From a virus: a stretch of 35,837 bases of DNA. The stretch's first letter is position 1; each line of letters starts with the position of its first letter. The DNA lies in the IMG/VR virus record IMGVR_UViG_3300050166_000072, positions 1-35,837 of that record. One strand, 5' to 3'. The translations under genes and the position numbers were made by a program. Shown piece after piece: positions 1 to 35,837 of the stretch. The notes under the pieces are model-generated. The model had not been told where the DNA came from and made no database searches. It was given only the letters and a program-made list of their open reading frames with translations.

Positions 1-140
1 AGTAAATATTAACATAATATTAACATTTTGAAATACAGGGGATAAATTTAAGATATTGATTATCATTATTTTATATGGGCTATAAATTAAATTGTACATA
101 AGATAATAATATAAAAAAGGTCTAAAAAGCCAATGAAATT

Positions 141-170
141 AACCTCTCACGAATATTGAGAGGTTTTTTT
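141..170 (+). terminator. Rho-independent terminator
   Basis: A perfect 9-bp stem AACCTCTCA (141-149) / TGAGAGGTT (157-165) with a 7-nt loop is followed by a run of seven T (164-170). It would end a rightward transcript entering from outside the window. The preceding gene is not visible. Confidence 0.8.
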
Positions 171-341
171 ATGCTAAATTGAAATGTGCATTTTATTACT
201 ATTAACTACCATTTTACTACCATTTAAAAGTGAATTAAATAGGATTTAAAGCACTATTATACCATTGACAGGCAAATACCTTAATAAAACTACAATTATT
301 AATAAAATAAGGGCTTAAAAGAACAAAGCCTAACTAATTAT

Positions 342-365
342 AGCCCCATTTTGAGGGCTTTTTTT
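342..365 (+). terminator. Rho-independent terminator
   Basis: Stem AGCCC (342-346) / GGGCT (355-359) with an 8-nt loop, followed by seven T (359-365). It is shorter than the terminator at 141-170 but has the classic form. It would insulate the phage early region from rightward host transcription. Confidence 0.65.
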
Positions 366-518
366 ATACCTAAAAGTAAAAATAGAAAAACACTACTTTT
401 TTATAATGGGTAACCTAATGGGTAACCTAATGGGTAACCAAATTAGTGTATAAAAATACTCTGTATAATAACCCTAAATGTATGTTTTTATACTTAAAAA
501 CACTTTTTTTTATACTTA
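361..518 (+). repeat. Three dispersed copies of TTTTTATACYTA
   Basis: TTTTTATACCTA is at 361-372, and TTTTTATACTTA is at 485-496 and 507-518. The last two are 22 bp apart, about two helical turns. Mu-type transposases bind several roughly 22-bp sites at each phage end, so these are candidate end sites. In such AT-rich DNA chance recurrence is also possible. Confidence 0.35.
405..440. repeat. Three tandem copies of a 12-bp repeat
   Basis: AATGGGTAACCT occurs at 405-416 and 417-428, and AATGGGTAACCA at 429-440. Each unit contains the 7-bp near-palindrome GGTAACC. The spacing of 12 bp is close to one helical turn, which suits a protein that binds one face of the helix. Possible roles are transposase or regulator binding at the left end; this is inference. 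Confidence 0.7.
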
Positions 519-628
519 GATACCCCCGTAATGCAATGATTTTTAATTTAAACATATATAACTTATTGATTTTTAATTATATATGTAAATTTCATATAAA
601 AAGAATCAATTTATATCCCTATAATAAT

Positions 629-636
629 TAAATTTG
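629..636 (+). promoter_or_regulatory. Bacteroidota-type -7 promoter box
   Basis: TAAATTTG matches the TAnnTTTG consensus used by the Bacteroidota primary sigma factor. It lies 33 nt before the ATG at 669. No clear TTG -33 element is seen at the expected distance, so strength is uncertain. Confidence 0.45.
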
Positions 637-668
637 TCAATAAATTTTATTATCACAAAAGAGGAACT

Positions 669-845
669 ATGAATAATATTAAATTTCAACTACTTGTTTT
701 TTATATCATTGTTGCCATACATATATTAACACTTGGATATGGTATTTATAGCAATGAAAATAAAATAGTATTACTTTCTTGCAGTATGATAGTTGCATTT
801 GTTAGTATAATACTTATTTATAAATACGAACCCAAAGAGAAATAA
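669..845 (+). CDS. Small two-helix membrane protein
   Basis: 58 residues, start ATG at 669 preceded by an AAAGAGGAAC purine stretch, an unusually good ribosome-binding site for this DNA. Two hydrophobic segments are seen, at about residues 6-24 and 34-52, so it should sit in the inner membrane with a short charged tail (YEPKEK). No family is recognised. Its 3' end overlaps by 32 bases, in the opposite direction, the small membrane gene at 814-1062. It may be a phage moron or a host gene; the position beside the repressor favours the phage. It would be missed by gene callers with a 60-residue cut-off. Confidence 0.55.
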   Translation: MNNIKFQLLVFYIIVAIHILTLGYGIYSNENKIVLLSCSMIVAFVSIILIYKYEPKEK

Positions 846-1062
846 GCATTGATAGTAAAGTCAATAAAAATCCAATTCTATTCCTTACTAAATAGTCTTT
901 TTCTATTTTTTGTTCCTTTATCTTTCTCTCTTTTAATTCTTCTGTGGTATATAAATAAGTAGAGGACCCTTTTTTTATATTTGGGGATATTCCAAATTTA
1001 TACATGAGCATTATACCAATTATTCCTATTGTGATACTCGTAAACTCTAAAATTTCTTTCAT
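814..1062 (-). CDS. Small membrane protein downstream of the repressor
   Basis: 82 residues with hydrophobic segments near residues 8-24 and 63-79, separated by a charged lysine- and glutamate-rich loop. It starts 6 bases after the repressor stop and on the same strand, so it is almost certainly cotranscribed with the repressor in the lysogen. Genes in this position often protect the lysogen from other phages (superinfection exclusion), but no sequence motif proves this; that role is inference from context. Its end overlaps the convergent gene 669-845. Confidence 0.65.
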   Translation of the reverse strand: MKEILEFTSITIGIIGIMLMYKFGISPNIKKGSSTYLYTTEELKERKIKEQKIEKDYLVRNRIGFLLTLLSMLISLWVRIYK

Positions 1063-1068
1063 TTTTAA

Positions 1069-1470
1069 TTATTTAGGTTCTTTTTTAATCAATTCAGGTG
1101 CTGGCTCAGCCACAGACCTATAAAGAATGGGTTCTTTTGATGCTTGTTTTATCGTAGAAAGTTCCTTTTCTAGAGTGTCTACTTTAAACTCTAAGCCCTC
1201 TATTATTTTTGCTTGCATAGCATTTTCTCTATCTAGTATGGCTATTTTACCTTTATCTTCTTGTTTTTCGACCTTTTTGCCAAAGCATAACCAATCCATA
1301 GAAACTTCAAAAAAGGAACTTATTGCCATTATTTGAGTTAATGTTGGCTGTAATTTACCTAATTCAATCTTACTATATTGGCTGCTGTCTATGTTAATTA
1401 GTCCAGAAACAACCTTTTGAGTTAGTTTTTTTTCTTCTCTTAACTCTTTGATTCTTATGTATATATCCAT
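1069..1470 (-). CDS. XRE-family phage repressor
   Basis: 133 residues. Residues about 4-62 form a helix-turn-helix of the XRE/CI type: IRIKELREEKKLTQ, then VSGLINIDSSQYSKIELG, then PTLTQIMAISSFFEVSMDWL. The remainder is a leucine-heptad coiled coil (about 80-108), likely a dimerisation segment, followed by a proline-rich tail. There is no visible LexA-like peptidase part, so induction is probably not by self-cleavage. It is divergent from the Ner/Cro-like gene at 1581 and separated from it by paired dyads, the layout of a lysis-lysogeny switch. The ATG at 1470 fits the HTH start. Confidence 0.85.
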   Translation of the reverse strand: MDIYIRIKELREEKKLTQKVVSGLINIDSSQYSKIELGKLQPTLTQIMAISSFFEVSMDWLCFGKKVEKQEDKGKIAILDRENAMQAKIIEGLEFKVDTLEKELSTIKQASKEPILYRSVAEPAPELIKKEPK

Positions 1471-1484
1471 ATATTTAAAAAAAT

Positions 1485-1534
1485 AAAGGAAAATAAATCC
1501 TTTTTAATTTGTTTAAAAGGAAATTACTTCCTTA
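1485..1534. promoter_or_regulatory. Two similar 19-bp operator dyads
   Basis: Site 1 (1485-1503) is AAAGGA, seven bases, TCCTTT. Site 2 (1516-1534) reads AAAGGAAATTACTTCCTTA. The two sites match at 15 of 19 positions and their centres are 31 bp apart, about three helical turns. Site 2 overlaps the rightward promoter box. This is the expected arrangement for repressor binding to two cooperative operators. Confidence 0.75.
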
Positions 1535-1540
1535 TATTTG
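1508..1540 (+). promoter_or_regulatory. Early rightward promoter
   Basis: The -33 element TTTG (1508-1511) and -7 box TATATTTG (1533-1540) are 21 bp apart and match the Bacteroidota consensus. The box overlaps the last two bases of operator 2, so repressor binding should block it. It drives the gene at 1581 and probably the whole early operon. Confidence 0.7.
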
Positions 1541-1554
1541 TGTCAACAACGTAA

Positions 1555-1587
1555 CAAAGGTATAAAATAAAAATTCAGTTATGACAA
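1555..1587 (-). promoter_or_regulatory. Leftward repressor promoter
   Basis: On the minus strand TACCTTTG (1562-1555) fits TAnnTTTG, with TTG (1587-1585) about 22 bp upstream. Transcription would start near 1549, cross both operators and read the repressor gene. The rightward and leftward promoters therefore face each other and overlap. Confidence 0.5.
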
Positions 1588-1766
1588 TAGAACAAATTAA
1601 AAAAAGCACACAGTACGGAGACTATACTTTACTTGGACAAGTTTTAGGACTTAATGCGCCGGCTGCTAAAATGAGATTTCTACGAGGAGATGAACACGCT
1701 AAAAATGCCTTAGTAAAAATCATTGCCAATAGAGAGGAGCTAATTAAAGAATTTCAAAAATCATAA
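1581..1766 (+). CDS. Ner/Cro-like early regulator
   Basis: 61 residues. A single short helix-turn-helix-like unit is visible: MTIEQIKKSTQYGDYTLLGQVLG followed by APAAKMRFLRGDEHAKNAL. It is the first gene rightward of the switch, in the position of Mu ner or lambda cro, and is divergent from the repressor. The probable role is to shut off the repressor promoter and tune early transcription. The family is judged from size, position and helix pattern only. Confidence 0.7.
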   Translation: MTIEQIKKSTQYGDYTLLGQVLGLNAPAAKMRFLRGDEHAKNALVKIIANREELIKEFQKS

Positions 1767-1768
1767 TT

Positions 1769-1870
1769 ATGACAAAGAATGATCCCACCCCTTTCGAAAA
1801 ATTTTGTACAGGATTTATACTGGTAGCCTTGAGCTACTTTGTGATAAGAGTTCTAGTGCAGTTTTGTTAA
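1769..1870 (+). CDS. Tiny membrane peptide
   Basis: 33 residues starting at ATG 1769, two bases after the preceding stop. One hydrophobic helix spans about residues 14-32 (TGFILVALSYFVIRVLVQFC). Tight spacing to its neighbour supports translation, but the length makes this uncertain. No family is recognised. Confidence 0.4.
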   Translation: MTKNDPTPFEKFCTGFILVALSYFVIRVLVQFC

Positions 1871-1889
1871 CCTTTTAAAAATTTTAATC

Positions 1890-1997
1890 ATGAATACATT
1901 AAATACTGCCGAAGCAAAACAGGCAATGGAATATAATAGAGCGATATGTAATAATCTTAAGGCCATGAAAACTAAAACACAAATCGATAAACTATAA
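1890..1997 (+). CDS. Small hypothetical early protein
   Basis: 35 residues, ATG 1890, polar and largely helical, ending in KTKTQIDKL. It lies in the early operon between the regulator and the transposase. Nothing identifies a function. Spacing and strand agree with neighbours, which is the only support. Confidence 0.35.
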   Translation: MNTLNTAEAKQAMEYNRAICNNLKAMKTKTQIDKL

Positions 1998-2103
1998 ATG
2001 ATACGAAAACTAAATAGATATGAACTACTCACAACTAAGCATGACCCAACATCTCTCTAAACATTTAGAGATTGATAAGGCCTATTTGAAGAATGAATAT
2101 GGA

Positions 2104-2349
2104 CTATTTCGACTTCTTTTTTATTACCCCTTTCTTGGCAAGGTATATCAGGTTCTCTACAGATTTTCGTGCAGGTATGTCCGATTTTACAGAAAGTATT
2201 TTAGTAACCAAAACGGTAATATCTCCTAGTGGTTCCAGTTGTTCTGAGGTTAACTGCTCTTGAATTTCATTAACATAATGAGGTATTACTATATTAACAA
2301 GCGGTGTCCCAACAAACAGTTCAAGTTTGTCCCAAACTTCATTTTCCAT
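2104..2349 (-). CDS. Opposite-strand small protein in the early region
   Basis: 81 residues if translated from ATG 2349; an upstream GTG at 2373 is possible but would lie before the predicted transcript start. The protein is mixed hydrophobic and charged, without membrane segments, and ends in a basic tail (KKGVIKKKSK). It faces the early operon. A TATATTTG box at 2383-2376 on the same strand gives it its own promoter. Its composition looks more protein-like than the ORF on the other strand (2020-2229). No family is recognised. Being antisense to the early transcript, it may be expressed in the lysogen. Confidence 0.55.
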   Translation of the reverse strand: MENEVWDKLELFVGTPLVNIVIPHYVNEIQEQLTSEQLEPLGDITVLVTKILSVKSDIPARKSVENLIYLAKKGVIKKKSK

Positions 2350-2375
2350 ATTACTATTATTTAAGGTTAGCACTA

Positions 2376-2383
2376 CAAATATA
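2376..2383 (-). promoter_or_regulatory. Promoter box for the opposite-strand gene
   Basis: Minus-strand TATATTTG fits TAnnTTTG. The start of transcription would be near 2369, leaving about 20 nt before the ATG at 2349. Confidence 0.5.
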
Positions 2384-2390
2384 GTAAAAA

Positions 2391-2430
2391 TCCCGCCACG
2401 GCTTGGCCTGGTTTCGACACCAGGGCGGGA
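2391..2430. terminator. GC-rich hairpin before the transposase gene
   Basis: Outer stem TCCCGC (2391-2396) / GCGGGA (2425-2430) encloses an inner perfect stem CCTGGT (2407-2412) / ACCAGG (2419-2424) with loop TTCGAC. It stands out in AT-rich DNA. Read on the minus strand it is followed by five T, so it could terminate leftward antisense transcripts. On the plus strand no T-run follows, so there it would be a structured leader 19 nt before the transposase start. Confidence 0.6.
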
Positions 2431-2448
2431 ACAAAAAACATAAAACTA

Positions 2449-4527
2449 ATGAATAACGAAAGTCCATACATGTATCACGATAAAAAGCTAGGTGTAAAAA
2501 TCAAATTCTTGATTTTTGACCGAGACTTTCATGTGGATAGTTTAAGGCTAATTAGTTATAAAGCTTTGAACCAACGAATAAGATCTACAACATCAAGCGA
2601 GGTACAATTGAGACGTGCCTCTATTAGCTGTGATGCTCTTGTCTTATTCACAAGCCTATCATTAGACTGGAAAAACCGTTTGACTACCACTTTTGGGAAC
2701 CCTGATGTGGAGGTTAAGAAAAGCTGGTTCAGCCAACACTATGTGGCAGATCGTGAAGCATTCAATTTTTATGTAGGTTATACCTACAATGAAAATCAAA
2801 AGCTCGAGCTTGACATTGTGGAGACGTATACCTATAATGCCTCGGTTCTGAACACGGTTTTGATTATGAAAAATAATCGTAAGCAGTATTTGAAAGCATT
2901 AGGATGTAGCTCGGTAGATATTTGGGACAGTTTAAGCCGTGACGTGAACGCTTTTAGAGACGTACCTCACAATTTACCAACGACAAAGGACTCACTTCGT
3001 TACAAGGCTACAAAATACGCCAAGGAAGGTTATAGTTCTATAATCTCTGGAAAATTTGGTATGAAAAACGCTCTTAAGGTTAAAGAGAAAGAGCAAGAGG
3101 CATTATTGGACGAACTTTTGGCTAAACACACCAATCTTGATAATGAACTAATTAGCAACCTATATAATATGGTTGCTGAGCGCTTGAGCTGGCCAACTAT
3201 AACTGCTCAAACGGTTGGCAACCGTAAAAAAGATAGTAACCTAGTAATTTATGCGGGTCGTAACGGTGTACCGGCTTTATCAAATAATGTTTTGATGCAA
3301 AACAAACGCCAAAAACCAACTACCCCGATGCTTTATTGGACTTTGGACGGATGGGATGCTGAACTTTTGTACCAAAAAACGGCAACAAACAAAGGCGGAT
3401 ATGCTACTACTACTTACCATAACCGTTTAACGATGGTAGTTATTTTGGACGCATTCAACAAATATCCAGTTGGGTACGCTATTGGAACCCACGAAACACC
3501 TGAGTTGATTAAGGAGGCCATGCGCAGCGCAATCAATCATACAGCAGAATTATTTGGTCAAAGATACAATCCACGCCAGCTGCAAAGTGATAACTACCAA
3601 AGTAAGGCATTGACACCGATGTATGAGGCGTGTACCAAGTATTATACACCTGCAAAAATCAAAAATGCTAAGTCTAAGATAGTTGAGCCTTATTTCAACC
3701 ATATCAATAAGACGTATTGCAAGTTGATGGACAACTGGAGTGGTCACAATATTAATAGTGGCTCTAAAAATCAGCCTAATACTGAAATGCTGAATAAGCT
3801 AAGTAAGTTCTTTCCAGACGAGCAAGGATGTAGACAACAATTGGAGGGAATTATAGCTGCTGAACGCGCTAAAAAACAACAGGAATATGTTGCTAACTGG
3901 GACAATGTACCAACTGATTTAAGGCTACCAATGCCAATCGAAAATTATTTGTTAGCTCTTGGATCCAAGTCGGGAATGACTAACAAATTAGTTGGTTCGG
4001 GATTGAATGTAACCATTGGAGGCGCAAAACAGGTATACGATTCATTCGACCTAGACTTTAGAAAACAATCACACCAGGACTGGACAATATTATATGATGC
4101 ACAGGATCAATCACAAGTACTTGCCGTTAGCGCCGACACCAAACATCGATTTATACTAGAACGCAAATTTGTACAGGCAATGGCAATTGATGACCGAGGG
4201 GAGTTTGATACTCAGGAGCTTAAAAAAGTAAACGACTATAACCAAAGGGCAATAGCCTACATCACTGAGGAGCGCGAGGAGAACGCCGCTGTTTTAGAAG
4301 TTCTTTTCGACAATCCACTGCTTAATGATACGCTGGCCAAGCACCTTCTGGTGGATTCAAGAGGGCAGCACAAGGATCAAAAAAGCAAACAGCGACTTGC
4401 CGCTGCACAAGTAGAAAAGGCTTTGCTTAAGCAAGAGAAAGCTGAGAAAAAACAAGCCGAAAAAACGTGGCAAGAAGACCAAAACGAATACATCAACAAG
4501 AAAATAGACATTAACCAATATTTATAA
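2449..4527 (+). CDS. Mu-type DDE transposase (MuA-like)
   Basis: 692 residues, close to the 663 of MuA. It joins phage ends to target DNA, both for integration and replicative transposition. The retroviral-integrase-fold core shows the acidic triad in the right order: D300 in the TLDGWD motif, D381 in QSDNYQ, and E413 in KSKIVEPYF, all in a conserved sequence setting. The N-terminal 250 residues would carry end-binding domains; the C-terminal part (from about 630) is a lysine- and glutamine-rich helix that in Mu contacts MuB and ClpX. The ATPase gene follows 4 bases after the stop. The gene appears intact. Confidence 0.92.
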   Translation: MNNESPYMYHDKKLGVKIKFLIFDRDFHVDSLRLISYKALNQRIRSTTSSEVQLRRASISCDALVLFTSLSLDWKNRLTTTFGNPDVEVKKSWFSQHYVADREAFNFYVGYTYNENQKLELDIVETYTYNASVLNTVLIMKNNRKQYLKALGCSSVDIWDSLSRDVNAFRDVPHNLPTTKDSLRYKATKYAKEGYSSIISGKFGMKNALKVKEKEQEALLDELLAKHTNLDNELISNLYNMVAERLSWPTITAQTVGNRKKDSNLVIYAGRNGVPALSNNVLMQNKRQKPTTPMLYWTLDGWDAELLYQKTATNKGGYATTTYHNRLTMVVILDAFNKYPVGYAIGTHETPELIKEAMRSAINHTAELFGQRYNPRQLQSDNYQSKALTPMYEACTKYYTPAKIKNAKSKIVEPYFNHINKTYCKLMDNWSGHNINSGSKNQPNTEMLNKLSKFFPDEQGCRQQLEGIIAAERAKKQQEYVANWDNVPTDLRLPMPIENYLLALGSKSGMTNKLVGSGLNVTIGGAKQVYDSFDLDFRKQSHQDWTILYDAQDQSQVLAVSADTKHRFILERKFVQAMAIDDRGEFDTQELKKVNDYNQRAIAYITEEREENAAVLEVLFDNPLLNDTLAKHLLVDSRGQHKDQKSKQRLAAAQVEKALLKQEKAEKKQAEKTWQEDQNEYINKKIDINQYL

Positions 4528-4531
4528 CCAC

Positions 4532-5494
4532 ATGGATCATATCACTAAAAAAGAAGTAATTGCTGCGTTGAATGAATATATGCAGACCCATAAAATGACA
4601 CAAGCCGATGTCGCTAATAAAGCGGGTGTTAGAAAGGAATATTTATCTATCATTTTAAAGCCAGATAGCGATTTCATGTATGATGCCGGGGCTAATGGTA
4701 AAGGTTTTATTCCTGTAAAACACTTTAATGCTTTAGCAGAAATGTGTGGCTACAAAACTGAAAAGGAGTATTGGCAAACACAACCTACCGCTCAAACAAG
4801 TGCTATTCTTGCCAACTTGGAAGATGCCAAGAAACATCACCTAACAATTACGCTAATTGGCGAAACTGGTTCTGGTAAATCCTATACGGCAAATTTGTTT
4901 GCCGCTAAAAACCCGCTAGATACATTCGTAATAACAGCGGGTTCTAGTGATACGCTTTCAGATTTGATTGATAAGATTATGGAAGAGTTAAAGATTCACG
5001 CAACGGGGCGTTCTAAGTCAACTAAAATCCGTCAAATAGCTACTTCCATGAGAATGCTTAAAAACTATGGACACACACCTATGCTAATTGTAGATGAGTC
5101 AGAGTACTTAAAGCAGGCAGCACTTTGTGCAATGAAGGAGCTATACGATAATCTTAAAGACTACTGCTCACTAGTTTTCATTGGTACAGACCAGCTTGTT
5201 GACAATGTGGAGCGATTAAAGAGGCGTAACAAATCCGGTATCCCGCAATTTCACAGACGCATCAAATTTGGTTTGCGATTACTACCCAATATCGACAGAA
5301 GCTACGCCTTATTTGTTAATGATATTGAGGATAGACAGTTGAAAAGATTTATTCTTTCGAACTGTGGCAACTATGGAGAGTTGCACGATATCATTGTGCC
5401 AGCCACTCGTGAAGCTGAACGTTTGGGAGAACCATTAAGTTTAGATATAGTTAGAAAAGTATTAAATCTACCAGAAGGTAATTTGATATGGTAA
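4532..5494 (+). CDS. MuB-like target-selection ATPase
   Basis: 320 residues, matching MuB (312). Residues about 5-45 form a Cro-like HTH (KMTQADVANKAGVRKEYLS). A AAA+ ATPase follows with Walker A GETGSGKS at 110-117 and Walker B MLIVDESE at 184-191. MuB binds DNA as ATP filaments, delivers target DNA to the transposase and gives target immunity; those roles are inferred from the family and from its place directly after the transposase. Its last codons overlap the start of the next ATPase gene by 7 bases. Confidence 0.9.
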   Translation: MDHITKKEVIAALNEYMQTHKMTQADVANKAGVRKEYLSIILKPDSDFMYDAGANGKGFIPVKHFNALAEMCGYKTEKEYWQTQPTAQTSAILANLEDAKKHHLTITLIGETGSGKSYTANLFAAKNPLDTFVITAGSSDTLSDLIDKIMEELKIHATGRSKSTKIRQIATSMRMLKNYGHTPMLIVDESEYLKQAALCAMKELYDNLKDYCSLVFIGTDQLVDNVERLKRRNKSGIPQFHRRIKFGLRLLPNIDRSYALFVNDIEDRQLKRFILSNCGNYGELHDIIVPATREAERLGEPLSLDIVRKVLNLPEGNLIW

Positions 5495-6117
5495 TTAAAA
5501 AAGCTTTGACGGTTGCCAATATTCAAAGCCAAAAAATTACTCGAATACCCTTTACGGGTCAGTTTTTTGAAGCGTATCGTCAACCGCAGAATAAGGGAGT
5601 TTGGTTTGTGTGGGGTACTTCGAGTAGTGGCAAGAGTTCCTATATGATGCAAATGTCAAAAGAGCTTGCTAAAACTCAAAAAGTACTTTACAATTTACTC
5701 GAGGAGGAAATGGACGACTCAGATTTTATTGAAAGAACAGAGCTCTTTCAAATGCACGAGGTGAAGGATAATTTTTTAGTCGGGAGGTATTCAATGGAGG
5801 AGCTGTTGGAATACCTAAAAAGAAGGAGTTCCCCCAAGGTGATTATAATTGATAGTGCTACTTATTTTTTCAAAAACTTTACGGAGTATTTGGAATTTAA
5901 AGAGGCTTTAAAAAACAAAATATTGATCATTACTGGTCACGCTCAAGGGAATAACCCAAGGAGCGAACTAGAAAAGGATATTATGTACAATGCCAAACAA
6001 AAGATATACGTTAACGCATTTTTGGCAGTATGTAAAGGTAGAACAATAGGGCCTAATGGTGGTTTATATACCATTTGGCAGGAAGGTTACGAAAAAGCAA
6101 GAGGAACAACAGATTAA
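5488..6117 (+). CDS. RecA-fold P-loop ATPase
   Basis: 209 residues. Walker A is GTSSSGKSS at 43-51 and Walker B is VIIIDSATYF at about 118-127, a RecA/KaiC-like order with a short domain. It starts inside the MuB-like gene (ATG 5488) so the two are translationally coupled. Phage Mu has no such protein between B and the semi-essential early genes. It may help load host replication proteins or act in strand annealing; there is no direct evidence for either. Confidence 0.75.
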   Translation: MVIKKALTVANIQSQKITRIPFTGQFFEAYRQPQNKGVWFVWGTSSSGKSSYMMQMSKELAKTQKVLYNLLEEEMDDSDFIERTELFQMHEVKDNFLVGRYSMEELLEYLKRRSSPKVIIIDSATYFFKNFTEYLEFKEALKNKILIITGHAQGNNPRSELEKDIMYNAKQKIYVNAFLAVCKGRTIGPNGGLYTIWQEGYEKARGTTD

Positions 6118-6127
6118 TAGCAATAGT

Positions 6128-6463
6128 ATGAAAAAGACAAGAACAAAATTAGCAATGAATGAATTTGATTATGAAATGATGATTTTCAGTTTTTACTCTC
6201 GCTGGAGCGAAAGCGTCACTGGTAATATTCCACAATACCAACAGGTACTAGCTAATAGCGCTATTAATGCTTGGTTTATAGAGGAGTTTAGTAAATGCGA
6301 AACAGAGTTTCATTTATTGACAGACCGGTACGAAAATTTAACTATCCAAGACTATAAAAGATGTTATAACGAGTGCACATTTAGGATGTTTAATATTCGA
6401 CCATCGGCACTACTTGAGCCGATTCTTAAAGGAAAAATGAAGTTTAATGTAATCTATAATTAA
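6128..6463 (+). CDS. Hypothetical early protein
   Basis: 112 residues from ATG 6128; an in-frame ATG at 6056 lies inside the ATPase gene and is less likely. The protein is rich in aromatic residues (FDYEMMIFSFYSRW) with no recognised motif. It follows the ATPase by 10 bases in the early operon. Confidence 0.6.
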   Translation: MKKTRTKLAMNEFDYEMMIFSFYSRWSESVTGNIPQYQQVLANSAINAWFIEEFSKCETEFHLLTDRYENLTIQDYKRCYNECTFRMFNIRPSALLEPILKGKMKFNVIYN

Positions 6464-6465
6464 TT

Positions 6466-6645
6466 ATGACGCCACAGCAACGAAAAAACAAAATAGCTGA
6501 TCTTGAACAATGGCTACGCGACAATCCTAACCACGAAATGCGTACTACGATAGAATCAGACCTGCGCAATTTGAAAGAAAGTGATACATCAACACGAACC
6601 TTTGAGCAAGATACTTTTGACCTCCGCAACCATAATTTTAATTAA
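6466..6645 (+). CDS. Small helical hypothetical protein
   Basis: 59 residues, ATG 6466, two bases after the preceding stop. The N-terminal half is a charged amphipathic helix (QQRKNKIADLEQWLRDNP) with a second helix containing LRNLKES. It could be a small adaptor. No family is recognised; tight packing in the operon is the main support. Confidence 0.5.
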   Translation: MTPQQRKNKIADLEQWLRDNPNHEMRTTIESDLRNLKESDTSTRTFEQDTFDLRNHNFN

Positions 6646-6646
6646 G

Positions 6647-6880
6647 ATGAATTTAAACAAAATAGTAACACGATTAGAATTTCTCAGCACAGCGCTATTC
6701 AATGATAGTCAAGAGAAAGAAGTAGGAAAGGCTGGTTTTTTCACAGTTGGCGAAAGAATTAGCATCAATCAAGAGAGAGGATACCTCTACTCGGCTAGAG
6801 GGGAAGATGAGCTTCGTGAATATAAAGTTCCAGATTGGATCGAACTTAAAATAATAAAAAGTCATGGACAAAATAAATAA
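6647..6880 (+). CDS. Hypothetical early protein
   Basis: 77 residues from ATG 6647, one base after the preceding stop. The sequence looks like a small beta-rich fold (VGKAGFFTVGERISINQ). Its end overlaps the next gene by 17 bases. Function unknown. Confidence 0.55.
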   Translation: MNLNKIVTRLEFLSTALFNDSQEKEVGKAGFFTVGERISINQERGYLYSARGEDELREYKVPDWIELKIIKSHGQNK

Positions 6881-7583
6881 TATAACCGTAAACAACCCTG
6901 AAATTATGAACACAGAAAAAATTGATTTAAAATCGCTATCGCCAAATGCTTTGAAAGAACTAAAAGCGGCAGTTGCACAAGAGGAAAAGGAAAAGAAACA
7001 ACTCCATAAGGAAAACGTAGAATCCTTTAAAAAGTTAGGTCACGAGTTTCTTGAAAAACATATCGATAGTTTGGCTAACCGCCAACTAGACATGGAAAAA
7101 ACAGTAGGTATTATTTTTAAAGAAATATCAGAGTATTTAGCGCTTAAGGCGGAATTGTATGGTGTTGAAAGATTAGACCAAGACAGCCACACAATTACAC
7201 AAGCGGATGGTTCTTGCTCTATCACCATAGGCTATAATCCGGGAATCACATTTGATGGATCAGAAAGCGCAGGAGTTCAAAAAATTATGGATTACATCAC
7301 CACTCTATCTGGCGATCCAGAGGATGAGAACGCTCAAAAGCTGGCCAAAGCAGTAAAGTTCTTTTTAAAACCCAATTTTAAAACAGGGATGCTTAATCCT
7401 GGTCGAATTATTCAGCTAAACCAAATGCGATCTGATTTTAATTCCCCTGAATTTGATGAAGGAATGGATATTATTGAAGAGGCGCGCAACAAAACAAAAG
7501 GCAGCGCGTATGTATGTGGCTATAAGCATGTTGATATAGGCGACAATCGTACTCGTAAACTTGAATTTAGATTTACGGTGTAA
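6864..7583 (+). CDS. DUF3164-like Mu-type early protein
   Basis: 239 residues. An acidic/basic coiled-coil N-terminus (about 30-75) leads into a C-terminal domain with DGSCSITIGYNPGITFD, then LSGDPEDENAQ and a terminal beta-rich stretch. This layout and its position after the transposition genes fit the DUF3164 family that is common in Mu-like phages, whose biochemical role is unsettled. A second possible start is ATG 6906. It overlaps both neighbours, consistent with coupled translation. Confidence 0.7.
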   Translation: MDKINNITVNNPEIMNTEKIDLKSLSPNALKELKAAVAQEEKEKKQLHKENVESFKKLGHEFLEKHIDSLANRQLDMEKTVGIIFKEISEYLALKAELYGVERLDQDSHTITQADGSCSITIGYNPGITFDGSESAGVQKIMDYITTLSGDPEDENAQKLAKAVKFFLKPNFKTGMLNPGRIIQLNQMRSDFNSPEFDEGMDIIEEARNKTKGSAYVCGYKHVDIGDNRTRKLEFRFTV

Positions 7584-7780
7584 TGATAACAATAAAACCC
7601 ATTCAAGATCACGAGACCTATGAGGTTAACGGTAAGGAGGTCTATAAAGACACCAACGGCAACTGGATAAATAAGGGAGACTTATCCGAAGCAGAGAATA
7701 GGGCTTTTAGAACCTATAAAAGGCAGGTAATTGATAACCCACGATTTATAAAACACACTAAAGCCTCTTATAAAGAGTAG
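7583..7780 (+). CDS. Small hypothetical protein
   Basis: 65 residues. Its ATG overlaps the TAA of the DUF3164-like gene, a strong sign of coupling. The sequence is polar with a short beta-strand pattern (HETYEVNGKEVYKDTNGNW). No family is recognised. The gene ends 22 bases before the tRNA-like element. Confidence 0.6.
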   Translation: MITIKPIQDHETYEVNGKEVYKDTNGNWINKGDLSEAENRAFRTYKRQVIDNPRFIKHTKASYKE

Positions 7781-7802
7781 TCTCCTATTCTTTAAAGTGG
7801 TA

Positions 7803-7876
7803 CCCCAAGTCGTATAACTAGGTAATAGCAAAGAAACGTCAGGACTGGAATGCGGGTTCGAATCCCGCCTTGGGGG
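7803..7876 (+). ncRNA. tRNA-like element lacking an anticodon stem
   Basis: 74 nt with tRNA dimensions. Acceptor stem CCCCAAG (7803-7809) / CTTGGGG (7869-7875) is a perfect 7 bp, with G7876 as discriminator, then CTA rather than CCA. T-arm GCGGG / CCCGC (7852-7856, 7864-7868) encloses the canonical loop TTCGAAT. A 3-bp D-stem TAT (7813-7815) / ATA (7825-7827) encloses loop AACTAGGTA with the conserved GG. The 17 nt that should form the anticodon arm (7830-7846) pair at only one of five positions, and no U33 is present. It looks like a decayed or repurposed tRNA. A competing helix can form between 7805-7811 and 7843-7848. Confidence 0.7.
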
Positions 7877-7898
7877 CTAATTTTAAAACAAACAGACA

Positions 7899-8147
7899 AT
7901 GTGTAAATGCTTAGAAAAAATTAGGGAAAACATTATTCAAAATGAAAAAGCCAACTATGTCAGAATTGACTGCTCTACAATTAGAGTAAGATTTGAAAAT
8001 GGTAAGGACATTGAGAATGTTACGGGTCAAAGAATTGAAATAGGATATGACCATGTTAAAAGAGACGGAACGATTCAAAAGAAAGAAAGAAAATCATTTA
8101 TTACCCATGACTTTTGCCCTTTTTGTGGAAAAGAATATAAACCTTAA
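7899..8147 (+). CDS. Small zinc-binding-like protein
   Basis: 82 residues. Cysteines at the N-terminus (MCKC) and near the C-terminus (FCPFCGKEY) form two C-x-C / C-x2-C pairs that could bind one zinc ion as a ribbon. It begins 23 bases after the tRNA-like element. Function unknown. Confidence 0.6.
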   Translation: MCKCLEKIRENIIQNEKANYVRIDCSTIRVRFENGKDIENVTGQRIEIGYDHVKRDGTIQKKERKSFITHDFCPFCGKEYKP

Positions 8148-8160
8148 AACAAACAACAAC

Positions 8161-8409
8161 ATGAAAAAGTCCGAGAAGTACCTCGAAATTATTTTACAAA
8201 CTAATAAGTGGTTTGAGAATAAAACAAAGCAACTAAAATTTATTAGTGAGAATAAAGATGAATCGAAAATTTTAATTGAAGGTGAAAACGGTGAAAAAAT
8301 TGAGCTACCCGATGAACTAAAGAAAGGATTTATACTTGGTATAATAACTGCTCTCGATGTCTTGGGTGATTTTCCAATTAAAATAACCAAAACCAATGAC
8401 AATGAATAA
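8161..8409 (+). CDS. Small hypothetical early protein
   Basis: 82 residues from ATG 8161, chosen because the in-frame ATG at 8047 lies deep in the preceding gene. Charged, probably a small alpha/beta fold, with no motif recognised. It overlaps the next gene by up to 14 bases. Confidence 0.55.
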   Translation: MKKSEKYLEIILQTNKWFENKTKQLKFISENKDESKILIEGENGEKIELPDELKKGFILGIITALDVLGDFPIKITKTNDNE

Positions 8410-8632
8410 AGTTTTTCACATTCGCACAAAGGTTATCTCTCACACCACTTTTTTTTTAAAAGGAATTTGTATTGCCAAAACTAAAAAACGAGCAATTTTT
8501 AAAACATTATTTGAGGTTGATAAGTTTCTTAAAAATAGTCCAAGAGGAGATAAAAGAGATGTATCTATTGTTGAAATTAAAGAATTGAGAGCTGATTTTA
8601 TATTACATCATAAAGATAATGACAGCAACTAA
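8396..8632 (+). CDS. Small hypothetical early protein
   Basis: 78 residues from ATG 8396; ATG 8402, two codons on, is equally possible. Basic, with no recognised motif. It overlaps both neighbours in the operon, which supports translation. Confidence 0.5.
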   Translation: MTMNKVFHIRTKVISHTTFFLKGICIAKTKKRAIFKTLFEVDKFLKNSPRGDKRDVSIVEIKELRADFILHHKDNDSN

Positions 8633-8948
8633 ACCACAGGTATATACGGGCGAAGGTAGTGCCATAGACAACTACCTAAGTCCTCAGCCTACAAGTAGCA
8701 ATACTGAAAACTGGGCAATGTTTGATAAAACCAACACTCAGCACAAGACGATACTAAGCCTACTGCGCCAAGCTCAGTGGGTAATACCGCACCCCCGCCA
8801 TGGAGAAGTAGCTGACTTGGAAAGGTTAAGTGTCTTTTTAAAAAGCGATAAAAGCCCCGTTAAAAAGCCTTTAAAATCAATGACTCCAGAGGAAACCTCT
8901 AAAATAATCCAAGCCCTAACAGGTATTGTAAAACATCGCTACAAATGA
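8619..8948 (+). CDS. Hypothetical protein in the GemA position
   Basis: 109 residues. The C-terminal two thirds contain HKTILSLLRQAQWVIPHPRHG, then LERLSVFLKSDKSPVKKPLKSM and MTPEETSKIIQALTGIV. This recalls the C-terminal part of phage proteins in which a search for a paired helix precedes a T-P-E-E segment, such as GemA/DUF1018, but the match is weak and the usual N-terminal helix of that family is not evident. It overlaps the neighbouring genes on both sides. Confidence 0.5.
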   Translation: MTATKPQVYTGEGSAIDNYLSPQPTSSNTENWAMFDKTNTQHKTILSLLRQAQWVIPHPRHGEVADLERLSVFLKSDKSPVKKPLKSMTPEETSKIIQALTGIVKHRYK

Positions 8949-9145
8949 AACCCTGCCAATATACCGAGGATGGCTATTGCTTACGTCAAGAAAACGACTA
9001 TTGTCACGCTGATGAGTGCAAAAGTTGTGACCACAACGACACCAGCACAGTAGTTATTGAAATAATTGCAACCTGTAAAAAAACAGCTGTTCAATGTGAC
9101 TATTGCGGCAAAATATTAACCGAACCCAAAACTGAATGCAGATGA
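8945..9145 (+). CDS. Cysteine-rich zinc-binding-like protein
   Basis: 66 residues with ten cysteines. The pattern includes C-Q-Y, C-L-R, C-H-A-D-E-C-K-S-C and a C-terminal C-D-Y-C-G-K knuckle. This suggests at least two zinc sites. It overlaps the preceding stop and its own TGA overlaps the next ATG, so the three genes are coupled. Function unknown. Confidence 0.6.
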   Translation: MKPCQYTEDGYCLRQENDYCHADECKSCDHNDTSTVVIEIIATCKKTAVQCDYCGKILTEPKTECR

Positions 9146-9477
9146 AAATAGAACTTCAACTCTCCGCAAGGCAATTGAACACGCTAGTGTATGCCTTGAG
9201 CTATTTAGACAAAACAGTTTCTAAAACACGCTCCGAAAAAGTAATGCGATCCATTTTAATTGAAACGGCGATTAAAATTGAAAAGAAAAATGTAGAACTC
9301 AAGCGTACTTTGAATACTCTTTTTGGAACGCCAAAAAAAACAAAATTTACTTTCAAACACTATGAGGCCGATGCGATCGAAAAGTTTTTAATGATAGTAC
9401 ATAACTACCCACTTAATGAGTACGATAAAATGGCTGTGCTTTTTATTATTAACAAATTAAATCAACAAATGGCATGA
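9142..9477 (+). CDS. Hypothetical helical protein
   Basis: 111 residues from ATG 9142, preferred over ATG 9136 because it gives an ATGA overlap with the preceding stop. Helical, basic, with a repeated leucine pattern (LNTLVYALSYLDK; DKMAVLFIINKLNQQ). No family recognised. Confidence 0.55.
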   Translation: MKIELQLSARQLNTLVYALSYLDKTVSKTRSEKVMRSILIETAIKIEKKNVELKRTLNTLFGTPKKTKFTFKHYEADAIEKFLMIVHNYPLNEYDKMAVLFIINKLNQQMA

Positions 9478-9641
9478 AATTTATTAAATACAATATTTCA
9501 ATTTTTAGATTTTGGTTTAAATATATTTTCTTGGCTACACCCATTAAAATGGAAGCAATAGAATTTTTACAAAAAAGTTACAACGCAACCTGCAGAGAGA
9601 AAAAGTTAATTAATAGGGTTAAAAAATTAAATAATATTTAA
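9474..9641 (+). CDS. Small basic protein
   Basis: 55 residues, ATG 9474 overlapping the preceding TGA. The N-terminal half is aromatic and hydrophobic (FRFWFKYIFLA) and might be a membrane or membrane-surface helix; the C-terminal half is lysine-rich. It fills an otherwise empty 165-base gap in the operon. Function unknown. Confidence 0.45.
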   Translation: MKFIKYNISIFRFWFKYIFLATPIKMEAIEFLQKSYNATCREKKLINRVKKLNNI

Positions 9642-9642
9642 A

Positions 9643-9987
9643 ATGAATCAGACGAGAAAAATATACATAGCCGGAAAGGTATCTGGCGAATCTTTGGCTG
9701 AGTGTACAATGAAATTTGGTGTTGTTCAAAAAATGATTGAGGCATTGGGCCACGAAGCGGTTAATCCATTAGAACTTGTTACGGACTTTAAAACTCCTTG
9801 GAATAGCGCTATGCGAATTTGCATTGGTAAGTTAACACAGTGCGATGCCATAGTCTTAATTCCTGATTGGAGCAGCTCTAAAGGCGCAATTATTGAATAT
9901 GAAATTTCCCAACATCTTGAAATGCCAAATTTTAGGGGTACAAAACACGGGATAGAAGATTTAAAGGCACATAAATGGAACAACTAA
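9643..9987 (+). CDS. DUF4406-like nucleoside deoxyribosyltransferase fold
   Basis: 114 residues. The start KIYIAGKVSG, the middle segment with CDAIVLIPDWSSSKGA and the following EYEIS fit DUF4406, a family with the nucleoside 2-deoxyribosyltransferase fold; the glutamate in the E-x-E segment occupies the expected catalytic area. Phages may use such proteins in nucleotide salvage or to act on nucleotide signals. The role is inferred from the fold only. It overlaps the next gene by 13 bases. Confidence 0.75.
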   Translation: MNQTRKIYIAGKVSGESLAECTMKFGVVQKMIEALGHEAVNPLELVTDFKTPWNSAMRICIGKLTQCDAIVLIPDWSSSKGAIIEYEISQHLEMPNFRGTKHGIEDLKAHKWNN

Positions 9988-10433
9988 CCACCTACCGAGC
10001 CAAAGGCAAAGAAATAGGTTTAGTATTTCTGTTTAAATATGATTTAAACGGGCATTTAAAACTATTTGAAATTGCCGAGGGAAGCCTAGATGCCAAACAA
10101 AAGAAATGGCTTTTTGCTGAGGCTAATTTCCCTGCAGACGAAAGTATAATGCGATCCATCTGGATGAAAGATAAAAAGTACCTTAAGGTATTCGAAATCC
10201 AAAAATCAGTAGCTAATTTATCCTTTGACGCGCTATGGAACTTGTACGATAACAAAGTCAAGAAATATGAAGCTGAAAAGGTGTTTAGCAAGCTCAAAGA
10301 AGCCGACATCATCAAGTGCTTTATTGCCATACCAGGATACAACCAATACCTACTTAGGAAGGGAATTGCTAAGGCACACTTATCCACATTTATTAACCAG
10401 CATTACTACGAAGATGATTGGAGTAAGGCGTAA
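9975..10433 (+). CDS. Replication-protein-like early protein
   Basis: 152 residues. The C-terminal half (LWNLYDNKVKKYEAEKVFSK, then LRKGIAKAHLSTFINQHYY and DDW) follows the pattern of the C-terminal tail of phage replication initiators and helicase loaders (a F/W-x-x-Y-P/D-x-K, A-E-K, T-F-[IL]-N-Q order). No N-terminal DNA-binding domain of that class is visible. It may be a free-standing form of that tail. The function is uncertain. Confidence 0.55.
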   Translation: MEQLTTYRAKGKEIGLVFLFKYDLNGHLKLFEIAEGSLDAKQKKWLFAEANFPADESIMRSIWMKDKKYLKVFEIQKSVANLSFDALWNLYDNKVKKYEAEKVFSKLKEADIIKCFIAIPGYNQYLLRKGIAKAHLSTFINQHYYEDDWSKA

Positions 10434-10444
10434 ATTCAATAAAA

Positions 10445-10770
10445 ATGAAAAAATTTTTAAGAATAGAAAATGGTCAAGAATACCATCACGCTATATGTGA
10501 TCATTGCGGAAAACATGTTTATCCAAGTCACAAAAACTATAATGTTTTTTTTGGTTTTTTTGTGCAGATACAAAAATGTTTGTTAGTAATGATTGTAAAA
10601 AAGACTATTATAAAAATAAAAATCAGGGCATTTATGGAATAGCACATATAAACAAATATAGTGAGACACCTGTGATGGTTTCATGGAAAAAAGAACCAAA
10701 GTTTGTACCATTATATCAGGAATTAATTTTTGACAAAAGAAATCCTTCACAATTATTATTGTTTGAATAA
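10445..10770 (+). pseudogene. Zinc-finger protein split by a frameshift in T-runs
   Basis: Two frames join into one coherent protein of about 108 residues. Frame 1 from ATG 10445 gives CDHCGKHVYPSHKNYNVFFGFF. A -1 step in T-runs 10545-10552 or 10555-10561 then gives CADTKMFVSNDC. Joined, the C-x2-C and following cysteines form a treble-clef-like zinc site. Without the step the frame loses the second cysteine pair. The T TTT TTT run at 10555-10561 is in the right register for -1 ribosomal slippage. An indel mutation or a sequence error in the homopolymer is equally possible. Confidence 0.55.
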
Positions 10771-10783
10771 AAACAATTTAAAC

Positions 10784-10806
10784 CGCTCCAAGTGAGCGTT
10801 TTTTTT
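10784..10806 (+). terminator. Terminator of the early operon
   Basis: Stem CGCTC (10784-10788) / GAGCG (10794-10798), 5-nt loop, then eight T (10799-10806). It lies 14 bases after the last early gene and just before a new promoter box. Confidence 0.85.
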
Positions 10807-10836
10807 GTGTCAACTAAAAAAAAATAGTTATTTTTG
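10805..10836 (+). promoter_or_regulatory. Promoter of the lipoprotein gene
   Basis: TTG (10805-10807) and TATTTTTG (10829-10836) are 21 bp apart and fit the Bacteroidota -33 and -7 elements. The start would be near 10842, 26 nt before the ATG at 10868. Its independence from the early operon suggests expression in the lysogen. Confidence 0.6.
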
Positions 10837-10867
10837 ATATTCACAAATCTTTAAAACCTAAAAAAGT

Positions 10868-11140
10868 ATGAAAAAGGCATTCCTTTTGGCAATAGCCATA
10901 ATTTTTATTTCATGTAATTCAAATAACTTTTCAAAAGTAAAAGTGGGAATGACAGTCAAACAAGTAACTGATTTAGTTGGAGAGCCTAAAGAGAAACAGG
11001 AATTGTTTGGTAAGTGGTATATTTATGATGAAAACATCATTGTTTTTTTTAATGATACCGTTACAAAAAGCATGACAAAAGAAGAATTAAAACAATCAAT
11101 GAAAGAGGTAAACAAAGGCCTTAAAGATTTGAGTAATTAA
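10868..11140 (+). CDS. BamE/SmpA-like lipoprotein
   Basis: 90 residues. A type II signal peptide of 15 residues ends in a lipobox with the cysteine in FISC. The mature part has the BamE/OmlA signature: KVKVGMTVKQVTDLVGEP, then a W-Y-I-Y strand and a final hairpin. Domains of this type sit on the periplasmic side of the outer membrane. It has its own promoter between two terminators, like a phage moron. It could alter the cell surface or block superinfecting phage, which is inference. A lysis role is less likely given its isolation. Confidence 0.75.
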   Translation: MKKAFLLAIAIIFISCNSNNFSKVKVGMTVKQVTDLVGEPKEKQELFGKWYIYDENIIVFFNDTVTKSMTKEELKQSMKEVNKGLKDLSN

Positions 11141-11151
11141 AAAAATAAATA

Positions 11152-11367
11152 ATGACTAAAGAGCAAGAATTCAAACAAAAACGTCAGGAGGTTATTGAAA
11201 AATTTAATAAGCAATTTATCGATAATAATTATAATACGGATCCAACCACTCATAAGGTAATTGAACTTTTAATTAGAGATGCTAATCCCTATACCATTAT
11301 AGAGCATCTAATAACTATTAATCAAGATTTACTAAAAGAATATGAGAAGCTTATTAGGATAGGTTAA
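11152..11367 (+). CDS. Hypothetical protein after the lipoprotein
   Basis: 71 residues, ATG 11152, twelve bases after the lipoprotein stop. Predominantly helical and charged, with no motif recognised. It shares the transcription unit between the promoter at 10805 and the terminator at 11386. Confidence 0.5.
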   Translation: MTKEQEFKQKRQEVIEKFNKQFIDNNYNTDPTTHKVIELLIRDANPYTIIEHLITINQDLLKEYEKLIRIG

Positions 11368-11385
11368 ATATAAAATAAACATCAA

Positions 11386-11413
11386 AACCCACTTCAAAAA
11401 AGTGGGTTTTTTT
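11386..11413 (+). terminator. Terminator
   Basis: Stem AACCCACTT (11386-11394) / AAGTGGGTT (11400-11408), 5-nt loop, followed by a seven-T run (11407-11413). It ends the lipoprotein unit. Confidence 0.85.
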
Positions 11414-11430
11414 ATGATAAAAAAGTTTTT

Positions 11431-11438
11431 TACTTTTG
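11431..11438 (+). promoter_or_regulatory. Possible promoter box for the small HTH gene
   Basis: TACTTTTG fits TAnnTTTG but lies only 4 bases before the ATG at 11443, so the transcript would be nearly leaderless. Weak evidence. Confidence 0.3.
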
Positions 11439-11442
11439 TGAA

Positions 11443-11622
11443 ATGGCAAGAGATATTGATTTACAAACCCAAAAAAGACAGGAGGTAATTGCTTATTTCA
11501 ATAAGCTATCATCGGTTGTGGAATTAGGTGTTAAAAAATATACAATTGCTTACTGTACAGCTGCGACTGCCCAAAAATTCTACTTGCGTCCAAAAACAGT
11601 TGAAACCTATATTTATCGATAA
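11443..11622 (+). CDS. Small HTH-like protein, candidate late activator
   Basis: 59 residues from ATG 11443. The C-terminal part (ATAQKFYLRPKTVETYIYR) has the turn and recognition-helix pattern of a helix-turn-helix. It is the last rightward gene before the leftward late block and its end overlaps by 10 bases the convergent tail-completion-like gene. In phage Mu the C activator of late genes sits just before the late region, so a similar role is proposed from position alone. It is too short for the usual 60-residue cut-off. Confidence 0.5.
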   Translation: MARDIDLQTQKRQEVIAYFNKLSSVVELGVKKYTIAYCTAATAQKFYLRPKTVETYIYR

Positions 11623-12170
11623 GTACTAATAGGTTCGTATAAGTTACTTTGGTTGTTACTTATTAATTCTGTTTCCTCTCGAATTACCTCGACCTCCATT
11701 TGTTCAAATTGCATTAACTCATATAGCTCACTTGCAGAATCATCTGTCATGGATAACTCATAGCGCTGTACATATAATATACCCGCTCCGCCTGTTTCCA
11801 CTGGATTAAAACCTGTACGGCGCATAGTGCTATAATAATTACCATAAGTGGCATGAAAACAGGCATTAATTTTGGTCAATAAATCTAGAAAATCTAAGGC
11901 TTTTTGCTGCTTTTTACTTCCTTTTGAGGTATCTGCAAAGGTTTCATAAAATAAATATACATCCACCTGCAGGCGTAATTCTTGTTTTTTTTCTCCTTGA
12001 TCATCGGCCGCTAAAACACGATACCCTAAAAATACTGCAGGAGATCTAAAAGGATGTTCATCGGCCATAAAAGATACTTGCTCACTCCATAAATCAATAT
12101 GCTTTATTTCGCTAATGTTGTCGCTGATACGCTTTTCATGTTCAAGGTATAGGTTTTTTAAGTCTTTCAT
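11613..12170 (-). CDS. Tail completion/terminator-like protein
   Basis: 185 residues. After an N-terminal helix, a central part with ELRLQVDVYLFYETFAD and DLLTKINACFHATYG and a Q-R-Y-E-L strand suggests the alpha/beta fold of tail terminators and the Mu gp37-like group. It is the last gene of the leftward head operon, next to the gpG-like protein, which is the usual neighbour of head-tail joining proteins. The assignment is moderate. Confidence 0.5.
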   Translation of the reverse strand: MKDLKNLYLEHEKRISDNISEIKHIDLWSEQVSFMADEHPFRSPAVFLGYRVLAADDQGEKKQELRLQVDVYLFYETFADTSKGSKKQQKALDFLDLLTKINACFHATYGNYYSTMRRTGFNPVETGGAGILYVQRYELSMTDDSASELYELMQFEQMEVEVIREETELISNNQSNLYEPISTYR

Positions 12171-12182
12171 TTAAAACAGGTT

Positions 12183-12695
12183 TTATTGGTTTTTAAATCG
12201 TTTTTCAATCATTTGTATAAATTTAGTGTCGATGATCTTATTAAAGGCCTCTGACGGCCCCATAAATTGTCTTTTAGGGGTAGTGATACTAAAGTGGGTT
12301 TTCTTAGTTAAAGCCATTGATTTATACCTTGAATCTCCAGTTTGTTTGTATTTATACCAAAAAAACTTTTTCATTTTTGCTGTCACCGGAATATTTGTAA
12401 CTCCACCCTCATTATGTATCTTGGCATATTTTGAGTCTGAACCAACTATAACGCGCTTAGTATTAGCGCTAATGAGTTTAATAGAATCACGCAAAGCTCC
12501 AGACTGTGTCAAAATAGCTCGACCAGTATTCGTATTGTTTTTTCGTTCACTCCATGGCTGTAAAGATGAGTCAAGAAACCCCTGTTTTTCAAAATTACCC
12601 ATCACAAAATTAATCATCTCTACCTCGGCAATAGTTTGGGCATCAATGATTAATTGTTTTGCAATTGTATTAAAATCAGGAGTTTTTTCTAACAT
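12183..12695 (-). CDS. Phage virion morphogenesis protein (gpG-like)
   Basis: 170 residues from ATG 12695; the two upstream codons include a TTG that is a less likely start. The family signature is clear: W-x-x-R followed by TQSGALRDSIKLI, a V-G-S-D strand, then YAKIHNEGG and RQFMGPSE. Mu gpG and relatives act in tail completion and head-tail joining. It comes 75 bases after the MuF gene, and the gap holds a promoter-like box on the other strand. Confidence 0.85.
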   Translation of the reverse strand: MLEKTPDFNTIAKQLIIDAQTIAEVEMINFVMGNFEKQGFLDSSLQPWSERKNNTNTGRAILTQSGALRDSIKLISANTKRVIVGSDSKYAKIHNEGGVTNIPVTAKMKKFFWYKYKQTGDSRYKSMALTKKTHFSITTPKRQFMGPSEAFNKIIDTKFIQMIEKRFKNQ

Positions 12696-12710
12696 ATTCA
12701 AAAAATGTAT

Positions 12711-12775
12711 TATATTTGCAGTGTATAAATGAGGGCGCGGTTCTGAAAGGGGTCAAGCCTTCTCCCTTTTTATAG
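12711..12775 (+). promoter_or_regulatory. Antisense promoter box with a terminator-like hairpin
   Basis: TATATTTG (12711-12718) on the plus strand fits TAnnTTTG, although no good -33 element is seen. About 30 bases on, AAAGGG / CCCTTT with a loop precedes five T. Together they could give an RNA of about 50 nt, antisense to the intergenic leader of the gpG-like mRNA. The pairing is only moderate, so this is tentative. Confidence 0.3.
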
Positions 12776-13984
12776 CAGTTTCTCAATTGCTTTATAGTCC
12801 TTTTTTAAAATCATTTCTCTTGTGATTTCTATGGCATTTTGACCCTTTACAAAAAATATACTATCAATTCTTTTGCCTCTATTAACACTAATTTTATTTT
12901 CCAATTGGTCAGTAATATTTTTTAGTGTTATTTTTTTTACATTGTCTAAAGCAAAAACGATAGAATATTGATTTGTATTTAATTTCATTTTTTCTTTCAT
13001 GCTTTTGAATCCGTTATAAATTCCTCTTTTTTCAGAATCAATTACTTTTAAATCAGATAAAATAGACTTAGCTTCATACTCTGGGTTTTTTACTCCATCA
13101 ATTTCAACGTGGGATCTTATTTTGAAATCAATGTTTAATTTTTCTACTATTATTTTAGCATAATGATAGTTGTTTTTAATATCATTTGGATCCGCCCAAG
13201 TTGAAACGGCTAACTTTGCTTTTTTAGTTTCAAACACCGTTTGATAATCAGGAGTTGAAAATTTTAAGTCTTCAAAACTGGCCTTAATTTTTTTAGCGTC
13301 TTGTGCAGGAAAAACAAAATACGGATGTTCGTTTTCATTAAATACCATATTGCTTTTACCTACGTTACCATGAAAGCCTGGTGTTGGATTTCCATCGGGT
13401 GTTCCTGGAGTAATATCACTATCTGATTGAGTAACATAACATCGGCAATTCCACCCATTTGGGGGGTACCATTTGTCCCAAAATGGATCATCTATAGGTT
13501 TAGTTATACCTTGCAAATTTCGATGTTCCTCACGTACTCGGCCATCATTAGCCGTTTTATAAGTCAAATTAGGATATATCTGTTTTTGACTTTGTATTTT
13601 GTCCCACTTTTGGGACATGGCTCCAGAACGATTAGCAGTTACAAATTCTGTTTGGAGATATTGTACATTATACTCTTGATTGACCTTTAGGGCCTCTTTT
13701 TTAAAATCTGCAAAGGAGGATTTATTTCCTAAAAAGTAATTCATTTTTGCTAGCTGCTGATACGTTTTAGCTGCTGAAAATCGATATAAGTTTTGATTTA
13801 ACTGTAATTTACTCTTAGCACTTGTGTCATAATTAAAGTAATCTTTGCCATATCCATCAACTAAAGCCCCTTTTACATCATTCAAAATAGTAGTCAATAA
13901 ATTACTATTCAAGTCTGATGGTTGTAAGGTTCCTGCATGTAATTGTTTAGCAACTTTTTCAATTAGTTTAGTGTAATTAGTCAA
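12770..13984 (-). CDS. MuF head protein with nuclease-toxin-like C-terminus
   Basis: 404 residues as an ORF from TTG 13984. Residues 1-230 are a MuF (SPP1 gp7-like) head morphogenesis domain, ending in the signature W-Y-P-P-N-G-W-N-C-R-C at 172-182. MuF proteins help package or eject proteins with the DNA. Residues about 255-404 are a separate domain with HYAKIIVEKLNIDFKI, then H-V-E-I-D-G-V-K-N-P-E-Y-E-A and a beta-rich tail. That pattern recalls BECR-fold nuclease toxins fused to MuF proteins (PBECR, CdiA-C-like). The toxin call is inference. No ATG exists upstream in frame, see the slippery A-run at 14083. Confidence 0.75.
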   Translation of the reverse strand: MTNYTKLIEKVAKQLHAGTLQPSDLNSNLLTTILNDVKGALVDGYGKDYFNYDTSAKSKLQLNQNLYRFSAAKTYQQLAKMNYFLGNKSSFADFKKEALKVNQEYNVQYLQTEFVTANRSGAMSQKWDKIQSQKQIYPNLTYKTANDGRVREEHRNLQGITKPIDDPFWDKWYPPNGWNCRCYVTQSDSDITPGTPDGNPTPGFHGNVGKSNMVFNENEHPYFVFPAQDAKKIKASFEDLKFSTPDYQTVFETKKAKLAVSTWADPNDIKNNYHYAKIIVEKLNIDFKIRSHVEIDGVKNPEYEAKSILSDLKVIDSEKRGIYNGFKSMKEKMKLNTNQYSIVFALDNVKKITLKNITDQLENKISVNRGKRIDSIFFVKGQNAIEITREMILKKDYKAIEKLL

Positions 13985-14037
13985 CTCAACAGCTTCAAAG
14001 GTACCATGATCATCATTACACTTGGAATTGTAAAAAC

Positions 14038-15288
14038 CTATAATTTCGTTCTGTAAAAAGCTACTGGCTGTAACTTTTGAGACTTTTTTTTTTGATTGCC
14101 CGGGTCAATTGGAGCAGTTGCTGAACTATCCTGTTTTAATCCAACAATAGGAATTCCTGTTTTGTCTGTGATGAATTTAGCATCGACTTCAAATCCTGCT
14201 TGAGAAATGCCCTTAACCATTTCTATAATTTCTGTAGGGGTCATTTCCTTAGAATCGTCCCAATCAAAAGTATAGTTTTTCAATACACTATACACCGGAC
14301 TAATTAATTGCAAACGCCAAAGCAATTCGGAATTAATAACATCTTTAATGTCAGTTTTATCGGCATCATGGCGATCATCAGACACATCCTGCATTACTTT
14401 TAAACTTCCGTAGGTTCCCTTAGCATTAGCATCAGTAGTACCATCTTGACCTAAAATTCTTTTGGTCATTTCAGAGTTCATACGGTCAATCAATTTATCA
14501 AAAATCTCATATGAACTTGCCCCAGAGGAGTTCATAACCTCTATTTTTTCATTACCTTTTAAAACGGCCCAATGGTTGCTGACCATATTGGCCATCATAT
14601 CAGCAAGCTCATTCTCTCGGCTTTCGCTATAGCTGTCAGTTGTTACCCAACGAGGAGGAATGCCATACTTTTCTACAAATTCAGACCATGAAGCCTTTGC
14701 AAACTTCTTAGTTAAGGCATCGGGTGCTACGTCCTTAAGTATTCCTAAATCTTTGTTTTTACCAATTTGAATGTAGTAAGGCTTCAAAGGATCCTCTTTA
14801 TAAGAATATCCTTTTTCGTCTCCGTTTTCCTTTACAATTAATCCTTTGTCAGGAATGATATTCTCCTGTTCAATAAAATTGACGTTTGCCAATTCCATTG
14901 TATCGGGATTTAAGTCCCAAAGTTCTACAACGGTTGTTCCCCTAAACTTGGCCATTATGGCGTGATATATGAATGAGTTAAACCAGGGCTGCTCAAAGAG
15001 TTTATTTATTTCGGGGTTGGATTTTCCTGTGGTATCCACAAACTTAAACTTTGACTGCTTTATTTTTAATACACGGCTTTCAATCACTGAAGCTAAATGG
15101 CTGTCTAATAAAATGCTATCACAAAGCTCGATGTAGGGTTTACGATTTGCATTTTCAGCAAGTTGTGCCAATGTCAAAGCATCTTTCCATTTCTTGATAG
15201 TTTGAACGGATAATGTTTTGCTTTTTTGCAAAATAATGTTAGACGGTCTATTGTCGTAGGTTTTTCCCACTTTTGCTCCTTGTGCCAT
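14038..15288 (-). CDS. DUF935-family portal protein (gp29-like)
   Basis: 416 residues from ATG 15288. It is the dodecameric portal through which DNA enters and leaves the head. The DUF935 pattern is visible: an LQKSKTLSVQTIKKWKD N-terminus, LDSHLASVIESRV, FRGTTVVELWDL, YGIPPRWVTTDS and GSLKVMQDVSDDRHD. Mu gp29 is about 512 residues, so this is a short member; the shorter C-terminus fits either a normal end here or continuation by -1 slippage into the MuF frame. It lies 2 bases after the 137-residue gene. Confidence 0.88.
   Translation of the reverse strand: MAQGAKVGKTYDNRPSNIILQKSKTLSVQTIKKWKDALTLAQLAENANRKPYIELCDSILLDSHLASVIESRVLKIKQSKFKFVDTTGKSNPEINKLFEQPWFNSFIYHAIMAKFRGTTVVELWDLNPDTMELANVNFIEQENIIPDKGLIVKENGDEKGYSYKEDPLKPYYIQIGKNKDLGILKDVAPDALTKKFAKASWSEFVEKYGIPPRWVTTDSYSESRENELADMMANMVSNHWAVLKGNEKIEVMNSSGASSYEIFDKLIDRMNSEMTKRILGQDGTTDANAKGTYGSLKVMQDVSDDRHDADKTDIKDVINSELLWRLQLISPVYSVLKNYTFDWDDSKEMTPTEIIEMVKGISQAGFEVDAKFITDKTGIPIVGLKQDSSATAPIDPGNQKKKSQKLQPVAFYRTKL
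14083..14089 (-). other. Slippery A AAA AAG in the 3' end of the portal gene
   Basis: The portal frame reads CAA AAA AAA AAG on the minus strand, so A AAA AAG is in the correct X XXY YYZ register. A -1 step enters the frame of the MuF gene, which is open from 14104 to its stop. It sits in a run of ten A. It could fuse portal to MuF, or the run may hide a sequencing error. Confidence 0.45.
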
Positions 15289-15290
15289 AA

Positions 15291-15704
15291 TTAATAATAG
15301 TGTTCTTCATTTTTATTATTACCCCATTTAACCTCTTTTCGAGCATTCTCTAATACAGGCAATGCGGGCGTTTCTTTACCCTGCTTTACTTCTTTTAGCC
15401 AATCCATTGCTAACCTGTACTCTTCATTGAATGTACTAGGAATTTTTCGTGCTTTATTGCGTTTGACTATTGCATAATTAACCAGTGCGCTAAGCATTTT
15501 TTTGATTAATGGCTTGTCTTCGTATTCCAGCTCGCTAAATATTTTACTCACATCGTATCTTTCTCTTAGCTTGCCTTTCATCATCGCAATGTTTTCAAGC
15601 TCCACTGTTTCGAGAATTTCTAAATCATCTTCAATACTATCATCAAGATATTCCTCAAATATTTGAGTTGTTAAGTCTTTTTTTTCTAAAAAATATAGTG
15701 CCAT
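15291..15704 (-). CDS. Head-cluster hypothetical protein
   Basis: 137 residues. Its ATG overlaps the TAA of the large terminase, so it is translated with it. The sequence is acidic at the N-terminus and has a helix-rich middle (YEDKPLIKKMLSALVNYAIVKR). It sits between terminase and portal, where Mu has no gene of this kind. Candidate adaptor or neck protein; function unknown. Confidence 0.6.
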   Translation of the reverse strand: MALYFLEKKDLTTQIFEEYLDDSIEDDLEILETVELENIAMMKGKLRERYDVSKIFSELEYEDKPLIKKMLSALVNYAIVKRNKARKIPSTFNEEYRLAMDWLKEVKQGKETPALPVLENARKEVKWGNNKNEEHYY

Positions 15705-17218
15705 TAATATACGTGTTTGCGTTCAACTCTTCCTGTCATTGGTCTACCTGGTGGTTTTGGTGGAATCCATTTAGATAAAAAAGTAATACATTGTTCGTCT
15801 GCATCTGGGGAGTCATCATGACTAGTATAACCGGGTTCTATTCCCAATAGTAGTGCATTACCAACTATAGTATCATTATGAGACTTCATTTTTTCATTGT
15901 ACCAGACCCTGTTATTTTGATAATAGCTGTACATTGAAATAATTCTGCTCTCTTTTTTACTTTTAGGAATATTGACTTGTGTTAATCTTAAATCAATGTC
16001 TTTTTCTTTTTCAACTACTTCAATAACTTCTTTAACCGCATCATTCCAAAACTGGGACTCAAATCGCCATAATATTTTCACACTATCGGGTAACCATTTT
16101 TGAAAGTCGGCCATAAACTCAACAGCAGGCTTCATTTTGGACTTTTTTACATAGCTAGTTATGTAATAAAATTGTTTGTCTTTAAGCCCCCAAATACGAA
16201 CCGCATTATAATCTGCCGTTGGAGTTCCTGCATAGGCTATATCCCAGTGCCCTACAATACATTCAAAGTGGTCAATTCTGGGCAATGTAGTCCACTGTAT
16301 ATCTTCAGTCTTCCAATATTTTCCCTCTACATGAGGCTCTTGATTATACTCAGACAGAGCTGCTAAAATGTCATCATCTTCAATTTCCTTATAATAATTT
16401 TTACCATATTTTTTATACCACCTAGGCTTATACGTAATTGGGTCATAAGCCTTTATATGATGTACTTTCCATTTGGGATGTTTTTCCTGTAATTTCTTTT
16501 GAATCATTATCGGCGCAAAAGCATTATTTGCTTGCATAAATCTCCTAGTTTCGCCATCCATCGTGGGAATTAATGACCTCTCGATCCATCTTACAAGTGT
16601 ATCCTGGTTCTTTTCATTACTAATAGTTTCTTTACTTTCAATATCATCTACTACAATATAGTTTGGGCGTAAAGGGCCTACCCTTAAACCCCTACAATTT
16701 TGCCCAATACCTAAGGATTGCCCAATAAAATTTCCGTTTTTAGTTTGCCATAGTTTTTCATCCCATCCGCCAAACTTTTTTTGTTCACCAAAATCTGAAA
16801 TGATTTGAGTATTATTTTCAAATTCAAGTCGTAAATCTTCTAATAATTGGGTCGCCTTACTTTGGTTTGTTCCAATTATAACCATATACACCTTTTCATC
16901 ATTTAGCCATAGCCAAAAAGGTAATAAAGTATTGCACACTACAGATTTGGCCAGACCCCGACCCCATTCACAAAACCCTCGAAAGTTTTTGTCTTTCTTA
17001 ACCATTTTTGCATACTGAATATGAAAATCGGGGGTTTCAAACGTAGCATAATGAGGGAAATACCTTTGAACCATAAAAGGAAAATCTTTTTTTGCCCTAT
17101 CAATCGCAGCTTTTTTCTCCTCTTTAGTTTCATTAGGATTCCCTTTCCCATCAGATGCTCGAATGAGTTTTATTTTCGCAAGAATCCTCTGTTTAGCTAT
17201 CTTATCTGCTACTTTCAT
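15704..17218 (-). CDS. Terminase large subunit
   Basis: 504 residues, within the usual size. ATP-driven DNA packaging motor and nuclease. Walker A is GRGLAKS at 86-92; Walker B is YIVVDDIE at 187-194. The C-terminal RNase H-like nuclease shows D326 in the GHWDIAY motif and a later acidic cluster HDDSPDADE. It follows the 78-residue gene with a 1-base overlap and precedes the 137-residue gene with a TAATG overlap. The Mu counterpart is gp28. Confidence 0.92.
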   Translation of the reverse strand: MKVADKIAKQRILAKIKLIRASDGKGNPNETKEEKKAAIDRAKKDFPFMVQRYFPHYATFETPDFHIQYAKMVKKDKNFRGFCEWGRGLAKSVVCNTLLPFWLWLNDEKVYMVIIGTNQSKATQLLEDLRLEFENNTQIISDFGEQKKFGGWDEKLWQTKNGNFIGQSLGIGQNCRGLRVGPLRPNYIVVDDIESKETISNEKNQDTLVRWIERSLIPTMDGETRRFMQANNAFAPIMIQKKLQEKHPKWKVHHIKAYDPITYKPRWYKKYGKNYYKEIEDDDILAALSEYNQEPHVEGKYWKTEDIQWTTLPRIDHFECIVGHWDIAYAGTPTADYNAVRIWGLKDKQFYYITSYVKKSKMKPAVEFMADFQKWLPDSVKILWRFESQFWNDAVKEVIEVVEKEKDIDLRLTQVNIPKSKKESRIISMYSYYQNNRVWYNEKMKSHNDTIVGNALLLGIEPGYTSHDDSPDADEQCITFLSKWIPPKPPGRPMTGRVERKHVY

Positions 17219-17454
17219 TAGTCTGCGTCTAGGACTTTATTTTCAGCCGTATGATTAATTTTATTAGTATTGAAATCATAAAATAGGCCAGTTATCACTT
17301 TTACGCGATACCTTTTTCCATGTAATCTTCTTTCTTTAATAATTTGTCCGATTTGGTATCCACAACCCTTTTTAAGAAGATGAGCTCCTAGTTGCAATTG
17401 CCATTCTTTTGATGTAGCTCTATTGAGCAACAAGTTTAATATGATTTTAAACAT
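17218..17454 (-). CDS. Small hypothetical protein in the terminase operon
   Basis: 78 residues. ATG 17454 follows the small terminase stop by 7 bases and its stop overlaps the large terminase ATG. A basic, beta-rich segment (KKGCGYQIGQIIKERRLHGKRY) suggests a small nucleic-acid or protein-binding fold. No family recognised. Confidence 0.55.
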   Translation of the reverse strand: MFKIILNLLLNRATSKEWQLQLGAHLLKKGCGYQIGQIIKERRLHGKRYRVKVITGLFYDFNTNKINHTAENKVLDAD

Positions 17455-17461
17455 AATTTAA

Positions 17462-17923
17462 TTAGTATTTAAGTGCTAGTTCGTTAGTATGATTTTCAAA
17501 GAATTCTAATAAAGCTAAATGATGTTTTGCATCAACTCTTGAAATCATATCGCTCATAATTAAATCCATTACATTGATATAAGTGTTATAAGGGATTCTG
17601 TGTTCCTTCTCAAAACCATCCTTAGTCTTATTTAACTTAGCAATGGCGTCGACTAACTTGGTTTTTTGCTCCGGCCTGGCATCTTTATCATTTTCCATCG
17701 CAACTAAATTCTCGGCATACATATCAATCAAACTATTGATATTCTGAAGCCCATTTTTTTGAGAGCCTAACAAGGCGTTACGGCGTTCTTTCCATTTGAA
17801 TTTTTCAACCCAATCGCCCACCGTTTTTTCACTCACGCCAACTAATTGTGCGATGTCTTTAGCCGTTTTTTTACCCTTTATGTATAAATCCTCTGCTAGC
17901 TTTTGCTCTCTGATTTTTGCCAT
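17462..17923 (-). CDS. Terminase small subunit with N-terminal HTH
   Basis: 153 residues from ATG 17923; the longer ORF to 17959 begins with TTG and adds a non-conserved segment, so 17923 is preferred. Residues about 5-45 contain the HTH KGKKTAKDIAQLVGVSEKTVGDWVEKF, typical of small terminases that recognise packaging sites. A helical oligomerisation region follows. It is the first gene of the leftward late operon and precedes the large subunit. Confidence 0.85.
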   Translation of the reverse strand: MAKIREQKLAEDLYIKGKKTAKDIAQLVGVSEKTVGDWVEKFKWKERRNALLGSQKNGLQNINSLIDMYAENLVAMENDKDARPEQKTKLVDAIAKLNKTKDGFEKEHRIPYNTYINVMDLIMSDMISRVDAKHHLALLEFFENHTNELALKY

Positions 17924-17991
17924 TGATTTGTTTTTTCTACCACAAAATTGCACAATCAATATGGATTCAATATTTACTAGTTTCTAATATG

Positions 17992-18026
17992 AGGATTGTA
18001 ATCCTGACTATTAGTATTACAATCCT
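17992..18026. promoter_or_regulatory. Inverted repeat between the divergent late operons
   Basis: AGGATTGTAAT (17992-18002) and ATTACAATCCT (18016-18026) are perfect complements with a 13-bp spacer. They lie between the small terminase start (17923) and the protease start (18100). No TAnnTTTG box was found on either strand nearby, so these late promoters may need an activator that binds the dyad. It could also be a hairpin in one transcript. Confidence 0.65.
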
Positions 18027-18099
18027 TATGATGGATTTCTGATTTTTTTAAACAGGGAAATAACCCAAATTTTGCCCTAACAAATAGCGGAAAAACTAA

Positions 18100-19251
18100 A
18101 TGAAAAACGTATGTAAAGACATCTTAATAATCGGAGCGGGAAGCACTGGACTGACCGCTGCCACCTTTAGTGCATTGGCTAAGGATTATCCACTTGTTGT
18201 TACTGCTGAGGCAAAAAACAATAAAGCCTATTTGAGAATTACTGGGCTTATTTATGAATGGAATAATTCTGCAGAGGAAGTAACCCGACAAATTGATGAG
18301 TTTTTAGCTCAAGGAATTCAAGATGTAGAGGTCTATTTAAATGGCCCAGGTGGTGATGTTTTTCAGGCCGCCGAAATAGAAAATCAAATTCAAAGATTTC
18401 CCGGTTCTAAAACGGGCATTGCTGGTGCCTTATTGGCTTCTGCTTATACAAAAATAGCCGTTTCATTAGATAGTTGCGAAATGGCCGAAAATGGTCAATT
18501 TATGTACCATAAGCCCTCTGGACGATTAAGCGGTAATGAGGATGCAATTGCATCGGGTTTAAAATTGCTTCAAAACATGTCCATTCAATATAAGGAGGCT
18601 TATTCCGCAAAGACTGGGATTTCAGTTGAGGATATTGAGTCCAATTGGTCAAAAGGAGATGTTTGGCTTTCGGCTAAAGAGGCAGTTGACTTAAAATTTA
18701 TTACTGGAGTAACCAAAAAAGCTCCAATTACAAGTGAAACTAAAGCCTTGTTTCAGGCCTGCGGTTCTCCAACAATTCCAAAAATTACAAATCACAAAAA
18801 ACCTTTAAAAACTATGGATCAAAAAATCCTTGCCCTATCCTTAGGGCTTCCGGAAGATGCTTCCGAAGAAACAATCAAAGCAACAATTCTAGCCAATAAA
18901 CAAGCGGCTGAAGAGGCTAAAGGATTGAAGGCCGAAAAAGCCCAAAATGAAGCGGCAGCTATTACCTCTAAAGCTGAAGCATTAATTAATGGCGCAATTG
19001 CTGCTAAAAAAGTAAATGCTGCACAGAGTGAAAGTCTTAAAACTTGGGCAAAAACTGATTACCCAGGTTGTGAAAGCTATATCAATAGCTTAACTGCCTT
19101 AGGAAAAGTATCTGATGCCATTGTGCCCGGTTCAGAAGGAAAAACCAAGGCATTTGCTGAGATGACACCTGCAGAACAACAGGCGCTAGCAGAATCAGAT
19201 CCAGAGGCATTTAAAGCGTCCTATTTTGCATCTCTAGAAGCAAATAAATAA
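18100..19251 (+). CDS. Head maturation protease with scaffold tail
   Basis: 383 residues. Residues about 42-215 are a ClpP-like (crotonase fold) prohead protease: NGPGGD at 81-86, likely nucleophile S114 in LLASAY, and likely catalytic H137 in MYHKPSG. From about 240 on it is an alanine-, lysine- and glutamate-rich coiled coil, as in Mu gpI, whose C-terminus also makes the scaffold Z. An in-frame ATG at 18814 could give a free scaffold of 145 residues. Residues 8-30 carry a GAGSTG Rossmann-like start, which is odd for this family. It is the first gene of the rightward late block. Confidence 0.85.
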   Translation: MKNVCKDILIIGAGSTGLTAATFSALAKDYPLVVTAEAKNNKAYLRITGLIYEWNNSAEEVTRQIDEFLAQGIQDVEVYLNGPGGDVFQAAEIENQIQRFPGSKTGIAGALLASAYTKIAVSLDSCEMAENGQFMYHKPSGRLSGNEDAIASGLKLLQNMSIQYKEAYSAKTGISVEDIESNWSKGDVWLSAKEAVDLKFITGVTKKAPITSETKALFQACGSPTIPKITNHKKPLKTMDQKILALSLGLPEDASEETIKATILANKQAAEEAKGLKAEKAQNEAAAITSKAEALINGAIAAKKVNAAQSESLKTWAKTDYPGCESYINSLTALGKVSDAIVPGSEGKTKAFAEMTPAEQQALAESDPEAFKASYFASLEANK

Positions 19252-19271
19252 AAGCAAAAACCCAGACAAGG

Positions 19272-19312
19272 AAAATCTAGCTGCTTATAGCCTAGAGCAG
19301 CAGCTAGATTTT
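19272..19312 (+). promoter_or_regulatory. 12-bp perfect hairpin before the capsid gene
   Basis: AAAATCTAGCTG (19272-19283) and CAGCTAGATTTT (19301-19312) are perfect complements with a 17-nt loop. It is not followed by a clean T-run, so it is less likely a strong terminator than a processing or mRNA-stability element that could raise capsid output. Confidence 0.65.
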
Positions 19313-19343
19313 ATTAAAAAGAAAAAAAACAAAAATTATAATT

Positions 19344-20345
19344 ATGAAAAAGAAGTTAGGAATATTATTTAGCTTACTACTTATGGTAGTAGCGTTTACT
19401 ACAGGATTTGCGAAAGAGCATCCAAAGGGAGTTGCAATGGCAACAGTAACAATTGTAGATGGAGATTTATTGAATGAATTGAACGAAAAATTCATTTTGA
19501 CCAAATTTAGAAGTTTAGGGACCTGGTTACAAGAAGTAACTAGTAAAGATAATTGGGTGGGCAATAACTCCATTAAAATTCCTAAACGTAAAGGGGATAG
19601 CGCACCACAGGTATTAATTAATAATACGGTTTATCCAATGGTCTCTTCTGGTAGAGATGATGAACAAGTAGTAGTTTCTCTTAATAAATATTCTACCGAA
19701 AATAGACACGTAACACAAGATGAGTTGTACGCAATTGCCTATGATAAAGAGGGAGATATTAATATGGAGTTGAAAGATGAGCTTGAAATCAAAGTAACCG
19801 AGCACGCATTATATTCCATTTCTCCAGTGTCTAATTCAGCGGGTACTCCAGTGATTGAAACTACAGGAACATTGGACGGGACTCGTAAAAGATTATGTAA
19901 GGCTGATGTAATTAGGATTAAAGCTGCAATGGATAAAGCGTCTGTACCAAAATCCGGCAGAATTTGGGTTATGAATTCTACCCACGCTAATGATTTATTA
20001 ATTGAAGACTCTGTTTTTGAAAAAGGATACCAAAACCGTGTAGACGGAGCAATCGCTATGAATTATTACGGATTTAAAATCTATGAGGAAGTGTATACTC
20101 CAACCTACCACGCTACAACTAAAGTAAAATTAGCTTTTGATAGTGTAACGTCTGGTAGAACCTCTTCCATTATTTTTCATAAATCAAGTTGTGTAAAGGC
20201 TAAGGGAACAGTTGATCGTTTTGCAAGGGATAGAAAGGCTGATCCTGAGAATAGAAAGTCAGTAGTAGGTTACGACTTGTATTTTGGTTGTTTTGCTATT
20301 CAGGATCAAGGGTTAGCTGCAGTTATTGATGGTGTATCTGCATAA
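19344..20345 (+). CDS. Major capsid protein with signal-peptide-like N-terminus
   Basis: 333 residues from ATG 19344. From residue 32 it is a HK97-like coat protein of the type found in Bacteroidota Mu-like phages: ELNEKFILTKFRSLGTW, a central strand-rich part, and a C-terminal stretch ending in GCFAIQDQGLAAVIDG. Residues 1-30 look like a signal peptide (KKK, then LGILFSLLLMVVAFTTGFA). An internal ATG at 19437, preceded by AAAGGGAGTTGCA, would remove that segment and give 302 residues. Which start is used is unclear. It lies after the protease, as expected for the substrate. Confidence 0.85.
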   Translation: MKKKLGILFSLLLMVVAFTTGFAKEHPKGVAMATVTIVDGDLLNELNEKFILTKFRSLGTWLQEVTSKDNWVGNNSIKIPKRKGDSAPQVLINNTVYPMVSSGRDDEQVVVSLNKYSTENRHVTQDELYAIAYDKEGDINMELKDELEIKVTEHALYSISPVSNSAGTPVIETTGTLDGTRKRLCKADVIRIKAAMDKASVPKSGRIWVMNSTHANDLLIEDSVFEKGYQNRVDGAIAMNYYGFKIYEEVYTPTYHATTKVKLAFDSVTSGRTSSIIFHKSSCVKAKGTVDRFARDRKADPENRKSVVGYDLYFGCFAIQDQGLAAVIDGVSA

Positions 20346-20361
20346 CTAAATATAACTGTAA

Positions 20362-20766
20362 ATGAAGGCTATACTTACGAGAACATTATCTCAAGACAAA
20401 CAAACATTAGGCAAGCTTGAGCTTTTTAATGAATCAAATACAAGGGTTTTTGAGTGTAAAACGTTAGAACTCCCATGGTTAGATAATAAAAGGCAACAAA
20501 GTTGTATCCCCGAAGGGAATTATACTGTCGTTACGAGAAAAAGCCCTAAGTATGGCTCTCATTTTCATGTTACTAATGTAGCTAATAGGGATATGATACT
20601 TATCCATTCTGGCAATTATTTTACAGATATTTTAGGTTGTATTCTCGTTGGCGAATCATTCAAAGAAATTAACCATGATGGCTATCTTGATGTTGTTAAT
20701 AGCAAGGTAACATTATCAAAATTAGTTACAATAGCCAAAAAGGGCTTTACACTTAAAATCCAATGA
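20362..20766 (+). CDS. DUF5675-like protein, candidate endolysin
   Basis: 134 residues. The sequence fits DUF5675, found beside lysis genes in Bacteroidota phages. Its IPEGNYTV strand and I-L-I-H-S-G-N followed by L-G-C-I-L-V-G recall the H and C of an L,D-transpeptidase-like active site; H82 and C93 are the candidate residues. A peptidoglycan-acting role is inference. It overlaps the next gene, the lipoprotein, by 4 bases, so the pair is coupled. Confidence 0.65.
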   Translation: MKAILTRTLSQDKQTLGKLELFNESNTRVFECKTLELPWLDNKRQQSCIPEGNYTVVTRKSPKYGSHFHVTNVANRDMILIHSGNYFTDILGCILVGESFKEINHDGYLDVVNSKVTLSKLVTIAKKGFTLKIQ

Positions 20767-21242
20767 AAAAAGCATTAATATACTGGTTTTCTTTTCTATT
20801 ACTTCTGTTGTTTATGACTTCATGTAAGTCAAATAAATTAGTTATTCAAAAAGAGATAACATCTGATGCCATAGTGGAGACACTACATGATACTGTTTTT
20901 ACAGTTGAAAAAGATAGCAGTTTTTACAATGCTTTGTTAGAGTGCCAAAATGGTAAAGTAGCAATTAAAGCAGTTACAAGTACTGGGTCCGGCAGAAAAC
21001 TTCAAACTCCAAAGGTATCAATACAAGACAACCAATTAAAAATAGATTGTAAGGCAGAGGCTGAATTACTTTTTGCCTTTTGGAAAAGTCAATATGTAAA
21101 AAATTATAAAGAAACACAGAAGCCTGTTATTGTCAATGAGTTAACCTGGTTTGAAAAAACCCAAATTTATATAGGTCGTATAGCTATTTTATTAATAGCA
21201 CTTTACCTCTTATTGTTATTATTCAAATTTAAACAATTATAA
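20763..21242 (+). CDS. Candidate unimolecular spanin
   Basis: 159 residues with an N-terminal lipoprotein signal ending in MTSC at about 21 and a C-terminal hydrophobic helix at about 135-154 followed by a short basic tail. This order, outer-membrane lipid at one end and inner-membrane helix at the other, is that of u-spanins, which fuse the two membranes at lysis. It overlaps the putative endolysin gene. The middle 110 residues are of mixed composition. It may instead be a surface lipoprotein with a tail helix. Confidence 0.6.
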   Translation: MKKALIYWFSFLLLLLFMTSCKSNKLVIQKEITSDAIVETLHDTVFTVEKDSSFYNALLECQNGKVAIKAVTSTGSGRKLQTPKVSIQDNQLKIDCKAEAELLFAFWKSQYVKNYKETQKPVIVNELTWFEKTQIYIGRIAILLIALYLLLLLFKFKQL

Positions 21243-21244
21243 AA

Positions 21245-21598
21245 ATGAAACAAGAAATTATAGATGAAGCTATTGCCGTGTTTACGCAATATCCTTTAGC
21301 AAAAGAGGTGTTTATCACTCCAGACTTGCAAGGCTTTTTAAAGGAAGATCGCGCTCGTATGCATGATAAATATTATGTAAAGGTAAAACGTTCAGATGTT
21401 AATATGGGCGAAATAGCTACGCCTAAAAGCAAAGACTCAAAACCAGAAAAAAAATCTGCGGAGGAGTTAATTGCTTATGCTGCCACTGCAGCAACTATTG
21501 AAGAGCTTGATGCTATTCTAGCTGCTGGAGAAAAAAGAGCAACTGTTGTGGCCGCTTTTACCGCAAGAAAATCGGAATTAACCTCTAATCAAGAGTAG
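21245..21598 (+). CDS. Hypothetical late protein between lysis and tail genes
   Basis: 117 residues from ATG 21245. Acidic and lysine-rich; residues about 75-110 form an alanine-rich helix (IAYAATAATIEELDAILAAGE), the sort of C-terminal tail seen in head decoration or neck proteins. No family is clear. It is 2 bases before the sheath gene. Confidence 0.5.
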   Translation: MKQEIIDEAIAVFTQYPLAKEVFITPDLQGFLKEDRARMHDKYYVKVKRSDVNMGEIATPKSKDSKPEKKSAEELIAYAATAATIEELDAILAAGEKRATVVAAFTARKSELTSNQE

Positions 21599-21599
21599 T

Positions 21600-22805
21600 A
21601 TGGGGACTTTTGACGGAGTAGTAATAAATAAAGCGGAAGGTGGTTTGAATCGTTCTGAAGCGTCAACTGATGCCGTTATGGCATTGGTTGCTTTTGTCGA
21701 TAATCCACTTACGAATGCAAGAAATACGGTCATTGAGCTTTCAAGCCCATTACAGGCAGAAGCATTAGGATTTGATGCGGCATATGATGCTAATGAAGCG
21801 GTATTGCTTCACCATCATATTTCGGAATTTTTCAGATTGGCACCAAATGGAACCTTGAAACTTGTTGTAACTGATAAAACAACTTCAAAGTTGTTCTTTG
21901 AAAGTGCGGCGGCTAAAGCTATTTTTAGAGAACATACGGATGTTAAGAGAATTGGATTTGTCTATAACGATGATATTGCTGGATTAGATCTAGTTGCCGA
22001 AATCAATGCCTGCCAACTTTTTATCAATGAGCTTAATGCTGATAAAATCTTTTTAAATGGTATTTATCTTGAGGCAAGAAACGTATCTAAAACAGCAGTT
22101 ACAAGACGTACACTTTCGGCAGCTAAAGTTAGTTTAGTTATAGCTCAAGATCCTGCTATTGCTAAATTAGATGCAGCCTATTCAAAATATGCTGCAGTGG
22201 GTTCTGTTCTAGGAATGCGCGCCGCTCGTAAAGTCAATGAAAATTTGGGTTCAGTGGATATTATTTCCAAACCTAATGATAAAAAAGGCCAATTAACCTA
22301 TCCATTAACAGATAGTTTGAAGGGCTTATGGTTATCAGCTGCATTAAGTGATGGAACGGCTGTTTCTTCTCTTACTAATATTGAAAAAACCAATTTGACA
22401 ACCAATGGTTATATATATGCGGGAGGCTTTCAAGGTTTTGCAGGTGTATACTTTAATGGGGAGCCAACGTGTACTAATGTTTCTTCAGACTATTCTAGCG
22501 GTGAAAATAATGGCGTTTGGGATAAAGCAGCTCTAGGCATTAGAACTGCTCTTTTGCCAAAAGTTCGCGGCTGGTTTCAACGTAATTCTAGTACCGGAAA
22601 TTTACGAGATACAGCTATTGCTGATTTAGAAAATATTGGTAAAAAACCATTACAAGTAATGCTTTCAGCCTCTGAAATTAGCGGGTTTGATTTGGTTATT
22701 CCACCATCGCAAAACCCAAATGACCAAACGCCTTTACGTGTAATTGCAACGGTTACTCTTGGAGCAATCATTCACACTTTTGAAGTTAATTTATCCTTAA
22801 ACTAA
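21600..22805 (+). CDS. Contractile tail sheath (DUF2586-like)
   Basis: 401 residues. The order VALVAFVDNPLTNAR, then an alpha/beta middle part, a glycine-rich FAGVYFNGEPTC segment and a C-terminal VTLGAIIHTFEVNLSLN strand fits the DUF2586/sheath group of Bacteroidota contractile-tail phages. The sheath surrounds the tube and contracts at infection. It is directly followed by the tube gene, as in other contractile phages. Confidence 0.85.
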   Translation: MGTFDGVVINKAEGGLNRSEASTDAVMALVAFVDNPLTNARNTVIELSSPLQAEALGFDAAYDANEAVLLHHHISEFFRLAPNGTLKLVVTDKTTSKLFFESAAAKAIFREHTDVKRIGFVYNDDIAGLDLVAEINACQLFINELNADKIFLNGIYLEARNVSKTAVTRRTLSAAKVSLVIAQDPAIAKLDAAYSKYAAVGSVLGMRAARKVNENLGSVDIISKPNDKKGQLTYPLTDSLKGLWLSAALSDGTAVSSLTNIEKTNLTTNGYIYAGGFQGFAGVYFNGEPTCTNVSSDYSSGENNGVWDKAALGIRTALLPKVRGWFQRNSSTGNLRDTAIADLENIGKKPLQVMLSASEISGFDLVIPPSQNPNDQTPLRVIATVTLGAIIHTFEVNLSLN

Positions 22806-22809
22806 TAGT

Positions 22810-23244
22810 ATGGCAAAAGTAACAACGTTAATAAATGCCTTTGGGCGTATGGCCGGGTGGAACTCGGCAACTCTAAACCTTTATGGAAGGGATGTAGAAG
22901 GAATTTCAGAGCTAGGCTATGATGATAGCATTGAAAAGGAGCTAATCAAAGGGGCTGGTAGAATGCCCATTGGTATTGGTGAGGGTGATTATGTTGCTAA
23001 AATGCAACTAAAACTGTACCAGGAAGAGGTTATTGCTATTATGGATTCGTTACCCGCGGGGACTCGTTTACAGGATATTGCTCCTGTTGATGTAATTGTT
23101 CAGTATACCTACAATAATCGTATCTACAAGGATATTATTCACAATGTAGAGTTTACAAAAGTAGGTAGAGCCGTTAAAAAAGGAGATAAAACAGTGGAAC
23201 AAGCTGTAGAAGTTATTTGTACACACATTGATTGGAACGTATAG
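22810..23244 (+). CDS. Tail tube protein
   Basis: 144 residues, four bases after the sheath. The strand-rich pattern (NLYGRDVEGISELGYDD, AKMQLKLYQEE, VDVIVQYTY, CTHIDWNV) is that of a tube protein, and the position between sheath and chaperone agrees. It polymerises into the rigid inner tube. Confidence 0.8.
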   Translation: MAKVTTLINAFGRMAGWNSATLNLYGRDVEGISELGYDDSIEKELIKGAGRMPIGIGEGDYVAKMQLKLYQEEVIAIMDSLPAGTRLQDIAPVDVIVQYTYNNRIYKDIIHNVEFTKVGRAVKKGDKTVEQAVEVICTHIDWNV

Positions 23245-23246
23245 CC

Positions 23247-23609
23247 ATGGATATTAAAGAAACAAAAAAAACCGAAAAAGTTGTAGATCCAATAGGGTAT
23301 TTAAACGATGTTCAATTGACTGCCTTAAAAGCTACAAAATCTACAAAATACATTCATGAAGTAATTACTGTTGATGATGATGAGCAGACACATGCAACTT
23401 ATTTTACTAAACCAACCTTAGACCATTTACAGGTTTTAGCTGATTATGCTAAAAAGGATCAAGAAATGGTGGGTTTAGCAATCTTGTTCAATACATGCCG
23501 CGTGGGTGGTTCTGAAGAGGTATTAGTAGATGACGAAATGAAAGCCTCTGCTTACAAGGCCTTGGCTCAGCTCTTTAAAAGAAGGGAAGCTATTGTAAAA
23601 AAGCGATAG
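23247..23609 (+). CDS. Tail assembly chaperone, short form
   Basis: 120 residues from ATG 23247, chosen because the ORF start upstream at 23232 is TTG and lies inside the tube gene. A helical protein between tube and tape measure, where tail assembly chaperones (lambda gpG-like) are found. It ends in IVKKR at a TAG preceded by the slippery A AAA AAG. The long form is given separately. Confidence 0.8.
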   Translation: MDIKETKKTEKVVDPIGYLNDVQLTALKATKSTKYIHEVITVDDDEQTHATYFTKPTLDHLQVLADYAKKDQEMVGLAILFNTCRVGGSEEVLVDDEMKASAYKALAQLFKRREAIVKKR

Positions 23610-23824
23610 CGGATGAATCTATTTCGTCCGATGCTGATTCTGATTTTTATAGGCGTGGTAATGCTTTAATTCGAGGGGCTTTTCAAATAGATCCGATGGA
23701 ACTATCTATTAAGAAATGGGTTCAACTTTATCAAGAGGCCATCTACCTCAAGACATTAGACGCGGAAATACAAACTAACATATTAGCAAAAATTTTTGGA
23801 GCAAATCCTGAGACAATAGAATAA
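23247..23824 (+). CDS. Tail assembly chaperone, -1 frameshift long form
   Basis: At A AAA AAG (23597-23603) a -1 step lets the ribosome avoid the TAG at 23607 and read GCG ATA GCG GAT onward for 73 more codons, ending at TAA 23822-23824, which overlaps the tape measure ATG. The extension is helical and acidic, then FQIDPMELSIKKWVQLYQEA. It has no start codon near its beginning, so it is most easily expressed by slippage. The two products would be about 120 and 192 residues, matching the G and GT forms of tail chaperones. The length of the extension also fits. Confidence 0.8.
23597..23603 (+). promoter_or_regulatory. -1 ribosomal slippery site
   Basis: A AAA AAG in the zero frame GTA AAA AAG, the most shift-prone heptamer known in E. 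coli. It is followed 3 bases later by the zero-frame TAG. Confidence 0.8.
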
Positions 23825-25758
23825 TGGCAGATCAACAAACCAATTGGGTACTAGAATTAGTCGATAAAATCACTACGCCTGTTAAAGAGGTAACGGCGGG
23901 TATCGACAAACTTGAAGACGCAGTTAATCATGTTGATGATAAGATTGGAAAACTGGGAGATGATACTCAAAAGGCATTTAAAAAGCCCACAGATTCTCTG
24001 AGATTATTAGCCGCACAAGCAGGTGCGCAAGCCATTACTAATTTGGGACAGCCCTTATTAGATGGTGCTAATGGCGCTTATGCGTTAGACGCCTCCTTAA
24101 AGGAATTAAAGGCTATTACTGGAGTCACAGATGATGCCCTTTCTCAAATTAAAGTAAATGCTCGTGAAACGGCAGTCGAGTTTGGTGGTAAGGCCCAGGA
24201 TAATATTAGAAGTTATACTTTATTACTATCTAAATTATCCCCTGAAATTGCTGATAATCCTGCGGCACTTGACCAAATGGGGACTAGTGTGGCAAAACTT
24301 GCCGAAACAATGCACGGAGATTTAGAAGGGGCAACTAATGCGGCATCTAGTGTAATGAATCAATTTGGGGTTGATTTAAGTGACCCTGCTAAGGCGGCCG
24401 AAACAATGGATATGATGTTAAACCAAATGGTATCATCTGCCAAAGTGGGAAGTCAAGAGGTGGATCAAGTGGCACAAGCCGTTGATCAAGCTGGGGCAAA
24501 AGCTAAAAATGCTAATGTAGATTTTGCCGAAACAAATGCAGCATTACAAGTTCTTGGAAAATATGGTAAGGAAGGGGCTGAAGGAGGTATTGCTTTAAGA
24601 AATGTACTTTCTATTCTAGACAAAAAAGAGTTCTTGCCTAAAGAAGTTTTACAGCAATTGCAAAGTGCGGGTATCAATGTTGATAAATTAGCGGATAAGT
24701 CTAAACCGCTTGCAGAACGACTGGCTGAGCTTCAAAAGTTAAAAGGAAAGGATAACGTTCTTGGAGCTATGTTTGGTATGGAAAATACTATTGCCATAAC
24801 TGGTCTTCTTGAAAATCTTGACTTGTTAAAGCAATATACTGCTGATATCAAAAATGACCAGACCGCTCTTAATGATATGGCCGCTACAATGGGAACTAGC
24901 TATCAAGAACAAAAAGATAGAATTGTCTCCTATTTTGATGACATAAAGTTGAGTATTTATGGAGCAACTGGTAGCATGTTACCATTCGCGGATTTAGGTC
25001 TACAGGGAATAACGGATCTTGTTAATTTGGCTCCTGGACTAATGGCCATGAAAGGCTTGTATGATATGTTAAAAGCATCAACTGTTTTTCAAACTATTGC
25101 GCAATGGAATTTAAATGCTGCAATGGATGCAAATCCAATAGGGGTTATCATTATTGCCATTACAGCTTTAGTTGCTATTGTTGGAACTATTATATCCTAC
25201 TATGATGACTGGGGAGCAGCAGCTACTTTTATACTTGGCCCATTAGGAATGATTGTAAACCTGGTAATGTCTTTTGTCAAACATTGGGATAGTATAACTG
25301 AGGCTTTTTCTAAGGGAGGTGTTTTAGAAGGATTTAAACGGATTGGTTTAGTAATTTTTGATGCTATTTTATATCCACTTCAGCAAATGTTAGGGTTGAT
25401 TGAAAAGATAACCGGTTATAAAATAGCAGGTGGTTTTGATTCAAAATCAATTGCTGAAATGAGGAAGAAGCTTTCACTTACTGAAAATGATCCGAAAAAA
25501 GAAAAGGATAAAATAGTTCCTCCAGAACATAAGCCGCCATTAGCTCCAGAAAAGCCAGTAAATCTACCTAGTAATATTGGTAGTAGTAACGGAGGAAATA
25601 CATCGGCTGCAGGAAAAATTATCAATATGACTTTGAACGTGTATAACACCTATAAAGTGATGAAGGAAGATTTGCAGGATTTTGAGAAAATTACAGAGCA
25701 TGTAGTGGGAAGAATTAACGATACAATGAAAGATGCATTAATAGCGGCAGGATCATGA
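23824..25758 (+). CDS. Tail tape measure protein
   Basis: 644 residues. It sets tail length and is ejected first. An N-terminal coiled coil (about 10-50) leads into the TP901-type tape-measure core with KELKAITGVTDDALSQIK, FGVDLSDPAKAAETMDMMLNQM, and LQVLGKYGKEGAEGGIALRN, then two hydrophobic stretches near 435-460 and 468-486 and a proline-rich linker. A terminal helix closes it. Its ATG overlaps the long chaperone stop. Its modest size predicts a short tail. Confidence 0.9.
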   Translation: MADQQTNWVLELVDKITTPVKEVTAGIDKLEDAVNHVDDKIGKLGDDTQKAFKKPTDSLRLLAAQAGAQAITNLGQPLLDGANGAYALDASLKELKAITGVTDDALSQIKVNARETAVEFGGKAQDNIRSYTLLLSKLSPEIADNPAALDQMGTSVAKLAETMHGDLEGATNAASSVMNQFGVDLSDPAKAAETMDMMLNQMVSSAKVGSQEVDQVAQAVDQAGAKAKNANVDFAETNAALQVLGKYGKEGAEGGIALRNVLSILDKKEFLPKEVLQQLQSAGINVDKLADKSKPLAERLAELQKLKGKDNVLGAMFGMENTIAITGLLENLDLLKQYTADIKNDQTALNDMAATMGTSYQEQKDRIVSYFDDIKLSIYGATGSMLPFADLGLQGITDLVNLAPGLMAMKGLYDMLKASTVFQTIAQWNLNAAMDANPIGVIIIAITALVAIVGTIISYYDDWGAAATFILGPLGMIVNLVMSFVKHWDSITEAFSKGGVLEGFKRIGLVIFDAILYPLQQMLGLIEKITGYKIAGGFDSKSIAEMRKKLSLTENDPKKEKDKIVPPEHKPPLAPEKPVNLPSNIGSSNGGNTSAAGKIINMTLNVYNTYKVMKEDLQDFEKITEHVVGRINDTMKDALIAAGS

Positions 25759-26402
25759 GTAATTATACTATACCCAATTTATTTTTAGAGGCTTTTGGAC
25801 TAAAGGTTAATTCTATGTACAATCCAGAATTATCTCAAGGTAATCCAGATGCTCCAAAGGGTCTATTTACGGGACTTGAAATTGTGCAAGATAGTAATGA
25901 GGTCTATGACATGAGTGCTCTTGGAACTCCCGTTTTATGGCCAATAGTTTTTTCTTCAGGAAATTATAAAAAATATAATGATAAGGGGGAAATTGTTACT
26001 AAAAAAATGGGGGACTTTAGATTGCCAATTGCCTCAATTATCTCATTTAAAAGGGATAAAAGAATGGCTGAAACAAACATCAACGGTGGGAAAGACTCAG
26101 TTAAAGAGATTTATGGTTTTTCTAGTTGGGTAGTTACAATTAATGGTTTTTTAATTCCAGATGCTTCACAGCCTCAAGGATTTAAAACACCATTACAACA
26201 GGAAAAAGAGTTAGTGAAATGGGATGATTTAGCAAGTTCAATCGATGTTTTTGGGGAGTTATTTTCCGTTCGTAAAATTAAGAGTTTATCAATTAAAGGT
26301 ATCAATTTTGAACCGATGCGCGGTAAACCTAATATACGATCATATACAATTGATGCATTAAGTGATCAGCCTATTGAATTAAATATAAAAAGTAGTTTAT
26401 GA
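25755..26402 (+). CDS. DUF6046-like tail protein
   Basis: 215 residues, ATG overlapping the tape-measure stop. Residues around GFSSWVVTINGFLIPD and SIDVFGELFSVRKIKSLSIKG fit the DUF6046 group in Bacteroidota phages, found between tape measure and hub. Role probably tail tip or tape-measure attachment. It overlaps the next gene. Confidence 0.65.
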   Translation: MSNYTIPNLFLEAFGLKVNSMYNPELSQGNPDAPKGLFTGLEIVQDSNEVYDMSALGTPVLWPIVFSSGNYKKYNDKGEIVTKKMGDFRLPIASIISFKRDKRMAETNINGGKDSVKEIYGFSSWVVTINGFLIPDASQPQGFKTPLQQEKELVKWDDLASSIDVFGELFSVRKIKSLSIKGINFEPMRGKPNIRSYTIDALSDQPIELNIKSSL

Positions 26403-27364
26403 CTTTAGCAATGGTATCTAAAATAGTTTTTCCGTCCACCTCCACACATAATGAAATTATCATTAGACAGTGTAATTCAGTTCGTATTGAAAGTGGTTGG
26501 GAAATGCTAACAGATACTGCGGTTATTGTTCTACCAAGAAATGTACGTGACTTTGACAAACTGAACGTAAAAACAATTTTTAAAAAAGGAGATCCCGTTG
26601 AGATTTATTTGGGCTATGATGAAAATTTAGTGTTGGAATTTACAGGATTTATTAGTGAAGTATCAGCAGATATTCCGGTAAAAATCAAGTGCGACGATTA
26701 TATGTATCTGCTAAAAAAGCACTCAGTAAATGTTGCAATGAAAAATTCAAAATTATCAGATTTGATTCGAGCAATAGTTCCCGCTGGAATTCAATATGAA
26801 GCTGCAGATATAAATATCGCGCCAAAGCGTTATCCAAACACTACGGCGGCTAAGATATTAGAAGATTTACAGGATAATAATATTTACTCCTATTTTGTGG
26901 GTAAAAAATTAATTGTAGGTAAAATTTATTCCGACAATACAACTGAACCAGTTGTTCTGAATTTTACGCAAAATGTAGTTGATAATAACCTGCAGTATAA
27001 AAATAAAGAAGATGTTATCATCAAAATTATTGCTACTTCAACTTTACCAAAAGGGCGTAAGTTAAAAGCTGAGTTTGGTGATGATTTTGGGCAAGAACAA
27101 CATTTATCATACTATAATATTCAATTAAAATCTGAATTATTATATCTGGCCAAGCTTGACTATGAAAAATATAAAGTAGAGGGATTTGACGGAACAATTA
27201 CCATTTTTGGGATGCCCAGTGTACGTCATGGAATGAAAGCTCAAATAATAAGCAATCAATATCCAGACAGAAAGGGTTTGTATCATATTAAAAAAGTAAC
27301 TAAGGAATTTGATGACAGCCCAAAATATAGACAGATACTAAACTTAGATAAAAAAGTACAATGA
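26399..27364 (+). CDS. Baseplate hub protein (gpP/gp27-like)
   Basis: 321 residues. It begins with strands around IRQCNSVRIESGWEMLTDTAVI, has KGDPVEIYLGYD and FTGFISEVSADIPVKIKCDD, then KILEDLQDN, the pattern of contractile-phage hub proteins. The hub joins tube to spike. It sits between DUF6046-like and spike-like genes, overlapping both. Confidence 0.75.
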   Translation: MTLAMVSKIVFPSTSTHNEIIIRQCNSVRIESGWEMLTDTAVIVLPRNVRDFDKLNVKTIFKKGDPVEIYLGYDENLVLEFTGFISEVSADIPVKIKCDDYMYLLKKHSVNVAMKNSKLSDLIRAIVPAGIQYEAADINIAPKRYPNTTAAKILEDLQDNNIYSYFVGKKLIVGKIYSDNTTEPVVLNFTQNVVDNNLQYKNKEDVIIKIIATSTLPKGRKLKAEFGDDFGQEQHLSYYNIQLKSELLYLAKLDYEKYKVEGFDGTITIFGMPSVRHGMKAQIISNQYPDRKGLYHIKKVTKEFDDSPKYRQILNLDKKVQ

Positions 27365-27918
27365 GTAAAAGTCTTAAGGAATTTAAAAAATTATTGACTC
27401 ATAAGATGAAGTCCCATGTGCCTTTACAAACAGAATGGGTAACTGTAAAAACGGTAGACTGGGAAGAAAAACTAATGACTGCCGTGGGTGAGAATAATGG
27501 GCTGGAATATGCGGATGTTCTATTAGGATTAGGGTCTATAAATATAAAACCCAAAATAGGTTGTTTAGCCTTAGTTGGAGCTATTCATAACGGGGACGGC
27601 TGTTTTATGATTTTATGTGAAGAAATTGAAGAAATTGAATTAACAGATCAATCTGGATTTAAAGCGGTTTTAAATAACGGTTTGATGACAATTAATGGTG
27701 ATCAATTTGGAGGGATTGTTAATGCTAAAGAGCTGAAGAAACAATTGGATAAAAACACATTGATTCTTAAAAAAATGCAAACTGCATTTAAGAACTGGAA
27801 TCCTACTCCTAATGATGGAGGCGCGGCCTTAAAGGCTCTTGTACCCAGTTTTGTCTTATTAGAAAGAGCTGATTTATCAAGTATTGAAAATCCTAAAATA
27901 AAGCACGGAAATGGATAA
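27361..27918 (+). CDS. Baseplate spike-like protein
   Basis: 185 residues. The OB-fold-like start (TVKTVDWEEKLMTAVGENNGLEYADVLLGLGS, GCLALVGAI) and the hub-spike gene order fit a Mu gp45-type central spike. The C-terminus ends in IKHGNG, short for the needle seen elsewhere. It overlaps the preceding and following genes. Moderate confidence. Confidence 0.6.
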   Translation: MSKSLKEFKKLLTHKMKSHVPLQTEWVTVKTVDWEEKLMTAVGENNGLEYADVLLGLGSINIKPKIGCLALVGAIHNGDGCFMILCEEIEEIELTDQSGFKAVLNNGLMTINGDQFGGIVNAKELKKQLDKNTLILKKMQTAFKNWNPTPNDGGAALKALVPSFVLLERADLSSIENPKIKHGNG

Positions 27919-28183
27919 AGATATACAGTTAAATGCTGATAATGATTTAAAAATAATCAATGGGGATTTTTTAATAGATCAAAGCGATATGCAGGAGGTT
28001 GGGATTATTTTACAAATGAATCAGGGGGAATTAAAGAGTGACCCATTGATGGGTGCTAATATCACTAATCGAATTAGAGGTGTTTATGATCAGCTTAAAT
28101 TACAACGTCACATAGAAACACAGCTTGAAATGGATGCTAAAGACTATGACTCAATTAAAGATAAATTAACTATAAATCAATAA
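27911..28183 (+). CDS. Baseplate wedge protein (gp46/gp25-like)
   Basis: 90 residues with DNDLKIINGDFLIDQSDMQEVG and LMGANITNRIRG, matching the small W/gp25-like or Mu gp46-like baseplate protein in motif and size. It starts 8 bases inside the spike gene. Confidence 0.65.
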   Translation: MDKDIQLNADNDLKIINGDFLIDQSDMQEVGIILQMNQGELKSDPLMGANITNRIRGVYDQLKLQRHIETQLEMDAKDYDSIKDKLTINQ

Positions 28184-28184
28184 G

Positions 28185-28541
28185 ATGTTTGAACTTATTA
28201 AGCCCTATTTATCGGAAGCTTTTACAGCTTTAGTAGTTGGACTACCAACATGGTTTATTGCTAGAAGAAAAAATAATGCGGAGGCTACAACAACCGAAAT
28301 AGATAACGGCGCTAAAGTAGTTGATTTATATAAGGAGGCCCTTGATGATCTTCCGGCTAGATATGAGGAAAAATTTCAACATATCCAGGAAATGGCTCAT
28401 AATGTCGAAAAACTGTTTGAAAAAAAAGAGGCGCTTTTATTGCAAGAAATTGAATACCATAAAAAACAGGCTGCATTGTATAAAAAAATGTATGATGATA
28501 AGGTTAGAGAGTTTAATAAATATAAGCAATCTCATCCATGA
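28185..28541 (+). CDS. Membrane-anchored coiled-coil protein
   Basis: 118 residues with one hydrophobic helix at about 8-26, then a basic stop (ARRKNN), then a long charged coiled coil (about 45-116). This is the shape of an inner-membrane spanin or a holin-like regulator. It lies among baseplate genes, which is odd for a lysis protein. It could cooperate with the lipoprotein at 20763, or be a tail-membrane anchor. Confidence 0.5.
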   Translation: MFELIKPYLSEAFTALVVGLPTWFIARRKNNAEATTTEIDNGAKVVDLYKEALDDLPARYEEKFQHIQEMAHNVEKLFEKKEALLLQEIEYHKKQAALYKKMYDDKVREFNKYKQSHP

Positions 28542-28825
28542 CTGCAATTGAAAATCAATCCTTATTTGATATTGCTATTCAAGAGGAAGGTAGTGTTTTG
28601 GCGGTATTCGATTGGGCCATACAAAACGGCTTATCAATAACCGATGAGTTAGCACCAGGGCAGCAATTGATTCCCGCTGGCTCTCAATTTAAAAATTTTG
28701 ATGTGGCAAACTATTATAAGGGTAAAAATCAAATGATTGCAACAGCTTCTAATAATTTGGAAATTAATGCGCCGGAGATGGGTATAGGAACTATGATTAT
28801 AGAAACAAATTTTACAGTAGCATAA
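28538..28825 (+). CDS. LysM-like small protein
   Basis: 95 residues. The first 45 follow the LysM pattern: SLFDIAIQEEGSVLAVFDWA, then NGLSITDELAPGQQL and IP. LysM domains bind peptidoglycan, and in tails they hold baseplate parts to the cell wall. Its end is separated by one base from the baseplate J-like gene. Confidence 0.6.
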   Translation: MTAIENQSLFDIAIQEEGSVLAVFDWAIQNGLSITDELAPGQQLIPAGSQFKNFDVANYYKGKNQMIATASNNLEINAPEMGIGTMIIETNFTVA

Positions 28826-28826
28826 A

Positions 28827-29666
28827 ATGGCTAGATCAGTACAAGAAATACAGAGCGTAATTTTTTCAGCTATCACAGCAAATGAAAATTTAGCGGGGTT
28901 GAACTCTCAAAGTAAAGTGGCGATTTATAGGCTGATTGTTTTTATAGTCGCTTTTGCCATTTGGACACTCGAGGTATTATTTGATACTCATAAATCCGAA
29001 CTACAGACGGAGCTTTCCAATCAAAAAAGTGGTACACTGGCTTGGTATAGAACAATGGCATTAGCTTTTCAATATGGCTTTACATTAATACAGGACAGTG
29101 ATAAATTCAATAACCAAGAGGCCACTGCAGAACAAATAGCGGCAAGTAAAATAGTAAAGTACTCTGCAGTAAGTGAAGGGTCTGTAGATAGCCGTATTGT
29201 AATTAAAATAGCGGGTGAAACTGCCGGTACTTTAGCGCCTATTACAGCTGATCAATATACAGCATTTGAGGCCTACATAAATGAGGTACGCTATGCCGGT
29301 GTTAAAGTGAGTATCATTAATTATTTGCCGGACAAATTGTCTTTAAACATAAAAATTTATAGAGACCCACTATTAATTGATGCTATGGGCAACTCTATTT
29401 TAAATGGTGGAAAACCTGTGGAAGATGCTATTAAAGCATATATGAAACAACTACCCTTTAACGGAGAATTAATTTTAGCTCATTTAGTTGATCATTTACA
29501 AAGAGTAGAAGGGGTTATAATTCCGCATATAATTAGTGCGCAGTCTAGTTGGATTGATCCTACTGCAAATGGTTATCAAACGGCTCAACCAATTAATGTA
29601 AGAACGATTCCAGTGAGTGGTTATTTTGAAATGGTCGATTTTAATGGTATTGAGTATGTGGTATAA
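28827..29666 (+). CDS. Baseplate J-like protein
   Basis: 279 residues with an N-terminal helix pair, then a middle with DPLLIDAMGNSILNGGKPVEDAIKAYM and a C-terminal EMVDFNGIEYVV segment, as in the Bacteroidota form of baseplate protein gpJ (Mu gp47). It forms the baseplate wedge ring. Position between wedge and fibre genes agrees. Confidence 0.75.
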   Translation: MARSVQEIQSVIFSAITANENLAGLNSQSKVAIYRLIVFIVAFAIWTLEVLFDTHKSELQTELSNQKSGTLAWYRTMALAFQYGFTLIQDSDKFNNQEATAEQIAASKIVKYSAVSEGSVDSRIVIKIAGETAGTLAPITADQYTAFEAYINEVRYAGVKVSIINYLPDKLSLNIKIYRDPLLIDAMGNSILNGGKPVEDAIKAYMKQLPFNGELILAHLVDHLQRVEGVIIPHIISAQSSWIDPTANGYQTAQPINVRTIPVSGYFEMVDFNGIEYVV

Positions 29667-30120
29667 GGTTGAATATAATAAACTAATTGTGTTAATGCTG
29701 CCACCATTTCTAAGGAAAGCAAAACTTATAGGATATATTCAAGCTCTTGTAGCTCCTATTGATACTTTATATTATAAATGGACTCTTTTAAGAAAAGATA
29801 ATTTATATAAAGTTCATCATAACGGGCAAATATGTTATTTAAAAAAAGTCCTTAATGATAAATTAGACCCAAGTCTACGCAGAATATACATTGTTAATGG
29901 TAATCGATATAAACGTGAGTATCTCTATACTAGGCCTGAGAATAGACCTAGATATTTGGGAACCCTTTTTCTGAATCGAAATTCAGACTATGCTGATACG
30001 GGAGTCGATTTTATTGTAATTGCACCAAAAGAGATTATTAATTCATCACCCTATGAGCTAAGAGTTTTAATTGACTTTTATAAACTGGGTGGTAAACGAT
30101 ATAAAGTAGAAGAATTATGA
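29656..30120 (+). CDS. Baseplate/tail protein in the gpI position
   Basis: 154 residues from ATG 29656, preferred over 29617 because it gives an ordinary short overlap with the preceding stop. It contains LPPFLRKAKLIGYIQALVAPIDTL, which recalls the N-terminus of gpI/gp48-like proteins that follow gpJ. The rest is strand-rich. Moderate support. Confidence 0.55.
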   Translation: MWYKVEYNKLIVLMLPPFLRKAKLIGYIQALVAPIDTLYYKWTLLRKDNLYKVHHNGQICYLKKVLNDKLDPSLRRIYIVNGNRYKREYLYTRPENRPRYLGTLFLNRNSDYADTGVDFIVIAPKEIINSSPYELRVLIDFYKLGGKRYKVEEL

Positions 30121-30926
30121 ATTTATTAAAATTTTTGCAAAGAGTTGGCTTCCCGATGGACGTTAATGTGCTTGACAATATGCAAAAAGCATACCAGCTA
30201 TTTAATGGACTTGGCGCTTTGGCCGGGGATTTATCCATTATTAAAGGCTGTGAGCTTACAGGAAGTACGGTGAGCAACGGCATTGTGTACATTAATGGCG
30301 AAGTACTGGAGTTTAGATCTGGTATTGTTTCTGAAAATGTGATTATTGTAGAAGAAAAAGAAACCGCAGAGTTTGAAAATACAGAAATTCACGAAATTCA
30401 TTATGTGCGTTATGCCACTTTTGGGGAGGCGACTACAAGCTATCCATGGGCGAATTTTAAACGCGCTTTTCCTACTAAGGAAATTGCGGGAGCTTTACAG
30501 AATAAAGCAGAAGCCTCGGTTGTGTCTGCCTTGATTGAAAGATTAATTACTCTCGAAACTAAATTAGCAACAATTGCTACGGGAGCAGAAGTCAATGTTC
30601 CTATTGATTGGGATGCAACTGAAGGGGATGGGGTAATTTTGAATAAACCCATAATTGTATCTCCTTTTTTATATAAAGGGACATTTTCTGTTGGAGATGT
30701 GGCAGCTCCTGGAGCTGATACTACGCTAACAATTCCTATTCAAGACGTGGGAACTTCAAACTATGTGGTTGTTGGATCGCTTGTTTCTAGAGCTAGCGTA
30801 CTTGTAGATAACGATGTTTGGTGGATTACCAAAAATCCTAGCCCTACCTCTTTCCAATTATCTCTTCGTGAAGCGGCTAATGGAACGCAAAATTTAGAAT
30901 TTAGATACGCATTAATAGCACTATAA
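30117..30926 (+). CDS. Tail fibre-associated or baseplate-plug protein
   Basis: 269 residues. N-terminal helical region, then a beta-rich region including GSTVSNGIVYINGEVLEF. Residues about 140-160 form a coiled coil before the C-terminal strand-rich domain. No family is firmly recognised; its place between wedge and fibre genes suggests a fibre connector. Confidence 0.5.
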   Translation: MNLLKFLQRVGFPMDVNVLDNMQKAYQLFNGLGALAGDLSIIKGCELTGSTVSNGIVYINGEVLEFRSGIVSENVIIVEEKETAEFENTEIHEIHYVRYATFGEATTSYPWANFKRAFPTKEIAGALQNKAEASVVSALIERLITLETKLATIATGAEVNVPIDWDATEGDGVILNKPIIVSPFLYKGTFSVGDVAAPGADTTLTIPIQDVGTSNYVVVGSLVSRASVLVDNDVWWITKNPSPTSFQLSLREAANGTQNLEFRYALIAL

Positions 30927-30928
30927 TT

Positions 30929-31846
30929 ATGGCAAATTTAAATACAATTAAAAACTGGTTTAAAACCGGTTCAAAACCTACCCAACAGCAGTTCTCAGAC
31001 ACTTGGGATAGTTTTTGGCATAAGTATGATAATATCCCTGTGGCCAAGATTGATGGAGTTGACAATTTGCTCAATCAAAAAGCAAATAAAAGTGTGGTGG
31101 ATAATCATTTGACTGATTCCAATGCACATGCTGAAAAATTTAGTACTAAAGAAGATAAATCTAAAAAGGGACAAGCCGGAGGCTATGCGCCTTTAGATGA
31201 ATTTGTAAAAATTGCTGCCGACTATTTACTAATTGTTGATGACTTAGTTACAGGTGGAACCGATAGAATTTTATCCGCGCAACAGGGCGTTGAGTTGCAA
31301 TCTCAGATCAATCAAATTAATGTATTGTTAGAATCTAATGATGTTAATCTTGATAATGTTCAAGAACTAGTAGATGCAATAAAAACTATTCAAACATCAT
31401 TACAAACTATTTTAATTAATGATTTAACTACGGGTGGCGTTACAAAAGCGCTTACAGCTGAACAGGGATTAGTTTTAAAGCAATTAATTGACTTAAAGGT
31501 GTCACCCACACAATTGCAACAAGTGGCCAGGCCGTATAAAGTTTATACTGCAGTAATGTCTCAATCAGGTACTAATGCGCCACAGGCTACTATTCTTGAA
31601 AACACTATTGGCGAAATTATTTGGTCTAGAGTCTCTGCCGGGATATATAGAGGGACACTAGCGTCAGGATTTACCTTTGATAAAATGGCTTTATTTTATG
31701 GAGCTACTGCAAATCTAAATTCAGGGCACATATTCACAATATACAGGGAAGATTATAATAATTTAATAATCAGAACTTCAAATCAATATGCAACTGCAGA
31801 TGGAAATTTTTTACCTAACACAATAGAAATTCGAATTTATGACTAA
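30929..31846 (+). CDS. Tail fibre protein with repeated DLTTGG motif
   Basis: 305 residues. The N-terminus (ANLNTIKNWFKTGSKPTQQQF) is typical of Bacteroidota phage fibres. Two repeats occur, DDLVTGGTDRILSAQQGVEL and NDLTTGGVTKALTAEQGLVL, a common fibre shaft motif. The C-terminal part from about 215 is beta-rich and may be a knob or binding domain. The stop overlaps the holin-like gene. Confidence 0.75.
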   Translation: MANLNTIKNWFKTGSKPTQQQFSDTWDSFWHKYDNIPVAKIDGVDNLLNQKANKSVVDNHLTDSNAHAEKFSTKEDKSKKGQAGGYAPLDEFVKIAADYLLIVDDLVTGGTDRILSAQQGVELQSQINQINVLLESNDVNLDNVQELVDAIKTIQTSLQTILINDLTTGGVTKALTAEQGLVLKQLIDLKVSPTQLQQVARPYKVYTAVMSQSGTNAPQATILENTIGEIIWSRVSAGIYRGTLASGFTFDKMALFYGATANLNSGHIFTIYREDYNNLIIRTSNQYATADGNFLPNTIEIRIYD

Positions 31847-32069
31847 GATAAAATCATTTATAAAACGTCACTGGGCATTACTAGGCTGGCTAACTTGTTT
31901 CGCGGTTAATAATATTTATGGAATTTTAGAGGATTCTGGTTTAAGCCCTGCTCAAATAGAAATAGTCAAAGGCCTTGGCGCGGCTTTTTATGCCTACTAC
32001 TGGACGAGCAAACATAACATTAATGTTGCTACAAAAAAATTAAAAACAGATGCAAAAAATAACGATTGA
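31839..32069 (+). CDS. Holin-like small membrane protein
   Basis: 76 residues with two hydrophobic segments (about 11-28 and 45-57) and a charged, lysine-rich C-terminus. The size and topology fit a holin, which would pierce the inner membrane at lysis. It lies among fibre genes, 11 kb away from the candidate endolysin. The call rests only on topology. Confidence 0.5.
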   Translation: MTKIKSFIKRHWALLGWLTCFAVNNIYGILEDSGLSPAQIEIVKGLGAAFYAYYWTSKHNINVATKKLKTDAKNND

Positions 32070-32364
32070 TCCATCGATTGCTGTTGAGCTTAATGTCGAT
32101 AGTTTGTCAGTTGATGAGCTTGTAAAAATTGTTTTTGAAGGTTCGGCTAATTGGACAGGAAATTATCAGGTTAAAATCTATAATTCAAGTGCTAAAAATA
32201 CAGTCATCACACCTAGTGATGCTTTAACTGTTGCCGGTAAAGTAATGACATGGACTATCCAGCCAAAAGAACAGGGACTGAGCGATAATAATTATTATTA
32301 CGAGCTGTCAGAAACAGAATCTAAAAGAGTTGTGTTTAAAGGCGCTTTGGTAATCAAGAAATAA
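32050..32364 (+). CDS. Small beta-rich tail accessory protein
   Basis: 104 residues, strands alternating in an Ig-like way (VELNVDSLSVDELVKIVFEG, NYQVKIYNSS, KGALVIKK). It begins inside the holin-like gene. It is likely a tail or fibre accessory; no family recognised. Confidence 0.5.
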   Translation: MQKITIDPSIAVELNVDSLSVDELVKIVFEGSANWTGNYQVKIYNSSAKNTVITPSDALTVAGKVMTWTIQPKEQGLSDNNYYYELSETESKRVVFKGALVIKK

Positions 32365-32365
32365 G

Positions 32366-32587
32366 ATGCAAGTAGAAATTAGAACCATTGGACAAGCTAA
32401 TACCGTAAGTATTAGCTGCAGCAAGCCTGAGATAATACAAGTATTAGAGATTGAGCCTATACATGTGACATTATCACTTACTAAGGATGGTATTGATGGC
32501 AAAGATGGCAAAAATGCGGACCTATCCATTCTAGGCAACTACGAGCGTGATTTTGCACAAGATTTTTTAATGGCACTTAATACTTAG
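32366..32587 (+). CDS. Small tail accessory with collagen-like linker
   Basis: 73 residues. A short G-x-x run (DGIDGKDGKNAD) precedes a C-terminal GNYERDFAQDFLMALNT segment that resembles the end of the gene at 32801. It may be an adaptor that attaches a fibre. Confidence 0.5.
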   Translation: MQVEIRTIGQANTVSISCSKPEIIQVLEIEPIHVTLSLTKDGIDGKDGKNADLSILGNYERDFAQDFLMALNT

Positions 32588-32591
32588 AAAA

Positions 32592-32804
32592 ATGAAACAC
32601 TTCAAAGAAGCTACCGAAATTTTTGAAAAAATAGTAAATTATTGTGATGTCGACAATGATAAAGAGGAAGTATCTGAAATTCTTAAGGAAAAAGGAATTA
32701 CAGTAGAATCAATCGCTAAGGATATAGAAACTGGAGTCAATAGCGGTTATTCAGTTGACGAACAAATGGCTATAATTAATCTAATAATTAAAAAATTGAT
32801 ATGA
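32592..32804 (+). CDS. Small hypothetical protein
   Basis: 70 residues, acidic and helical, four bases after the preceding stop, and overlapping the next start by 4 bases. No motif recognised; a tail assembly factor is possible from position. Confidence 0.45.
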   Translation: MKHFKEATEIFEKIVNYCDVDNDKEEVSEILKEKGITVESIAKDIETGVNSGYSVDEQMAIINLIIKKLI

Positions 32805-33307
32805 CACACGAAGACAGAATAGTAGCACTAGCGGTTCAAGCGGCTAACATAATAAAAGCAGTAAATGCAAAGATTGGCAACATAGCTAATTTATCGACTA
32901 CTGATAAAACAAGCATTGTTGCAGCTCTAAACGAGTTGAAATCGAATATCATTGCTTTACCAGCGCCAAGCTCGGTAATTGATGATGCAACAGCTAGTTT
33001 GACAAAGACATATAGCTCAACTAAAATCACTTCGTTGATTACAACGGCAGTGGCTAATCTAATCAATGGAGCAGGTTCTGATAGTGATACGTTAAAAGAA
33101 CTTGCAGATAAGATTGTGGCTTTGGCGCAAACGGATACTGGTTTAGTTTCGGTTGCATTGGCGCAGTCTTTCACAGACGTGCAAAAAGCACAGGCAAGGA
33201 CAAATATCGGAGCTGCATCGGCTACCGATTTAGCTACTTTAGTGACTAGCATTGGCAACACTGATAGAGACTTTGTAGCCGATTTTAACACGGCTTATTT
33301 AGCATAA
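32801..33307 (+). CDS. Short fibre protein
   Basis: 168 residues. N-terminal coiled coil (HEDRIVALAVQAANIIKAVN), then the familiar fibre phrase NLSTTDKTSIVAALNEL, then SFTDVQKAQARTNIGAA and a C-terminal DRDFVADFNTAYLA. Repeats of these phrases are typical of side-fibre segments. It is read just before the next fibre-like genes. Confidence 0.6.
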   Translation: MTHEDRIVALAVQAANIIKAVNAKIGNIANLSTTDKTSIVAALNELKSNIIALPAPSSVIDDATASLTKTYSSTKITSLITTAVANLINGAGSDSDTLKELADKIVALAQTDTGLVSVALAQSFTDVQKAQARTNIGAASATDLATLVTSIGNTDRDFVADFNTAYLA

Positions 33308-33308
33308 A

Positions 33309-33608
33309 ATGAGTTTAGAAACTAGAATAGCATCAGTTATCAGTCACATCGCTTCTTTAATGAAAGCAATGGCAATTTCTATTGACAAAAAAGCCAATAA
33401 AGAAAACTGGTTTACCCTAGTTTCAGGCTTTTTATCAATCGAAAAACTGCCAGACATTGCTACGGGTAGAGTGGCAAAATACACCTATCCAGGTGGAGCT
33501 ATTCGCTACCGATTCATTGCCAATGATAAAAGCGAAGATAGTTTCTATACAACTTATAATAACGGATTACTAACGGGGCTAACAGCCAGTAAAAAAATAA
33601 CATTGTAA
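33309..33608 (+). CDS. Short fibre-like protein
   Basis: 99 residues. The first 25 (ETRIASVISHIASLMKAMAIS) resemble the N-terminus of the preceding gene, suggesting duplication. The rest, from about 45, is a beta-rich domain ending GLLTGLTASKKITL. Probably a fibre tip or plug. No family recognised. Confidence 0.5.
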   Translation: MSLETRIASVISHIASLMKAMAISIDKKANKENWFTLVSGFLSIEKLPDIATGRVAKYTYPGGAIRYRFIANDKSEDSFYTTYNNGLLTGLTASKKITL

Positions 33609-33609
33609 A

Positions 33610-35837
33610 ATGGCAATATCATACGCATCGTCAACACTCACACTTACTGGAGGCACATCAGGTTCTAGATTGACGCCTAATAACATCATTAGTGATGCAA
33701 CAGCATTTTCTGTTGGCTCTACTTATGCCGTTGGGGCTATTATGAAGTACAATGCTGGGGGCGGTCTTGGTACTGCTCTTTATAGATGTTCGACTGCTGT
33801 AACTGTTGCAGGGGCTTTTAATGCTGGAAATTGGACGTTGGTTGCATACATCCAAGGTAGTAATAGCATTTGGCTTGAAAGTGGGATTGTAATTTCTGCA
33901 TCGTATGTTGACGATAACTGGACATACTATTGTGCTTCTGGGCTTGTATATGCTGGAAATGGCTGTGACTGGACAACTGGTTCTTCTTTAAACCAGAAAA
34001 ATAACATTGGATTTACAGTTATCTACACAGGTTCTGGGCTTTCAGCTGGCGGAACAAACGTGCTTATAGGTACAACAGGTATAGTAAACTGGAATAATAA
34101 TAGGTTTGCTTCTCCTGTTGGTGCGAATAAAGGGGTCTTATTGGTGTCACAGATGATGACAGGAGTAATAAGTAACTGCCTCTTAACTTATGGGGAGAAT
34201 CAGATGGTAGATGCTCCGCTTATTGCTAAGAGTAACATATCTGCAATCCGAACAAACCTGACTATTAACCCAACTAATTTTGTAGGTCTAACCCACTCTG
34301 GACTTTATGAAGGTAATTTCGTCGACAATAAAATAGGAGTATTAACAGCTACAGCAAGTAGTGCTGTTGTTTCAGGAACGAAATATATAGTTGCTACGCT
34401 AGGAACAGCGACACTTGCTAACTGGCAAACATTATTCAACACACTTACCGTAATGCCTTCAATAGGCGACGTAATAACTGCCACAGCAAGTGGAACTATT
34501 GCAGGGTCTGCGACACTGAAATCATATAGAGCATTGTCAAAATACACTCCAGATACACCCGCAGATAATACAAGGGGTATAGGTTTTATTGGTAGTGATA
34601 GCTTTCAGTTCTTTGAGGATTTGGTTGTTCCTACAGGATTCAACTTCGCAACACAAATAAAGGCTTATTTTGATGGATTCTCGGGTTATTTTACACGACT
34701 TGTAAACATTACCACAAAGCAAGGGGCAAGCCTTCTATCTGGTGTGAAAATAAGAACGGTAAACACTTCTGATAGTTCTCAAGCCTCTCTCGACGCTACT
34801 GTTTCTGGAGTAGTAAGCAAGCAGATGCTTATATATTTTGGCAATAGAGTTGGCGGTGGTTCGTATATACCATTGCAAAACGCTAAGAACTATACAGCCA
34901 AATCGTTTTTATTCCGCAGAAAAGACCTTGTTGAGTCGACATATACAGCGGATATGACTATCAATGGAGTGGAACTCACGCAATTTATGTCTAACGACAC
35001 CTATTATACAACCGACCAATCAACGAACCTAGCAGATATAACATTCACAGTTGTTGCGAATGCAATCACGGCGATGACTATCAATGCTGCAATGACTATT
35101 GATAGATGTTGGGATATTACAAAAACCTATCTTGAATCTAATATGGCAGTTGTTAATCCTTTTTCGGCAAACGGAAAAGAGATGGGTTTTGGTTCTATTC
35201 CGGTAACAGGGGTTGAGAAGTTAACAGCAGGAACTAAGCTTACTTCTATTGCTTCGACTGGAACCGCAACAGCTAACGGCACTCTTGCTACCATCACGAT
35301 TAATGGTAACGTAAGCCAAGCTACTCCAACTAACTTATCTAACGTAGTCATTGGCGGCAATCTAGTCTACAACACTAACACTGATATAGTAGTTACCTTG
35401 AATAGCTGTACCATTTCAGGAACGGTTAGCAACGCAGGTACGGGTAATGTTAAGCTGAACCTAGTTAACTCAACAGTTAATACTAGTACAAGAGTAGTTG
35501 CTCAATATCCAATAACTATTACAGATGCTGGTAACAATCTATTTTCAACGCAGATATGGGTGTATAATAGTGCTGGCAATATTGTAGAAGATACAGGATT
35601 CAATAGCTTAATTCAATCTAAAACAGTCTATATGCCAGTGGGTGGTAGTTTGCGCGTGTATAGCCAAGCGTATGGCTACCAATCAAAAATCACCAATACA
35701 TCGGCTACAGCTTCGACTTTGGTAATCACGCACATTCCTGAGACCTTAGTAGATACGGCTTTGAATGCGGCCACTAGAAACACAGTGGCTGGTTATTTTT
35801 CGTCTATTGTTGAAAATTCTCTTTTGTACGTAGAAGT
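33610..35837 (+). CDS. Large fibre or receptor-binding protein, 3' end missing
   Basis: Open from ATG 33610 to the window end, more than 740 residues, with no stop. The start contains SVGSTYAVGAIMKYN and LYRCSTAVTVAGAFNAGNWT, a carbohydrate-binding-like motif found in phage fibres. Most of the rest is a serine-, threonine-, asparagine- and glycine-rich beta structure, as in parallel beta-helix fibres and adhesins. A repeated T-A-T-A-S-G/S phrase (near 34345 and 34480) supports that. It probably makes the receptor-binding tip. Confidence 0.75.
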   Translation, partial: MAISYASSTLTLTGGTSGSRLTPNNIISDATAFSVGSTYAVGAIMKYNAGGGLGTALYRCSTAVTVAGAFNAGNWTLVAYIQGSNSIWLESGIVISASYVDDNWTYYCASGLVYAGNGCDWTTGSSLNQKNNIGFTVIYTGSGLSAGGTNVLIGTTGIVNWNNNRFASPVGANKGVLLVSQMMTGVISNCLLTYGENQMVDAPLIAKSNISAIRTNLTINPTNFVGLTHSGLYEGNFVDNKIGVLTATASSAVVSGTKYIVATLGTATLANWQTLFNTLTVMPSIGDVITATASGTIAGSATLKSYRALSKYTPDTPADNTRGIGFIGSDSFQFFEDLVVPTGFNFATQIKAYFDGFSGYFTRLVNITTKQGASLLSGVKIRTVNTSDSSQASLDATVSGVVSKQMLIYFGNRVGGGSYIPLQNAKNYTAKSFLFRRKDLVESTYTADMTINGVELTQFMSNDTYYTTDQSTNLADITFTVVANAITAMTINAAMTIDRCWDITKTYLESNMAVVNPFSANGKEMGFGSIPVTGVEKLTAGTKLTSIASTGTATANGTLATITINGNVSQATPTNLSNVVIGGNLVYNTNTDIVVTLNSCTISGTVSNAGTGNVKLNLVNSTVNTSTRVVAQYPITITDAGNNLFSTQIWVYNSAGNIVEDTGFNSLIQSKTVYMPVGGSLRVYSQAYGYQSKITNTSATASTLVITHIPETLVDTALNAATRNTVAGYFSSIVENSLLYVE

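Follow-up and report, generated by a model that had tools for sequence, protein, structure and literature searches.

What is an RNA with the outline of a tRNA, but without an anticodon arm, doing between two early genes of a Mu-like phage? The window, by which we mean the whole stretch of DNA analyzed here, comprises the 35,837 bases of an IMG/VR virus record, whose early operon encodes a transposase of the Mu type, a MuB-like ATPase, and a DUF3164 protein. The features that bear on the question, including the parts of the RNA itself, are the following, in order along the window:

2391..2431, plus strand: second, variant element, 18 nt 5' of the MuA start
2449..4527, plus strand: Mu-type transposase (MuA), the gene 3' of the second element (phrog_310 transposase, 4e-29)
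4532..5494, plus strand: MuB-like transposition ATPase (phrog_296, 8e-40; TniB)
6864..7583, plus strand: DUF3164 gene of the early operon (PF11363, 7e-11)
7583..7780, plus strand: 65-aa early gene, its stop codon 22 nt 5' of the main element
7803..7876, plus strand: main element, an anticodon-less tRNA-like element (structure, Rfam tRNA match, syntenic homologues, and covariation)
7803-7809 with 7869-7875, plus strand: acceptor of the main element, CCCCAAG with CTTGGGG (7/7 pairs)
7821-7822, plus strand: D-loop GG (G18G19) of the main element
7830-7851, plus strand: unpaired middle of the main element
7852-7868, plus strand: T-arm of the main element, GCGGG-TTCGAAT-CCCGC, with a perfect 5-bp stem
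7876, plus strand: discriminator G of the main element
7877..7879, plus strand: C74-T-A 3' of the discriminator, the R-C-[A/T]-A signature common to other elements
7899..8147, plus strand: variable small early gene, its ATG 23 nt past the acceptor 3' end

A sequence-only reading had described at 7803-7876 a perfect 7-bp acceptor, a 5-bp T-arm with a TTCGAAT loop, and a D-loop GG within 74 nt, all of which we confirmed. The D-stem forms three of its four pairs (T-A, A-T, and T-A, plus a G-G mismatch), and the anticodon arm, said to pair at one of five positions and to lack U33, indeed retains only the 27-43 pair and has an A at position 33. Compared with a functional tRNA, the acceptor, T-arm, and D-loop GG are thus present, whereas the anticodon stem, the 7-nt loop, and U33 are absent. 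The Rfam tRNA model (RF00005) spans the element from end to end with 30.1 bits, against a cutoff (GA) of 29 (E 0.017 for the whole window and 1.2e-4 for the local stretch); ARAGORN called no tRNA at 7803-7876. The minimum free energy (MFE) fold retains the acceptor and T-arm (-21.4 kcal/mol), the fold energy alone being unremarkable (z -1.06). An alternative pairing of 7805-7811 with 7843-7848, also proposed from the sequence, does exist (6 bp with a bulge), but it is not part of the MFE fold and looks incidental since it is impossible in relatives whose middle is 9-14 nt long. With a structural scanner that searches for a T-arm and, immediately after it, an acceptor strand whose partner lies upstream, the element scores 34, while in Markov-shuffled loci about 0.1 matches reach 30 and none reach 31. 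The case against chance is comparative, resting on this score and on the recurrence of the element at the same junction in relatives. The anticodon-less tRNA shape at 7803-7876 is real and belongs to a large class of small tRNA-like RNAs.

Relatives among Bacteroidota Mu-like phages were gathered with the DUF3164 and 65-aa proteins as queries. At the junction of the main element their arm sequences differ, but the architecture is kept, with acceptor and T-arm, a spacer GG, and an R73-C74-N-A 3' end, and the middles vary between those of complete tRNA bodies whose anticodon loop is wrecked and stretches of only 9-14 nt. L009 and L010 carry near-identical copies of the main element, and the small gene at 7899..8147 is missing in L010 although the same element is there. 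L008 has a full tRNA body in which the anticodon loop is replaced by an insert of ~38 nt with a hairpin, and its flanks are 81% identical to those of the window while the element sequence is different. L005 has the two arms with a 25-nt middle, and L004 and L007 have minihelices with middles of 11-14 nt. The scanner found 29 matches at 30 or above in the relatives' loci, as opposed to 0.1 in shuffled loci, and the only minus-strand match at 25 or above is that of L009, a contig stored in reverse. An element lies within 1 kb downstream in at least 20 of 36 DUF3164 loci (18 by scanner and two more by model, in L018 and, after correction of the start, in L039), and since about half of these loci have no detectable element, it is not essential. 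None of the relatives has a homologue with a normal anticodon arm, and the arms have not decayed at random: acceptor, T-arm, and GG are retained. One Bacteroidota Mu-like phage (L040, 1060-1200) has a tRNA-like element with a 108-nt middle, along with two more minihelices. With a bias opposite to that of host tRNAs, the Bacteroidota acceptors favor U1-A72 and a 5' strand rich in pyrimidines (UCCC), as for example at 5651-5657 of L007. A pattern search of 395 genomes covering the class of the Flavobacterium host matched six, some of them at unrelated palindromes, and the TCCCG form is therefore rare outside phage sequence.

The sequence-only reading missed both the second element of the window and the wide distribution described below. 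The variant at 2391-2431 consists of a TCCCGC/GCGGGA acceptor, a GG-containing spacer CACGGCTTGG, a CCTGG/CCAGG T-stem, and an 8-nt T-loop TTTCGACA, and is followed by A-C-A-A. It is the top window match of covariance model R1 (14.6 bits, E 0.16, weak alone), with a fold z of -2.7. In its place a sister phage, L195, has a canonical element (46.9 bits, 14 nt 5' of the MuA ATG), and elements also precede MuA in L182 and in a phage of P. gingivalis, L225. In the latter (Porphyromonas phage phage013a), the anticodon-less tRNA-like element occupies 3096-3165 and separates the methyltransferase gene from MuA; since MuA is annotated to start within it (3111), the true ATG is probably at about 3183.

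A pattern scan of viral contigs returned at least 120 stretches, some of them ordinary phage tRNAs and many of them minihelices. In the Mycobacterium phages Send513 and Indlulamithi and in Joe, a Streptomyces phage, early gaps of ~90-100 nt nearly all hold an element, in the order 40-nt element, second hairpin, Shine-Dalgarno sequence, and start codon. When the count is restricted to gaps of 70 nt or more in the examined early stretches, an element is present in 10 of 13 gaps in Send513, 12 of 14 in Indlulamithi, and 7 of 9 in Joe (8 of 9 by eye, after correcting a mis-chosen acceptor), all in sense orientation. A scan of the Send513 structural genes found no elements beyond chance. A 44-nt consensus matches 138 named phage records at 671 places, with no annotated feature under it among the matches listed. 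Several annotations are touched by these elements. Two in Send513 (L221; 12612-12654 and 13643-13707) overlap the annotated starts of gp56 and gp59, which suggests that those start codons are annotated too far upstream. The second hairpin in the early gaps of L221 and L220 is itself conserved, with a variable stem, and lies after each element just before the Shine-Dalgarno sequence. In the classic Streptomyces phage phiC31 (L226, NC_001978), the gp13-gp14 gap holds a complete tRNA body that is not annotated and whose anticodon loop bears a hairpin (31424-31509). The early inverted repeats of phiC31, which were reportedly treated in an older terminator paper, were considered as further elements and rejected, for they differ in sequence and phiC31 has one long tRNA-like element only.

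These RNAs are marks at cistron junctions, in sense orientation. A stop codon within 40 nt upstream together with an ATG within 60 nt downstream is found for 90 of 142 elements, compared with 9.8% of random positions on the same strands, the median distances being 10 nt from the upstream stop and 29 nt to the downstream ATG. A role as tRNA attachment site, rightly considered unnecessary from the start for a Mu-like phage, is ruled out by this mode of insertion, by the multiple copies per phage, and by the position of attP in Joe (36556, with elements at 43-48 kb).

For conservation, we used 149 unique short elements and a curated alignment of 22 members that includes the window. Nearly all of the short elements have a TTCGANY T-loop, 143 have a spacer GG (86 expected from letter shuffles), and 108 have a C after the discriminator. 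C74 is invariant in the curated alignment (22/22); across the alignments G53, A58, and C74 are near-invariant or invariant, C75 is usually not C, and A76 is usually kept. The two nucleotides after GG go with the T-loop variant, GGTT being combined with TTCGATT 43 times and GGCA with TTCGAGT 27 times, a correlation that points to D-loop/T-loop elbow contact, with counts inflated by shared ancestry. The compensatory changes in acceptor and T-arm that the sequence-only reading proposed to look for were found, with the D-loop GG retained and only the middle varying: two-sided changes affect 11 of 12 arm pairs in the 7+5 class and 11 of 11 in the 5+6 class. Covariation scores are 0.86 and 0.96, respectively, versus ~0.20 for shuffled and at most 0.21 for slid controls, while figures of 100% pairing arise partly by construction since the scanner demands good pairing. 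In a check independent of the acceptor, 33 of 34 GGTTCGANTCC T-arms in named phages adjoin an acceptor helix with a short middle, the remaining one being an annotated tRNA-Gln; of the 21 such T-arms in Bacteroidota records, 17 go with a short middle and four belong to long tRNA-like elements. The coaxial acceptor and T helix measures 12 bp in the window and the 7+5 class, and 11 bp in the 5+6 class. Arms-only alignments were used because MAFFT misplaced the acceptor columns when the middles were included. The covariance model of the 5+6 class recovers only the T-arm of the 74-nt window element, as expected from its 42-nt middle. Finally, host tRNA genes in three Bacteroidota genomes encode N73-C74, mostly without a full CCA, and the phage elements therefore carry the host precursor signature.

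We propose that the elements probably act in cis, mimicking tRNAs so that host RNase P can punctuate the polycistronic mRNA of the phage. The early-operon RNA would fold into a coaxial helix of acceptor and T-arm (11-12 bp), in which the D-loop-like GG and the T-loop would form a tRNA elbow and R73-C74 would lie on the 3' side; since the anticodon arm is lost or replaced, there would be no decoding function. Host RNase P would recognize this structure and cut just 5' of the acceptor, in the window before 7803. The cut would free the upstream cistron, with its stop codon 22 nt away, from the downstream mRNA, whose first part would be a stable hairpin, with the next start codon 23 nt further on. 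Each segment of a polycistron punctuated in this way would have its own ends and its own stability. The structure, its covariation, the sense placement between cistrons, the recurrence in unrelated phages, and the host-like 3' signature were observed, whereas we infer that RNase P is the reader, where it cuts, and how expression is affected; for a cut by this enzyme at the acceptor 5' end, the argument comes from the retained GG, G53, A58, R73, and C74, the usual A76, and the host precursor signature. RNase P cuts hairpins made of acceptor, T-stem, and T-loop at the correct site, takes a 12-bp distance as its measure, and shows strong interference at G19, G53, A58, and G71 (PMC11143913). The discriminator and first 3' Cs (R73-C74-C75) pair with the P15 loop of RNase P, and A76 stacks on that helix (PMC11143913). 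Some features point the other way. C75 is usually not C, which leaves the RCC pairing with RNase P RNA incomplete, and many elements have an 11-bp rather than a 12-bp helix, both of which weaken a reading by RNase P; moreover, Bacteroidota members prefer U1-A72 over G1-C72. As for the earlier suggestion of a signal for RNase P and RNase Z between early genes, the comparative data support mRNA processing and would fit RNase P, but nothing supports the RNase Z half. Some members retain a complete tRNA body in which the anticodon loop is broken, and tRNAs are therefore the probable ancestors of the class. More broadly, we lean toward the view that phages of at least two bacterial phyla, both Mu-like and non-Mu, share tRNA-elbow mimics of 40-110 nt, which arose repeatedly from tRNAs that lost their anticodon arm and which serve as a general punctuation by which host RNase P would segment early polycistronic mRNA gene by gene.

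The acceptor and T-arm are also the part of a tRNA bound by RNase Z, EF-Tu, and CCA-adding or T-arm-modifying enzymes. One of these, or RNase P and RNase Z together, could read the cis-acting mimics instead of RNase P alone, for example releasing a small stable RNA or marking mRNA ends. This we hold to be unlikely, while giving it some weight: the common binding part is retained, the G18G19/T-loop elbow is conserved, and the strict discriminator-C-N-A 3' side is equally compatible with 3' processing, but the mid-operon site with a stop codon near the 5' edge favors a 5' cut, and the kept C74 also belongs to the RNase P RCCA contact. Lacking an anticodon, a released mimic would resist anticodon nucleases and could act in trans as a decoy that soaks up host tRNA-directed defenses or enzymes. 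The swap of the whole element between close relatives with 81% identical flanks (L008 and the window) would be in line with a decoy; nevertheless, release would require two cuts, and many different copies, one per junction, suggest a role in cis, making a decoy very improbable. It is also very unlikely that the hairpin is a transcription terminator or mRNA-end stabilizer with an incidental resemblance to tRNA. Stable intergenic hairpins are common and there is a weak terminator-like match over 7863-7875, but a U-run is absent after the elements in actinophages and most Bacteroidota members, which have TAATTTTAAAA or A-rich sequence downstream. Furthermore, a terminator needs neither the TTCRA loop nor the GG spacer, the loop-loop correlation, or C74, and an operon with a terminator at almost all of its early junctions would be silenced. 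Lastly, a decayed phage tRNA gene without function, an option left by the sequence-only reading, is scarcely credible and we reject it, for although whole tRNA bodies with a broken anticodon loop do occur (L008, L035, L225, and phiC31 31424-31509), compensatory changes in 11 of 12 arm pairs, the retained GG, syntenic retention, and 8-13 copies per phage in strict intercistronic sense placement all speak against decay.

The proposed punctuation by host RNase P has several known parallels. Model substrates of RNase P (AT1-type hairpins) have the same minimal acceptor stem, T-stem, and T-loop, with correct cleavage shown for synthetic RNAs (PMC11143913), whereas the phage elements are natural, lie at cistron junctions, and mostly have an added D-loop-like GG. 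Natural substrates other than tRNAs include phage M3 RNA, phage antisense C4 RNA, T4 gene 32 mRNA, and E. coli operon mRNAs (PMC11143913). Here too host RNase P cuts the RNA of a phage or an operon, but each is an individual case, while the elements recur as a covarying class that reaches 13 copies per genome. The phage elements can also be likened to mitochondrial tRNA punctuation, where tRNA structures delimit mRNAs and direct the cutting of a long transcript; those marks, however, function as tRNAs and are cut out by RNase P and RNase Z (PMC4394434), and the phage elements are non-decoding, with only the elbow kept. The tRNA-like domain of tmRNA (RF00023) likewise has an acceptor and T-arm without an anticodon arm, and elements of L059 match it weakly in cmscan (19-20 bits against a gathering score of 47), but the elements are without reading frame or pseudoknots, and the window has no RF00023 match. 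The window element also scores with the model of phage-encoded tRNAs (RF00005, 30.1 bits versus GA 29), but it differs from them in having no anticodon arm and no ARAGORN call, and such elements are unannotated in named phages among the matches listed. No Rfam family covers the short form. Individual phage and operon substrates of RNase P, and mitochondrial punctuation by real tRNAs, are already known. A class of anticodon-less tRNA mimics repeated at phage gene junctions is apparently undescribed, with no Rfam family, annotation, or report in the searchable literature, which covers few subscription papers, so that prior mention is possible.

The proposal is directly testable in named phages on laboratory hosts, such as Send513 on M. 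smegmatis and Joe on S. coelicolor. If true, the elements would be a new annotation target and a source of natural minimal RNase P substrates for the design of synthetic operons, and the regular early-region gaps of 90-100 nt in many actinobacteriophages would be explained. RNase P, known mainly for tRNA maturation, would be used by many phages to cut their mRNA cistron by cistron, a bacterial-virus counterpart of mitochondrial tRNA punctuation.
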